Shown piece by piece: positions 1 through 53,427 of a stretch of 53,427 nt of DNA (positions are counted from its first letter, which is position 1; the number at the start of each line of letters is the position of its first letter). The notes under the pieces are model-generated. The model was given only the letters and a program-made list of their open reading frames with translations. It was not told the DNA's origin and searched no databases. The position numbers were made by a program, and so were the translations under genes. The DNA is from Mariniblastus sp. (lineage in GTDB: Bacteria > Planctomycetota > Planctomycetia > Pirellulales > Pirellulaceae), in contig JAKVBF010000005.1 of assembly GCA_022447555.1 (NCBI GenBank), forward strand, positions 1-53,427, read 5' to 3'.

Positions 1-1007
1 GGTTGAAACCGACGTTCTAAGGCCGGGTCTTTTTCGATGTATTTTCGATACTCGTCCAGGGTGGTGGCGCCGATGCAATGAAGTTCGCCCCGAGCCAAGG
101 CTGGTTTGAGAAGGTTTGCGGCATCACTGCCCCCCTCTGCGGCCCCCGCTCCCACAACGGTGTGCAGTTCATCGATGAAAAGGATGATTTGGCCAGCCGC
201 AGTAGTTACCTCTTTGAGGACTGCTTTCAGTCGCTCTTCGAATTCTCCGCGAAATTTCGCCCCCGCAATCAAAGCGCCCATGTCTAGGGCGACAACCCTT
301 TTGTTACGCAAAGATTGGGGTACGTCATTGTGCACGATACGCAACGCTAATCCCTCAGCGATCGCTGTTTTGCCGACGCCGGGTTGCCCAATCAGAACAG
401 GGTTGTTTTTGGTGCGACGGGATAATACCTGGATGACCCGGCGTATCTCATCGTCTCGCCCAATGACGGGATCCAGTTTTCCGAGCTTGGCTTTTTCGAC
501 CAGATCGATCGCGTATTTCTCCAGCGACTGGTATTTTCCTTCGGGTTCTGGATCCGTCACTTTTGTATTTCCTCGTACTTTTACCAAGGTGTTCAGGATT
601 GCCTGTTCGTCGACCGCATTCAGATCCAACAATCGTTTGGCCGGGGAATTCGTTTTCGCTAGACCAAGCAAGAGATGTTCCGTCGAAATGTACTCATCCT
701 GCATCTGCTGTGCTGTTTGGTAAGCCTCGTCGAGTGTCTGTTGGAGTTCGCGATTGATATTGGGTGCGTTACCTCCCGAGGAACTCGGGAGCCGTTCCAG
801 CTCAGTATTCACCATCGTGTTTAGCTGGTTGAAGGGTGCGTTCATGGTGTCAAGAATGGGACGGACGATCCCATCCGATTCTGCAAGTAGCGAATGCAGC
901 AAATGCAACGGGGCAATTTCTGGGTTCCCCGCTGATGTAGCAGTCGACTGGGCTCCTGCCAAAGCGGCCTGAGATTTTGTTGTCAGTTTGTCAAATGGAA
1001 AAGACAT
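1..1007 (-). CDS. clpB: ATP-dependent disaggregase ClpB, N-terminal part (cut by window edge)
   Basis: Cytosolic AAA+ chaperone that threads aggregated proteins through its hexamer pore, working with DnaK. Only about the first 335 residues are present; the gene runs off the left edge. Seen: an N-terminal Clp repeat domain (about residues 1-150), the stretch [12 protein letters not shown] before NBD1, a Walker A motif GQPGVGKTA (near residue 207), a Walker B region ILFIDELHT, and the start of the sensor region [21 protein letters not shown] split around residue 325. The start ATG (1005-1007) gives MSFPFDKLT, typical of the family. The gene lies downstream of dnaK on the same strand, but a terminator lies between them, so it probably has its own promoter. 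The ClpB assignment over ClpC or ClpA rests on the [14 protein letters not shown] stretch and the dnaK neighbourhood. Confidence 0.95.
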
Positions 1008-1085
1008 TCAATGCTCCTTATGCTACCGGGTGTTTTCCCAAAGTGATGAATTCATAATTGACTAAGCGGAACGCACGCGGCTGAC

Positions 1086-1114
1086 GGTGTATCACTAATT
1101 TATCAGTGCTGCAA
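1086..1114 (-). promoter_or_regulatory. Possible clpB promoter with inverted-repeat spacer
   Basis: Read on the minus strand: a -35-like TTGCAG (1109-1114), a 17-base spacer (1092-1108) and a -10-like TACACC (1086-1091), about 80 bases upstream of the clpB start. The spacer is almost entirely an imperfect palindrome, CACTGATAAATTAGTG, which could bind a dimeric repressor. The hexamers are poor matches to the sigma-70 consensus, so this is tentative. Confidence 0.3.
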
Positions 1115-1293
1115 AAAATGTGCCGATTTCGCCGGTTCGTAATCGATTCTGGCGAGTCGGTATGGGCGGTTGTCGCCGGTCCGCTTGCTTCTCGTCCGGG
1201 TGCCGGATCGAATCCCCGCCACGATCCAGTTTGGGACCGCAGAGGGCTTGGCCAATCGGTTCGATCTTGTGGGAGCGATCGGGTAAGTGCCAG

Positions 1294-1327
1294 AAAAAAA
1301 CCCGGGGTGTTTGCACACCACCGGGCC
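1294..1327 (-). terminator. Rho-independent terminator of dnaK
   Basis: On the minus strand a GC-rich stem (CCCGGTGGTGT pairing with ACACCCCGGG, one bulged base) with a short loop is followed directly by seven T. It lies about 55 bases after the dnaK stop, so it most likely ends the dnaK transcript and separates it from clpB. Ends are good to about one or two bases. Confidence 0.75.
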
Positions 1328-1379
1328 GTTTCGTCTCGTTTGCGACTGACGGTCCCGCAGACCGTCGAGTCTGCTGAAA

Positions 1380-3305
1380 TCAGTCATTTTTGACTTCGAA
1401 TTCGGCATCAATCGCATCGTCTTCGGCGTTTTCTGGCGAAGACGTTTCCGGTTGGTCGCTTGCGGCATCTCCGCCTTCGGCTTCTGCGTTTTCATACATC
1501 GCTTTGCTAAATGCATGGGACGCCTGTTCGAGTTCCGCGACTGCCGACTTAATGGAGTCGACATCTTCCGTTTTGGCCGCTTCCCGGACCTTCGCAATCG
1601 CATCTTCCAGTGGCTTTTTATCGCCTTCCTGCAATTTATCGGCGTGCTCCTTCATCGTTTTTTCCAATTGGTAGCACATGTTGTCCGCTTCGTTACGGGA
1701 GTTTGCCAGCTCGAATTTTTTGCGGTCCTCTTCGGCATTCGATTCGGCATCGTTCTGCATTTTCGAAATTTCATCTTCCGATAAACCCGAAGACTCTTTG
1801 ATCTCTACATTGGCCTCTTTGCCACTGCCCATATCTTTGGCGGAGACGTTGAGAATCCCGTTTTGATCAATGTCAAATTTCACTTCGATTTGAGGAACTC
1901 CTCTAGGAGCTGCCGGCAAATCGGTGAGGTCAAATTTGCCCAGTAAACGATTATCATTCGCCATCTTGCGTTCCCCTTGGAACACTTGAATCGTGACAGC
2001 CGTTTGATTGTCGGCGGCCGTACTGAAAATCTGCTTCTTTTCTGTCGGGATCGTGGTGTTTCTCTCAACCAGTGCGGTGAGAACTCCACCCTCGGTTTCA
2101 ATACCCAGGGTCAGAGGTGTCACATCTAACAGGAGGACGTCTTTACGATCTCCCGCTAGAACCGCACCTTGAATGGCTGCTCCAATGGCGACGACCTCAT
2201 CCGGGTTGACTCCTTGGTGGGGTTCTTTGCCGAAAATCTTTTTGACCATCTCTTGGACTTTGGGAACACGCGTGGAACCACCGACGAGGACGACTTCATC
2301 AATATCGCCCGGGGATAGTTTCGCATCCTTCATTGCCTGCTCGACCGGCTTGCGGCAACGCTCAATCAAAGGATCAATGAGTTCCTCAAATTTTGCGCGG
2401 GTGATAGTCATTTGTAGGTGTTTCGGCCCGCTAGCGTCTGCCGTGATGAACGGAAGGTTGACGTCGGTTTGCGGAACGCTACTTAGCTCTTTTTTTGCTT
2501 TTTCACAAGCTTCTTGCAGGCGCTGTAGGGCCATCGTGTCATCACGAAGGTCAACGCCATTTGATTTTTTGAACTCGTCAGCAACGTAGTTGATTAGAAC
2601 GTCGTCGAAATCATCGCCACCCAGATGGGTGTCACCACTGGTACTGATCACTTCAAAGACTTTCATTCCGTCATCGTCATTTAGTTCCAGCGCAGAAACG
2701 TCAAACGTCCCGCCGCCAAGGTCAAATACGACGATTTTCTGCTCGACCTTGGATTTATCCAAGCCGTATGCCATTGCCGCCGCTGTGGGCTCGTTGATAA
2801 TTCGTGCGACTTCCAGACCGGCAATCTGACCCGCGTCCTTGGTAGCCTGACGCTGGGCATCATTGAAGTAAGCAGGTACGGTGATGACCGCCTTACTTAC
2901 CTTGTGTCCGAGGTAAGACTCGGCCGCTTCTTTAAGTTTCCGTAAAGTCTTAGCAGAGATTTCTTGAGGGGTGAACTCTTCGTCACCCACCCCAATTTGG
3001 ACGTACTCCCCTGAACCACCCATCACATTGTAGGGGACCATCTTTTCTTCCGATTCGACTTCATTGTGACGGCGTCCCATGAAGCGTTTGACCGAATAGA
3101 CGGTTCTTTCCGGGTTAGTGACTCGCTGGTTGCGAGCAGGTGCGCCAACCAAGGTCTCCCCTTTGTCGGTAAACGCAATCACGCTGGGAGTCGTACGATC
3201 TCCCTCTTGGTTGGCAATGACCGTTGGCTCATTGCCATCCATTACCGCAACGCACGAGTTGGTGGTACCGAGGTCGATACCAATGATTTTTTCGCCTTGA
3301 GCCAT
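1380..3305 (-). CDS. dnaK: Chaperone protein DnaK (Hsp70)
   Basis: Cytosolic ATP-dependent chaperone that binds exposed hydrophobic peptides and hands aggregates to ClpB. At 641 aa it is the usual full length. The ATPase domain (about 1-385) opens with [17 protein letters not shown] and carries [11 protein letters not shown] and [14 protein letters not shown]. The linker is [16 protein letters not shown], then comes the substrate-binding sandwich to about residue 510 and a helical lid with an acidic tail ending AEFEVKND. The ATG start has the strong ribosome-binding site AGGAGA seven bases upstream. grpE and dnaJ are not adjacent, unlike in many bacteria. The gene is followed by its own terminator and then clpB on the same strand. 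Confidence 0.98.
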
Positions 3306-3626
3306 GTTGCTCTCCTATCTTTGCTTTGCAATTTCTATCTGTATTTTGATTTTGATTATTTTAGGTGGCAATTTTGCCTAACTGTTTGGCAGCAGGCAAT
3401 CATTCCAGTTCCTAACGAAGCAAAGACTGTGCCAGAACGTAGGGATGGCAGGAAAAGTAGAAAACCCACGTTTTTCGGGGGTCAAAGCGAAAGAGGCAAT
3501 CGCTCGTCCTGTTGCTGGACTACGGACTGACATTCTGTCATTAAGATGGCTGGAGGCAATTGCTCGCTAAATGGATGGCCAGAGACTAGTATGCTTCCGC
3601 AATCCAACGATTTATCGGCCAGTGGG
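3306..3626. other. Intergenic region upstream of dnaK
   Basis: AT-rich leader of dnaK next to the gene, then about 200 bases after the FHA gene without supported coding content. An imperfect inverted repeat (TTAGGTGGCAA facing TTGCCTAA) lies at about 3361-3381 and could be an operator. No CIRCE element was seen and no convincing -35/-10 pair could be chosen. An ORF running into this region from the FHA gene on another frame is a shadow. Confidence 0.5.
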
Positions 3627-4034
3627 CTACTTCCTACCCTCTTCCTGACGTCGCTTGAGCCCGGCTCGATCGAGTAAAGATTGGGCGAAGAAGTTATCCA
3701 TTTGTTCGTCCTGAGGAGGGCTTCCGTAAGCTCCCAATTCGATTGGCTCATATTGAACCTCAAATTGATGCTTGGCGACCTCCAGGACAACGCCGGGATC
3801 GAGCCGCCGTCGCAAACCAACCAAGATTTTCCGGCCGTCGACCTTTATACCGTTGCGGGACCGTAAATCACGGATAAACCAGTAGCCTTCCTCGATTTCC
3901 ATCAGAGCGTGATGACCTGAGACATTGGCAAAATTAAGCACAATATCACAGCCTTCGCGCCGTCCGATCCGGAGGCGTTTCTTTAAAAGCGGAATTGGAT
4001 CTCCGCCACCAATTGGTACAAGTTCGCCGTACAT
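3627..4034 (-). CDS. FHA domain protein
   Basis: Small (135 aa) cytosolic protein made of little more than one forkhead-associated domain, a module that binds phosphothreonine peptides. Seen: RIGRREGCDIVL (residues 22-33), VSGHHAL (about 39-45), and DLRSRNGIKVDG (about 55-66), which are the three conserved FHA loops (Gly-Arg, Ser-x-x-His, Asn-Gly). A charged tail of about 35 residues follows. By family knowledge such proteins read Ser/Thr kinase output, and two Hanks-type kinases lie in this window, though none is adjacent. It is divergent from the radical SAM gene with only about 50 bases between starts, so both promoters must overlap. The partner is unknown. Confidence 0.88.
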   Translation of the reverse strand: MYGELVPIGGGDPIPLLKKRLRIGRREGCDIVLNFANVSGHHALMEIEEGYWFIRDLRSRNGIKVDGRKILVGLRRRLDPGVVLEVAKHQFEVQYEPIELGAYGSPPQDEQMDNFFAQSLLDRAGLKRRQEEGRK

Positions 4035-4084
4035 GAGTAGAGGGTATCGAAATAACGGTTATAAATAATGAAGCGACAAATGCT

Positions 4085-5116
4085 ATGTTAGTTGCATTCG
4101 CGAAAAGATACCATAATCCCTTCATTTCACTCTATTCGGTGTCCACATTGTCGTCAACTAAAGAAACTACCGGTTCTGGCCCCAGTTTTGATTGGCGTGG
4201 TCAGGATTTACGGTATTACTCATACAACTTCTACCTTAAACAGCTTTATGGCCATCGAGTCCAACGTGTGAGCCTGGACGCTGGTTTCACCTGCCCCAAC
4301 GTAGATGGGACGGTAGCTCTGGGTGGCTGCGTATTCTGTGATAACCGTAGTTTTAGCCCCAGCCGTCGAGTCCCGAAACAGGATATTACAGATCAAATCG
4401 ATGACGGGATCCGTCGCCTTAAGACGCGTTATAAATGCAACCATTTTATGGCCTATTTCCAACCGGCCACCAATACTTACGCACCGGTCGAAAAACTGCG
4501 TCCGCTTTACGAGCAGGCCATTTCGCATCCCGATGTGGTCGCTTTGGCGATAGGAACACGCCCCGATTGTGTTCCGGATGATGTGTTGGACCTATTGGAG
4601 GAGTTCGCTGGCAAAACGCATCTGACCGTCGAGTACGGAATGCAAACCATGCATGACCGCTCGTTGGACTGGATGAACCGGGGCCACCATCACGATGCGT
4701 TTTTGGATGCCATGGAACGGAGTGCAGGACGGGGGTTTGAAATTTGTGCCCACATCATGTTGGGTTTGCCGGGTGAGTCACCCACTGATATGTTGGAAAC
4801 GGCCCGTGAAACGGCGCGGGTTGGAGTTGATGCTGTCAAAATTCACAATTTGTATGTTGTTGAAAATACGCCTCTTGCCGACCAAGTTCGCAACGGCGAA
4901 GTTGAATTAATGGGGCGCGATGATTACGTCACAACGTTAATAGACTTCCTGGAACTTTTGCCACCATCGGTGGTGGTTGAGCGAATCAGTGGCGAGGCCC
5001 CAGGAGATTATTTCGTGGGCCCGGATTGGTGTCTCGACAAGCCGGGGATCTTGTCCGCTGTCAAAAATGAATTTGAGCGCAGAAATACATGGCAAGGAGC
5101 TCGGTACAACGGCTGA
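4085..5116 (+). CDS. TIGR01212-family radical SAM protein (YhcC-like)
   Basis: Cytosolic radical S-adenosylmethionine enzyme of the YhcC/TIGR01212 family; the physiological substrate of this family is not settled. Seen: YNFYLKQLYGHRVQRVSLDA then FTCPNVDGTVALGGCVFC, the iron-sulfur cysteine motif with the spacing of this family (C-x11-C-x2-C), about residues 67-82. Also present are TYAPVEKLRPLYEQAI, ALAIGTRPDCV and VEYGMQTMHDRSLDWMNRGH, all diagnostic blocks. At 343 aa it is slightly longer than most members; about 30 N-terminal residues have no clear counterpart, so an internal start such as the GTG near 4139 is possible. It is divergent from the FHA gene and followed by a terminator. Confidence 0.92.
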   Translation: MLVAFAKRYHNPFISLYSVSTLSSTKETTGSGPSFDWRGQDLRYYSYNFYLKQLYGHRVQRVSLDAGFTCPNVDGTVALGGCVFCDNRSFSPSRRVPKQDITDQIDDGIRRLKTRYKCNHFMAYFQPATNTYAPVEKLRPLYEQAISHPDVVALAIGTRPDCVPDDVLDLLEEFAGKTHLTVEYGMQTMHDRSLDWMNRGHHHDAFLDAMERSAGRGFEICAHIMLGLPGESPTDMLETARETARVGVDAVKIHNLYVVENTPLADQVRNGEVELMGRDDYVTTLIDFLELLPPSVVVERISGEAPGDYFVGPDWCLDKPGILSAVKNEFERRNTWQGARYNG

Positions 5117-5118
5117 GC

Positions 5119-5148
5119 GGCGGGGCTGATAGCAGCCGCCCCATTTTT
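5119..5148 (+). terminator. Terminator after the radical SAM gene
   Basis: A perfect 5-bp stem GGCTG/CAGCC with loop ATAG (5124-5137) is extended by further G-C pairs with two mismatches and followed by ATTTTTCTT. It lies directly after the stop codon, so it fits as an intrinsic terminator of the upstream gene. Confidence 0.6.
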
Positions 5149-5225
5149 CTTCAAACCGCGTGATTTTACCTGGCCGCTACCTCACACCTAACTCATGCGT
5201 TCGGTCACTTGAAACATCACGAAAC

Positions 5226-5255
5226 CAAGTATTTTTCGACAATCGAGAATACTTG
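5226..5255. repeat. Inverted repeat (8-bp arms)
   Basis: CAAGTATT (5226-5233) is perfectly complementary to AATACTTG (5248-5255), and inside it TCGA-CAA-TCGA can pair again. There is no T-tract, so it is not an obvious terminator. It could be a structural element or a protein-binding site. Confidence 0.5.
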
Positions 5256-5480
5256 ATTGCTGAGTCGGGGTGGGTTGGCCCTATCAAGAGGACTGGAAGC
5301 AACCCTGGAAATGTGAAAGGACGAATTGCGTTATGCAAAATCACGCCTCATGCTGGCGGCATCTTCTAAAGTTTTTGGTCGTCAACGTCCGAATTTAAAC
5401 TAAGTCGATTTTACGCCTTATCCGGCTTTCGCCGGGGGACGCACAGTCGAATTCAAGAGTCTGTAGAATGCCCAGACCCT

Positions 5481-5509
5481 TTGACCGTTACATATTGTTG
5501 CGATAAATT
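5481..5509 (+). promoter_or_regulatory. Promoter of tRNA-Cys
   Basis: TTGACC (5481-5486; consensus TTGACA) and TAAATT (5504-5509; consensus TATAAT) are separated by exactly 17 bases. Transcription would begin some 15 bases before the mature tRNA end, which fits a short tRNA leader. Confidence 0.6.
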
Positions 5510-5530
5510 TGTAGCAGTAACTCAAACGAT

Positions 5531-5602
5531 GGCGCTGTGGCCGAGTGGCTTAGGCACAGGTTTGCAAAACCTGGTACGCGGGTTCGATTCCCGCCGGCGC
5601 CT
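5531..5602 (+). tRNA. tRNA-Cys (GCA)
   Basis: A complete cloverleaf can be folded. The acceptor stem is GGCGCTG with CGGCGCC (one G-U pair), the anticodon arm is CAGGT-TTGCAAA-ACCTG with anticodon GCA, and the T arm is CGGGTTCGATTCCCG. The discriminator base is T, as expected for tRNA-Cys. The 3' CCA is not encoded, so it must be added after transcription. A T-rich stretch (CTCTTTTTG) and a hairpin AACCC-TTCT-GGGTT follow and probably end the transcript. Confidence 0.96.
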
Positions 5603-5764
5603 CTTTTTGCTGAACCCTTCTGGGTTATTTCGGCCTACCGGTATCACCGCTTTCTTCATGATGATTAACCCACGTTTCTTATGATCAACTGTGGGGATAA
5701 CCTGCGGATTCTATGATCTTCGCGGGTAAACAATTTGTACATTTCGTCGCTTGTGAAGGCGCTC

Positions 5765-6832
5765 TCACTTGCCGGTGATGATCAACTCTTTGTCGGTCAG
5801 TTGATAGGTTAATGGAGTGCCCTCCAAAACCTTCTGGATGATATCTTCCTCTGTAACATCCGTCATTTTAATCGTAACTTGCTGCTCCAGCGTTGGGCGA
5901 TGGCTTGCGGTAAATGTAAATCGGGTCCCGAGTTGCTGTGCCATGGTGGCCAAGATATTGCCACGGGATGCGGTTACCGAAAAGTCTTTTTTTGATTCCG
6001 TTCCGATGATCGGATTTTGCATTTCGACGACGTTTGCCGTGAGCGCCGTGACTTCCGCTATGGGCCCCTCAACAATTAATCCTCCGGAATAAGCTTTGAT
6101 CGAAAGATTTTTAAATTTACGGGCCATCGCTTTCGCCACGGGTTTAGGACGATCGGCAATCGGTATTTGTATCCGGGCCCTTGCAAAGGCTGGCGTTTCC
6201 TTAACGGTCAATACGGTTCCATCGGTAGAAATCTCCGGAGATAGTCCGAAACCTGAGAGTAATAAGGTGCATTGTTGGAGTAAATCCAATGGGGGTAAGC
6301 GATAGCTTGGCCATACATCGAGGGGGAGTAGGTCCAACCCAATCACTGAGATCTCATGCTGTTTCGCCAATTGTTCCAAAAGCAAGCGAGGCTGGCTGTA
6401 CTCGGGAATTGCAAAATTCGTGGGTCGTAGCCAAGGAACCTTTAGCTGCTTTCGACTTTTTCGAAGTTTTTCCAGGTTCTGTTCGAAGGTGAGTCGTATA
6501 CGAAGGGCTTGACCTGGGGGGGCAACATAGTAGAGGTTGTCGATTTGGCAGATTTCGAGCTCGAGTGACTCAGCGAGTGTCCATAGTAATTGTTCCCAAG
6601 TTTTTTGCCGGATGTCAAAGTTAAGTGGCGTGTTGGGATCAACCCGACGGTCGACGAAAATCGGGATACCTTGGCGGTAAGCAAGTCGGAGCAATCGATC
6701 GCGCAAGGGAACCTCCGACCATCTTACCGAGATGGCAAGTTCTTTGGCTCTGGCCAGTGATTTCCCTGACAACCAATCGACCTCTGCCGGCTCCTCAGCG
6801 GCCCATGCGAACAAAAAAACGGCGGTGGTCAT
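5765..6832 (-). CDS. Secreted protein with STN-like repeats
   Basis: About 355 aa, exported by inference. The ATG at 6832 gives a short signal peptide MTTAVFLFAWA followed by an acidic start; an ATG nine codons earlier is possible but would spoil the signal. Three regions resemble the secretin/TonB short N-terminal (STN) fold: about residues 30-95 (PLRDRLLRLAYRQGIPIFVD), about 130-205 (PRLLLEQLAKQHEISVIGLD) and the C-terminal about 285-355 (NILATMAQQLGTRFTF, ending LTDKELIITGK). Each shows the 'leucine-rich helix, short strand, V/I-D' pattern. No secretin channel domain follows. Free-standing STN-repeat proteins are common in planctomycetes and have no established function. It is divergent from the HEAT/TPR gene. 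Confidence 0.72.
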   Translation of the reverse strand: MTTAVFLFAWAAEEPAEVDWLSGKSLARAKELAISVRWSEVPLRDRLLRLAYRQGIPIFVDRRVDPNTPLNFDIRQKTWEQLLWTLAESLELEICQIDNLYYVAPPGQALRIRLTFEQNLEKLRKSRKQLKVPWLRPTNFAIPEYSQPRLLLEQLAKQHEISVIGLDLLPLDVWPSYRLPPLDLLQQCTLLLSGFGLSPEISTDGTVLTVKETPAFARARIQIPIADRPKPVAKAMARKFKNLSIKAYSGGLIVEGPIAEVTALTANVVEMQNPIIGTESKKDFSVTASRGNILATMAQQLGTRFTFTASHRPTLEQQVTIKMTDVTEEDIIQKVLEGTPLTYQLTDKELIITGK

Positions 6833-7033
6833 CAGCGTGATTATCAACTCTTCGCCCAATCGTTATATTCGTTAAGGTTTGGTCTGTACGGTCGCCGTTG
6901 CCGACAAAACTTGGTAAATCGGGTAATAAAGGTTCGGCTATTCGTTGTCCCTCGTCGGCCACCAAATTATCATGATCTTTTGACACTCACGAATCTTATC
7001 TTTCAAACATTTTGCGAGCAGGTAATTAATTAT

Positions 7034-7696
7034 ATGTCGGAATCAAAAGTCCGATATTCGAAGCTGGATAGATATTACCAGCAATTCCTGACCGACGAAG
7101 ACTCGGCACGCTTCATTCAGCAAGTTTCCCAAGTTTATATGATGGAAACACTCGAGTTTTTAGCTCGGAATGGAGGCCGTTCGACCCGTCGCGGGGCAAT
7201 TCTCGCAATCGGGTTCTTGGGTGATTTTGAGCAGAACGAAACCGTCGGGATGGCTCTAGCTGATTCGGATCGAGCGGTCCGAATGTTGGCCGACCACAAT
7301 GTCCGCCAGATCTGGATACGGCAAGGGACAAGTGGTCAACGTAGATTGATTGCCCGGTTGGAGTGGCTCAACTCGGTTGCAGAATACAGTCGTGTGATCG
7401 ATATCACTACAAAACTACTTTGCAAAAATAGCCATTTGGCGGAAGCATGGAACCAGAGAGCCATCGCACGGTGTAATCAGGGTGAGTATCACCTAGCCAT
7501 CGAGGACTGTCGCGAGACGCTCAATTATAATCGGTTTCATTTTTCGGCTGCGATGGGCATGGGGCATTGCTGCCTTCAGCTAGATGACGCGTCGGCGGCC
7601 TTGGATTGCTTTCGTTTGGCATTGACCATCAATCCAGATCTAGAAAACCTGCGCGGGCAAATACGCCATCTGGAACAAATATTAGACGGTCGCTAA
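7034..7696 (+). CDS. HEAT/TPR repeat protein
   Basis: Cytosolic by lack of a signal, about 220 aa. The ATG at 7034 (MSESKVRYSKLDRYYQQFL) is preferred over an upstream start at 6911, whose 41 extra residues look like translated leader. Residues about 30-100 (SQVYMMETLEFLARNGG, RAVRMLADHNVRQIW) resemble a HEAT-like helical pair. From about residue 110 onward there are two TPR units (LAEAWNQRAIARCNQGEYHL; FSAAMGMGHCCLQLDDASA) with the usual alanine/glycine positions. It is likely a protein-protein adaptor, partner unknown. The upstream STN gene runs the other way, so the two share an intergenic promoter region of about 200 bases. Confidence 0.75.
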   Translation: MSESKVRYSKLDRYYQQFLTDEDSARFIQQVSQVYMMETLEFLARNGGRSTRRGAILAIGFLGDFEQNETVGMALADSDRAVRMLADHNVRQIWIRQGTSGQRRLIARLEWLNSVAEYSRVIDITTKLLCKNSHLAEAWNQRAIARCNQGEYHLAIEDCRETLNYNRFHFSAAMGMGHCCLQLDDASAALDCFRLALTINPDLENLRGQIRHLEQILDGR

Positions 7697-7867
7697 AGAG
7701 ACGCCCAACAACGGATTTGAACCGCCTCAGCAGATCTCCTCAGAAGGGCCTCGTTTTCACGGGCTCCGACATAGTTTAGAGTGCAGCGAATGCCCCCTCT
7801 CCATTTTTTGTAATCGACGAGAATAGGTGGAGATAATGGGAGGATTTTCAGTGACAGGAGAGGTGTA

Positions 7868-9001
7868 GTGAGACATTTGAGGTTCTTTCTGGTTTATGTG
7901 TTTTTGGGAGGCTTTGCTGTGGGAATGATCAGCGGGCAGGAAGAGGGATCGATCGTCACGGATTTACCTGTTTTGGGAGACCGTCTCACTGATGCCCAAG
8001 TCGTCGCGTTTGCGACACTAGCTCTGGATGGAATTCCTACCGAATACCCGAACAAACCTTCCAACGTGATGGTGGGGATTGAATCAGTTCGTACGCCGAA
8101 GGAAATGCACCCGTCTTTTTACGGTTGCTTCGATTGGCATAGTAGCGTTCATGGACATTGGATGCTGGTTCGCCTGCTTAAGGAATATCCTGATTGCAGT
8201 ATCAAAGAGCAGATCATCGAGCAGTTGGCGATCAGTTTTGCCGCCAAGAATATCGCCGGTGAAGTCCGCTATTTTTCTGAAAAACAGAACAAGAGTTTCG
8301 AACGCATGTACGGTTGGGCTTGGTTTTTAAGGCTTGTCCTTGAACTGGAGCAGTGGGATGACCCGCAGGCGCAGCAGTGGCGAGACAACCTTCGGCCACT
8401 CGAAGAGATCATTGTTCAGAGAACGATCGATTACCTTCCTCTTTTAACCTTCCCGATTCGAACAGGGGTCCATCCCGACAGCGGCTTTGCTCTCGGTCAA
8501 GCGCTCGATTACGCTCGAGGGATTGGTAATCTTGATTTGGAAAAATTGATCGTGCAACGCTCGAAAGACTATTATTTGGACGACACAGAATATCCAGCGA
8601 AATATGAACCCTCTGGTCAAGACTTTTTTTCATCAGGTTTGAATGAAGCGGACCTAATGCGACGTGTTTTGCCGAAGCAGGCGTTTCAGGAATGGTTTGA
8701 TCGGTTTCTACCGGGTTTGAAAATAGGTGAGGGAGGGAATTTGGTGGTTCCGGTTGAAGTCAGCGACGTGACGGATGGCAAAATAGTACATTTGGCAGGC
8801 TTGGATCTATCAAGAGCCTGGTGCATGCAGGGGATTGCTTCTGCCTTAAAGCCCGCCGATCCTCGACGTAAGTTGCTGATTCAATCGGCCAATGAGCACG
8901 CCAACATGGGTTTTCAATATGTATTTAGCGGGAGTTACGAAGGAGAGCATTGGCTGGCAACCTTCGCAATTTATCTGATCACCCGAGTCGGTACAGAATA
9001 G
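7868..9001 (+). CDS. DUF2891 family protein, exported
   Basis: 377 aa with a GTG start preceded by GACAGGAGAGG, a good ribosome-binding site. The N-terminus MRHLRFFLVYVFLGGFAVG is a signal peptide. The body matches the DUF2891 pattern: MHPSFYGCFDWHSSVHGHWM (residues about 79-98), then YGWAWFLRLVLEL (about 142-154), YEPSGQDFFSSGLNEADLMR (about 239-258), and DLSRAWCMQGIASAL (about 317-331). The conserved His, Trp and acidic residues and the all-helical look suggest an (alpha/alpha)6 barrel like glycan-active enzymes, but no activity is established for the family. It stands alone between an HEAT/TPR gene and an FKBP gene on the same strand. Confidence 0.85.
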   Translation: MRHLRFFLVYVFLGGFAVGMISGQEEGSIVTDLPVLGDRLTDAQVVAFATLALDGIPTEYPNKPSNVMVGIESVRTPKEMHPSFYGCFDWHSSVHGHWMLVRLLKEYPDCSIKEQIIEQLAISFAAKNIAGEVRYFSEKQNKSFERMYGWAWFLRLVLELEQWDDPQAQQWRDNLRPLEEIIVQRTIDYLPLLTFPIRTGVHPDSGFALGQALDYARGIGNLDLEKLIVQRSKDYYLDDTEYPAKYEPSGQDFFSSGLNEADLMRRVLPKQAFQEWFDRFLPGLKIGEGGNLVVPVEVSDVTDGKIVHLAGLDLSRAWCMQGIASALKPADPRRKLLIQSANEHANMGFQYVFSGSYEGEHWLATFAIYLITRVGTE

Positions 9002-9159
9002 TTGGGAAAACTCCATCCTAACCCGTTTTGCCGTATTTGTCCCCATTTTAGATGCGTATAATTTGCGCTCAACGAGACGATATTTCTGCTGATTAGTTGT
9101 TAGTGATATTAATAGCTCAATACGGCCCTAAACCAGTGTTCTGACAAGGAAATTTTTCA

Positions 9160-9897
9160 ATGCAAATAATCCGTTTTTTTGCGGTCGCCTTCATCTGCTT
9201 GCCCACAATGACTTTGTTTGGGCAGGAGACTGCTACCGGCTCTGCACAACCGACGGCCGAACTGCCCGCGACTCAGGCTCCGACAGATGAGCGTAGTACG
9301 ATGCAAAAAGCTAACTTTTTTCTCGGCTACAATTTTGTAAAGAATCTTCAACAAAATGGGCTGGATCTTGATACGCAAGCACTGATGCAAGGTGTCATGG
9401 CGGCAGCCAAGAATGAACCTATGGGAATGGAGCCGGAAGAAATTAATTCCGTCATGGAGGCCGTTCAAGAAATGGCTCGTAAAAAACAGATGGCACAACA
9501 GGCGGCGTTGACGGAAGCCAACAATGCGGAAGGCAAGGCGTTCATCGCAAAATTCATGGCTGAGCCAGGAGTTAAAGAACTAGAAGACGGAATCTATTAC
9601 AAATCGATGAAGGCGGGTGACGGAGCGAAGCCGGCTCCAACCGATCAGGTGAAAATTAACTACAAGGGTACTTTTCCAGATGGTTCCGTTTTCGATGAAT
9701 CTAAGGGAGAGCCATTGGTTTTGGGGGTCAACCAATTTGTCGGGGGATTCTCACGAGCGCTACAAGGAATGAAGGTGGGTGATCAATGGCAGGTGGTCCT
9801 TAGGGGTGACAAAGCTTACGGAATGCAACCACCTCCCGGTCTGCCTCCCAACAAGACGTTGATGTTTCAAATCGATCTGTTGGAGATTGTTAAATAG
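9160..9897 (+). CDS. FKBP-type peptidyl-prolyl isomerase, exported (FkpA/Mip-like)
   Basis: Catalyses cis-trans isomerisation of Xaa-Pro bonds, probably in the periplasm. 245 aa: signal peptide MQIIRFFAVAFICLPTMTLFG; a helical dimerisation part (about 45-145) starting KANFFLGYNFVKNLQQNGLD, as in FkpA and Mip; a linker helix; and a C-terminal FKBP domain (about 155-245) with VKINYKGTFPDGSVFDES, FVGGFSRALQGMKVGDQW and AYGMQPPPGLPPNKTLMFQI. The aromatic and Asp pocket residues are conserved, so it should be active. The ATG follows the ribosome-binding site AAGGAAA. It is followed by its own terminator. Confidence 0.94.
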   Translation: MQIIRFFAVAFICLPTMTLFGQETATGSAQPTAELPATQAPTDERSTMQKANFFLGYNFVKNLQQNGLDLDTQALMQGVMAAAKNEPMGMEPEEINSVMEAVQEMARKKQMAQQAALTEANNAEGKAFIAKFMAEPGVKELEDGIYYKSMKAGDGAKPAPTDQVKINYKGTFPDGSVFDESKGEPLVLGVNQFVGGFSRALQGMKVGDQWQVVLRGDKAYGMQPPPGLPPNKTLMFQIDLLEIVK

Positions 9898-9921
9898 AAC
9901 GCCACCATCACCATGGGATTC

Positions 9922-9945
9922 AGCCGGTGTTTTGCCGGCTTTTTT
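9922..9945 (+). terminator. Terminator of the FKBP gene
   Basis: AGCCGG (9922-9927), a 7-base loop, CCGGCT (9935-9940), then TTTTT. It lies 25 bases after the stop codon and reaches into the last codons of the convergent GNAT gene. Confidence 0.85.
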
Positions 9946-10459
9946 ATTTCAAATCAATGGAAAAGAAGTATTCCTGATAGGGAGTAAGTCCATCATCCAT
10001 TTGGCGAATTTGGTCGGATTGCTGAAAACCTAGCTTGCTGAAAAATTGATGAGCTCGGGTAAAGCGACTGTCGGACCAAAACTGAACTTGTTGGAAGTGG
10101 TTCTGGCGGGCCCATGCAAAGGTAAGTTCCATCAGGTCGGCTCCTCGCTGAGTCCCTCTCAGGCGGGGGCTAAGATAGAGTCGTCGAAAGGTGCACACCT
10201 GCTGCCCAAGCGACGCCTTCCGTTCCGTATCAGTGAGTGGTTTGGCTGCATGCGTCCCGACGATTTGGCGGTCAGCATCTTCCATTACCCAAAACGCTCC
10301 ACCCTGATCAAAATAAGCCGTTTTGATGTCGAGCAGATCTTGATCCGCACCCGTTAAACAGACTTGATCACCATATTCGCGGTAGACGCTGTCGATAAGC
10401 TCAATGATGGCGGCCTGATCCTGCTCGGTGGCGAATCGCGTTGTGACAGGTTCAAGCAT
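9944..10459 (-). CDS. GNAT family N-acetyltransferase
   Basis: 171 aa, cytosolic. A single GNAT fold: N-terminal strand-helix TRFATEQDQAAIIELIDSVY, the acetyl-CoA-binding motif in CTFRRLYLSPRLRGTQRGAD (about residues 89-108; R-G-x-x-R-G/A loop), and the C-terminal VQFWSDSRFTRAHQFFSKLG (about 125-144). Family knowledge says it acetylates an amine using acetyl-CoA; the substrate cannot be told from sequence. It is convergent with the FKBP gene, whose terminator overlaps its 3' end. Confidence 0.88.
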   Translation of the reverse strand: MLEPVTTRFATEQDQAAIIELIDSVYREYGDQVCLTGADQDLLDIKTAYFDQGGAFWVMEDADRQIVGTHAAKPLTDTERKASLGQQVCTFRRLYLSPRLRGTQRGADLMELTFAWARQNHFQQVQFWSDSRFTRAHQFFSKLGFQQSDQIRQMDDGLTPYQEYFFSIDLK

Positions 10460-10588
10460 ATAATTTTGCCAAAGAAAGTGCTGGGCCGGCCTCGGGTCTT
10501 GTGATAAAGAATCTATTGAAACGTCTTTGAGACCGTTTTGAAAGCGGGCTCCCTTTTCTGGGGTTTAACAGAGAAAACATAGGTTGAA

Positions 10589-11494
10589 ATGAGAATTGCA
10601 TTGACCGGTGCGACCGGCTTTATTGGACGGTATATCGCACATGAATTAGTGGAACAAGGTCATCAATTGACCTGTTGGCATCGACCCAACTCTGATTTAA
10701 CCGGTTTCCAAAAGATTCAGGAATCAATCCGGTGGCTTAACGGAGGCCTCGGGCAGGCCCGGTCTGCCGATGAACTGGTGGCCGGCTGCGATGCCGTTGT
10801 CCATTCTGCGTTTTGGCGACCCGGAAACGGTTTCCGAGGAGCCGAAGGGGATGTCGTCGAGTTCGCCAGAGTGAACGTCCTAGGAACTTTGGAGCTAATC
10901 GAAGCAGCTCGCCGCGTCGACGTACAAGGTTTCGTCTATTTGTCGACTTGTGCCGTTCACGAAACGATACTAACAGACCGAGCGCTGGATGAGGCCCATC
11001 CCTTATGGCCAATGACCCATTATGGCGCCCACAAGGCAGCGATTGAGAAATTTGTTCATAGTTACGGCCTTGGCCTAGATTTTCCGATTTGCGCCCTGAG
11101 GCCGACGGGAGTTTATGGAATCAACCGTCCTCTTGAAAAAACAAAATGGTTTCGGTTGGTCCAAGATATTGTGCGAGGCGAAGAGGTACATGTAGAGGGA
11201 GGCGGCAAGGAAGTTCATGCGGCGGATGTGGCCCAAGCGGTATCTCTTTTGCTTTCGTCTACAGATGTCAGCGGTCAGGTCTATGCCTGTTACGAACGTT
11301 ATATTTCGAAGCGTGAGGTTGCCGACTTGGCGATCGAGTTGGCCGGTTCGTCCAGCCGGGTTACAGGTGAGCTTAAGGAGCCAGCCAATCAAATCCAGAC
11401 CGGGAAAATCCGAAAGCTCGGAATGGAGTTCGATCCGTCCCGTTTGAGATCGACGCTGATGGAGTTGGTGGAGCGAGTGCGTAAAACGGCATGA
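10589..11494 (+). CDS. NAD(P)-dependent epimerase/dehydratase (extended SDR)
   Basis: 301 aa, cytosolic. Rossmann start MRIALTGATGFIGRYIAHEL with the GxxGxxG motif; Asp/Arg region CWHRPN; VVHSAFW; and the active-site pair in HYGAHKAAIEKF (about residues 143-154; Y-x3-K) with Ser/Thr from YLSTCAVHE. The pattern RPTGVYGINRP is the usual substrate-loop start. It acts on a nucleotide sugar or a related carbonyl compound; which one is not determinable. It stands alone, with a convergent erpA-like gene after it. Confidence 0.88.
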   Translation: MRIALTGATGFIGRYIAHELVEQGHQLTCWHRPNSDLTGFQKIQESIRWLNGGLGQARSADELVAGCDAVVHSAFWRPGNGFRGAEGDVVEFARVNVLGTLELIEAARRVDVQGFVYLSTCAVHETILTDRALDEAHPLWPMTHYGAHKAAIEKFVHSYGLGLDFPICALRPTGVYGINRPLEKTKWFRLVQDIVRGEEVHVEGGGKEVHAADVAQAVSLLLSSTDVSGQVYACYERYISKREVADLAIELAGSSSRVTGELKEPANQIQTGKIRKLGMEFDPSRLRSTLMELVERVRKTA

Positions 11495-11542
11495 TCGAAT
11501 ACGCTTCTTTGAGTGTTATGTCTGAGACCTTCGACGGCGCAT

Positions 11543-11573
11543 AAAAAAAGCTCTCCCGATGAGCTGGGAGAGC
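11543..11573 (-). terminator. Terminator of the A-type Fe-S carrier gene
   Basis: Perfect 8-bp stem GCTCTCCC (11550-11557) with GGGAGAGC (11566-11573); on the minus strand it is followed by seven T (11543-11549). It lies about 20 bases after the stop of the minus-strand gene. Confidence 0.85.
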
Positions 11574-11594
11574 CGAGTGTGATTTTGAAGAAGT

Positions 11595-11927
11595 TTAGAC
11601 GCTAAACGAGCTACCGCAGCCGCAGGTTCGTTTCGCATTGGGATTGTGGAACTGGAATCCTCTTTGTTCGAGGCCCTCAAAGTAGTCCACCGTCGTTCCT
11701 TCTAAAAACAACGAGCTCTTCTTGTCCACGACGACGTCCACACCGTGTTGTTGGGATTTGTTGTCATTCGTTTCGTTGAAATCCGAAGCTATGTTCAAGC
11801 TGTAATTGAAACCGCTGCAACCCCCGCCGGAAACGCCGACACGAAGAACGGCGTTTTCGTCATAATCACCTTCTTCCAAAAATCGTTGGACTTCCTTGGC
11901 GGCTTTTTCCGTAAGCGTAACACTCAT
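11595..11927 (-). CDS. A-type iron-sulfur cluster carrier (HesB/IscA/ErpA family)
   Basis: 110 aa cytosolic carrier that passes Fe-S clusters from the assembly scaffold to client enzymes. All three ligand cysteines are present: VGVSGGGCSGFNYSL (about residue 35) and the C-terminal CGCGSSFSV (about 102 and 104). Length and spacing are those of ErpA/IscA. Family members cannot be separated reliably from sequence alone, hence no symbol. It stands alone and is convergent with the epimerase. Possible clients in the window are the radical SAM protein and the molybdopterin oxidoreductase (4Fe-4S cysteines). Confidence 0.93.
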   Translation of the reverse strand: MSVTLTEKAAKEVQRFLEEGDYDENAVLRVGVSGGGCSGFNYSLNIASDFNETNDNKSQQHGVDVVVDKKSSLFLEGTTVDYFEGLEQRGFQFHNPNAKRTCGCGSSFSV

Positions 11928-12206
11928 TATCTAATTCGCTCCAATGCAGAGTTGCAGTTTCGTAACTTTCCCTTGGTATCGTCATTTTTCGTAACACGAG
12001 ATTAAATGTCTATAGCGATTGAGGGTTACCGGGGCAAAACCTTTGGATTTTGACCCGTTTTACCTCTAATTTTTCCCTCTGACGGGCCGATTGGACACTG
12101 AGTTGCCTTTTAAATGGACGGTGGGGATGTTTGTTACGCCCCTTTTTACGCCCCACCCGAGTCAACGAGTGGCAAGCAAAACGTCTTTAATGTTTTCAGG
12201 AATCTA

Positions 12207-12818
12207 TTAGCCGAAGAGAGATTTTAAGCAGATTTGAGACCACGTTTCATAATGATCGATGTCGGCCATGATTTCCGACAGCGGTTTAAAACCGGCTTCG
12301 GCAATTTCGGTTTCCTTGGCGGTTACCTCGGGTTGCTTACAGGTAATTAAATGGACGATACCCAGATGCACGCGTCCAACGTCGTTTTCATCATCATTCA
12401 GCAAACCCGCACACGCTTCAGAATATTCACAGTTAATCGCTACCTCTTCTTCTAATTCGCGCCGCATGCCCTCACGATAGGGTGACGACTCTCCCGCGTC
12501 GAGAGACGAAATATGCCCGCCAATGCCGATGCTGCGTTTGCTGTGTAACCGAGATTCGCCCTGCCCTTTACCACGCGTGTATTGGAACAGATGCGGCACC
12601 CCTTCCGCGTCAACGTATTGAAAAATGCAATAAGGAATGAGTTGTTTGTAGGACGGGTCCAACTCCATTTCATCACGGGGTAAGTATTGGGTTTGGTTGG
12701 GATCCAGTAGCTTTTCCAGATATCCTTCGGTTTCTGAGCAGAAGCCTTGGAAATAACCACATGCGTGGAAGAGTTCCGTGGGAACCACCATCACCTGTTC
12801 TACTTGCCCCGTTGACAT
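12207..12818 (-). CDS. Nudix hydrolase
   Basis: 203 aa, cytosolic. The start at 12818 (MSTGQVEQVMVVPTEL) is chosen because AGAGGAG lies eight bases upstream; a longer frame upstream would add 34 unlikely residues. The Nudix box runs from GGHISSLDAGESSP to REGMRRELEEEVAI (about residues 98-126), keeping the Gly, first Glu and the R-E-L-x-E-E core that binds Mg2+. The N-terminal part VVPTELFHACGYFQGF belongs to a less-studied Nudix subgroup seen in planctomycetes, substrate unknown. It hydrolyses a nucleoside diphosphate linked to some moiety by family rule. The HDAC-like gene ends upstream of it on the same strand with about 140 bases between. Confidence 0.88.
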   Translation of the reverse strand: MSTGQVEQVMVVPTELFHACGYFQGFCSETEGYLEKLLDPNQTQYLPRDEMELDPSYKQLIPYCIFQYVDAEGVPHLFQYTRGKGQGESRLHSKRSIGIGGHISSLDAGESSPYREGMRRELEEEVAINCEYSEACAGLLNDDENDVGRVHLGIVHLITCKQPEVTAKETEIAEAGFKPLSEIMADIDHYETWSQICLKSLFG

Positions 12819-12961
12819 TTTTATCTCCTCTCGTGATTGCGGACGCGTTGGCGAAGGTCCCATTATAGAAATACTTTCTGACATCGGGAGCGTAGTAACA
12901 GGCAAAGACCAAATTTTCATGCAACCCTTGTCAAATTACTGCGATTTCAGTGCTCATCGGC

Positions 12962-13876
12962 TTACCAGGGATATGGGTCTTTTTGGGAATGATGATAGGC
13001 GTCGGCAACCGTCGAAAAATGGATATCCACGATGTCTTCGACATTCGGGGCGTATCCCCCAGCCATGCAGATCGCCAAGGGTATCTTTCGACTCAGGCAG
13101 TTTGAAATGACATGCTGATCCCTTCGTTTAAGTCCCTGTTTGGATAGGCTTAATAGGCCGAGGCGATCACCTTGGAATGGATCGGCGCCGGCCAAGTAAA
13201 AAACGATGTCGGGATCAACTTCTTGCAATAGGTTCGGTAGGAAGTTTGTCAATGAAGCTAGGTAGGCGTCATCAGCGGTGCCAGCGGGTAAGGCGATATC
13301 CAAATCGCCGTTGGTTTTTTGGAATGGGTAATTCTTTTCGCAGTGAATCGACATAGCAAAAATACTGTCGTCTTCAGCCGCAATGCTCGCGGTCCCATTT
13401 CCCTGATGAACATCGCAATCGATCACGGCGGCCGATTGAATCAGCCTCTCTTCCTGAAGTGACTTGATGGCTACACAAACGTCATTGAACACGCAATAGC
13501 CTTGTCCATTATCTGCGAAGGCATGGTGCGTTCCGCCCGCTAAATTGCAGGCAATCGAGTCTCTCAGGGCGGATCGACCGGCTGCAATCGTGGCACCCGT
13601 TGAGCGTCGTGATCGTTCCACCATCTGTCGCGACCAAGGGAAACCGATTCTTCGCACTTCTAGCGGGCTGAGTTTCCCCTGGGTGATTTTTTCAACGTAA
13701 TCCCGAGTGTGCACATGAAGCAGTTGGCTATCTGATGCGGCGGGGGGTAGCCTGAGATCGCAGACTATTTCTGGCGAGTTTGCGATTCGCTCCCGAAGCA
13801 GCCGGTACTTCAGCATTGGGAATCGGTGGCCGGGCGGTAACGGCAGCTCAAAGGTGTCAGAATAAAAGCAATCCAC
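12962..13876 (-). CDS. Histone deacetylase-like (class II/AcuC-like) amidohydrolase
   Basis: 304 aa, cytosolic, zinc-dependent deacylase family. Visible: N-terminal HRFPMLKYRLLRERI, the active-site histidine pair in NLAGGTHHAFADNGQGYCVFND (about residues 110-130; shown in part), VIDCDVHQGNGTA (about 148-160, zinc ligands Asp and His), MSIHCEKNYPF, and YLAGADPFQGDRLG (about 223-236, third zinc ligand Asp). A late GGYAPNVEDIVDIH completes the pattern. The start is GTG (13874-13876). Bacterial members deacylate acetyl-lysine or polyamine-type amides; the substrate here is unknown. It lies in a minus-strand run mazG-like, queD-like, this gene and the Nudix gene. Confidence 0.9.
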   Translation of the reverse strand: MDCFYSDTFELPLPPGHRFPMLKYRLLRERIANSPEIVCDLRLPPAASDSQLLHVHTRDYVEKITQGKLSPLEVRRIGFPWSRQMVERSRRSTGATIAAGRSALRDSIACNLAGGTHHAFADNGQGYCVFNDVCVAIKSLQEERLIQSAAVIDCDVHQGNGTASIAAEDDSIFAMSIHCEKNYPFQKTNGDLDIALPAGTADDAYLASLTNFLPNLLQEVDPDIVFYLAGADPFQGDRLGLLSLSKQGLKRRDQHVISNCLSRKIPLAICMAGGYAPNVEDIVDIHFSTVADAYHHSQKDPYPW

Positions 13877-13924
13877 GTCTGGCCTTCATCGGACGATTGG
13901 GATCGAATGGAACAGAATCGCAAG

Positions 13925-14422
13925 TTAAGCTTCGGCGTGCCCCGACGGCAGCCGGCTGTTGGTTGTGTGAGCGGGTTCACCAACACTGAGTTCAGCGCAG
14001 GCATTTTCTGTTTCCCACACCACGACCTTTGTTAGTTGGACATCGTATCCTTCGATTTGGTCAACCAATCCCGGGCCAACTTCTGTTAGCAGGTACTTTG
14101 CGATGTTTTCGGCGGTGGGACTGTAGGGCATTTGGTAGATCTTAGACGGTTGTAGTTGGTTTAACGCTGCCAGGAGTTCAATGTCTTCATCCCAAACCAG
14201 AACTCCGTGATCCCAGTTTTGATCGATCCATCCTTTAAATAAGCGATTAATAACTGAAAAGTCTACGACGCGACCCACTTCGTCAAATTCTCCACCGGTC
14301 ACATAAAGTTGGGCTAAATAATTGTGTCCGTGAAGGTAGGCGCATTTCCCCTCGTGACCGACCAGCCGATGACCAGCGCAAAATTTTACTTGCCTCATGA
14401 TGGTCACATTCATTTTGATCAA
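13925..14422 (-). CDS. 6-carboxytetrahydropterin synthase family protein (QueD/PTPS-like)
   Basis: 165 aa. It converts dihydroneopterin triphosphate to a tetrahydropterin, the second step of queuosine precursor synthesis in QueD. Zinc ligands are visible in FCAGHRLVGHEGKCAYLHGH (about residues 14-33; three His), the catalytic Cys lies between them, then VVDFSVINRLFKGWID (about 52-67), NWDHGVLV, and VVVWETENACAEL (about 137-149; substrate-binding Glu). The tail of about 15 residues is extra. It overlaps the upstream mazG-like gene by four bases (ATGA), so the two are co-translated. queC and queE are not in the window. A pyruvoyl-tetrahydropterin synthase role is the alternative. Confidence 0.9.
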   Translation of the reverse strand: MIKMNVTIMRQVKFCAGHRLVGHEGKCAYLHGHNYLAQLYVTGGEFDEVGRVVDFSVINRLFKGWIDQNWDHGVLVWDEDIELLAALNQLQPSKIYQMPYSPTAENIAKYLLTEVGPGLVDQIEGYDVQLTKVVVWETENACAELSVGEPAHTTNSRLPSGHAEA

Positions 14423-14775
14423 AGGCCCCTTTTTTCTGTTGATTTAAGTTTTGGGTTGTCTCGATGACGATCTTTGTCTCGTTGCGTTTTTTTGATCAGG
14501 TTTTCCTTCAGCGCAACACTTAAATCGACACCGGTCTGGTTGGCAATGCAGATCAGGACAAATAACACGTCCGCCAGTTCATCCGATAGCGTTTGGTCTT
14601 TTTCCAATCCCTTAAAACTCTGGTCGCCATATGTCCGTGACATGATTCGGGACAATTCGCCGACTTCCTCCACCAATTGGGCTAGATTGGTCAGCTCTGA
14701 AAAATATCGAACGCCGATGTCTTTGATCCAGCGGTCTATCGTATCCTGTGCTTCGCGAATGGTAATGTCTGCCAT
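14419..14775 (-). CDS. MazG-like nucleotide pyrophosphohydrolase
   Basis: 118 aa, all-alpha NTP pyrophosphatase of the MazG/YpjD type. Metal-binding motifs: LAQLVEEVGELSRIMSR (about residues 32-48, E-E-x-x-E) and LSDELADVLFVLICIANQTG (about 63-82, D-E-L-A-D). These hydrolyse non-canonical or excess NTPs to NMP and pyrophosphate. Its stop overlaps the start of the QueD-like gene (ATGA), so they form an operon; a shared GTP-derived substrate is possible but not shown. The plus-strand dehydrogenase starts about 120 bases upstream in the opposite direction. Confidence 0.9.
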   Translation of the reverse strand: MADITIREAQDTIDRWIKDIGVRYFSELTNLAQLVEEVGELSRIMSRTYGDQSFKGLEKDQTLSDELADVLFVLICIANQTGVDLSVALKENLIKKTQRDKDRHRDNPKLKSTEKRGL

Positions 14776-14897
14776 CTGGTCTGCCTTGTTTTTTTCTCAA
14801 AAAAGTTTCATTAATTGGAATGGATTTTCGAGGATTACAACACCCGTTATGATGGGAAAACTGACGTTGCCCTTGAATCTGAGAAAGGAAGTTTCAT

Positions 14898-15911
14898 TTG
14901 AACAAGGAAACCATTGTACTCTGCTTTCCAGTCTCCGATATGGATGTGCGAACAATCCAGGCGGTGGTGGGATCAAGGACTCGGCTAATTATCTCAAGTC
15001 AGGAACAATTAGCTCGGGATCTCATGGAGGCGGATGTCTTTTGCGGGCACGCAAAGGTGGCGATCGATTGGGATTCGGTGGTTCAGCGTGGACGACTACA
15101 TTGGATTCAGTCATCGGCGGCGGGTTTGGATCATTGCTTAACACCGCCGGTGGTCGAGTCAGACATCGTCGTGAGTGGTTGCTCGGGTTTGTTCGCGAAT
15201 CAGGTGGCAGAACAGGCGATGGCGTTAACACTGGGGCTCGTGCGAAGTATGCCGATCTTCTTCCAGGCGCAAGCGCGACATGAATTTCAGCGCAAGCCGA
15301 CCGATGATCTGACGGGGGCAACGGTGGGGATTGTTGGATTTGGTGGGAATGGTCAGAAAATCGCTGAATGTTTTTTGCCGATGGTGGAACGGGTTATTGC
15401 CACGGATCTTTTTGCCAATCAGGTAGACTTTGAGAATGTTGAAGTGCGGCCGGCCGACGCTTACAAGACCCTTTTTGAACAGTGCAAGGTGGTGATCTCC
15501 ACGTTGCCGTTGACTCCGACGACGGACAAACTTCTTGACGATGAGTGTTTCGAATTGATGTCCCCAGAATCTTATTTTGTTAATGTGGGCCGAGGGGCGG
15601 TGGTCGATCACGAGGCGTTGGTTAAGAGATTGGCCAACGGCATGATCGCGGGGGCCGGGTTGGATGTGGTTGATCCGGAGCCGCTGCCGGCCGAACACCC
15701 TCTTTGGTTGCAAACGAACGTCTTGATCACGCCCCACGTGGGCGCTCAGTCTCGGTCGCGAGTACCCGCGACCGTCCGCTTGTTCGTGGAAAATATTCGG
15801 CGAATCCGGGCCGGCCGTAAGCCGATTAATTGGGTGGATCGGCAATTAGGTTTTCCCCGGCCTGAATTCCGTTTGACATCTCAACAACGAAGCAATTTAC
15901 TGGCTTTGTAG
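14898..15911 (+). CDS. D-2-hydroxyacid dehydrogenase, NAD(P)-binding
   Basis: 337 aa, cytosolic. TTG start with AGAAAGGAAG eight bases before it. The Rossmann core GATVGIVGFGGNGQKIAE (about 134-151), the arginine of the catalytic triad in FVNVGRGAVVDHEAL (about 231-245), the Glu region DVVDPEPLPAEHPL (about 259-272), and the catalytic His in LITPHVGAQSRSR (about 280-292) are all present. It reduces a 2-keto acid or oxidises a D-2-hydroxy acid; the substrate is not evident. A C-terminal tail of about 30 residues continues past the domain. It is monocistronic by spacing; about 190 bases follow before the kinase. Confidence 0.92.
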   Translation: MNKETIVLCFPVSDMDVRTIQAVVGSRTRLIISSQEQLARDLMEADVFCGHAKVAIDWDSVVQRGRLHWIQSSAAGLDHCLTPPVVESDIVVSGCSGLFANQVAEQAMALTLGLVRSMPIFFQAQARHEFQRKPTDDLTGATVGIVGFGGNGQKIAECFLPMVERVIATDLFANQVDFENVEVRPADAYKTLFEQCKVVISTLPLTPTTDKLLDDECFELMSPESYFVNVGRGAVVDHEALVKRLANGMIAGAGLDVVDPEPLPAEHPLWLQTNVLITPHVGAQSRSRVPATVRLFVENIRRIRAGRKPINWVDRQLGFPRPEFRLTSQQRSNLLAL

Positions 15912-16102
15912 GGGCCGTCTGCTGTGGTGAAAAGGGTGTTTTACGGCGGATTTATCAGTGGGCCGGGCCGCTTGGCCGCGGCTGGGTCCACGGTTTTCTC
16001 TGCCCGGATCCGTCGGTACGGTGTTGCAGCAATCCGTTTATGCTAGAACTAAACAATGAGCCGCAAGGATTGGCACTCTCTTAATTTTAAATTGGTAATC
16101 CA

Positions 16103-17269
16103 TTGGAAGACAAGAAAACCAACACGTTGTTTCGAACGGCCGGTGAGGGCCTCTCTTTAACTGTATCTCATGATGGAGAAATGGTTGAGAACCAGTGCGC
16201 CGATCTGATTGGCCGCTATGAACAGATCAATTTAGAAAAGCGGTTAAGCTGGACGACTCATTTAAGATTGCTGCGCCGTTTGGGGTCGGGAGGCCAAGGC
16301 GTCGTTTATTTAACAGAACGCAGAGGTTCTGATGGATTTACATTGCCTGTGGCATTGAAAATATTTTCCCCGGACCGATACCGGACTCCCAATAGTTATG
16401 ACGATGACATGGCTCGTATGGGGCGAGTGGCAGCCAGTGTGGCCAGGATTCAACACGAAAACTTGTTGGTCGTTCAGAACTTCTTGGACCGCGATCGTAT
16501 TCGGATGATGGTGATGGAGTGGGTTGAAGGTTTTGACCTGCGGAAACTTTTAACGCCGAAAATGTATGGGGTTGTGAAGCGACGTGTCAGCGCAAAACGT
16601 TGGCAATACATCAACGAAGTATTGGTGACGGCCGGTCCTGTGCAACCGCGATTCAAAGCGGGCGTTGCGATTGCCATTGTCCGAGATTGCCTAGAGGCCT
16701 TGGGAGCGCTACATCGCAAGGGGATTGTGCATGGTGATGTGAAACCCGGTAACATCATGCTGAAACGTAGCGGCCACGCCAAGATGATCGATATTGGATC
16801 TGCCTTTGAAATGGCAGATCCACCGGGCACTCAGGCATGCACCCCCGCCTACGCGGCTCCGGAAGTATTGGAAGGTGCTAGTCAGTCTCCTTTGACCGAT
16901 CTGGCGAGTTTGGGTTATGTCACACTGGAATTGCTTTCGGGACGTCCGCTATTCAGTGAGGCAAAAGAACTGCCGGACTTGATCGTCGCCAAACGTGAAA
17001 TTTTAGACCGGTTACCCGATCTCATGCCACAAGACGGGTCATGCAACAAACTTTTGATGACGTTTTGCAAGGGATTGGTCAATCCAGATCCTGAGCAGAG
17101 ATTTCCCAGTGCCGAGGCGGCCGAGCTGCTTGAAGAGGGGGCCGCAGCATTTCATCGGCAATTGGTCAAGAACGATCTTTCCAGTGAATATGAAAATGAT
17201 ATTCGTATGTGGATTGAAGAGTTGTTGGAAATTCAAGATGAGTTATTTATTGATCAAGACGATCAGTAG
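16103..17269 (+). CDS. Serine/threonine protein kinase (Hanks type), soluble
   Basis: 388 aa, no membrane segment. P-loop LRRLGSGGQGVVYLTERRG (about residues 57-75), ATP-binding Lys in VALKIFSPDRY (residue 86), catalytic loop HGDVKPGNIML (Asp at 212), and metal loop MIDIGSAF (Asp at 230) instead of the usual DFG; then the APE-like stretch AYAAPEVLEG. The HRD motif is HGD. Both changes are tolerated in related planctomycete kinases, so activity is likely but not certain. A 50-residue insert after the hinge (KMYGVVKRRVSAKRWQYI) is unusual. The C-terminus is a short acidic tail. TTG start; the next in-frame start would cut into the N-terminal leader. No adjacent phosphatase. Confidence 0.9.
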   Translation: MEDKKTNTLFRTAGEGLSLTVSHDGEMVENQCADLIGRYEQINLEKRLSWTTHLRLLRRLGSGGQGVVYLTERRGSDGFTLPVALKIFSPDRYRTPNSYDDDMARMGRVAASVARIQHENLLVVQNFLDRDRIRMMVMEWVEGFDLRKLLTPKMYGVVKRRVSAKRWQYINEVLVTAGPVQPRFKAGVAIAIVRDCLEALGALHRKGIVHGDVKPGNIMLKRSGHAKMIDIGSAFEMADPPGTQACTPAYAAPEVLEGASQSPLTDLASLGYVTLELLSGRPLFSEAKELPDLIVAKREILDRLPDLMPQDGSCNKLLMTFCKGLVNPDPEQRFPSAEAAELLEEGAAAFHRQLVKNDLSSEYENDIRMWIEELLEIQDELFIDQDDQ

Positions 17270-17310
17270 ATGGATGGTCTGGCATCCTTTTGCCCCTTAG
17301 TCGTGCTAGA

Positions 17311-17330
17311 AGCTCAGGGGAGCTCAGGGG
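17311..17330 (+). repeat. Short tandem duplication, 2 x AGCTCAGGGG
   Basis: Two identical 10-base copies side by side just after the kinase gene. No function is evident; it may mark an imprecise deletion next to the decayed sulfatase. Confidence 0.7.
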
Positions 17331-17374
17331 AAAATGGTTCGATAACGATCATTCAATCGTAGTTATTGACGCGG

Positions 17375-17700
17375 TTATCCATAGAACTTGCGTGCCAGCC
17401 AGCAGCTTGCCCTTGGCGGTCTATTGAGGCCGCGGTGGTTGGCCTGCAGACCAGATAAAAAACGGTTGCGAGATGGCCGGGAAACTGGTGCCTGGCAGCA
17501 CGCGTTGGTAAACAGGGCGCCACACGGGGCGAGACGGTCCCTGTTAGGAGTCGAGGCCGGTGGGTGTCCTCAGCCGGTGAAGTGCCCCGCTTCCACTGGC
17601 GCCTGGTTCTAGGAGAGGGAGCAATCCAGTCGATGAGGTCATCGATCGTGATGAGCAGGACGTGGTCGCGTTGCGCCGCTTACTGGAACAACAAAGAAAC
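17375..17700 (-). pseudogene. Decayed sulfatase, N-terminal fragment
   Basis: Two blocks read on the minus strand match the type I sulfatase (PF00884) N-terminus but lie in different frames. Block 1 (17628-17679) reads AAQRDHVLLITIDDLIDWIA, the metal-binding 'VLLIxxDDLxDW' start. Block 2 (17569 down to a stop at 17375-17377) reads GHPPASTPNRDRLAPCGALF, continues TNACCQAPVSRPSRNRFLSG, then LQANHRGLN; this is the 'TPNxDRLAxxGxLFTNAxCQAPxCxPSR' region. The active-site motif is SRPSR (17468-17482), a Ser-type formylglycine site. Between the blocks lie about 50 bases (17570-17619) with a TGA and a small hairpin. The C-terminal four-fifths of the gene are gone: the intact kinase stop lies 105 bases further. 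It is a relic, not a functional enzyme. Plus-strand ORFs here are antisense to it. Confidence 0.8.
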
Positions 17701-17776
17701 CGATGAGAAAGTACAGGGAATGCAGGCCAGCCGGGTCCCTTGAAACGTAGTGAGCAAGATCTTCATGCCGGTTGAC

Positions 17777-18022
17777 TCACGCCCAGTCTAAACCTGTCAT
17801 CTGCTTGAGACGTTCTTCAAAATTCCCAAGTAATCCACCCACGATATCCCATTTGTGAGCTCGTCGCAGTTCAATGTCACCATGGTGATTCACCCGGACA
17901 ATGGAGTTGTCAACGACTCCGGCACTACCCAAATCCTGGGTTTGTAATTCGCTATCGTTGATGATCTCGGCCAAGGTTGCTCCGGTCATCTCAATGAACT
18001 GCATTTTTGTTTTGTCTGACAT
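17777..18022 (-). CDS. Small protein of unknown function
   Basis: 81 aa, not recognised. The sequence has a protein-like make-up: MSDKTKMQFIEMTGATLAEI, then IVRVNHHGDIELRRAHKWDI, ending FEERLKQMTGLDWA. It is soluble, with no signal peptide and no cysteine. The middle (D-x-S-I-V-R-V-N-x-x-G-D-I-E-L) looks like a beta hairpin and the end like an amphipathic helix. There is no strong ribosome-binding site; an ATG a few codons upstream of the given one is followed at once by TAG. It sits between two decayed coding stretches, so it is either a surviving small gene or the intact end of a lost neighbour. Confidence 0.65.
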   Translation of the reverse strand: MSDKTKMQFIEMTGATLAEIINDSELQTQDLGSAGVVDNSIVRVNHHGDIELRRAHKWDIVGGLLGNFEERLKQMTGLDWA

Positions 18023-18895
18023 TTCTATTCCATGACTTCTTTATTTCAAACGAACGTTACGCTTCATCATAACATGGACCGGCTATGACGTCATCTCAAA
18101 AGGGAGCAGACCCCGCGGAGAGATGCTTTGTTTTTAATGCTAAGGTAATGTTCTGGGGGATTTAGGAATCTTCAATGACGCCCAAGAGGGTCTTTGTTCG
18201 TATGGATGCCGAGCCGTTCAATTGATGTAGGTGATCATTGAGCGAGAGACTCGTTTAGTTGCTCGATCTTTTTTTCGCGTCGATCCAATAAATCCGAGAT
18301 CCAACTGATTCGGTCGGATGCGGGTAGCTCTAATTCACGACAAATCTGATTCAGTCGAATCTTTCCCGAACCAATTGTTTACACCACCACGTCACAATAT
18401 TTTTTTGAGAAAACGGGTCTGAACGGCGTTTTGTATTAAAAAAGAGATGGGTCGGTACGTCTGAAATTTCTATCTCTCTCAGCGGTGAGACGAGGTGCCA
18501 ATGAGCGAGAAGAGAAGCTGGTTTCTTGGGGCCTTTTTACCAACTAGGAGGTTTGATCACAGTGGATACAATGCTAAGGTCCAATCCGGAAAAGCGTCTT
18601 ACGGCCAGTTTGCCCCAGCTGAATCATCAGGTTCGATCACCGGGTAGGCTACATGCGTGTGGATTGTTTTGTTTACATTTGGAACAATATGCGATTCACG
18701 TTTTTTCATAGGCCATGGCTCTGCCAATGGATGATAAGATCGAGAAATGATTAGCTGCAACAGTATGATATTCTGAGGATGCCCGGCGTTAAAACCAAGG
18801 TGTAGAATCGACTGACTGTTGGCAAGAACTCAAGGGGCGCACATTACGCAATACGCTATTCTGATGATTGCCCTTCCCTCAATTAGGATGCCCGA
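18023..18895. other. Mostly decayed region between the small gene and rluD
   Basis: 873 bases with no intact gene. It holds the frame-broken remnant at 18235-18536 (minus strand). A motif AAAGGGAGCAGACCCC at about 18099-18114 resembles short repeats often seen near REP-type elements, but only one copy is present here. A plus-strand ORF at 18526-18711 lacks a ribosome-binding site and overlaps the remnant; it is not accepted. The last 250 bases include AAGGGGCGCA and an AGGA box before the rluD start, probably its promoter region. Confidence 0.5.
18235..18536 (-). pseudogene. Frame-broken coding remnant, unknown family
   Basis: On the minus strand two overlapping open frames read like one protein with a frameshift. 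Frame A (18536 to a stop at 18351-18353) contains LREIEISDVPTHLFFNTKRR and SDPFSQKNIVTWWCKQLVRE. Frame B (18378 to a stop at 18235-18237) contains GSGKIRLNQICRELELPASD and RISWISDLLDRREKKIEQLN, a charged, helix-like C-terminus. Neither has an acceptable start codon. The antisense frame is serine-rich, typical of the shadow of a true coding strand. A TAA (18537-18539) bounds frame A upstream, though coding-like sequence may continue beyond. The family is not recognised. Confidence 0.5.
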
Positions 18896-19867
18896 TTGAC
18901 TCAACCATTAAGCGAAATTCGGATCGTCGAAATCGAGCATGTGAACATGCGTTTGGATTCTTTTCTGGTCCAGCAATTTCCGCAATTCAGTCGGGCGAAA
19001 TTGCAGCGAGTTGTCGGAAAGGGCCAGGTCACCGTGGATGGTGTGATATCGAAATCGTCTGTGAAGCTTAAGGCGCAACAGCGGGTTGAGATTGTCTTGC
19101 CGAGTCCCGATTCCGTGACGGCAATCCCAGAGAATATACCGCTTGATGTGCTGTACGAAGATGAGCACGTGGTTGCCGTGAATAAGCCTTCGGAGATGGT
19201 CGTCCATCCGGCCAAAGGTCACTGGTCGGGCACACTTACGGCGGCACTGGCTTTTCGATTTGAACAACTCAGCCAGGTTGCTGGGGAGACACGCCCGGGA
19301 ATCGTCCACCGCCTAGATCGGGATACGAGTGGGGTTATTTTGGTTGCCAAATCCGACTTTGCACACCACCATTTATCTCGTCAGTTCGAGCAGCGAACGA
19401 TCGAAAAAGAGTATTGGGCAATTGTTTCGCCGGGGCCTGACCGGGATCGAGACATCATTCAAAAGCCGATCGGGAAACACCCTTATCAGCGTGAAAAGAT
19501 GGCCATTCGGGATGGCCATTCGTCCAGTCGAGATGCCGAAACGTTCTACGAGGTTCGTCAGCGGTTTGAGGGATTTGCATTGCTTCGCCTGGTACCCAAA
19601 ACGGGGCGCACCCATCAAATACGGGTGCACTTAGCTCATGTCGGTTGTCCCGTTTTGTGCGATCGCCTTTATAGTGGGCGAGCTCGTGTGACCCGCGGGG
19701 ACTTTACCGGCGACCGAATGGATCAGGAAGTGATACTTGGTAGGCAGGCGCTCCATGCAAAGCAAATCACCTTTGAGAGTCCGGGGACGGGCGATATTAT
19801 GAGCTTGAACGCTCCGCTAAAAGAGGACTTGGAGCGAACGCTAAAAACCCTTGCCTCGACACGATGA
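18896..19867 (+). CDS. rluD: Ribosomal large subunit pseudouridine synthase (RluD-like)
   Basis: 323 aa. It makes pseudouridine in 23S rRNA helix 69 if truly RluD. An S4-like RNA-binding domain (about 15-80) starts VNMRLDSFLVQQFPQFSRAK. The catalytic Asp lies in GIVHRLDRDTSGVILVAK (about residues 134-151), with the RluA-family blocks YEDEHVVAVNKPSEMVVHPA and LRLVPKTGRTHQIRVHLAH (about 226-244). Length is normal for RluD. The start is TTG (18896-18898), chosen because AGGA lies about eight bases upstream and the frame has no earlier start. It is convergent with the antiporter gene: the two stop codons touch (19867/19868) with no space for separate terminators. Confidence 0.93.
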   Translation: MTQPLSEIRIVEIEHVNMRLDSFLVQQFPQFSRAKLQRVVGKGQVTVDGVISKSSVKLKAQQRVEIVLPSPDSVTAIPENIPLDVLYEDEHVVAVNKPSEMVVHPAKGHWSGTLTAALAFRFEQLSQVAGETRPGIVHRLDRDTSGVILVAKSDFAHHHLSRQFEQRTIEKEYWAIVSPGPDRDRDIIQKPIGKHPYQREKMAIRDGHSSSRDAETFYEVRQRFEGFALLRLVPKTGRTHQIRVHLAHVGCPVLCDRLYSGRARVTRGDFTGDRMDQEVILGRQALHAKQITFESPGTGDIMSLNAPLKEDLERTLKTLASTR

Positions 19868-21703
19868 TTAGGATTTGCCTTGCTTTTGACCGTCGGATTT
19901 GGCCGGCTCGGTCATGCCCGCTCGCTCAAAGGCATCCTCGAGAAAGTAATTCATGTCCTCAGTGTCTTCCGCATGAAGAATCTCATAAGCCCGAGCCGGG
20001 TTGTGAGCATGATACAACTGTTCGCGCAAGTTCACATCACGAGTGATTGCAGTGGCGAAGGCTGCTAATATTTCTAGATGCAAGTTGCGTTCCGACTCGG
20101 GTGTCGCCAACATGAGGACGGCGTGAACAGGGCGATCATCGGGCGCGTTTAGATCAAGTCCGTTCCGACAAATTCCTAAGACCCCGGTGATCCGTTGGTC
20201 GTCTCCGGGCAAGATCGCGTGAGGGATCATCAATCCTTCGCCAAGACAGGTCGTTTCTTCGGCTTCGCGTTTTAATACTTGCGCAACGTATTCGTCTTGC
20301 TTCATAGAGATTTTATTGGTCGCATACAGAAGTGTCGCCATTCGTTGAATGACTTCTTCACGGGTCTCACCTGTCAAATCAGTGACGATGCTTTGTTCCT
20401 GCAGGAAGTCGAGCAACCTTGCTCGATCCTTATGGTCTTCACCGGATTGTTGTAATGCAAATCGAGTAGCGCTTGGACCCAACAGCTGATTGATTGCCAA
20501 GGCTGCGAGCCCGACCGTGGTAACCATTCCTTCGACGCCGTCAAAGTAGGGGTTTTCTTGAACCAGAAGGATTAGACCAACGGCTACGCCACCGTGGGGT
20601 AATAGAGCGATACCCAGGTAATTTCGAATATCCTTTGACATTCCCGCGGCACTCATGGCAAGGAAGGCACTCACCCACTTCCCGCACAAACGTGCGAAGA
20701 AAAAGAGGGCGACCAAACCAATAGCCGCGGGGACTTGGGTGAAATCCAGCTTCATGCCCGCGAGAGTAAAAAAGATCGCAAATAACAAGCTACTGATAGA
20801 ATGGAGATAGGCTTCAGCTGAGCGAACCGTGTCATGTCGTATGTTGGTTACAAAGATTCCCGCAAACGTGCATGCGAGAATCCCGGACACCCCAAGCCCA
20901 ACGGCCGTCCCCCAGGTGCCCAAAATTACGGCCACCATGATGGGGCCTAGAAAAGCAGGGCCAACCATGGTCCTCGTCAGAAAGAGCGCTAGACAGGCCC
21001 ATGTCGCGCCCACAGCGCAACTAATCCCAAATTGCAAGCCGACCAACCCAAAGGCATTCGCCCAACCGGTATTTTCTCCGAGGAAACTTGAAATGAATAT
21101 AAAGATCCCCACCGCCACCATGTCAATTAGGCCGATGGCCGCCAGCAATGTGCGAGTCAAAATACCTTTCGCTCTGGCCTCCTGAATGACCAGCACTGTT
21201 GTCCCTGGGGCGCCAGCAATCGCGATCGCTGCTAACAGCATGGCGGGTGTGAAGCCCATTTCTGGATTGATCATGTTCCCGATAAACACCATCGCGACGC
21301 CAACGATGGTCGGCGTGATTAGAGTTTCTCCCAGTAACAAGAATCCAACACGCCGGGTCACGTTTCGAAGGCTGGCAAAATAAAGGGTCGCACCCACGGT
21401 GAATGCGATAAATCCGAGGACAAAGCTCATGAGTGGAGAAAATCGACTGAGCGATTCGACATCGAGCCCTGGCAGTGATAGCTGTCGCAGGATAATCCCC
21501 GTGGCAATCCAGCCAGTGACTTTGGGGAGGCGAAGTTTCGCGAAAAGCTCTCCACCGACGATGCCGATCACCAAGATCAACGCCAGTCCTAACAGCGGAT
21601 CTTCGAACTGGACGTTAGACATCCAATCGGAAAAATTTTCCTGAACGGTCGATTCTGTGACCGGCTGTGGGTCTAGCTCGGTTTGGTTAACGAATTGCGG
21701 CAT
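19868..21703 (-). CDS. CPA2-type cation/proton antiporter with C-terminal PTS EIIA domain
   Basis: 611 aa inner-membrane protein. Residues about 35-420 hold some eleven to thirteen hydrophobic segments of a Na+/H+ or K+/H+ antiporter, including LALILVIGIVGGELFAKL, IAIAGAPGTTVLVIQEARAK (the ion-site region) and LLFAIFFTLAGMKLDFTQV. Residues about 450-595 are a PTS EIIA type-2 domain with IPHAILPGDDQRITG, the His phosphorylation region. EIIA-fused antiporters are thought to be controlled by phosphorelay. The start ATG gives MPQFVNQTELDPQ, with a 35-residue cytoplasmic leader. It is convergent with rluD with zero spacing and lies upstream of nothing obvious in function. Confidence 0.9.
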   Translation of the reverse strand: MPQFVNQTELDPQPVTESTVQENFSDWMSNVQFEDPLLGLALILVIGIVGGELFAKLRLPKVTGWIATGIILRQLSLPGLDVESLSRFSPLMSFVLGFIAFTVGATLYFASLRNVTRRVGFLLLGETLITPTIVGVAMVFIGNMINPEMGFTPAMLLAAIAIAGAPGTTVLVIQEARAKGILTRTLLAAIGLIDMVAVGIFIFISSFLGENTGWANAFGLVGLQFGISCAVGATWACLALFLTRTMVGPAFLGPIMVAVILGTWGTAVGLGVSGILACTFAGIFVTNIRHDTVRSAEAYLHSISSLLFAIFFTLAGMKLDFTQVPAAIGLVALFFFARLCGKWVSAFLAMSAAGMSKDIRNYLGIALLPHGGVAVGLILLVQENPYFDGVEGMVTTVGLAALAINQLLGPSATRFALQQSGEDHKDRARLLDFLQEQSIVTDLTGETREEVIQRMATLLYATNKISMKQDEYVAQVLKREAEETTCLGEGLMIPHAILPGDDQRITGVLGICRNGLDLNAPDDRPVHAVLMLATPESERNLHLEILAAFATAITRDVNLREQLYHAHNPARAYEILHAEDTEDMNYFLEDAFERAGMTEPAKSDGQKQGKS

Positions 21704-21775
21704 CGAATCATTCTAAGATTTTGTTTTTATAACAATTCGGGGAAGCTGAATCACCGACAACGTTTCTGTTGTGAG

Positions 21776-22363
21776 TTAGTCCACAACTCGCACACTCTCA
21801 ATCATCTTTGTAAAATCAGCGAGTTGCTTTTGGATCGTTTTCTGAGGTCCATAGAGTTTTATAAAGTAGCGTCCATCGTTTGGCGTTTCAATGATCGCTC
21901 CAAGCATGCGATAATCTTTGCGTTCCGTTTTAGGACCGAATGGTCCTCCCATTCCTTCCATGTAGTTCCCCGTGATGTCAACCAAATGGACCTTAAGACC
22001 ATTGACATCTAACTTTTCGTTTTTGGTTTTCGCTTTTGTCGAGGAACCATCTGTCTGCTTGAACTGTCCAATCCAACGATCCACGTTTTGCTGAATCGAA
22101 CCTCCGGCAGCCATGACAGTCAATCTTCCCTTGTTTTCGTCACCTTCTACGGGGGCGATTTGGAATTCAGCTTCGATGAAGTTGATTTTAGGTTTGATTC
22201 TCTTCCAATTAGCAGGTGCCATCATTTTGACGTTGCCATCAGCGACGGAGACCTCGACCTTGGGTTTTTTGTCTGTTTTGGCTGGCGCGTCTTGGCCACT
22301 TACCAGGTTGCATTGGCCGCTGAACAAAAGCGTTGCAATTCCAAAGAGAACGAATTTATACAT
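21776..22363 (-). CDS. Exported protein of unknown function
   Basis: 195 aa. Signal peptide MYKFVLFGIATLLFSGQ then a cleavage-like CNLVSGQDA. The Cys at residue 18 lies in LLFSGQCN, a poor match to a lipobox. The mature part reads VKMMAPANWKRIKPKINFIE and ends FTKMIESVRVVD; the alternating polar and hydrophobic pattern suggests a mostly beta fold. I recognise a type common in planctomycetes (an exported protein with 'PANW' near the N-terminus and a 'F...M..S' C-terminus) but no function is known. About 280 bases separate it from the next gene; an orphan hairpin there is listed separately. Confidence 0.72.
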   Translation of the reverse strand: MYKFVLFGIATLLFSGQCNLVSGQDAPAKTDKKPKVEVSVADGNVKMMAPANWKRIKPKINFIEAEFQIAPVEGDENKGRLTVMAAGGSIQQNVDRWIGQFKQTDGSSTKAKTKNEKLDVNGLKVHLVDITGNYMEGMGGPFGPKTERKDYRMLGAIIETPNDGRYFIKLYGPQKTIQKQLADFTKMIESVRVVD

Positions 22364-22571
22364 TGAAGTCGGATCCTATTTGATTGATGTAGTTCTCCGC
22401 TCCAGGCTCAGTCGTCCATGCCCACTAACAGCGGAAGGCAAGTGGTGCCGACTCTCGCCCTGATAGAACGAAACTATGCTTTTATTGTCACCAAACGGGA
22501 AAAGACCGCAATCATACATTCAAAAAAAACGAATCGATTTCCGGTCCAAAAATGAAGGGCGATCTCGTCTT

Positions 22572-22596
22572 CTAACAGGGAGTTAGCGGCTTTTTT
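22572..22596 (+). terminator. Orphan terminator-like hairpin
   Basis: CTAAC-AGGGA-GTTAG (22572-22586) followed by CGGC and six T (22591-22596), readable only on the plus strand, where no gene ends upstream (the nearest upstream gene, on the minus strand, begins at 22363). It would fit the end of a small transcript starting in the interval. The stem is only 5 bp, so the call is weak. Confidence 0.3.
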
Positions 22597-22646
22597 GGCG
22601 GAGCCCGTATATCCATTCCCAGGATCGGCTTGAAGAGTGAAGCATG

Positions 22647-23447
22647 TTAATTCGCCATGACTCTCTTGATAATTTCGTTATCGAAATAATTTATCGACAT
22701 TCCGGCATCGATGATCAGTCGTTGTGCATTGATTCCCGAGGACCGGGGGCTGAGAAGGAAGCAGGCTGCATTGGCGGCTTCTTGGGTGGTGACGGCCGAG
22801 CCGCGTGGAATGACTTGTTCAGCGAACAAATAGGACTCAACATAGCCTGGGATGCCGGCGGATGCAGAAGTTTTCAACAGGCCCGGCGCGACAGCATTGA
22901 ACCGGACCTTTGAAAACTGGCTAAAGCTTTTTGTAAGAAACGCCAGCGATGAGTCCAGTGCGGCTTTTACCGGGGCCATGAAGCCATAATTTTCGCTCGC
23001 CATAGTGGTCGTTGAGATTGATATCGTAACCACTGAGGCGTCGTCGCTAAGGAGTCTTTTAAATTGATTCGATATGGAGATGAAGGAGTAGCAGGAGATG
23101 TCGATGGTCCGTAAGAATTGCTTTTTATTTGTTTCATGAAAAGGTTTGATCTCACCCTCGTAGTCGGCGAATGCAATGGAATGGACTAGACCATCGACAC
23201 GATCATAGGCCTCGCCGATTTCATTCCTTACGGATACGATCTGATCTTCAAATTCAACATCGCAGACAAACATCGGGCGATCCCCCATTAACTTGCTCAG
23301 AGAATCGCGTCGCGCTTGGCTGCGAACCACGTAGACCACGACAGCACCGGAGTCTTCTAGCGTGCGCCCAATGTGCCAAGCGATGCTTTTCTTATTAGCC
23401 ACACCAAAAACAACAATGGTTTTTCCTTCAAGTTGCAGAAAATCCAT
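22647..23447 (-). CDS. Enoyl-[acyl-carrier-protein] reductase, FabI type
   Basis: 266 aa short-chain dehydrogenase. It reduces trans-2-enoyl-ACP with NADH or NADPH, the last step of each FASII cycle. The FabI-type cofactor motif is [19 protein letters not shown] (about residues 12-30; G-x5-S-I-A-x-G/H-I). The catalytic pair is Tyr154 and Lys161 in [17 protein letters not shown] (Y-x6-K). The end reads ITQRL-like [14 protein letters not shown]. It is the last gene of a minus-strand run with FabZ-like and CrtI-like genes, so it probably serves a dedicated pathway rather than bulk membrane lipid; whether another FabI exists elsewhere cannot be seen here. Start ATG, nine bases after the FabZ stop. 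Confidence 0.9.
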
Positions 23448-23455
23448 TTGGCTAC

Positions 23456-23905
23456 CTATTCCGAGTCAGGACTAGCGATGGTGCACACGAACGAGAAACG
23501 TGCCGCCAATTTCCCGTCGCAGGTGACTTTTGCTGTCAGATAAAAAGCATTTGATAATTGTTCGTCTAAACGGCTGGTCATTTCGATCGTTTGACCTGGC
23601 CTAACCATGGTTTTGAATCGTACTTGTTCAAGCTTGGTGAGAACGGGAACTCCGTCGCCCTCGGGAACGATGCTGGACAACAGAATCGCGCCTGCTTGGA
23701 CCCCACATTCACAAAGGATGACACCGGGCACCAATGGGTAGTCAGGGTAGTGGCCTTGGAAAAAAAATTCATCCGATGAAAACGTTTTACGGCAAACAAT
23801 ACTTGACGCGTCTTGGGATGCAATTTCATCTACCAAAAGCATGTGGGATCGGTGAGGAATCGCAGCGTGGATAGCTGATAAGGTCGGGTGAGGCTCGGAG
23901 CTCAT
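23456..23905 (-). CDS. 3-hydroxyacyl-[acyl-carrier-protein] dehydratase, FabZ-like
   Basis: 149 aa hot-dog fold enzyme that removes water from 3-hydroxyacyl-ACP. The catalytic His52 and Glu66 are seen in [20 protein letters not shown], the exact FabZ block (HYPDxPxxPGVxxxE). The N-terminus [18 protein letters not shown] is also FabZ-like. At 149 aa it is of normal size. The fabI-like gene starts eight bases downstream and the CrtI-like gene ends about thirteen bases upstream, so they are one transcription unit. Confidence 0.92.
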
Positions 23906-23918
23906 GGGCGGTTCTTAC

Positions 23919-25364
23919 TTATTCCGTGGCAATAGGGGATGTATTGGCCACGCTCGAAAGGTGGTTGATTACGTCGTTGGCCACAATTACACCATAGTTA
24001 ATCGTTCCCAGCCAGCCGGACATGATAATGCCGCAACTGCCGGCGTGATACAGACCGGGGATTTGTTGAGGCAATGCGCGGCTGACCCCCAGACCTTCGA
24101 ATTTTGTCCCGAAACTGGCCCCATTTATGTGCTGCGTGTAATGCCGGAACGTGATGGGTGTGGCGACTTCAGCATGAGTGATTCGTTCCCGGCAGTTTGG
24201 GACATATTTTTCTAGTGAATCCAATGTCGTTTGGATCAAGTCTTCCTTGCTTGCATCATAGGCCGCTTTGTCCATTCCGGTCCAGTCTTCAAAATTTGCG
24301 TTGGTACTGGATACAATGAAAGTTCGCTCTTTCTTGTCGGGTCGCGTATCTGGATAATAAAATGAAAACGTTCGGCTGGTGATGTCGCGACTTAAGAGCA
24401 GATCTGTTTGAAAGCGGTCGGCTGTACTGCAAAACAACAGATCGCCGGTTTCGCGAGGAATCGAATCTTCAGGATGCAGGGCCATGTATACCTGCGTGCT
24501 GGAGTTGTTTAGACGTACGGCCTCCGCCTCCTCGACGAAGTCCGCATCAAAGCAGTCTTTACCAATCAAATTGAAAATCGTGGCTCGTAAGTTGGCGTTG
24601 GAAACGACCGCTTTTGTTCGAATCGTCCGGCCGTTCACGTCGATGGACTGAATGCCGTCTTTGGAAACGTTGATTTTTTTGACATCACAATTGATCCTGA
24701 TGTCGACCCCATTACCCTTCATCTCCTTTTCCATGGCTTTGATTAGTTTGTCCGTTCCGCCCTGAAAAACAAAAACGCCTTTCGACATGAAATTCGAAAA
24801 GACGATTCCATAGGTCAATGCGGGGTCTTCAAGCGTTGATCCATTGGCGTAGGTGATCGGTTCCATGAGCAGGCGGACAACGTCTTCTCGTCCGGGGAAA
24901 AATCGGTCAAACAATTCTCGCGTTGTGAGCGATTGATCGTCATAGAAATTCATGTTGCGAGCCGTGTCGAAAAACTGGTCGACGGTCTGTTTTTCAATTC
25001 CGAAATCAGTGGTCAGAAGCTTGGTGAAATCATTGCGGTTGAAGGTGGTGGTCAATGAGAACATCGGATTGTCGAAGCGGACGCCATGGAGTTGCACAAT
25101 CGAATCGGCAATTTCGGGAGTCCAGTATCGCCTACAACTCTTGACCATGCCGTAGGGAAAGCCGTGCAGCGAGATGTCGAAGATGTGACCGCCCGGTCGC
25201 TTGAACCAAGTCGCCATTCCCCCCAATTTGTAGTGCTGTTCTAGTAGAAGAACCGACAAACCCTCTCGGGCTAAAATGTTAGCGGCGGTTAGCCCACCCA
25301 GCCCGCTGCCGACAACGACAACGTCATATGCGTCGGCAACGCCTTTCAAATAATCTTTGGGCAT
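23919..25364 (-). CDS. FAD-dependent oxidoreductase, phytoene desaturase/carotenoid isomerase (CrtI/CrtISO) family
   Basis: 481 aa. FAD-binding Rossmann motif [20 protein letters not shown] (about residues 15-34), then [20 protein letters not shown] (about 39-58), the CrtI-like second motif. The C-terminal FAD region is [20 protein letters not shown] (about 443-462), a variation of the family's 'GxxxxPGGGxxGA' block. Enzymes of this family desaturate, isomerise or saturate polyene chains. Its place between an ACP/KAS group and FabZ/FabI suggests an acyl-ACP-derived or polyene substrate rather than phytoene. ATG start. An AmiE-NamZ gene on the other strand lies upstream with about 290 bases between. 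Confidence 0.85.
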
Positions 25365-25651
25365 GAATTTAATGCATTTATGAATTGGAACCTGAAGACT
25401 GAGCAGTTAAGGTTAAATCATCCCCAAAGAATCCTCAACGGGCAACGCCGAGAAACCGGCCACAGATTGGAAAACGGACCAAGTTCACGCCAGATAAGGC
25501 CCGTCTCAGGGGTGGTGCAATGGGGGAAAGCAGTTGATGCTGTCGTGTCTGGTATTGAGTGATTTGAGGGGCGGAGCCTCATTGCGGGTGAACTGCCATC
25601 CTCTGTCCGAGCTTGATCGATTCCCATAATGTTTGACTGGTTGAGGGTGGA

Positions 25652-28006
25652 ATGAAATTGCCAATGGTCAATATGCCGAACCTAGTGTCAGGCAAAATAG
25701 GGTTAACCCAGCTGCTCTGTTTGACACTGTTTTCATCTTCTTGGGCATGGGCTGTCGGCCAATCGGTGGAGGATCTTCTATCAACGCGTTCGGCGGAGGC
25801 CGAAATCGAAGCCTTGATTGTCCAGGGAATTAGTGAACATAGGCTGCCGGGGTGTGTTGTGATTGCTGGTAACGGCCGCGAGATCTTTTATCACCGCGCC
25901 TTCGGTTGTCGACAGATCCAGCCGACTCGTAAATCCATGGAGAAAAACACGCTCTTTGATTTGGCCTCCTTAACCAAGCCGCTGGCAACCTCAGCGTGTG
26001 TGATGAAGCTTTGGGAACAAGGTGAGCTGAAACTGTCAGATCCAGTGGCAAAGTATCTCCCGGAATTTCAAGGAAATGGTAAGTCGAAAATCACCATCAG
26101 GCAGCTGTTGACGCATCAGGGAGGCTTGATTCCTGATAATCATTTAAGGGAATATGACGGTGGGGTAGAGCGGGCGTTCGAGAAAATCAACGCATTGAAA
26201 CTGGTAGCCCAGCCCGGGAGCACGTTTATCTATTCCGACGTTGGTTTTATCGTTCTGGCAAAGCTTGTCGAAAAAGTTAGTGGTTGTAAATTGGATAAAT
26301 ATTGCCAAACGGAGCTGTGGTCGAAGTTGGATATGACTGAAACAGGCTTTAGCCCGGAGCCTTCATTGCGTAAGCGTGCGGCAGCCACCGAGCCACGTAA
26401 GGGTGTTTGGATGAATGGTGTGGTACATGATCCCCGCGCATTTCGATTGAACGGAGTGGCTGGCCATGCCGGTCTTTTTTCGACCGCAGAGGATCTCGCG
26501 ATTTACGCGCAGATGTGGCTGGGAAGAGGGGCGTTAGACGGGCAGCAAATTTTCGCTTCGGAAACGGTCGATGTGATGACTCAGGCGTACCAAGTTTCTA
26601 GGGGGATTCGCGGACTGGGTTGGGATAAACAGACAGGTTATTCGACCAACCGAGCTGAAGGAATGAGCGCTTCAGCATACGGACATGGCGGATTTACCGG
26701 GACGGCCATTTGGATTGATCCGGAACAGGACTTGTTTTACGTTTTTCTTAGCAATCGTGTGCACCCCGACGGGAAAGGATCGGTGAATCGACTGATTGGA
26801 AAGATCGGCCAGATCTTGGTGGAGAAAAACGCGGCGGAAAATCAGACGCTCGGGAATCGAAACGAGAGACTCACAGGGGTCCGGACAGGCTTGGATTGTT
26901 TGATCCAGCAAGCGTTTCAGCCGCTGTACGGAAAACGAATCGGTTTAATTACCAACCAAACGGGACGAACCCACGATGGAAATTGGAATGTCGATGCCTT
27001 AGGCCAGTCGGAGCATGTCGATTTAGTTCGCCTGTTTAGCCCTGAACACGGAATTGAGGGTTTGCTGGATCAGCCGCTGATCGGTGACTCACGAATGGAA
27101 GAGCGAGCAATGGACGTTGTGAGTCTCTACGGTGAGGTGCGACGCCCCACAGCGAAACAGCTTGAGGATATCGACTGCCTTGTCTTTGACATTCAGGATG
27201 TAGGGACTCGATTTTATACCTACATCTCAACGCTACAGTATGCCCTGAAGGCTGCGGCCGAACAGGGGATTCGTTTTGTCGTTCTGGATCGTCCCAACCC
27301 TGTGGGCGGTCACAAGGTGCAGGGTCCCGTATTAGAGCCAGAGTTGGTCTCGTTCGTGGGCTGCCACCCTCTCCCGATATGCCACGGTATGACGGTGGGC
27401 GAGTTGGCGCGAATGTTTGCGACCGACCTGCAGATCGACGTGGACCTTTGCGTGATCCCGGTAGAGAATTGGAAACGTGGACAATATTTTGATGAAACCG
27501 GACTGGCATGGGTGAATCCGTCACCCAATATACGAAACCTTAATCAAGCGATCCTCTATCCTGGAGTGGGGCTTTTGGAATACACCAATGTTTCGGTAGG
27601 TCGAGGAACAGAGGCTCCATTTGAAATCGTCGGAGCACCCTGGGTCGATCGGTTTCAATTGGCCGATCGCTTGAATCGTGCGAAAATCGAAGGGGTCCGC
27701 TTCATGCCGTTAAGTTTTACGCCGCAATCCAGCAAGCACGCCGGTGATTTATGTCACGGTGTTTCCATCAGGATCACTGATCGCGAAAAAGTCAGTCCTG
27801 TACGGCTCGGTTTTGAAATGGCGATGGCGTTTCGGGATGATTATGCAGCAAGCTGGCAGTCCGAGTCTTTCGGATTGTTACTGGGAAGTGAACGCCTCCT
27901 GGAAGCATTTATGAACGGCGCTTTGTGGCCACAGTTGCAAGAGGTCTATCTGCCGCGACTCAATGAATTCAAAAGGCGACGTGAGCCTTTTTTGATTTAC
28001 AAATAA
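25652..28006 (+). CDS. Fusion of serine hydrolase (AmiE/beta-lactamase fold) and DUF1343 muramidase (NamZ-like)
   Basis: 784 aa, exported: residues 15-36 form a signal with a late cleavage. The N-terminal half (about 40-400) is a class C beta-lactamase-fold hydrolase: S106-L-T-K109 (the Ser/Lys pair), YSDVG (the Tyr motif, in FIYSDVGF) and GHGGFTG (the third motif). The C-terminal half (about 415-784) is DUF1343: GKRIGLITNQTGR, LFSPEHGIEG, VFDIQDVGTRFYTYISTLQY and WVNPSPNIRNLNQAILYPG. By family knowledge, Bacillus subtilis AmiE (YbbE) removes peptide from MurNAc and NamZ (YbbC) removes terminal MurNAc; these adjacent genes are fused here into one protein. So it likely degrades peptidoglycan fragments stepwise in the periplasm. 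It stands opposite to its neighbours and splits the lipid cluster. Confidence 0.9.
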   Translation: MKLPMVNMPNLVSGKIGLTQLLCLTLFSSSWAWAVGQSVEDLLSTRSAEAEIEALIVQGISEHRLPGCVVIAGNGREIFYHRAFGCRQIQPTRKSMEKNTLFDLASLTKPLATSACVMKLWEQGELKLSDPVAKYLPEFQGNGKSKITIRQLLTHQGGLIPDNHLREYDGGVERAFEKINALKLVAQPGSTFIYSDVGFIVLAKLVEKVSGCKLDKYCQTELWSKLDMTETGFSPEPSLRKRAAATEPRKGVWMNGVVHDPRAFRLNGVAGHAGLFSTAEDLAIYAQMWLGRGALDGQQIFASETVDVMTQAYQVSRGIRGLGWDKQTGYSTNRAEGMSASAYGHGGFTGTAIWIDPEQDLFYVFLSNRVHPDGKGSVNRLIGKIGQILVEKNAAENQTLGNRNERLTGVRTGLDCLIQQAFQPLYGKRIGLITNQTGRTHDGNWNVDALGQSEHVDLVRLFSPEHGIEGLLDQPLIGDSRMEERAMDVVSLYGEVRRPTAKQLEDIDCLVFDIQDVGTRFYTYISTLQYALKAAAEQGIRFVVLDRPNPVGGHKVQGPVLEPELVSFVGCHPLPICHGMTVGELARMFATDLQIDVDLCVIPVENWKRGQYFDETGLAWVNPSPNIRNLNQAILYPGVGLLEYTNVSVGRGTEAPFEIVGAPWVDRFQLADRLNRAKIEGVRFMPLSFTPQSSKHAGDLCHGVSIRITDREKVSPVRLGFEMAMAFRDDYAASWQSESFGLLLGSERLLEAFMNGALWPQLQEVYLPRLNEFKRRREPFLIYK

Positions 28007-28018
28007 ATCCCGTGGGGT

Positions 28019-29407
28019 TCAATCTCGAAGGCAGTGAAGGTTGGCCATCGAGATACCGCTCATCATCGCTCCGATTATGCCAACATATCCTTGGTCGGTT
28101 CCACACAGGAAAAGGTTGTCGACGTGTGTCGTGCCATCCAGTTGCTTGTCGGGCGCACCGTAGACGGCGCCATTGTCGTGCCATGTAAATCGTTGAATCG
28201 TGGTTGGCGTGAATAGATCGGTGTCGATGACATAATTACGGAAATCCGGAGTGAAGCGTACAGCCGATGCGACACTCCGATCGTACCAGCGATGTTTTTC
28301 GATTCGATATTCTTCCTCAGAAAGATCGTTCCATCGATCAAAGTCTGCGATCGTCGTGATGCGGACAATCCCATCGCTGAGCGTTCCATCGTCGTCCGAG
28401 TAAATGTAGTTGTTGGGGGAACAGATGACCCCAGTTCGAACGTCACAGAGGTCTTGCTTTGGGCGATTCCAATGGAATTTGTCCGAGTCATTGTAGAAAA
28501 CGATGGTATCCGAATTACCGATTGACTCAGGTTGGCGATCCAGAACGGAGATCGACTCGATGAATGTCAGTTGGCCTGCTCCACGTGGATCGGGTTCACT
28601 CGTGTCACTACACATTCTCAGAGTCTCAATATTGCCGGCCGAGGAAAGGATCCGCTTTCCAACGATCTGCTCTCCATTGTCCAGTTCGATTGCCACTGCA
28701 TGCCCGCTGTCCACGTGGATCTTGCGGACGCCTTTTCGCAATAGCAGCTCACCGCCGAGACCACGAAAACGTTTGACAAGGTTCTTCAAAATGAGACGTA
28801 CACCTTTGTAAGGACGAGCAAACCCCTCCATGAAGATACTGCGAAACATGATGCAGAATTGGCCCCAAACCATGTCTTCTTCTGCCGCGTTTCCGTACCA
28901 CATCAATGGGCAAAGCAGCATTTCGATGAGCAGAGGATCGGTGAAGGTTTCTGCCAACACTTGCCGCCCTGAAATTTGAAACGCCGCCTGATCTAGGTCG
29001 TCGTAGTCGATGATTTTTTGCAGCAAAGACTCAAAATGATCCACTTGAGTGGGGAACGCTTGGGCAATCTCAGCGCGAAGCAATTCAATGTCGTTGTCGA
29101 ACCGAATTTCCGTTTCAGGGAAAACAATACGAGAACCCTTCTGAGGAGCGAGCGAGAAGTCTTCCCATTTAAACCGCAGCTGGCGAAGGATCCTTGCTAA
29201 CGGCCCTTTCTTAGCGCCCTTCTCGGTAAAATTCGTGACCGCGTGTAAGCCGACGTCATAGTCCCGGCCGTTCATTCGATAAAATGAATTTAAACCACCA
29301 ATGGTGTAATGACGTTCAAGAATGCAAACGCGTTGGTCGTAATGAGCCAAGCGAATTCCAGCCGCCAAACCGGACATCCCAGCTCCGATTATTATCGTGT
29401 CATACAT
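28019..29407 (-). CDS. FAD-dependent oxidoreductase, CrtI-like (second copy)
   Basis: 462 aa. FAD motif IIIGAGMSGLAAGIRLAHYD (about residues 5-24), then ILERHYTIGGLNSFYRMNGR (about 29-48), and the C-terminal block NLFLCGTDQGYVGIIGAMMS (about 434-453). It is of the same broad family as the gene at 23919-25364 but clearly diverged. The ACP gene lies about 66 bases upstream on the same strand, so it belongs with the KAS/ACP genes. The stop is only about a dozen bases from the end of the convergent AmiE-NamZ gene. Substrate unknown; an unsaturated acyl or polyene chain is inferred from context. Confidence 0.85.
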   Translation of the reverse strand: MYDTIIIGAGMSGLAAGIRLAHYDQRVCILERHYTIGGLNSFYRMNGRDYDVGLHAVTNFTEKGAKKGPLARILRQLRFKWEDFSLAPQKGSRIVFPETEIRFDNDIELLRAEIAQAFPTQVDHFESLLQKIIDYDDLDQAAFQISGRQVLAETFTDPLLIEMLLCPLMWYGNAAEEDMVWGQFCIMFRSIFMEGFARPYKGVRLILKNLVKRFRGLGGELLLRKGVRKIHVDSGHAVAIELDNGEQIVGKRILSSAGNIETLRMCSDTSEPDPRGAGQLTFIESISVLDRQPESIGNSDTIVFYNDSDKFHWNRPKQDLCDVRTGVICSPNNYIYSDDDGTLSDGIVRITTIADFDRWNDLSEEEYRIEKHRWYDRSVASAVRFTPDFRNYVIDTDLFTPTTIQRFTWHDNGAVYGAPDKQLDGTTHVDNLFLCGTDQGYVGIIGAMMSGISMANLHCLRD

Positions 29408-29473
29408 ACAGCGGACTTGCCGGATTCACGCAAAGACCAGCTTTGGAAAACGGGCTATACAGGGACTGAGAGG

Positions 29474-29734
29474 CTAGGTGGCTACGACGTCAACCATTTT
29501 TGGAGTCAGGTATTCGACGGTGCTGGCCATCGAATTCAAGGCTGTGTAATCCTCTTCTGGAACCTGAACGCGGTAACGTTTACGAAGCTCCATCACAATG
29601 TCAAGAAAGTCCATGCTGTCGAGTTCCAACTGGTCGCGAAAAGCAACTGCATCGTCAAGAGTGGAAAGGTCTTCGTCAGGCGCAATATCGCCCAGAATGT
29701 CTATGATTGCTGATCTGATTTCTTCAGGCGCCAT
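29474..29734 (-). CDS. Acyl carrier protein
   Basis: 86 aa. The phosphopantetheine attachment site is Ser40 in ELDSMDFLDIV (D-S-M-D), and the protein is acidic with the usual four-helix length. It carries the growing acyl chain for the neighbouring KAS. A primary metabolism ACP normally has DSLD or DSLDTVE; DSMD is typical of specialised-pathway ACPs. The KAS gene lies 20 bases upstream on the same strand and the CrtI-like gene about 66 bases downstream. Confidence 0.94.
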   Translation of the reverse strand: MAPEEIRSAIIDILGDIAPDEDLSTLDDAVAFRDQLELDSMDFLDIVMELRKRYRVQVPEEDYTALNSMASTVEYLTPKMVDVVAT

Positions 29735-29754
29735 TGCGCGTTCTCCATAACTGG

Positions 29755-31014
29755 TTAAACCCGTTTGACCACCAAGGCGGAATTGATTCCCAACATGCCA
29801 AACGAGTTGTTCAATATGTAATCGACCTGCCCAATCTCGCGGGGCTGGTTTTTTACCAACTGGACCATATCACACTCAGGATCGACGTCGTCAAGATTGA
29901 TGGTTGGGTGAACAACGCCGTCTGAAAAGCCCATCAAATTCCCCGCTAATTCTAACGCGCCTGCCGCTCCCATCGTATGGCCTATAAAGCTTTTTGCGTT
30001 ATTTACATGAGTTTTTTCGCTTTCCCCAAACACCTCCCGAACGGCTGCAATTTCTAGTGTGTCCCCCATGCCGGTACCCGTCGCGTGGGTGCTGACAACA
30101 TTCACGTCGTCAAAGTTGATGCAGGCTCGATTTAAGGCCATACGCATGCATTGGGCCTGCCGTTCACTGTTTGGCAAAACAAAGTCTGTGGCGTCGGTAT
30201 TCATGCCGTATCCGACGATTTCGGCGATTATTTGGGCGTCCCGAGCTTTGGCGTCGGCCAATCGCTCCAACGTGTAAAGACAGCCTCCCTCGGCCACGAC
30301 GATACCGTTGCGATTAGCGTCAAAAGGGCGTGAGGCCTTGGTTGCATCGGTATGGGAGGCTAACGCCCCTTGACTCGCGAATCCCGCAAATATCCCAAAC
30401 GTGTGGATGCTCTCTGACACGCCACCAGCCAGAGCCACATCACATTCGCGAAGTCGCAGCATCTGCAGCCCCTGGATCAATCCGGCATTTCCGGCTGCAC
30501 AAGCTGCACCAATGGTGTAATGGGGTCCCGTGATTCCCATGTTCAATGCGATTTCGCCCGCTGGATTGTTCGCTACGGTGCGAGGGTTGTGATGATGAGA
30601 CCAAAACTTAGTGTCATAATCGAAACCCTTGATTTCAAAAATTTCACTTTCCGTTTCCACGTTCCCATGCTCTGTCACGCCAACATAGATCCCAATTCGC
30701 GATCGATCGATGTTGTCGACGTCCAGACCCGAATCCAACAAAGCCTCATTGGCGCAATAAATTCCAACACTTCCAGCTCTCGTGCCTCGGCGAGCATCCT
30801 TACGGGTTTGGTGGCGTTTTACGTCAAAATCGCAAATTCCGGCCAACGTCTTGCCAAAATAGCGAACTTCGTAATCCTGGACGCCACTGCGGCCCTCCAG
30901 AAGCCCGCAACGGAACTCACTGGGAGAGTTTCCGTTGGGTGACGTTAGGCCCATGCCGGTAATGACGACTCGCTGGTCGTCAGGTAATTCATCAGGTCGG
31001 GGATATGAAATCAT
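29755..31014 (-). CDS. Beta-ketoacyl-ACP synthase (KAS II/FabF type)
   Basis: About 419 aa (from ATG at 31014, MISYPRPDEL; a TTG 20 codons upstream is less likely). Claisen condensing enzyme that elongates acyl-ACP. The full catalytic set is visible: Cys172 in TIGAACAAGNAGLIQGLQML, His310 in STHATGTGMGDTLEI, Lys341 and His346 in KSFIGHTMGAAGALELAG. The C-terminus SFGMLGINSALVVKRV is the usual FabF ending. As the first gene of the ACP/CrtI-like run, it sets chain length for the pathway. It lies about 130 bases downstream of the OleD-like gene on the same strand. Confidence 0.93.
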   Translation of the reverse strand: MISYPRPDELPDDQRVVITGMGLTSPNGNSPSEFRCGLLEGRSGVQDYEVRYFGKTLAGICDFDVKRHQTRKDARRGTRAGSVGIYCANEALLDSGLDVDNIDRSRIGIYVGVTEHGNVETESEIFEIKGFDYDTKFWSHHHNPRTVANNPAGEIALNMGITGPHYTIGAACAAGNAGLIQGLQMLRLRECDVALAGGVSESIHTFGIFAGFASQGALASHTDATKASRPFDANRNGIVVAEGGCLYTLERLADAKARDAQIIAEIVGYGMNTDATDFVLPNSERQAQCMRMALNRACINFDDVNVVSTHATGTGMGDTLEIAAVREVFGESEKTHVNNAKSFIGHTMGAAGALELAGNLMGFSDGVVHPTINLDDVDPECDMVQLVKNQPREIGQVDYILNNSFGMLGINSALVVKRV

Positions 31015-31141
31015 ACGTTGGCTCGTGAAAAATCGTGTCTCATTGAAGTTACCGACAAGTATTGGCGTTGGCAACCGCCGAACTATCGGGATGCTCCTTA
31101 TCCATGCTGCCTATTTTTGGCCCTATAAGGTGCGAGGAACC

Positions 31142-32131
31142 TTATTGGCCCATCGATTCAGCAAGGCGATTCATCCCTTCAGCGGTCGAAACGCGGGGTT
31201 CAAATCCGAAGTCCTGTCGCGCTCGAGAGATGTCAAAGTAATGATTTTTGGCAAGTTGGGCCGCCAAGAAACGGGTCATTCTGGGCTCGCTCTTAATTTG
31301 GGCAAGACCGTAAACGGCTTCCATTAATCCGCCCAAGCGATAGGCCCATTTGAGCGGAATCGACTTTCGGACACCGGGTAATTGCGCCAAGGCTAAAATT
31401 TGATCGATCCAATCCCAGCAGTTGACTGGCTCGCCTTGGGAAAGGAAATAGGCTTGGCCGCAGACGGGCGAATTGGGCTCCATGGCCTCAGCCGCCTGAA
31501 GATGTGCCACCGCTGCATTTTCAACATAAATAATGTCGATAAGATTTTTCCCTTCTCCCACTTTACGTAATTTGTTAGAGCGGGCTCTGTCGAGCAGGCG
31601 TGGAATCAAATGTTGGTCCCGAGGACCCCAAATCAAATGGGGCCGCAGTGCGCAGGTCATGAGCGAATACGGATCATTCGCCAGCAGGACCTGTTGCTCC
31701 GCCAACGCTTTTGAATGTGGGTAATGACACAACCATTGTTCTGGATAACCCGAAGTCTCGTTGACATTGATCTGGTCATCACCATTGAAGGTCACACTGG
31801 GGCTACTTGTGTAAACCATTTTACGAACGCCATTTTGTTGGCATCCGTTAATCACATTTTGTGTCCCGACGGTATTGGTCTCGTAAAACAGCTGCCATTT
31901 GCCCCAGATACCCGAAATGGCCGCCGTATGAAATACGACATCGATATTCCGGGTGGCCTGCAGGCAGGACTCAGGGTTTCGGATGTCCCCTAGTGTATGG
32001 TCGACCTTCAGTGAGCCGAGGTATTCATTAGGTTTTCGCGTCATGACCCGTACGTCATGACCTTGTTTTACCAATAACTCAACGAGGTACATGCCGAGAA
32101 ATCCGTTTGCACCTGTAACAAGCGCCTTCAC
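31142..32131 (-). CDS. NAD(P)-dependent 3-beta-HSD/OleD-like reductase
   Basis: 329 aa. The GTG at 32131 (MKALVTGANGFLGMYL when read with Met) is preferred: it starts at the first Rossmann strand and has TAGGAAAG about ten bases upstream; the longer frame adds 32 unlikely residues. Motifs: GANGFLG (about residues 7-13), VVFHTAAISGIWGKW, the Tyr/Lys pair in CHYPHSKALAEQQVLL, and ALRPHLIWGPRDQHLIPRLL. The block 'HY.HSKA.AE..VL..ND' with 'RPHLIWGPxDxHLxPRL' is very like OleD, which reduces 2-alkyl-3-ketoacids in head-to-head olefin synthesis. No oleA, oleB or oleC lies in the window, so an OleD role is not proven; sterol-type 3-beta-hydroxy dehydrogenation is the alternative. Confidence 0.85.
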   Translation of the reverse strand: MKALVTGANGFLGMYLVELLVKQGHDVRVMTRKPNEYLGSLKVDHTLGDIRNPESCLQATRNIDVVFHTAAISGIWGKWQLFYETNTVGTQNVINGCQQNGVRKMVYTSSPSVTFNGDDQINVNETSGYPEQWLCHYPHSKALAEQQVLLANDPYSLMTCALRPHLIWGPRDQHLIPRLLDRARSNKLRKVGEGKNLIDIIYVENAAVAHLQAAEAMEPNSPVCGQAYFLSQGEPVNCWDWIDQILALAQLPGVRKSIPLKWAYRLGGLMEAVYGLAQIKSEPRMTRFLAAQLAKNHYFDISRARQDFGFEPRVSTAEGMNRLAESMGQ

Positions 32132-32306
32132 GTGAATCTTTCCTAGGATAGGTGATGGAGGTAGGTCGAGTGGTCGTTTTGAAAAAAGGCCTATGTAACT
32201 CACAAATTGGGAAAAGTTGGCTGGCAAAAGATACCGGCTCGGCCCTCAGCATAGCAAACTATTGGTATGTTCCCAACGAGTCAACGCAAGCACACGTTGA
32301 AACCGT

Positions 32307-33020
32307 TCAATCAAATTTGACCCAGTGGCCGTTCAGTAGTCGTTCGTTGGGATGGAAATTAGTCTTGTAAGCCATGTGGGGAGAGCGATTGATGTAGTAA
32401 CCCAAATATAAATGACTCAAACTATTTTCCTGACAATACTGAATTTGTTTCAAAATAGAATAGGTTCCAACGCTCTGTCGACTCAACTCCGGATCATAAA
32501 AAGTGTACACCGCAGAGAGGCTGTTTTCTCCATGATCACATATGGCGATCCCCGCTAATTGATCGGAAAGCCAGTAAGATATTTCAAAGGAGGAGAAGCA
32601 GGTGCGTACAAAGCCCCATTCATATTCCTTCAGATCGATGGCCGATTCCTTGGTTGCCAGCCCCCTTTCCAGCCGGTGCCGGTTGAAGAGATCGACACGT
32701 TGCTGGTTGGCAATGGCCGGACCCTTCCGGATCTCAAGTTGTCGGTCGCCACGTCTTAAAATTCGCCGTTGACTGGGGCTGAATTCAAATTCATTGCAGT
32801 CCAGACGTATCGGTTCGCATGCGCTGCAATTGGGACAGCGAGTCTGGTAGAGAAACTCACCTGTCCTTCGATTGCCCTCAGCTAAACGGATGTCGGCTTC
32901 CGACAAGGTGAGCTTTCTGACAGGCATTCGCAACGGAAGTCGTGCCGTCTCCCCAGGAAGGTAGGGGCATTCTTCCGGTTCATCGAGGATCACGATATCA
33001 GTGGATTGTGGAGATCGCAT
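32307..33020 (-). CDS. bpt: Aspartate/glutamate leucyltransferase (bacterial Bpt)
   Basis: About 237 aa. It adds leucine from Leu-tRNA to proteins with N-terminal Asp or Glu, making them N-degrons for ClpS/ClpAP. Seen: ECPYLPGETARLPLRMPVRK near the N-terminus, GEFLYQTRCPNCSACEPIRL (cysteine block), SAVYTFYDPELSRQSVGTYS and LSHLYLGYYINRSPHMAYK. These are the signatures of the ATE family. The start at 33020 (MRSPQSTDIVIL) matches the usual N-terminus; a frame 41 codons longer is open but lacks family sequence. It lies about 150 bases downstream of dnaB on the same strand. Confidence 0.92.
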   Translation of the reverse strand: MRSPQSTDIVILDEPEECPYLPGETARLPLRMPVRKLTLSEADIRLAEGNRRTGEFLYQTRCPNCSACEPIRLDCNEFEFSPSQRRILRRGDRQLEIRKGPAIANQQRVDLFNRHRLERGLATKESAIDLKEYEWGFVRTCFSSFEISYWLSDQLAGIAICDHGENSLSAVYTFYDPELSRQSVGTYSILKQIQYCQENSLSHLYLGYYINRSPHMAYKTNFHPNERLLNGHWVKFD

Positions 33021-33176
33021 GAAATCAAAATTAAAACCAAACGGTTGAACGTGAGTAACCCGCTGTGAAGCGAAAGGTGACTTAACGTATGGTTCTAATC
33101 CAGTCGCTGTCAGGTTACATGGGTATGTCCAAGACGGATTCAACGTGGAGATTCGTGAAAAATCTTCCTGCCGCTC

Positions 33177-34619
33177 CTAAGGACTGTCAAATGTTGCTGG
33201 TTCAAATTTGTCGAACTCAGTGAAACGCTCGGCAGCGCGATCTTCGAAACGTGTGAATTCCCGTAGCCAACTGAGTTCCACGTCATCCGTGGGGCCGTTC
33301 CTTTGTTTGCCCACAATAATCAAGGCCTCACCCTTGTTGTCCGAATCGTCGTCGGCACTCGCGTAGTAGTCTTTGCGATGGACAAACATCACCACGTCGG
33401 CATCCTGCTCAATGGCACCCGATTCACGTAAATGACTGAGTTTCGGTCGGTGGTCTCGAGAGTCCTCCGCCTGCCGGTTCAACTGAGCCAAACATAGGAT
33501 TGGGACCTTTAATTCTCGCGCCAGCCCTTTCAGTCTTCGTGCCATTTTAGCGACCTGTTCCTGTCTTGGATCACTCATTTGATCTGGCTGAATCAATTGC
33601 AAATAGTCCACAACAATGAGCCCCAGTGAGCCTTGTCGTCGCATGATCCGTCTAGCGGCACCCGCGATCTCAGAAACGTTTCGGGTCGGTGAATCGTCAA
33701 TGAACAAGGGAGTTTGGCTCAGTTCCCCGGCTACGCGAACCAGTCGTTTCCGATCATCCCCGGACAGGGTGCCGTTGCGGAGTCGGTGACCGTTTACCTT
33801 TGCCACTGAACAGAGCATCCGTTCAATCAGTTCGATGGCGGCCATCTCAAGGCTAATAAATAGGACCGGTTTTCGTGATTTAAGGACGATATTTTCCGCA
33901 ATGTTCATCGCAAAAGCAGTTTTTCCCATACTAGGTCGAGCGGCCAGAATAACCAATTCAGAAGCGTGGAGACCGCCCGTCAGCCGATCAAGGTCAGAAA
34001 AACCCGTTTCGACGGTACCTTCTTGAGATTCACCACGGACGCGCGACTCCAGCCGATCCATCGCCACTTCAAGAACTTCGTCGATTTGTGAAAGGTTGTT
34101 TGACTGCCGGCTTTCCCGAATCCCAAAAACCTTCTGCTCAGCCCGATTGAGTAAAGGCTCGGAGGTTTCGGTAGGCTCATAGGCTTCGGTCAAAATTTCG
34201 GTGCAGGTTGAGATTAAATTCCTCATGGTCGCCTTTTCACGGACGATCGTGGCATAGTAGACGGCGTGTGCTGCTGAGGGGACAGAAGTGAAGATCTCGG
34301 CTAATCCGGCAGCACCGCCAATCATTTCATAGTCATCATGATTGACTAGCCGTTCGCGAAGCAGAGTCATATCGATCTTTTTACCCGCCGAATGCATCTC
34401 CATAATGTGGCTGAATAATTTGCCGTGTGCTTCGTCGTAGAAATCTTCGCCACGCAAAATGTTGACGATTTCGTCGCAGGCCTCAGGCATTAGCATCAGA
34501 CTCCCGAGGACTCCCGTTTCCGCTTCTAGGTTAAACGGTGGCTGGCGATCAAAAATCGGTTGTGGTTTTTCATCTTTTTTGAATTTGCTTTTACTGAACT
34601 TTTTTGGTTGCGTTGCCAA
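33177..34619 (-). CDS. dnaB: Replicative DNA helicase DnaB
   Basis: 480 aa hexameric helicase that unwinds DNA at the fork. The N-terminal domain starts NLEAETGVLGSLMLMPEACD (about residues 29-48). Walker A is ARPSMGKTAFAMNIAEN (about 233-249), then FISLEMAAIELIERM, the DnaB motif LIVVDYLQLI, and ILCLAQLNRQAEDSRDHRP with SGAIEQDADVVMF. All five helicase motifs are intact and there is no intein. TTG start (34617-34619) with AAGGA twelve bases before it. rplI lies upstream on the same strand but a strong terminator separates them. Confidence 0.96.
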   Translation of the reverse strand: MATQPKKFSKSKFKKDEKPQPIFDRQPPFNLEAETGVLGSLMLMPEACDEIVNILRGEDFYDEAHGKLFSHIMEMHSAGKKIDMTLLRERLVNHDDYEMIGGAAGLAEIFTSVPSAAHAVYYATIVREKATMRNLISTCTEILTEAYEPTETSEPLLNRAEQKVFGIRESRQSNNLSQIDEVLEVAMDRLESRVRGESQEGTVETGFSDLDRLTGGLHASELVILAARPSMGKTAFAMNIAENIVLKSRKPVLFISLEMAAIELIERMLCSVAKVNGHRLRNGTLSGDDRKRLVRVAGELSQTPLFIDDSPTRNVSEIAGAARRIMRRQGSLGLIVVDYLQLIQPDQMSDPRQEQVAKMARRLKGLARELKVPILCLAQLNRQAEDSRDHRPKLSHLRESGAIEQDADVVMFVHRKDYYASADDDSDNKGEALIIVGKQRNGPTDDVELSWLREFTRFEDRAAERFTEFDKFEPATFDSP

Positions 34620-34785
34620 TGATTCAATCCTTTTTGAAAGCCTGGGGGGCTGAGCGGGCCGCTTGACTCAGTCAGGCCTAGTTACTTGCCAAAAATGTAT
34701 CTTACGGCCCTCGACGTGCCAAACAACCGTTAAGGGGTGTTTTTGCGGACAAATTGAAACACTCGCCGGAATGTCTTGGAAGAGT

Positions 34786-34826
34786 ACAAAAACAGCCCGC
34801 CGGATTCCAGAGTTCGGCGAGCTGTT
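34786..34826 (-). terminator. Terminator of the rplY-pth-rpsF-ssb-rplI run
   Basis: A 12-bp stem with one mismatch: AACAGCTCGCCG with CGGCGGGCTGTT on the minus strand, followed by TTTTTG. It lies about 55 bases after the rplI stop and 170 bases before the dnaB start. Confidence 0.85.
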
Positions 34827-34880
34827 TCTTTGGGTAGGCTATGGATAACGTGTCATTACCCGGCGCATTTCGGAGATCTT

Positions 34881-35429
34881 CTATTTTTCGGCGGAGTCTG
34901 CATCGACTGTCGGAACAACCCAGACCTTCAGATCCGCTTCAATCTCCTGATGCAGGTGTACTTTAACCGTGTACAAGCCGAGTTCTTTCAGGACGCCCTC
35001 AAGACGAATCTGGTCGTTGGTCAGATAAATATCATTTTGCTTCATCGCATTGACAATGTCAGCAGCGCCCACACTCCCGTATAGATGGCCTTCATCATTT
35101 GCGTTGGCCTCAATCGTGATGCTTTGTTTGGCGACCAGTGCGGACAGCTCGCTCAAGTCCTTCAGGCGAGATTTTTCGATCTCCTTTAACTTGGCCTTGT
35201 GTTTGTCGACCATCCTCTTGTGATGTTCACTCGCGATGGTAGCAAGCCCCTGCGGGAGAAGGTAGTTGTTGGCGTAGCCAGGCTTCACTTCAACGACTTC
35301 CCCTTGTTTACCCAAGTGGTCTACCGATTGGATTAGGAGAAGTTCAATTCCTCCATTTGGACCTTTGGGAGGCCGTGGGACCCCGGTGGCATTTGTTCTA
35401 CTTGTCTTCTTTGCTTTTGCGCTTGGCAT
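34881..35429 (-). CDS. rplI: 50S ribosomal protein L9
   Basis: 182 aa. L9 binds 23S rRNA near the L1 stalk. The N-domain is LLLIQSVDHLGKQGEVVEVK then PGYANNYLLPQGLA (about residues 30-64), the classic L9 start; a long helix follows; the C-domain ends YTVKVHLHQEIEADLKVWVV. The 28 residues before it (MPSAKAKKTSRTNATG) are basic and have no counterpart in standard L9 of about 148 aa. The ATG is well placed. It follows ssb with about 50 bases and no rpsR gene between them, unlike in most bacteria. Confidence 0.95.
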   Translation of the reverse strand: MPSAKAKKTSRTNATGVPRPPKGPNGGIELLLIQSVDHLGKQGEVVEVKPGYANNYLLPQGLATIASEHHKRMVDKHKAKLKEIEKSRLKDLSELSALVAKQSITIEANANDEGHLYGSVGAADIVNAMKQNDIYLTNDQIRLEGVLKELGLYTVKVHLHQEIEADLKVWVVPTVDADSAEK

Positions 35430-35480
35430 GGCAAACTCAACTATTCAATAAATTGTGGGTGATTGGATTCTAAACGATTT

Positions 35481-35948
35481 TTAAAACGGTACTTCGTCGT
35501 CAGGCGGGACGCTTTGGCTGGGTGCCGCCGCGTTGCCGCTGGGCGAGCCAGAGGCTGGTTGGGGACCGCCTTGTTGATTGCTGTAGTGCTGCTGGCCACC
35601 GGGTGCACTGTTACCGGAGCCACTGCGGCCGCCGAGCATCTGCATCCGTTCACCAATGATTTTTAATTTGGAGCGTTTTTGGCCATCTTGCTCCCACATA
35701 TCTAATTTTAATCGGCCTTCAATAAGAACAGGGGCACCCTTAGAGAGATACTCACCGGCAACTTCAGCTGTCCGACCCCACAAAGTGATATCTACGAATG
35801 TGGTCTCCTCGACCCATTCTCCCTGTTTCTTGACACGATCATTCACGGCCATGCCAATGTCCGTGACCGCTGTGCCCTGCGGCGTATATCTTAGTTCAAC
35901 ATCTCGCGTTACGTTGCCGACCAAAATGACTCGGTTGAAGCTGGCCAT
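35481..35948 (-). CDS. ssb: Single-stranded DNA-binding protein SSB
   Basis: 155 aa. N-terminal OB-fold (about 1-105): [20 protein letters not shown] and [20 protein letters not shown]. Then a disordered Gly/Gln/Ser-rich linker, and the acidic C-terminal tip DDEVPF, the partner-binding tail. ATG with AAGGA upstream. It lies between rpsF and rplI as in the usual bacterial block. Confidence 0.97.
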
Positions 35949-36052
35949 GTTTTATCCTTTTGTTCTGGTGTTCAGGACTTTCCGCAAGTCAGATTCCGTT
36001 AACGGTTGACTTACCGAATCATTTTACCCGGCAGTCTGACACCTTTGGTCAA

Positions 36053-36472
36053 TTAACCTTCGGTAGCAGCGGCCGTTTCTTCTGGGGCGGGAGCCTCGGC
36101 GGCGGGTGCCTCATTAACAGGCTCCTCCACTTCTGGAAGGGCTTCGCCTTTGGCTGCCGCAACCATCGTTTCAACCAGTCGTGAATCAATGCCGACAACT
36201 AAGTGTCGTAGCATCATATCCGTCAACTTGCATCCTCGATTGAACTTGGTGACTTCGGTGCTTTCCATCTTGACGTACGCCAGCCAATAAACACCTTTAC
36301 GGTGGCCATTGATGGGGTATGCCAATTTCTGCTCGTTCCATAGACGGCTAGCAAGTAATTCGCCTTTTACGGTTTCAGTTACATCTTGAACCGCTTTAGC
36401 AGCCGCCCCAGGATTTTTGGCGTATGCGTTTGCATTGAAGATGAACATGCATTCGTAGACTTTCTCAGCCAC
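36053..36472 (-). CDS. rpsF: 30S ribosomal protein S6
   Basis: About 139 aa. Core S6: VYECMFIFNANAYAKN and LAYPINGHRKGVYWLAYVKM, with the RNA-contact end FNRGCKLTDMMLRHLVVGID. The last 30 residues (ProGluAla-rich, AEAPAPEETAAATEG) form an acidic tail not found in typical S6 of about 100 residues. The GTG at 36472 fits the AGAGGA box eight bases upstream; a TTG two codons earlier (36478) is the alternative. The start overlaps the end of pth, so they are co-translated. Confidence 0.95.
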   Translation of the reverse strand: MAEKVYECMFIFNANAYAKNPGAAAKAVQDVTETVKGELLASRLWNEQKLAYPINGHRKGVYWLAYVKMESTEVTKFNRGCKLTDMMLRHLVVGIDSRLVETMVAAAKGEALPEVEEPVNEAPAAEAPAPEETAAATEG

Positions 36473-37163
36473 GATCAATTTCCTCTGAATTTAGACGTTT
36501 GGATTTTTTAAGTTGATTTCGAATGGCTTCGGATCCGTGAACCGGCTCTGAAGCCATTTTATTATTCCCGGGATTTCCCGGCTTCTTTGCGGGTTGATTG
36601 GGGTCAGCGTTGAATTGATTCATCGCTGACTGCATCCCATTCTCAATCCAATGTTCGACAGCTTTGACCGAACGTTGAATCGATTGATTCATCGTTTGAC
36701 GATCTTCCTCATCAAACCGCCCCAAAACATAATTTGAGACGTTCCATTCCGGCGGTGGTTTTCCCACGCCAATTCTCAGCCGCCCAAAAGCTTTGCTGCC
36801 CAAACGACGAATAATGTCGTTCAGGCCGTTTTGGCCACCTGCTGATCCGCTTGGGCGAAACCGCAACCTCCCGACATCCAAGTTGAAGTCATCACAGACA
36901 ATCAACAGGTCATCGAGCTCTAATTTGTAAAAACTTACTGCTTCTTGAACCGTTTGCCCGCTTAGGTTCATGAACGTTAGCGGGGAGGCCAAGATCGTCT
37001 TTTTGTTGTTTATCGTCGTTTCAATCAATTCGGCGTTGAATTTCGATTTGGGCCTACCCACTCCGTATTTCAATCCAAGCTGGCTGATTAATTCGAACCC
37101 GACGTTGTGCCGAGTGCCGTTGTATTTTTGTCCGGGGTTTCCCAGTCCGACCACCAGTTTCAT
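36465..37163 (-). CDS. pth: Peptidyl-tRNA hydrolase
   Basis: 232 aa. It releases peptides from tRNA dropped by stalled ribosomes. KLVVGLGNPGQKYNGTRHNV (about residues 2-21, catalytic His19), LASPLTFMNLSGQTVQEAV (about 58-76), LIVCDDFNLDVGRLRFRPSG (about 87-106, catalytic Asp) and SAGGQNGLNDIIRRLGSKAF. The enzyme core is about 190 residues; the last 40 are a basic, Pro/Asn-rich tail (KPGNPGNNKM...) that has no counterpart in most Pth. ATG start. It overlaps rpsF by eight bases on the downstream side and follows rplY by about 100 bases, the order ctc-pth seen in Bacillus. Confidence 0.96.
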   Translation of the reverse strand: MKLVVGLGNPGQKYNGTRHNVGFELISQLGLKYGVGRPKSKFNAELIETTINNKKTILASPLTFMNLSGQTVQEAVSFYKLELDDLLIVCDDFNLDVGRLRFRPSGSAGGQNGLNDIIRRLGSKAFGRLRIGVGKPPPEWNVSNYVLGRFDEEDRQTMNQSIQRSVKAVEHWIENGMQSAMNQFNADPNQPAKKPGNPGNNKMASEPVHGSEAIRNQLKKSKRLNSEEIDRG

Positions 37164-37261
37164 AAGTTCACCGCGGGTCGCTATTCCAATACTTGCGTCT
37201 CGAAATCTCCCCCTTGCAAAACAAGGGATTGGATCGATTCAGTATTCCTATTAGGGTTGTT

Positions 37262-37894
37262 TTATTCGTCGCCACCTTCTTCGTCATCACTCTTACGCCC
37301 GATTACCTCGGGCTCAGCAGCAGAAGTAGTGTCCTCTTCTGCAGCTTCTTCGTCCGCTTCGACGGCCACTACACACTGAACAACCAATTCACCTACTGGT
37401 GTTAACATAGAGGCACCTTCGGGTAGCGGAATGTCTCCGGCAGTTAACGATTGGTTTACGTCCAACGAGTTGATTTTGAGTTCGAGTTTTTCTGGAACCT
37501 TGTCGGCCGGGCAGCCAACTTGAACTTCATGCAGCAAATGCTTCAAGGTGCCACCATGGTGAGTGCCGGGCGCATCTCCCACCAATTGTACTTGGAGTGT
37601 CAACTCCACGACTTCCGAAGCGTCGATCCGAGTGAGGTCCAAGTGAAGAACGTCATCCCCCAGTGGATCCCATTGGATGTGCTTGATCAAAGCGCTCTCG
37701 TTTACGACTCCTTTGAGTTCTACAATTCGGCTTCCGTGGCGGACCGCATTGCCGATGTCTCGAGAACTAATGGTAAGTTGGATATTCTCTCCGCGCCCGT
37801 ACAGTATGGCGGGAATATTGCCCGATTGTCTTAAACGACGCATTCGCAACGTTCCAGTTTCTTTTCGTTCGTCGCAATTTAATATCTCAGCCAC
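37262..37894 (-). CDS. rplY: 50S ribosomal protein L25 (general stress protein Ctc type)
   Basis: 210 aa. It binds 5S rRNA. N-terminal L25 domain RMRRLRQSGNIPAILYGRGE (about residues 17-36), ALIKHIQWDPLGDDVLHLDL (about 67-86), then the TL5/Ctc C-domain with VQVGCPADKVPEKLELKINS (about 127-146), and an acidic tail rich in Glu and Ser. The long (Ctc) rather than short L25 form. GTG start. It comes after prs in the minus-strand order with the opposite-strand GroES-like gene between, mirroring the Bacillus order prs-ctc-pth. Confidence 0.95.
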   Translation of the reverse strand: MAEILNCDERKETGTLRMRRLRQSGNIPAILYGRGENIQLTISSRDIGNAVRHGSRIVELKGVVNESALIKHIQWDPLGDDVLHLDLTRIDASEVVELTLQVQLVGDAPGTHHGGTLKHLLHEVQVGCPADKVPEKLELKINSLDVNQSLTAGDIPLPEGASMLTPVGELVVQCVVAVEADEEAAEEDTTSAAEPEVIGRKSDDEEGGDE

Positions 37895-38204
37895 TTTGAT
37901 GACCTTAAGTTTGTTCGGTTAAATCAAGCCGCGTTTTGATTTATCAATCCGAGGCAATAGAATAGAAAACGGCAACACAGGTGCTGCCGGAAAGTTTGTC
38001 CAGAATCCGCGAATTCTCGCAGATTCGTCGGCACTTTCAAGCCCAAGTTGTCTTGCGTGCACGGTTTTTAGCGATTAACTTTTGCCCTACAATGACGGTT
38101 CGTCATAATAACACGAAGACGAATTAACCCTTGAGTAACCCTATCGTCTTATTTGGGTTGCCTAAATTTCCGATTCAGCATTTAACTCCGAATATTTTCA
38201 AGTT
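37895..38204. other. Divergent promoter region between rplY and the GroES-like gene
   Basis: 310 bases without coding sequence, holding promoters for both directions. On the plus strand TACAAT (38088-38093) is a fair -10 for the GroES-like gene, with a poor TTTTTA 17 bases upstream. No CIRCE-like repeat was seen. Nothing else is recognised. Confidence 0.4.
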
Positions 38205-38549
38205 ATGGCCAAAAAACAGCCCCTCTCTCGAAGATCTCAGAAATTTGAATATGTGGAACCGATTGGTTTACGGGTTCTGGTTCGAAAAGACGAGCCAAAA
38301 CGAGAAACGAAGGGTGGCATCGCTCTGCCCGATGCGGCCGAAATACCGACGATAACGGGTCGTATTGTGACGATCTCCGCCGCCGTTGAGCACGACGACG
38401 AACTCCCTTTGAGACAGTATGACAAAGTTCTGTTTCATCCAAAAAATGCGATTCCGGTCGATTTTGAGGCCGATAATCAGCTTTTTGTGGTCCCGGTCGA
38501 GGACATCGTGGCCGTTTTTCGTCCGGAGCCGGTCGAGCGGGGACAATGA
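38205..38549 (+). CDS. GroES-like co-chaperonin family protein
   Basis: 114 aa. A GroES fold is visible: PIGLRVLVRKDEPKRETKGG (about residues 18-37, the 'PLxDRVLVK' strand and mobile loop), then ITGRIVTISAAVEHDDELPL, QYDKVLFHPKNAIPVDFEAD and FVVPVEDIVAVF (about 97-108). It is longer than GroES (about 97 aa) by an N-terminal basic leader, and the usual mobile loop GGIVLTGSA is replaced by GGIALPDAA. No groEL is adjacent. It may be a paralogue with a specialised role, or a substitute co-chaperonin. It is isolated on the plus strand within a minus-strand ribosomal block. Confidence 0.85.
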   Translation: MAKKQPLSRRSQKFEYVEPIGLRVLVRKDEPKRETKGGIALPDAAEIPTITGRIVTISAAVEHDDELPLRQYDKVLFHPKNAIPVDFEADNQLFVVPVEDIVAVFRPEPVERGQ

Positions 38550-38766
38550 GCTTCTAGCCGCGAGAGGTTTCTATCCGCTCATTTGTTGCCCTTTCCAATC
38601 AATTTTGGGTTGCCGACGAGGTGTCGTCTCGATGGAGGCCTATGATAGAGGCCGATAGAACAGGTTTTTGACATAAAAAGAGAACAAAGCCTCGAAATCG
38701 AGAGTTGCGAAGCGTATGTCGATTTATCATTCGGTTTCGACAGTCCGCCATTTCATGAAGCTGACA

Positions 38767-39738
38767 TTATAGATCTCGCGACCGATCAACTTCGCCTTCA
38801 AAGATGGCGCTGATCGATTCGTGTTGATGAATCCGTTTTATTGCTTCTCCCAAGACACCGGCCACAGACAAGACTTCGATCTTGGGCAGGTGTTTTTCGG
38901 GTGCTAGGGGCACGCTATCGGTCACGACAATGCTGTCAATAGGCGCCTTGTCCAATCTTTCGATTGCCTTGCCAGCAAAAATCCCGTGAGTTGCTGCGAC
39001 GTGAATCTCGCGAGCCCCGTGTCTCTTCACTAGCTCGGCCGCGCCGCAAATGGAACCCGCAGTGCTGATCATATCATCAAACATCAATGCGATTTTACCC
39101 TCGAGCGAGCCGCCAATGATATTTTCCTGCGTGGTCGTTTCGGCGCCGGTTCGGCGTTTGTCGATGATTGCGAGTTCCCCACCTAGTCGAGTCGCATGTC
39201 CTGAGGCACGTTTGATGCTTCCCTCGTCAGGACTCACGATGACCAAATCCTCCGGCGGCAATTGTTTTTTCAAAAAGTGATGATTCAAGACGCTTGCAGC
39301 GTACAAATGATCTACGGGTAGGTCAAAGAAGCCCTGAATCTGTGCAGCATGTAAATCCATCGTCAGGACGCGATTGGCTCCCGCTCGCGTCAACATGTTG
39401 GCCACCAGCTTGGCGGTAATCGGCACACGACCCTCATCTTTTCGATCTTGGCGTGCATAACCGTAATAGGGAAGCACGGCCGTGATTCGTTCTGCACTTG
39501 CCCGCATGCACGTATCGATCATGATCAACAATTCCATCAAATGATCATTCACTGGAGGGCAGGTCGATTGCATCAGAAAAACGTCACGACCTCGTACATC
39601 TTCGATTTTGCAATGGATTTCTCCATCCGGAAACGTTTGAAATTTGCAATCGCCCAAAGGTAAATTTAGGAATTCGCAGATATCGAGGGCCATTTTCTGG
39701 TTGGCACGACCGCTAAATATTTTCAGTTCAGGAGGCAT
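38767..39738 (-). CDS. prs: Ribose-phosphate pyrophosphokinase
   Basis: 323 aa. It makes PRPP from ribose 5-phosphate and ATP for nucleotide, His and Trp synthesis. MPPELKIFSGRANQKMALDI, FPDGEIHCKIEDVRGRDVFL (about residues 37-56), TAVLPYYGYARQDRKDEGR (about 90-108, flexible loop), LTMDLHAAQIQGFFDLPVD, VIVSPDEGSIKRA and ALMFDDMISTAGS (about 210-222, PRPP loop) are all present. ATG start. The upstream GlmU-like gene overlaps it by 11 bases, as glmU-prs is adjacent in Bacillus. Confidence 0.97.
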   Translation of the reverse strand: MPPELKIFSGRANQKMALDICEFLNLPLGDCKFQTFPDGEIHCKIEDVRGRDVFLMQSTCPPVNDHLMELLIMIDTCMRASAERITAVLPYYGYARQDRKDEGRVPITAKLVANMLTRAGANRVLTMDLHAAQIQGFFDLPVDHLYAASVLNHHFLKKQLPPEDLVIVSPDEGSIKRASGHATRLGGELAIIDKRRTGAETTTQENIIGGSLEGKIALMFDDMISTAGSICGAAELVKRHGAREIHVAATHGIFAGKAIERLDKAPIDSIVVTDSVPLAPEKHLPKIEVLSVAGVLGEAIKRIHQHESISAIFEGEVDRSRDL

Positions 39739-40483
39739 CGGAATCGCTGTTTCGAGTCATGACGGATTCGACCTCGGCGAGATGGTCGAGTGTGTTAACG
39801 CTTAAAGCTTCGATTGGTTTTAACACGGGAAGGGCTTGGATGTTCAGTCCCTCTTCCTGCATCAGCTTCGGTACATCAGTAATGTAATACTCGTTTTGCT
39901 GGTTGTCATCGGTCAATTTTCCTAAAGCGGAAATCAATGGGTGGCAATCGAAAACATAGGTGCTCATGTTGACTTCCCGAATCAACTTTTGGGCTTCTGT
40001 CGCATCTTTTTCCTCTATGATCCCTTGGAAGTCCCCCCCATCCCCGCGGATAATACGGCCCAGACCGGTGGGGTTTTCATGAATCAGCGTCCCTAAAATG
40101 CAGGAGGGACGAGACTTTTTGAATTCACTTAACAATTCGCCGATGCTTGAAGTTTGCAACAAAGGGGAGTCGCCCGCCACGACGACTACGGGGCCGTCAT
40201 GATGGGTAATTTGGGGTTGGCACATCATGACCGCATGCCCGGTGCCGAGTTGCTCCGTTTGCTCGGCGAATTCCAGATTGTCATAATGGGATAGTGCTTC
40301 CTTAACCAGCTCTGATTTGTATCCGACCACAATGACGATTCGTTCAACACCAGCCACTCGTAGGGCATCAATGACATATTCGACCAGCGGGCGATCGCAA
40401 GCCCGACACAGCACCTTGGGTAAATCGGATTTCATTCGAGTGCCCTTGCCAGCGGCCAGCACAATTGCGAGTGGAGAGTCCAT
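39728..40483 (-). CDS. Single-domain nucleotidyltransferase, GlmU N-terminal-like
   Basis: 251 aa, glycosyltransferase-A fold, likely UDP-GlcNAc or related NDP-sugar synthesis. IVLAAGKGTRMKSDLPKVLC (about residues 8-27, the signature loop), LGTGHAVMMCQPQITHHDGP (about 80-99), VVVAGDSPLLQTSSI (about 100-114), and EEKDATEAQKLIREVNMSTY (about 146-165). These are the GlmU uridylyltransferase blocks. The left-handed beta-helix acetyltransferase half of classical GlmU (about 450 aa) is absent; another gene must supply GlcN-1-P acetylation if this serves UDP-GlcNAc. It overlaps prs by 11 bases. Confidence 0.88.
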   Translation of the reverse strand: MDSPLAIVLAAGKGTRMKSDLPKVLCRACDRPLVEYVIDALRVAGVERIVIVVGYKSELVKEALSHYDNLEFAEQTEQLGTGHAVMMCQPQITHHDGPVVVVAGDSPLLQTSSIGELLSEFKKSRPSCILGTLIHENPTGLGRIIRGDGGDFQGIIEEKDATEAQKLIREVNMSTYVFDCHPLISALGKLTDDNQQNEYYITDVPKLMQEEGLNIQALPVLKPIEALSVNTLDHLAEVESVMTRNSDSDAS

Positions 40484-40573
40484 TAAAGTTCCTTATGGGA
40501 GGGCTGGGTCCGACTAGCCCTCAGTTGGAAGCGTTTCAATTTCAGCGGTTAACTGTGAACGCTGAGTCTAAAT

Positions 40574-41251
40574 TCAAGACCTGATAATATCCAGTACACC
40601 CGGCGCATTCAGTGCTGAGACGACCTGTTGAACATGCGAAAAATCACCTCCTAGGCTATGGTGGCCGGGGACGGCGATGGTGTAGGCGTTCGCGGCGGCC
40701 GCCGCGCGGCTCCCGTGAACGCTATCCTCTAAAACAAGCATTTCGGAGGGTTCGATGTTTAAACGGCTTGCCGCGGTTAGGTACATCTCCGGGTCCGGCT
40801 TCCCTTTAGTGACATCAGCTGGTGTCAGAACAAATCGAAATCTCGGTTCCAAATCAAACAGGGCGAGGGCTTTTGAGGCAAACGCTTGATGACTGCTGGT
40901 AGCGACGGCTTTGGGTAAGTCCAGCATTTCGATTAGGTCCAAAACCTCAGGCAGCCCGGGCAGCATTTGGATTTCCTGAGGAAGGAGTTTGTCGAAAATT
41001 TTGTTCGATTCAAGTTGGAGTTCCTCGGGTGTATCAACCAAACCGCATTGGTCGATCATCATCTGAAAGGCAACGGGACCTGGAAGACCCATCAACTGCA
41101 ATTTAAGGCTTTTGGAGAACAAGTGGTTGCGGCGTCCCAAAAGTTCCTGGCCCACTTGATCCCAGAGATCTTCGGTATTGAACATCAAACCGTCCATGTC
41201 AAAAACGACGGCTTTTATTTTCTTGCCAGCCAATTTGCCGGGCCTTATCAA
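40574..41251 (-). CDS. HAD-superfamily phosphatase/phosphoglucomutase-like
   Basis: 225 aa. HAD motif I KAVVFDMDGLMFNTEDLWDQ (about residues 13-32; D-x-D-G), motif II threonine-like region AVATSSHQAFASKAL (about 114-128), motif III Lys in VTKGKPDPEMYLTAASRL (about 147-164), and motif IV LVLEDSVHGSRAAAAANA (about 171-188). The cap is helical (subfamily IA), as in beta-phosphoglucomutase and phosphoglycolate phosphatase; specificity cannot be told. The start codon is TTG (MIRPGKLAGK); a TTG six codons in is possible. Convergent to nothing; it faces the receptor-like kinase on the other strand. Confidence 0.88.
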   Translation of the reverse strand: MIRPGKLAGKKIKAVVFDMDGLMFNTEDLWDQVGQELLGRRNHLFSKSLKLQLMGLPGPVAFQMMIDQCGLVDTPEELQLESNKIFDKLLPQEIQMLPGLPEVLDLIEMLDLPKAVATSSHQAFASKALALFDLEPRFRFVLTPADVTKGKPDPEMYLTAASRLNIEPSEMLVLEDSVHGSRAAAAANAYTIAVPGHHSLGGDFSHVQQVVSALNAPGVLDIIRS

Positions 41252-41445
41252 GGGTAGTTGGGTCTCGGATCCAAGCTCAAATCATGACAGGTGACGCGGT
41301 TACTGTCGACTACCGAAATCGGGTAAAATGAATTGAGTTGCACGGTGGCCGACTCGGCATTTGAAGGTTGCCAGCTAGATTGCAAGAATGTAAGCGTCGC
41401 TGTTTTGATCGTCGTAGCCCCCAGTTTTTTTTAGATTCTGCCCGT

Positions 41446-43779
41446 ATGTCCCAAGATAAATTCCACCCCGAGAGTTTCGCTCCCGGCCAGGATCCGCAAG
41501 ATGGTTACGCCGAGGCGTCTTCAAGGACCGCTCCACCGTCCCCGATTCCTGGATATGAGCTGCAAAGTTTTCTAGGACGCGGAGCCTATGGTGAGGTGTG
41601 GTCAGCCCGGGATCAAAAAACGGGTCGCAGTGTGGCTATCAAGTTTTATTCAAGCAAGACCTCGGAAGACATTCAATTGCTGGCTCGCGAGGTGGAGAAA
41701 CTAGTCGTTCTCGCGGCAGATCGATATGTCGTTCAGCTATTGGACGTCGGCTGGGACGCCTCACCGCCCTACTACGTAATGGACTACATTGAGCGAGGAT
41801 CACTTGAGGAAAAGCTGGTTCACGGTCAAGTTGTATCGTCGGTAGAGGCGACTGATTTATTTACGGAGCTCGCTACCGGGATGATGCATTTACACGGGAA
41901 AGGAATCTTGCATTGTGATTTGAAACCGGGAAACGTTCTTTTGGACCGGGATGGCAAGCCTCGATTAGCCGACTTCGGGCAGGCAAGGTTGCAGTCCGAG
42001 GCGACCGCCTCATTAGGAACTCTTTTTTATATGGCTCCGGAGCAGGCCGACACCCAGGCTGTTCCGGATCAGCGATGGGATGTCTACGGTTTGGGCGCAT
42101 TGTTTTACAGCATGTTGACCGGGAAACCACCCTATTACCACCAAGCGCTGGCGGAATCACTCCAAGCGAGTGACGGGATCCAAGATCGGCTGCTTAAGTA
42201 TCGCCAAGCCTTGGAGTCAGCGAAACAGCCCGTAGCGCATCGCAGGGTTGAGGGGGTCGATTGGAGTTTGGCCGAGATTATCGATCGTTGTATCGCTGTC
42301 GACCCGGACAAGAGGTTTAACAGCATACAGGATGTACTGTTTGCCCTGCGCCAGCGTGAGTTAGCAAAGACTCGCCGCCCTTTATTGGTGCTGGGTTTTC
42401 TAGCCCCGATGGTCTTGCTGGCGGTGGTCGGCTGCTTTTCCTGGTACGCGTATCAGCAAGCGAAAAAGGAAACGGAATCCGCGGTCGTGAATAAAGCCGT
42501 TGAAAGCAATTTGTTCGCGGCTAAATTAGCCGCGCGTAGTGTTGCAGAGAAGGTCGATGACTATTATCGAGCGGTGATGGGATTAGCAAGGTCCCCAGAA
42601 TTTATGGTGGACTTTGAACGGTTGGTCAACGATTCCGATTTTAAAGAATTGAGACAGAAATTGGCCAATCCAAATACTAATTCCGACGCGACGCTCGATC
42701 CGTTGCGAAGAGACTTTCTCTCGGGTTATTCCATTCGTAATCAGGTTGATCGCCATCTACAGGAAAGGATGGACAACCTTTTTGGTCAATGGCCCGAGGC
42801 GGCGAGCTGGGTGGTATACGATCGTCAAGGGAACCAGCTCGCGGCTCGGTTCAGTGCTTCCGAAACGGCTAACACAATCGGAAAAAATTACTCGTACCGA
42901 TCCTACTTTACAGGACGTGAACGGGACTTGGTTGTTCGGGGTGAAGCCGGCGAAGAGTTTTTTGACGTGAGTGAATCCCCGGATAACCGAACGATCATAA
43001 ATCGCCCGCACATGTCAGCGATTTTCTTAAGCCAAGCGACCCAGAATTGGAAAATTACGTTTTCGGCGCCCGTTCGGATTGACGGAGAAGTCGCCGGCGT
43101 GGTGGGGTGCTCTGTGGAGATGGGAGATTTTATAGATTTTGAAGACGGGAAAGGACAATACGCGATGCTGGTCGACAGTCGACCAGGTGATAACACAGGA
43201 GTCGTGCTGGAGCATCCTTTGTTTGATCAATTGAGGGAGGGTGGTGAGGAATTGCCGAACAGCTTGACACGACTCCGCGTGGAGAACGTGGCGTCTTATG
43301 GGGCCAGTGCGATCCTGTTTACTGATCCCATTGCCGACGACGTGGAAGGTCGAGAGTTTCAAGGACTATGGATTGCGGCGGCCGAGCCGGTAACCCGGTT
43401 GAGTGAACGGGCAATGGAGACTGATTTTCATAGCAACGCCCCCGAACGAGATGTTTCGTCGCCGCCAAACCGTATCGCGACCGGTCTGTATGTTTTAGCA
43501 GCCGAAGACTACAGTTCGGTCATCCGGCCGGTCCGCGAATTGACGCGGCAATTAACTTGGCTCGGTTGGGGGGCGATCGGTTTCTTTCTCATCGTCGCGT
43601 TGGGGATGTGGCTATTTGTGATGCGATTGTTGGCTGAATCTCGTGAACGGTTGGGGCGAGCTTATTCGATGTCGGTCGACAGTAGCCTGATCGTGACCGG
43701 GGGCGGTATCGATGGAGATATTGTCGATGATCCATTTAGGACGGTGGGCCAATCCGCGTCGGATGCCGCGCCGGACTGA
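41446..43779 (+). CDS. Membrane Ser/Thr kinase with external Cache-like sensor domain
   Basis: About 777 aa from ATG at 41446 (MSQDKFHPES); a frame from 41368 adds 26 residues with no family sequence. The N-terminal kinase domain (about 35-290) has the P-loop LQSFLGRGAYGEVWSARD, Lys66 in VAIKFYSS, catalytic loop HCDLKPGN (Asp158) and DFGQARL (Asp176). A membrane helix lies at about 312-336 (LVLGFLAPMVLLAVVGCF), then an extracytoplasmic domain of about 365 residues that looks like a Cache sensor (ASWVVYDRQGNQLAARF, NYSYRSYFTGRE, WKITFSAPVRIDGEVAGVVG), a second helix at about 703-728 and a short cytoplasmic tail. Thus the kinase precedes the sensor, the reverse of a common bacterial order. Small-molecule binding would be signalled inward. 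The ligand is unknown. Confidence 0.88.
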   Translation: MSQDKFHPESFAPGQDPQDGYAEASSRTAPPSPIPGYELQSFLGRGAYGEVWSARDQKTGRSVAIKFYSSKTSEDIQLLAREVEKLVVLAADRYVVQLLDVGWDASPPYYVMDYIERGSLEEKLVHGQVVSSVEATDLFTELATGMMHLHGKGILHCDLKPGNVLLDRDGKPRLADFGQARLQSEATASLGTLFYMAPEQADTQAVPDQRWDVYGLGALFYSMLTGKPPYYHQALAESLQASDGIQDRLLKYRQALESAKQPVAHRRVEGVDWSLAEIIDRCIAVDPDKRFNSIQDVLFALRQRELAKTRRPLLVLGFLAPMVLLAVVGCFSWYAYQQAKKETESAVVNKAVESNLFAAKLAARSVAEKVDDYYRAVMGLARSPEFMVDFERLVNDSDFKELRQKLANPNTNSDATLDPLRRDFLSGYSIRNQVDRHLQERMDNLFGQWPEAASWVVYDRQGNQLAARFSASETANTIGKNYSYRSYFTGRERDLVVRGEAGEEFFDVSESPDNRTIINRPHMSAIFLSQATQNWKITFSAPVRIDGEVAGVVGCSVEMGDFIDFEDGKGQYAMLVDSRPGDNTGVVLEHPLFDQLREGGEELPNSLTRLRVENVASYGASAILFTDPIADDVEGREFQGLWIAAAEPVTRLSERAMETDFHSNAPERDVSSPPNRIATGLYVLAAEDYSSVIRPVRELTRQLTWLGWGAIGFFLIVALGMWLFVMRLLAESRERLGRAYSMSVDSSLIVTGGGIDGDIVDDPFRTVGQSASDAAPD

Positions 43780-43808
43780 TTGAAGGTCGATCCTTTTGTC
43801 CGTCAAAG

Positions 43809-44753
43809 TTAATACCCAGAGCCAGACTCGCTGATCGTTTCGATTGGATGCCAAGTCGTTTTGACTTCGCAGAAATCGGCAATTAGATATGGATTTTGGC
43901 TCTCCAGCCGTGTCCAAGGTCGCTCGTATCGGCGGACGCGTTTCAAATTGCTGGTCGCCTTTTCCTCGATCATCTGAAGGGTCGTCTTGTTTCTACGCCC
44001 GTTGGAGCGGTTCCAAGCGATCGCATTAATATCAAAATGGTCGGCGGCGGGAACGGCAAGTTCATCCAAGGATCCGGTCAGGATGTTCACCACGCCAGGA
44101 GGAACATCCGCTGTGGCCAAGACCTCTGCTAGGTTCACCGCGGAAATGGGCTTGCTCTCAGAAGCCAAACAGATTGTGGTGTTGCCGCTGGCGATGATGG
44201 GGGCCATGATTGAAATCACCCCAAGTAAGGGTTGATTGTCAGGCGCAATATGAAAAACGACGCCCATCGGTTCCAGTATGGATACGTTGAAATGTTCCGA
44301 GGCGACTGGATTGACGCTACCGAAAACTTGCTGGTATTTATCACACCATCCAGCGTAGTAGACCAGACGCTCAATGCTCATGTCGACCTCAGCTTGAGCT
44401 TGTCTCTCAGAGGATCCTTGATGATTAAGGTCTTGAATGAATTGCAGACGTCTCGCCTCAAGCAACTCGGCAATTCGGTAAAGAATCTGCGCTCGGTTGT
44501 ATGAGGTACGATTTGCCCAATGGGCTTGCGCCGATCGAGCTGCGGCTACGGCCTGGCGGACATCTTTTCGCGAACCCAGACAGAAATTTCCTAGTGAACG
44601 TCCCTTGACCCTTGGGGTGTAGAAACGTCCCGACTCGGTTCGAGGAAACTCGCCGCCAACGAACATCTTGTAGGTTTTCAACACCGGTATTCTTGAGGGA
44701 ACCATAAGTGTCGGAGCTGATTTTTTGTTTTTGGCCACGCGTTCAAACCTCAT
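43809..44753 (-). CDS. Truncated aldehyde-dehydrogenase-like protein lacking the catalytic domain
   Basis: 314 aa. The NAD-binding half of aldehyde dehydrogenase is clear: MFVGGEFPRTESGRFYTPRV, ARSAQAHWANRTSYNRAQIL, VEPMGVVF-like SILEPMGVVFHIAPDNQPLL, and AEVLATADVPPGVVNILTGS (about 225-244). After this it departs: there is no E-L-G-G block and no catalytic Cys, and it ends WHPIETISESGSGY. Classical family length is about 480. The frame is uninterrupted, so it is not a recent pseudogene; it may be a non-catalytic partner of the complete enzyme upstream. It is the last of three genes deoC, aldehyde dehydrogenase, this one; starts are 38 bases apart from the previous stop. Confidence 0.85.
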   Translation of the reverse strand: MRFERVAKNKKSAPTLMVPSRIPVLKTYKMFVGGEFPRTESGRFYTPRVKGRSLGNFCLGSRKDVRQAVAAARSAQAHWANRTSYNRAQILYRIAELLEARRLQFIQDLNHQGSSERQAQAEVDMSIERLVYYAGWCDKYQQVFGSVNPVASEHFNVSILEPMGVVFHIAPDNQPLLGVISIMAPIIASGNTTICLASESKPISAVNLAEVLATADVPPGVVNILTGSLDELAVPAADHFDINAIAWNRSNGRRNKTTLQMIEEKATSNLKRVRRYERPWTRLESQNPYLIADFCEVKTTWHPIETISESGSGY

Positions 44754-44791
44754 TCAGTTGGATGACAGGTGGGAGATGGTTTACCGGAGGC

Positions 44792-46246
44792 TTAGTGAAT
44801 GTCGAGATAGGCTTGTAAACCATGCAAGCCTCCTTCCCGGCCAAAGCCGCTTTCCTGATAACCACCAAAGGGTGATGTCGGGTCAAATTGGTTGTAGCTA
44901 TTTGCCCAGACCACACCCGCTCGCAATTGAGAGCTTAAGTTGAATATCTTCGATCCTTTATTGGTCCAGACGCCCGCCGACAATCCGTACGGGGTGTTGT
45001 TAGCTTTTTGTATAACTTCGGCCACCGTTCGGAAAGTTTGTATTGCGAGTACCGGGCCAAAAATTTCTTCTCGAGCGATTCGACTTGCTTGGCTCACTTG
45101 CGTAAACAGCGTTGGGCGGCACCAGAATCCCTCGTCGGGTAACGGGGCCTCTGGTTGATATCGTATGGCCCCTTCTGCCAGGCCCACATCGATGTACTCT
45201 TGAATGGTGTTGAGTTGTTGTCTCGAGTTGATCGCTCCGAGGTCGGTGTTTTTGTCCAACGGATTGCCGATAATTAAGCTCTGGACCCGATCTTTGATTT
45301 TTTCGATGACCTGTTGTGCGACCGATTCTTCGACAAACAGTCGACTACCTGCACAGCAGACCTGCCCCTGATTAAAATAAATTCCGTTGATCACACCCTC
45401 GACTGCTTGATCGATGGAGGCGTCGGCAAAAATAATGTTGGCTGCCTTTCCTCCGAGTTCTAGCGTGGAGCGTTTTCGCGTTCCGGCCAATGAGGCTTGA
45501 ATTGTTTTGCCAACTTCCGTGGAACCGGTAAAAGCAACCTTATCGACACCGGGATGCTCGACTAGGGCTTTGCCAACGTTACCATGCCCGGTGATAATAT
45601 TGACGACGCCGGGCGGAAGTTCAGCCTGCTGCAAAATCTCGCCTAGTCGAAGTGCCGTGAGCGACGTAGTTTCCGCCGGCTTCAAAACAACCGTGTTACC
45701 GGTCGCCAGTGCGGGCGCGATTTTCCAAGCGGCCATCAATAGCGGGAAGTTCCAGGGGATGACTTGTGCCGCCACGCCCAAAGGTCGGGGCCTTCGATTG
45801 GGAAAGGCGTAATCAAGCTTGTCGGCCCAGCCTGCGTAGTAAAAGAAGTGCGCGGCGGCCAGTGGGAGATCTACATCGCGTGATTCACGAATAGGCTTTC
45901 CACCATCGAGTGTTTCAAGGACTGCCAATTCGCGACTCCGTTCTTGAATGAGACGGGCGATTCGAAACAGGTACTTTCCCCGCTCGGAGGGTTTCATTCT
46001 GGACCAGTGTCGGTCGTACCCCTTTCTGGCGGCGCGGACGGCCACGTCCACATCCTGCGGTGTGGATTCCGTGATTCGAGATAACCGCTGTTCCGTAGCC
46101 GGATTGATGGAAGCGTATTTTTTAGAACCGGTCGAAGAGACGAACTCTCCATCAATGAATAAACCATAAGACTTCTCCAATTGGAGATGGTCTTGGCTTT
46201 CCAGAGCTGGTGATAGCGGCCATTGGTTTTCAGGAGACTGGTTCAT
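44792..46246 (-). CDS. Aldehyde dehydrogenase, NAD-dependent
   Basis: 484 aa. Oxidises an aldehyde to the acid using NAD(P)+. FIDGEFVSSTGSKKYASINP at the start, VIPWNFPLLMAAWKIAPALA (cofactor site), FTGSTEVGKTIQASLAG, the catalytic Glu in STLELGGKAANIIFADASID, catalytic Cys in FNQGQVCCAGSRLFVEE (about residues 278-294), and EEIFGPVLAIQTFRT. All catalytic residues are present, so it should be active. Next to deoC it probably removes acetaldehyde released from deoxyribose 5-phosphate. ATG start. Confidence 0.93.
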   Translation of the reverse strand: MNQSPENQWPLSPALESQDHLQLEKSYGLFIDGEFVSSTGSKKYASINPATEQRLSRITESTPQDVDVAVRAARKGYDRHWSRMKPSERGKYLFRIARLIQERSRELAVLETLDGGKPIRESRDVDLPLAAAHFFYYAGWADKLDYAFPNRRPRPLGVAAQVIPWNFPLLMAAWKIAPALATGNTVVLKPAETTSLTALRLGEILQQAELPPGVVNIITGHGNVGKALVEHPGVDKVAFTGSTEVGKTIQASLAGTRKRSTLELGGKAANIIFADASIDQAVEGVINGIYFNQGQVCCAGSRLFVEESVAQQVIEKIKDRVQSLIIGNPLDKNTDLGAINSRQQLNTIQEYIDVGLAEGAIRYQPEAPLPDEGFWCRPTLFTQVSQASRIAREEIFGPVLAIQTFRTVAEVIQKANNTPYGLSAGVWTNKGSKIFNLSSQLRAGVVWANSYNQFDPTSPFGGYQESGFGREGGLHGLQAYLDIH

Positions 46247-46319
46247 TTTGGTCAGAAGCTACAAGGTTGGGTTGTTTCTAGAAAAGGGATTGGCGATCGG
46301 GTGATGGCGTTCTATTCGA

Positions 46320-47222
46320 TCAATCGGCCGAAAAATATTGAGGTGCTTGGTAGCAGCCAGTTTTTTGTTTCACGATTTGCATCAAAACATCGTTCACGAG
46401 GCTGCTGGCTCCAAAGCGGAACCATTGGTTATTCAACCAGTCATTTCCGAGGGTTTCTTTGACCATTACCAAGTAATGTAATGCCAGCTTGGATTTTGAA
46501 ATTCCTCCTGCCGGTTTCATGCCCACCTGACGTCCTGTTCGGCGGTGATAATCTCTGATGGCTTCGATCATGACCAGAGTCACAGGAAGGGTTGCGGCTG
46601 GTTTGATTTTGCCCGTGGAGGTTTTAATAAAATCAGCGCCTGCCTCCATCGCGAGGTCGCTGGCTAATCGAACTTTATCAAAGGTGCCCAGTTCCCCGGT
46701 TTCTAGGATGACCTTAAGGCGAGCTTTACCACACGCCTCTTTGACAGCGGCAATTTCATCGAACACGTAGCGATAATCTCCTGTGTGGAATCGTCCACGT
46801 GAAATGACCATATCAATTTCGTCGGCGCCCGAATCGATTGCATAAGCGACTTCGGCCAGTTTGATATCGAGTGATGAATTGCCGCTGGGGAAGGCTGTGG
46901 CAACCGATGCGACTTTAATGGAGGTACCCAATAATTCCTGTTTGGCGATGGCCACCAGATTGGGGTAGACGCAAACCGCCGCAACAGTTGGCAAGCCGGC
47001 GACGGCGGCGTGTACCTGTTTCGCTTTGGTGCAAAGCTGACGCACCTTTCCAGGTGTGTCCATCCCTTCGAGTGTGGTCAGGTCAATCATGTTGAGCACC
47101 ATTTTCAAACCCTGCATTTTGGATTCGTTTTTGATACTGCGAGTGCAGAAACGCTTGGCGCGCTGGACGACACCGACTTGGTCAATCGGTGGGCTGTTCA
47201 GAGTGGGAAAGGGTATGGTCAC
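46320..47222 (-). CDS. deoC: Deoxyribose-phosphate aldolase
   Basis: 300 aa, class I aldolase that splits 2-deoxyribose 5-phosphate to acetaldehyde and glyceraldehyde 3-phosphate. The Schiff-base Lys is in EAGADFIKTSTGKIKPAAT and the second Lys in RQVGMKPAGGISKSKLAL; the front half is VAGLPTVAAVCVYPNLVAIA and ATAFPSGNSSLDIKLAEVAY. Length exceeds a minimal DeoC (about 220-260 aa) by an N-terminal lead. GTG start with AAGG about ten bases upstream. It heads the deoC-aldehyde dehydrogenase-truncated dehydrogenase run. By family knowledge similar sets occur in actinobacteria and planctomycetes for use of deoxyribonucleosides. Confidence 0.93.
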   Translation of the reverse strand: MTIPFPTLNSPPIDQVGVVQRAKRFCTRSIKNESKMQGLKMVLNMIDLTTLEGMDTPGKVRQLCTKAKQVHAAVAGLPTVAAVCVYPNLVAIAKQELLGTSIKVASVATAFPSGNSSLDIKLAEVAYAIDSGADEIDMVISRGRFHTGDYRYVFDEIAAVKEACGKARLKVILETGELGTFDKVRLASDLAMEAGADFIKTSTGKIKPAATLPVTLVMIEAIRDYHRRTGRQVGMKPAGGISKSKLALHYLVMVKETLGNDWLNNQWFRFGASSLVNDVLMQIVKQKTGCYQAPQYFSAD

Positions 47223-47728
47223 GGGAGCCTTGGGCGTTTTACGGGCGTTTCATTAGTTTGGATGTTTACCAATTGCTTGCCGTCGATAGTTGGTGTGATC
47301 AGGGGGCCAGCGAACGGGTTTCGGCGGATGACGGGAGTTCCCAATCAGTCCGTTTACTCTATTCTAGCTCGCATTTAAGAAGTATTCTGAAAACTACCCC
47401 ATTCTACAAACTGCCCTAAATACCTTACATTTGCTACAAACCGGCCTGGTGAGACGTTTTGATGGGGCGAAGCCCTCGGCATCAAGACTCGTTGGGCCGT
47501 GATTTGCCGCGTTGTCGAACCCTGCTACTTCCGCGCAAAAGAGGGCTTATTTTCGTTGGTGATCCGGTTTGTTGGGTTCGCTTGGAGGGTCCTGGGTAGC
47601 GGCGAGCCAGCGGTGCGGGCGGGATTGTTTGAGTGCAAAGCGGCCGGTTGTCTGGAATGACTGAATCTCGCGAGATAGATCGTGTGAGGGAGCAAGGCCA
47701 ATGCCATCTTTCGGGGGGCAATATATTT
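47223..47728. other. Gene-free stretch between glpD and deoC
   Basis: 506 bases with no accepted gene. ORFs at 47525-47707 and 47482-47799 on the minus strand overlap the glpD end and lack start signals or conserved look. A strong hairpin lies at 47456-47488 (listed separately), and the last 80 bases before deoC may hold its promoter. Confidence 0.55.
47456..47488 (-). repeat. Stable hairpin in the glpD-deoC interval
   Basis: GTTTTGATG (47456-47464) pairs with CATCAAGAC (47480-47488) with one G-T mismatch, and inside it GGGC-GAA-GCCC forms a tight inner stem. There is no T-tract right after on either strand. It may be a transcript-end stabiliser for glpD, a regulatory RNA structure, or part of a repeat family not visible here. 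Confidence 0.5.
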
Positions 47729-49300
47729 TCAATCAACGAGGCGGTAGCCTGAAGCAAGTTCTCTGAATTGCCGCGACTGATCAGCGATCCATCGGTCATC
47801 TTGTTGGAGTTCCCGCGCCATCAAAGCGGCGACATCGGCTGCGCATTCCGCCGCGGCCTCGGCATCGAGCAATAACGCTCTCGTCCGCCGAGCTAGAACA
47901 TCCTCAACGGTTCTTGCGTATTCGAAACGGACCGCATAGACCACGGCACCCCGCAGGTAGGGCAAGTTGGCATGAAGGCGCTCGTGTCCCCCGTCGATCG
48001 AATCGCATACTGCGGTGACTTCTACGGCGTCGGCCCCATAAACTCGCAGCCAGTTCTCCTTGGGCATGTTGATGTCGCCGCGATCCAGCCAGCCTCTCAG
48101 GCGCAAATTCTCGGTGATGCAGTTCCGACGTTCTAAGCCGCCGACATCGGCAGCGTGGTTCATTACATCCTCGGCCATGTGTCGATAGGTCGTCCATTTC
48201 CCTCCGACCACAGAGACCAGGCCGCCGCGAGAAACGATGACCTCGTGCTCGCGAGAGATGTTCTTGGTGGCGGTCGCATCTTGTTTAATCAGTGGACGCA
48301 GGCCGGCAAACACGCTTAACACATCGCTGCGTTTAGGGTCGCGGGCCATATACCGCGCGGCGTTTCTTAAAATGAATTCTACTTCCTCTTTGGTGGCGCG
48401 AGGTTCCAGTTGGGGATGGGGTGTCTTTTCGTCGGTGGTTCCGGCGAGGCAATGGTCGTGCCAGGGGATAACGAACAGAACGCGATCGTCATCCGTGTAG
48501 GGAACCATAATCGCGGTGTCGCCTTTGAGGAACGAGCGATCTAGGACTAGGTGAACACCGCGGCTGGGTTCGATAATTGGTGCGGCCTGAGCTTCGTCCA
48601 TCCGTCTCACCGAATCCGAGAAAACACCCGTCGCGTTGACCACAACTTTACCCATCGCCTCGTGCTCTTTTCCCGTTTCCGCGTCGTGAAAACAGACGCC
48701 GGCAACATGGTCCTGAGAATCTCGAATCAAACGGATGACGCGAGCATGATTCAGAGGGACACAGCCGAGGTCCGCTGCGGTGCGAGCGAGCGTAAGACAC
48801 ATTCTCGAATCATCGAATTGACCGTCGTGGTACTCAGTCCCCCCATACAGACCATCCGGTTCCAGATTGGGAATCGCCTGAAGTGTCTGTTCGGCGTTTA
48901 GGGTGCGCGAGGGTGCGAGGTTTAAGCGGCCGGCTAATAAATCGTACAGTTTTAGGCCGACTCCGTAAAAAGGTCCTTCCCACCAGCTGTAACGCGGGAC
49001 GATGAACGGCAAATCAGTCACTAAATGTGGCGCGTTTTGATACAACAAGCCTCGTTCATAAAGTGCCTCCCGAACCAACGAGATGTTTCCTTGTTGCAAG
49101 TAACGAACCCCACCATGAACCAATTTTGTGGACCGACTACTGGTCCCTTTAGCAAAATCGACCTGTTCCAGCAAAAGGGTTCGGTAACCTCGACCCGCTG
49201 CGTCGACCGCCGCGCCCATTCCGCTGGCTCCGCCTCCAATGATGATCACGTCCCAAAGATCTGTTTGTTGAATTTGGTCCACAAGATTGTTGCGGTTCAT
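47729..49300 (-). CDS. glpD: Aerobic glycerol-3-phosphate dehydrogenase (FAD)
   Basis: 523 aa, membrane-associated flavoprotein passing electrons from glycerol 3-phosphate to the quinone pool. FAD motif LWDVIIIGGGASGMGAAVDA (about residues 15-34), LLLEQVDFAKGTSSRSTKLV then HGGVRYLQ (about 41-68), and the GlpD block FVIPWHDHCLAGTTDEKTPH (about 274-293), followed by VLSVFAGLRPLIKQD. Full length. The ATG overlaps the glpK stop by four bases (ATGA), so the two are translated together. Confidence 0.95.
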   Translation of the reverse strand: MNRNNLVDQIQQTDLWDVIIIGGGASGMGAAVDAAGRGYRTLLLEQVDFAKGTSSRSTKLVHGGVRYLQQGNISLVREALYERGLLYQNAPHLVTDLPFIVPRYSWWEGPFYGVGLKLYDLLAGRLNLAPSRTLNAEQTLQAIPNLEPDGLYGGTEYHDGQFDDSRMCLTLARTAADLGCVPLNHARVIRLIRDSQDHVAGVCFHDAETGKEHEAMGKVVVNATGVFSDSVRRMDEAQAAPIIEPSRGVHLVLDRSFLKGDTAIMVPYTDDDRVLFVIPWHDHCLAGTTDEKTPHPQLEPRATKEEVEFILRNAARYMARDPKRSDVLSVFAGLRPLIKQDATATKNISREHEVIVSRGGLVSVVGGKWTTYRHMAEDVMNHAADVGGLERRNCITENLRLRGWLDRGDINMPKENWLRVYGADAVEVTAVCDSIDGGHERLHANLPYLRGAVVYAVRFEYARTVEDVLARRTRALLLDAEAAAECAADVAALMARELQQDDRWIADQSRQFRELASGYRLVD

Positions 49301-50799
49301 TCGTTCGTCTCCTCAGTCCAATGCTTGGATCGCTCGACGGCCTTATGCCAGAGTTTCATCTGTTTTTTTCGCTCAGTCTCTGAAATAGTGGGTGAAAATT
49401 CACGCTCAAGAATCCAGTGGTTCGTCAGGTCGTCTGGGCTGGAATAGATTCCCGTTGAGAGTCCGGCCATGAATGCGGCACCCAATGCGGTCGTTTCAAG
49501 CACCTCGGGCCTTCGTACGCATCGGTCGAGCAGGTCGGCCTGGATTTTCATCAAAACGTCACTGGCGGCTGCACCCCCGTCAACGCGAACTTCGGTTAAT
49601 CGAACACCCGAATCCTTTTCCATGGCCCGTAGAAGATCGACCACTTGAAATGCGATCCCTTCAAGCGTGGCCCGTGCAATGTGGGCAGCCGTACTGCCCC
49701 GAGTGAGGCCTTGGATTGTGGCCCGAGCAAAGGGGTCCCATACCGGAGCACCGAATCCGGCGAAGGCGGGTACCATGAATACGCCGCCATTATCGGAAAC
49801 CGATAAAGCAAGTTCATTCACTTCGGCCGCCGTTTCAATGATCCCGAGTCCATCCCGTAGCCATTGGACCGCGGCCCCGCCCATGAAAATGCTCCCCTCT
49901 AGAGCGTATACAGGTTGCTGGCCCTCGATTTGCCACGCGACGGTCGATAACAGGCCATGTTGACTCGCGACTACCTCGTTTCCAGTATTCATTAATAGGA
50001 AACAGCCTGTGCCATAAGTGGTTTTGGCCATGCCTGCCTCGATGCAGGCCTGACCAAATAGAGCGGCTTGTTGATCCCCAATCATTCCACCAATTGGGAT
50101 TGGGGCCCCAAGAAGCTCCGTTTGGGACTCGCCAAAGTAACAGCTGCATGGCCGCACGACAGGTAAGATCGATTTGGGGATCTCAAATAACCTCAATAGT
50201 TCTTCATCCCAGTCGCCAGTATGCAGATTAAACAAAAGGGTTCTGCAGGCGTTGGATATATCCGTGGCGTGAACCTGTCCTCCCGTGAGGTGCCATAGCA
50301 GCCAACTGTCAATGGTGCCGAAGGCCAAGAGTCCCGCTTCGGCGGCAGCTCTGGCTCCGTCGACGTTGTCAAGAAGCCAGCCAATTTTACTGGCACTGAA
50401 ATAGGGATCCAACCGAAGGCCTGTCGCTTCTCGGACGCGCTTTTTATTTACAGGGGTGGCGTGACTTGCAATGGCTTCCGCCGTTCGCCGATCCTGCCAA
50501 ACGATGGCATGATGGATCGGCTCTCCCGTCTCGCGGTTCCAGATCACCACGGTTTCACGTTGATTGGTGATCCCGATCGCTGACAGGTCTTTGGCGGCTA
50601 AACCGGACTGGTCCAATGCCTCGCGCATGGTTTGGAATTGAGTGTCGCGTATCTCGTTGGCGTCGTGTTCGACCCAGCCAGGTACCGGGAAATGCTGTTT
50701 AAATTCATGTTGGGCCATTCCGATGGATTGGCCATGCTCATCAAATATGATCGTGCGACAGCTCGTGGTGCCCTCGTCGAGTGACATTAAATAAGGCAT
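49297..50799 (-). CDS. glpK: Glycerol kinase
   Basis: 500 aa. Phosphorylates glycerol with ATP. SLDEGTTSCRTIIFDEHGQS (about residues 5-24), GITNQRETVVIWNRETGEPI (about 76-95), IHHAIVWQDRRTAEAI, TYGTGCFLLMNTGNEVV (about 261-277) and VRVDGGAAASDVLMKIQADL (about 399-418). These are the FGGY kinase signatures of GlpK. The usual Thr/Arg of the first loop reads TTSCR. ATG start. It precedes glpD with overlap; the molybdopterin oxidoreductase gene ends 16 bases upstream, which suggests one operon of three genes. Confidence 0.95.
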   Translation of the reverse strand: MPYLMSLDEGTTSCRTIIFDEHGQSIGMAQHEFKQHFPVPGWVEHDANEIRDTQFQTMREALDQSGLAAKDLSAIGITNQRETVVIWNRETGEPIHHAIVWQDRRTAEAIASHATPVNKKRVREATGLRLDPYFSASKIGWLLDNVDGARAAAEAGLLAFGTIDSWLLWHLTGGQVHATDISNACRTLLFNLHTGDWDEELLRLFEIPKSILPVVRPCSCYFGESQTELLGAPIPIGGMIGDQQAALFGQACIEAGMAKTTYGTGCFLLMNTGNEVVASQHGLLSTVAWQIEGQQPVYALEGSIFMGGAAVQWLRDGLGIIETAAEVNELALSVSDNGGVFMVPAFAGFGAPVWDPFARATIQGLTRGSTAAHIARATLEGIAFQVVDLLRAMEKDSGVRLTEVRVDGGAAASDVLMKIQADLLDRCVRRPEVLETTALGAAFMAGLSTGIYSSPDDLTNHWILEREFSPTISETERKKQMKLWHKAVERSKHWTEETNE

Positions 50800-50815
50800 G
50801 CAGTTTTTGCTCCGG

Positions 50816-53134
50816 TCATTCAGGTTTTTTGTCTGGCTGAGCAGACCGCTCCAGTGTGATTATTATTTTCTTACTGACAGGCGTATTTGAGATTTCAGCC
50901 ACCGAATGAATAGATACCAGCGGATTTGCCTCAGGAAAGTATGCCGCTAGACAGTCACGGGGTATGTCGTAGGGTACGACCTTGAAATCAAAAACTTTTC
51001 TACTTGAACCATGATCATCAGCGCATAGATTGACTCGATCCAGAGCTTGAAAGCCAAGTTCCTTCGCTTGTTCAGCGTTCATGAGTACGACTTTTCGTCC
51101 TCGTTCAATTCCCCGATATCTATCATTCAAGCCATAGACAGTTGTGTTGTACTGGTCATGTGAGCGGATGGTCATTAACTTAAATTGTCCCGATTTTACC
51201 TTCTCTTTTTTTAATACATTGGTCGTGAATTTAGCTTTACCGCTAGGAGTGGTGAATTCACGGCAGCGAGACCCGTTGTGCAACTCGAAGCCCCCGCCCT
51301 GACGCACCCTCTGATTGTAGTCATGAAAACCGGATATCACTGATTCGATGGCCTCCCGAATGCGGTCGTAGTCAGCGGTGAGACCCTCCCAATCAATCTG
51401 GAGATCTTTTCTATTTTTAAAAAGCTCTAAGGCCAATCCGGTAATAATTGCTGGCTCGCTTTTTAGTTGCTCTGAAACTGGCGCAAGGATTCCTTTCGAC
51501 GTGTGAACGACACCCATGCTGTTCTCAACACTTACAAATTGATAGCCCGATTCTTGAATATCAATTTCTGTTCGTCCGAGACAAGGTAAAATAAAAGCTT
51601 CTTCCCCGTGAACAAGATGAGACCGATTCGGTTTTGTAGAAACGTGAACCGTTAATTTGCAATTGCGGAGTGCTGCTGCGGTGTAATCAGTATCGGGTGA
51701 CGCCGAAAGAAAGTTACCGCCCATTGCAAAGAAGACTCGGGCCTTGCCCTCATACATTGCTTTGATCGCTTGGACGGTGTCATATCCATGCTCCCGCGGT
51801 GATTTGATCCCAAAAGTCTTATCAAGCTTTTGATGATATCTCTCCGGCATCTTTTCCCAAATACCCATTGTCCGGTCACCTTGAACGTTGCTATGCCCGC
51901 GAACGGGGCAGGTGCCACCTCCCGGAATGCCAATACTGCCTTTGAGAAGTAACAAATTTACGATTTCTTGAATCGTTGCTACACCGTTCTCTTGTTGCGT
52001 TAATCCCATTGCCCAGCAGACAATGATTTTTTTCGCTGACGCGATCATCTGGGCGGCTTGGTAGACTTGGTCACGCGGAATCCCCGATTCGGCTATGCAA
52101 TCATCAAGATTGTATTGTTCCAAATTGGTAATAAATTCTTCATAACCCTCTGTTTGTTCCTCGATGAACAGTCGATCGAAAATTTGCTCGCCTGATAGTT
52201 CTCTTTGCCAGAGTAATAAGAGGATAGATTTCAGAAACGCGAGATCTCGGTTGATGGGAATTGACAAATGTAGGTCCGCTAATTCGATTCCGCCTGTCAG
52301 GACTCTAATTGGTTTTTGTGGATTGATGTACCGTACTAAACCCGCTTCTCTAAGAGGATTGACTGAGATAATCCTACCTCCATTTTCTTTGCATCGCTCA
52401 AGTGCCGATAGCATTCTGGGGTGGTTGGTTCCTGGATTTTGTCCCATAACAATAATGAGTTCTGCCTCATACAGATCGGTCAAGCGGACGGAGCCTTTAC
52501 CGATTCCAAGTGTATTAGTTAGTGCGGCTCCACTTGACTCGTGGCACATGTTGGAGCAATCAGGTAAATTGTTTGTCCCATAAGCTCGGACGAGCAATCC
52601 GTAAAGGAAAGCAGCCTCATTGCTAGTCCGACCGGAGGTGTAAAATATTGATTCATCTGGGTCGACGGCCTGTAGGTGTTCTGCGATTCTCTGAAATGCG
52701 AATTGCCAAGTGGTTGGCTGGTAGTGTGTCCCTCCTTTTGCTAGGTGCATGGGTTGGGTGATTCTGCCTGATTTCCCAAGTTTGAAATCAGAAAGCTGGC
52801 TCAATTCGTACACGGAATGCTCCGAGAAGAATTTTGGAGTCGCCCTATGTTTTGTTGCTTCTTCCGATATTGCCTTGATGCCATTTTCACAATATTCTGC
52901 AATGAACGATCGCTCGTCATCCGGGTCCGGCCAAGCACATCCAGGGCAATCGAATCCTTTCTTTTGATTAACTTTTAATGAGGATCGCAGGGCTTTGGGT
53001 AAATCCATGTACCTGCCCATCTGTCGCATAGATTCGGCGACAGCACGAAGACCAGCGGCTCGCTCTTTTTGGTGCTTGATCTTTAGTTGACTATCATCAA
53101 CGGTTGCTCTGTGATTCGTGTTTTTTTCAGACAT
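50816..53134 (-). CDS. Molybdopterin oxidoreductase, YdeP/FdhA-like alpha subunit (TIGR01701 family)
   Basis: 772 aa. A molybdenum bis-MGD enzyme of the formate dehydrogenase H-like family; substrate not established. Cys63, Cys66 and Cys82 in FDCPGCAWPDPDDERSFIAE and next residues look like ligands of an N-terminal 4Fe-4S cluster. Cys197-His198 in DCSNMCHESSGAALTNTLGI occupy the place of the Sec/Cys-His of formate dehydrogenases. Downstream, FAMGGNFLSASPDTDYTAAA and the cofactor part LMTIRSHDQYNTTVYGLNDR are also family-typical. There is no Tat signal, so it should be cytosolic, as in YdeP. ATG start. glpK begins 16 bases after the stop; no fdhD or dedicated electron carrier lies near. Confidence 0.88.
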   Translation of the reverse strand: MSEKNTNHRATVDDSQLKIKHQKERAAGLRAVAESMRQMGRYMDLPKALRSSLKVNQKKGFDCPGCAWPDPDDERSFIAEYCENGIKAISEEATKHRATPKFFSEHSVYELSQLSDFKLGKSGRITQPMHLAKGGTHYQPTTWQFAFQRIAEHLQAVDPDESIFYTSGRTSNEAAFLYGLLVRAYGTNNLPDCSNMCHESSGAALTNTLGIGKGSVRLTDLYEAELIIVMGQNPGTNHPRMLSALERCKENGGRIISVNPLREAGLVRYINPQKPIRVLTGGIELADLHLSIPINRDLAFLKSILLLLWQRELSGEQIFDRLFIEEQTEGYEEFITNLEQYNLDDCIAESGIPRDQVYQAAQMIASAKKIIVCWAMGLTQQENGVATIQEIVNLLLLKGSIGIPGGGTCPVRGHSNVQGDRTMGIWEKMPERYHQKLDKTFGIKSPREHGYDTVQAIKAMYEGKARVFFAMGGNFLSASPDTDYTAAALRNCKLTVHVSTKPNRSHLVHGEEAFILPCLGRTEIDIQESGYQFVSVENSMGVVHTSKGILAPVSEQLKSEPAIITGLALELFKNRKDLQIDWEGLTADYDRIREAIESVISGFHDYNQRVRQGGGFELHNGSRCREFTTPSGKAKFTTNVLKKEKVKSGQFKLMTIRSHDQYNTTVYGLNDRYRGIERGRKVVLMNAEQAKELGFQALDRVNLCADDHGSSRKVFDFKVVPYDIPRDCLAAYFPEANPLVSIHSVAEISNTPVSKKIIITLERSAQPDKKPE

Positions 53135-53427
53135 GAGATGTCAGGTCCCTCGTTGAGCGGATGACGTTGTCGCAAACCGTACAAAGATTGTAGGGCTGAC
53201 GTTTGAATTGTCTGTGACTTAAGGGTTTGGTATACCACACCTAGGACTTGCCTGCCTATAGAATTACGTGATGTTTGTTGGCTGAAAGTGGTCCGTGTTT
53301 TTAGAAAAATAGACCGGCTAGTTGTTTTCCTTCATGGACCATTTTGTTTTGGCCATTTTGTAGTTTTTTAGACGGCGCACCGTTAATGGCTGAAACATAA
53401 GATTTGGCTAGGAGGGAGAAGTCGGTT
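53135..53427. other. Upstream region of the molybdopterin oxidoreductase gene
   Basis: 293 bases to the window edge, AT-rich. It should hold the promoter of the oxidoreductase-glpK-glpD run. AGGGA lies about ten bases before the start as its ribosome-binding site. No gene, tRNA or repeat was seen. Confidence 0.4.

Follow-up and report, generated by a model that had tools for sequence, protein, structure and literature searches.

A conserved FASII-type gene set with two CrtI-like flavoproteins as a candidate source of polyunsaturated chains for OleA in planctomycetes and other bacteria

Genes of the locus and their catalytic residues

The window, the whole 53,427-nucleotide stretch of Mariniblastus sp. 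DNA analysed here, carries seven minus-strand genes at the places assigned to them in a preliminary description (Table 1). They are interrupted between CrtI1 and CrtI2 by a plus-strand NamZ/beta-lactamase fusion gene, which was found in that position in only one of the 40 regions tested, that of the closest same-genus relative (L051). Comparison with relatives places the probable KAS start at the ATG at 31014, and alignment of the OleD-like protein with its relatives starts at residue 33 of the longer ORF. The best models for this protein were those of NCBIfam OleD (361 and 350 bits), under the cut-off of 580; the OleD of an intact operon (L147, see below) scored 378 bits, likewise under 580.

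Table 1. Features of the locus (window coordinates)
Feature	Coordinates	Strand	Remarks
FabI-type enoyl-ACP reductase	22647..23447	minus	Tyr146 replaced by Ile
FabZ-type 3-hydroxyacyl-ACP dehydratase	23456..23905	minus	
CrtI2, second CrtI-type flavoprotein	23919..25364	minus	AlphaFold2 pLDDT 87.2; clade support 100
NamZ/beta-lactamase fusion gene	25652..28006	plus	PF07075, PF20732, PF00144; outside the set
CrtI1, CrtI/CRTISO-type flavoprotein	28019..29407	minus	AlphaFold2 pLDDT 91.5; clade support 100
ACP of the set	29474..29734	minus	PF00550; D-S-M-D motif
KAS II (beta-ketoacyl-ACP synthase), own clade	29755..31074	minus	Cys-His-His invariant
OleD-like extended SDR, 2-alkyl-3-oxoalkanoate reductase family	31142..32131	minus	GTG start; NCBIfam OleD models

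The catalytic residues had been described as intact throughout. In alignments that a few genomes entered twice, as two loci, the Cys and two His of KAS were invariant (60/60 rows, against E. coli FabF), as were the Ser and the D-S-M-D motif of ACP (66/66 rows, against E. coli ACP). FabZ retained the GH and E of its active site, which we take to be the catalytic residues. FabI kept Tyr156 and Lys163 in 68/68 rows, but Ile takes the place of Tyr146 in every one of these rows, as it does in the window's protein. The residues of type II fatty acid synthesis are therefore present in KAS, ACP and FabI save for Tyr146, and the description holds for FabZ as well but fails at that one position. In the window's genome no second FabI was found at E <= 1e-15 (profile P0006), and FabK gave only matches under the cut-off; FabV gave no match, and the control for the FabV search likewise matched nowhere. 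Since no further FabI was found and FabK stayed below its cut-off, the FabI-like gene of the set may also serve housekeeping synthesis.

CrtI1 and CrtI2 of the window are 24% alike and belong to two separate families. Each formed a clade with support of 100, with anammox-type CrtI outside both, in a tree for which a plasmid search had yielded three weak outgroup records, two of them used. Both carry the FAD-binding GxGxxG motif, and both predicted models have the CrtI/carotenoid isomerase fold, with 4rep and then 4dgk as best PDB matches. Fold and motif are thus common to these proteins and to CrtI phytoene desaturases and carotenoid isomerases but, unlike the latter, CrtI1 and CrtI2 keep company with ACP and FASII enzymes. 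They are likely to be enzymes acting on double bonds, either isomerases or dehydrogenases.

Conservation of the set and its association with OleA

The order KAS–ACP–CrtI1–CrtI2–(FabG)–FabZ–FabI is kept in many families of Planctomycetota, often with the OleD-like gene upstream of KAS, and in Verrucomicrobiota, Nitrospinota, Desulfobulbaceae and one Chloroflexota MAG. The window's set lacks FabG, as had been noted, yet FabG lies within the set at 17 of the 80 named loci, in other lineages; at L070 the gene between CrtI2 and FabZ, of family f16, is FabG. In some loci with long flanks CrtI2 stands by itself. In the KAS tree, from which the weakest (L006) of the five other KAS matches of the window's genome was left out, the KAS of the set formed a 26-row clade of its own, spanning five phyla and separate from FabF. 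Linkage of KAS, ACP, FabZ and FabI with both CrtI genes held across phyla. Neither a grouping of KAS with housekeeping FabF nor a loss of linkage to the CrtI genes, the pair of outcomes that the preliminary description had set against its own proposal, was seen.

The set is associated with the genes for head-to-head hydrocarbon synthesis. Two Desulfobulbaceae loci (L147 and L161) carry the set plus OleA–OleB–OleC–OleD, all on one strand, the OleA, OleC and OleD of L147 having been checked against protein family models, and L070 carries it with OleA-OleB-OleC. With CrtI2 as the marker of the set, OleA was found in 65 of the 66 CrtI2 genomes among 294 Planctomycetota, these being per-genome counts that ignore shared descent. 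The 66 are the 69 matches minus three f59 genomes of anammox type (107–109 bits), none of which had OleA (0/3). Outside Planctomycetota, a status taken from record titles, 37 of 42 CrtI2 genomes had OleA, 36 of them above the cut-off; of the five with no OleA match, one (that of L150) has a piece of OleA at a contig end.

The Ole genes are dispersed in the window's own genome. Besides the OleD-like gene of the window, there is an OleA (G000:C45:141382-142422; 447 bits against a cut-off of 285, best PDB match 3fk5), an OleB (G000:C3:130364-131128; 48% to the OleB of L147) and an OleC (G000:C62:334395-336041; 666 bits against 478 for PRK09274, while the olefin beta-lactone synthetase models gave 532 and 497 bits, under their cut-offs). 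The presence of the rest of the pathway in the same genome ties the set to a function. Two neighbours of OleC in Pirellulales, f10 and f13, were considered as OleB and OleA, and proved to be RimK-like and MCH. Multi-phylum linkage, a separate KAS clade and the tight association with OleA together give good support to the earlier proposal of a dedicated set that builds an unusual unsaturated chain on its own ACP and KAS, here for a hydrocarbon.

Genomes with the set did not carry PfaD (0/66 CrtI2 genomes of the 294 Planctomycetota, the window's own included, and 0/42 of the others). Among the 107 OleA genomes of Planctomycetota, 65 had CrtI2, 39 had PfaD, none had both and three had neither. 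In one genome (G084) PfaD-Pfa-Pfa-OleA-B-C-D form a single run, indicating that Pfa holds the set's place in the pathway. In the OleA tree one branch (100/100) parted 37 OleA of CrtI2 genomes, from four phyla, from 19 OleA of PfaD genomes, both kinds being present in families f18 and f63. This clean split was obtained without the long-branch row L179, which an earlier tree had included; with L179 in the tree, the OleA of a PfaD genome without CrtI2 (G044) fell on the set's side, on a long branch. The tree used 20 of 21 Pfa loci (L192 gave no row) and excluded OleA matches of fewer than 250 columns, and some of its set labels belong to genomes other than the 294 and 42 in which PfaD was tested.

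A proposed type II counterpart of Pfa

We propose, with a probability of roughly three in four, that the set does the work of Pfa with separate type II enzymes and without oxygen, providing OleA with polyunsaturated chains. The reading draws on the gene content and its conserved linkage, on the joint occurrence of the set with OleA and its absence from PfaD genomes, and on the division of the OleA tree and the predicted folds; all reaction steps and the product are inferred from these. Like Pfa with OleABCD in Shewanella and Photobacterium, the set would provide polyunsaturated acyl chains beside oleABCD, with which it shares genomes and often adjacency, OleD lying within the window itself; the Ole enzymes join chains, whereas the set would make them. 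Pfa consists of giant multidomain proteins plus PfaD, and Geobacter and Gemmata have 'pfa-like' clusters, also of type I, whereas the set comprises six or seven small proteins, two of them CrtI-type flavoproteins.

The proposed steps are as follows. Chain extension: KAS would extend the chain on the set's ACP. Formation of the enoyl intermediate: ketoreduction, by the set's own FabG in other lineages and here probably by a FabG encoded at another genomic site, followed by dehydration by FabZ, would yield trans-2-enoyl-ACP, which FabI would reduce in some cycles. Placing of double bonds: the two CrtI-type flavoproteins would position the double bonds that are retained. By pathway chemistry, formation of 16:4 (4,7,10,13) during elongation would require trans-2 to cis-3 and trans-2 to cis-2 isomerisation, each twice, and two CRTISO-like proteins would match these reactions, one each; alternatively, the flavoproteins might dehydrogenate a preformed chain. 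Joining: two polyunsaturated chains would undergo head-to-head condensation by OleA, whose product would pass through OleD, OleC and OleB to become a long polyunsaturated hydrocarbon, most likely, by analogy with Pfa and OleABCD in Shewanella, of the C31:9 type. A fuller version of this proposal, which we consider less likely than not, would make the set a further bacterial polyunsaturated acyl synthase beside Pfa. In it, the two CRTISO-like proteins would perform, without O2, both of the trans-2 isomerisations (to cis-3 and to cis-2) required for a methylene-interrupted chain; the set would be present in at least five phyla and would be swapped for Pfa, together with a matching OleA, at the head of a shared Ole pathway.

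Alternative readings and significance

Conjugated polyenes are the familiar products of CrtI-type enzymes, and the chain that the set feeds to Ole could instead be of another kind than methylene-interrupted 16:4, such as one with conjugated double bonds or with fewer of them, giving another polyene hydrocarbon. Desulfotalea, a member of Desulfobulbales, which we take to be the order of the Desulfobulbaceae and Desulfocapsa matches, bears on this choice. D. psychrophila makes C31:8 and C31:9, and table 3 of the report gives more C31:8 than C31:9, which would suit such a chain (PMC2649909, excerpts). These two are nevertheless the compounds reported for it, with planctomycetes cited for the same hydrocarbons (PMC2649909, excerpts), and Pfa, in the same place in the pathway, makes the 16:4n-3 that it provides to OleA (PMC6463001, excerpts). 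We therefore consider a different chain unlikely. D. psychrophila has phytoene-dehydrogenase-like genes (DP1860, DP2405 and DP2406), and no PUFA-type polyketide synthase was found in it (PMC2649909). It also has radical SAM genes (DP1853 and DP1855) at a FASII locus (PMC2649909); because of that locus, its C31:9 is no proof for the set.

The set might be a second FASII system that makes ordinary membrane fatty acids and lies next to the CrtI genes by chance, as its KAS, ACP, FabZ and FabI belong to FASII families and no further FabI was found in the genome. This is very unlikely given the five-phylum KAS clade apart from FabF, the persistence of CrtI1 and CrtI2 linkage across phyla, and the near-complete association of CrtI2 with OleA to the exclusion of PfaD.

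The preliminary description had linked the set to ladderane synthesis. KAS, ACP, FabZ and CrtI-like genes do adjoin in Kuenenia (PMC2649909 and PMC4790861, excerpts), and the Kuenenia and Desulfotalea clusters resemble the set in joining FASII genes with CrtI-like oxidoreductases; those of Kuenenia differ from the set in encoding radical SAM enzymes and multiple KAS, and the phytoene-dehydrogenase-like genes were not tied to ole (Rattray 2009, excerpts). Two anammox CrtI homologues gave no lycopene when replacing crtI (PMC4790861, excerpts). Such genes adjoin also at two loci (L073 and L074) classed as anammox-type by gene order alone, ACP-FabZ-KAS-KAS-CrtI-radical SAM, with the radical SAM gene present in L073. 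However, their proteins have 25–34% identity to the window's, and anammox-type proteins fall outside the set's clades in the KAS and CrtI trees. None of the 20 ORFs scanned at 16103-39738 was a radical SAM gene, in agreement with the earlier observation, and the distribution of the set tracks OleA, which the f59 genomes lack. A ladderane or other cyclic acyl pathway akin to the anammox clusters was thus rejected as highly improbable. Carotenoid synthesis, to which the predicted CrtI/gamma-carotene desaturase fold would point, is discounted almost entirely by the best scores against curated carotenoid families (89.2 against a cut-off of 586.9 for CrtI1, 100.6 against 549.7 for CrtI2) and by the recurrent company of ACP, KAS, FabZ and FabI.

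C31 polyunsaturated hydrocarbons are reported from a sulfate reducer in which no known PUFA pathway was found (PMC2649909, excerpts), and the set, read as a type II counterpart of Pfa, is a concrete candidate for their source. If this reading is correct, planctomycetes, verrucomicrobia, nitrospinas and desulfobulbs would possess an oxygen-independent PUFA system built from small enzymes instead of giant PUFA synthases, which would also account for the CrtI-like genes found near FASII genes in bacteria without ladderanes.

Gene order and conservation of the set

All seven minus-strand genes of the preliminary description (OleD-like SDR, KAS II, ACP, CrtI1, CrtI2, FabZ and FabI) were confirmed, with intergenic gaps of 20 bases for KAS–ACP, 66 for ACP–CrtI1, 13 for CrtI2–FabZ and 8 for FabZ–FabI. 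A NamZ gene between CrtI1 and CrtI2 was found, besides the window's genome, only at locus L051 (40 regions tested). Since L052, from the same genus, has the set whole and without the NamZ gene, the split is local. The genome is 4.19 Mb, and the window opens its contig C45. One flank of the set carries the DnaB, L9, SSB, S6, Pth, L25 and PrsA genes, the opposite flank a protein without known family, a Na/H exchanger and an RluD-like gene.

Features of the set and its flanks in the window
Feature	Position	Strand	Remark
Na/H exchanger fused to PTS EIIA domain	19868-21703	-	
FabI	22647-23447	-	
FabZ	23456-23905	-	
CrtI2	23919-25364	-	
NamZ muramidase fused to beta-lactamase-type domain	25652-28006	+	sole break in the set, between CrtI1 and CrtI2
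CrtI1	28019-29407	-	
ACP	29474-29734	-	
KAS II	29755-31074	-	
OleD-like SDR	31142-32131	-	
Arginyl-tRNA-protein transferase-like gene	32307-33143	-	adjoins the DnaB and L9/SSB/S6 genes

CrtI1 was matched at E < 1e-100 in 35/40 genomes and at E <= 0.001 in 37/40 (window's own included). Among 20 regions, the full run OleD-KAS-ACP-CrtI1-CrtI2-FabZ-FabI or the greater part of it is found across families of the taxonomic order, and the set lies in two parts in G017, G030 and G033. Among 20 more regions drawn from across the phylum, KAS and ACP adjoin CrtI2 in 12 of the 18 non-anammox-type regions. Named loci were then scanned with a CrtI2 alignment; the best 80 of 317 come from Planctomycetota, Verrucomicrobiota (mostly Opitutales), Nitrospinota, Desulfobulbaceae, Desulfocapsa and one Dehalococcoidales MAG, the closest named relative among them being a Mariniblastus MAG (L092, 85% in CrtI2). 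Within 8 kb on one strand around CrtI2, and with many contigs short, these 80 loci hold KAS, ACP and CrtI1 in 38, FabZ and FabI in 42, and all five in 27; for 33 unnamed loci with CrtI2 the counts are 21, 24 and 19. The linkage of the CrtI genes with KAS and ACP extends to other genomes. CrtI2 stands alone despite long flanks at L117, L118, L141 and L153, indicating scattered genes in some lineages. On a Streptomyces plasmid, a distant CrtI-like gene adjoins a beta-ketoacyl synthase gene (L209:538-2214).

Relation to ladderane clusters

A comparison of the set with ladderane clusters had been suggested. Loci L073 and L074 (family f59), labelled anammox-type by gene order alone, read ACP-FabZ-KAS-KAS-CrtI followed by one more gene, which in L073 encodes a radical SAM protein carrying a B12 domain; kuste3603-3608 are given in the same order in a passage of PMC4790861. 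Their proteins are 25-34% identical to those of the window. A quick KAS tree, with its long branches flagged, unites the set's 26 KAS, drawn from five phyla, at SH-aLRT 99. The anammox-type KAS fall outside this group, as do E. coli FabF and FabB and four further KAS of the window's genome; the set KAS do not group with housekeeping FabF. In a similarly quick tree, CrtI1 and CrtI2 each form one group (support 100), with anammox-type CrtI outside both. The ladderane reading was rejected on these groupings, on the lack of a radical SAM gene among the 20 ORFs scanned at 16103-39738 and on the association with OleA described below.

Co-occurrence with Ole genes

In two Desulfobulbaceae (L147 and L161), eleven genes on one strand read KAS-ACP-CrtI1-CrtI2-FabG-FabZ-FabI-OleA-OleB-OleC-OleD (OleA, OleC and OleD families checked for L147). 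L070, from another class (G067), has the same order from KAS to OleC; several Opitutales loci have the set and then OleA-OleB, and at L058 a single ORF separates OleD from an upstream OleC. In the window's genome OleA is ~110 kb away on the same contig, OleB on C3 and OleC on C62. The best structure matches of this OleA are 3fk5 and related entries, which are Xanthomonas OleA. It adjoins a Peptidase_C26/GATase gene (L077:8175-10486), as does OleA in L057 and L039. In the Dehalococcoidales MAG, the set begins with interleaved matches to KAS and OleA, two of each (L133:3-9261).

We searched 294 Planctomycetota genomes for CrtI2, OleA (NF006720), OleC (NF006754) and PfaD (TIGR02814), the marker of the multidomain PUFA synthase Pfa. 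CrtI2, taken as the marker of the set, was found in 66 (three f59 genomes scoring 107-109 bits are not counted), OleA in 107 and PfaD in 43. OleA was present in 65/66 CrtI2 genomes vs 42/228 others (Fisher p 3.6e-35, which ignores shared descent), the exception being G312, 80% complete and with a partial CrtI2; OleC was over cut-off in 63/66. No genome among the 294 had both CrtI2 and PfaD. The 107 OleA genomes comprise 65 with CrtI2, 39 with PfaD and three with neither (G042, G180, G321), and 4/43 PfaD genomes lack OleA. CrtI2 lies <=15 kb from OleA in 27/65, and PfaD <=25 kb from OleA in 19/39. Among 42 CrtI2 genomes outside Planctomycetota (by record title, completeness unstated), 37 have OleA, 36 of them over cut-off, and none has PfaD.

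C31:9 was reportedly obtained from many ole bacteria by Sukovich in 2010. Passages of Rattray 2009 (PMC2649909) describe C31:8 and C31:9 in Desulfotalea psychrophila, cite planctomycetes for compounds of this type, report that no PUFA-type polyketide synthase was found for D. psychrophila, and propose a FASII-derived route with phytoene-dehydrogenase-like enzymes; the D. psychrophila loci include radical SAM genes as well, and ole genes are not named in those passages. Shulse and Allen 2011 (PMC3098273) propose pfa-like clusters as the source of Ole precursors in Geobacter and Gemmata, and according to a 2023 study (PMC10176705) PVC lineages, Deltaproteobacteria and Nitrospinaceae carry oleC. 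Titles, abstract openings and passages of the open literature yielded no tie between the FASII/CrtI set and ole genes.

Proposed double-bond chemistry and exchange of partner systems

Catalytic residues had been described as intact. This holds for the KAS Cys-His-His (invariant in 60/60 rows aligned with E. coli FabF), the ACP Ser (66/66 rows aligned with E. coli ACP) and FabI Tyr156 and Lys163. It fails at FabI Tyr146, where the window and 68/68 set rows tested carry Ile; judged by alignment, this Ile is a family mark of the set's FabI. A search of the window's genome found no second FabI, so the set's FabI may double for housekeeping synthesis. The set lacks FabG in the window, and its ketoreductase is probably a FabG encoded elsewhere in the genome; one FabG adjoins a KAS (L079) whose grouping with E. 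coli FabF and FabB is weak. In two f40 planctomycetes, FabZ (L065:7764-8924 and L075:7747-8931, both minus strand) continues either side of an in-frame insert of ~230 residues resembling REP-associated tyrosine transposases (NCBIfam 72 and 71 bits, cut-off 80; PF01797 26.0 and 22.5, cut-off 23). FabI and CrtI1 of G286 each match in two pieces (L075:6912-7744, L075:11114-12677), perhaps from assembly frameshifts.

AlphaFold2 models of CrtI1 and CrtI2 (pLDDT 91.5 and 87.2) first matched gamma-carotene desaturase 4rep and CrtI 4dgk. Scores for carotenoid desaturase and isomerase families were far under cut-off, the isomerase ranking first among the models for CrtI1 and in second place for CrtI2. 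Desulfobulbaceae and Dehalococcoidales are known as anaerobes, and the presence of the set in the former and in one MAG of the latter makes an oxygen requirement unlikely. In organisms with Pfa, 16:4n-3 is given as the OleA precursor in a passage of PMC6463001. Forming a chain like this 16:4 (4,7,10,13) during elongation would need four shifts, two of them from trans-2 to cis-3 and the other two from trans-2 to cis-2, and two isomerase-like flavoproteins, CrtI1 and CrtI2, would suit the two kinds of shift. Alternatively, CrtI1 and CrtI2 may dehydrogenate instead of isomerising.

In G084 (L185), PfaD and two Pfa-type proteins (KS-AT-ACP-KR-DH and KS-FabA-FabA) precede OleA-OleB-OleC-OleD, occupying the place that the set has in L147. 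In a tree of 56 OleA, which leaves out the long-branched L179, one branch (100/100) parts 37 from set genomes (Planctomycetota, Verrucomicrobiota, Thermodesulfobacteriota, Chloroflexota) from 19 from PfaD genomes, all Planctomycetota. When added, L179 (G044, with PfaD and without CrtI2) fell on the set side. Families f18 and f63 contain both kinds of partner, each with the matching OleA. By the OleA split and the two mixed families, OleA tracks the precursor system more than the species. A 2020 paper (PMC7158056) states that OleA likeness is greater within phyla than between them; within Planctomycetota, the partner system matters for OleA relatedness.
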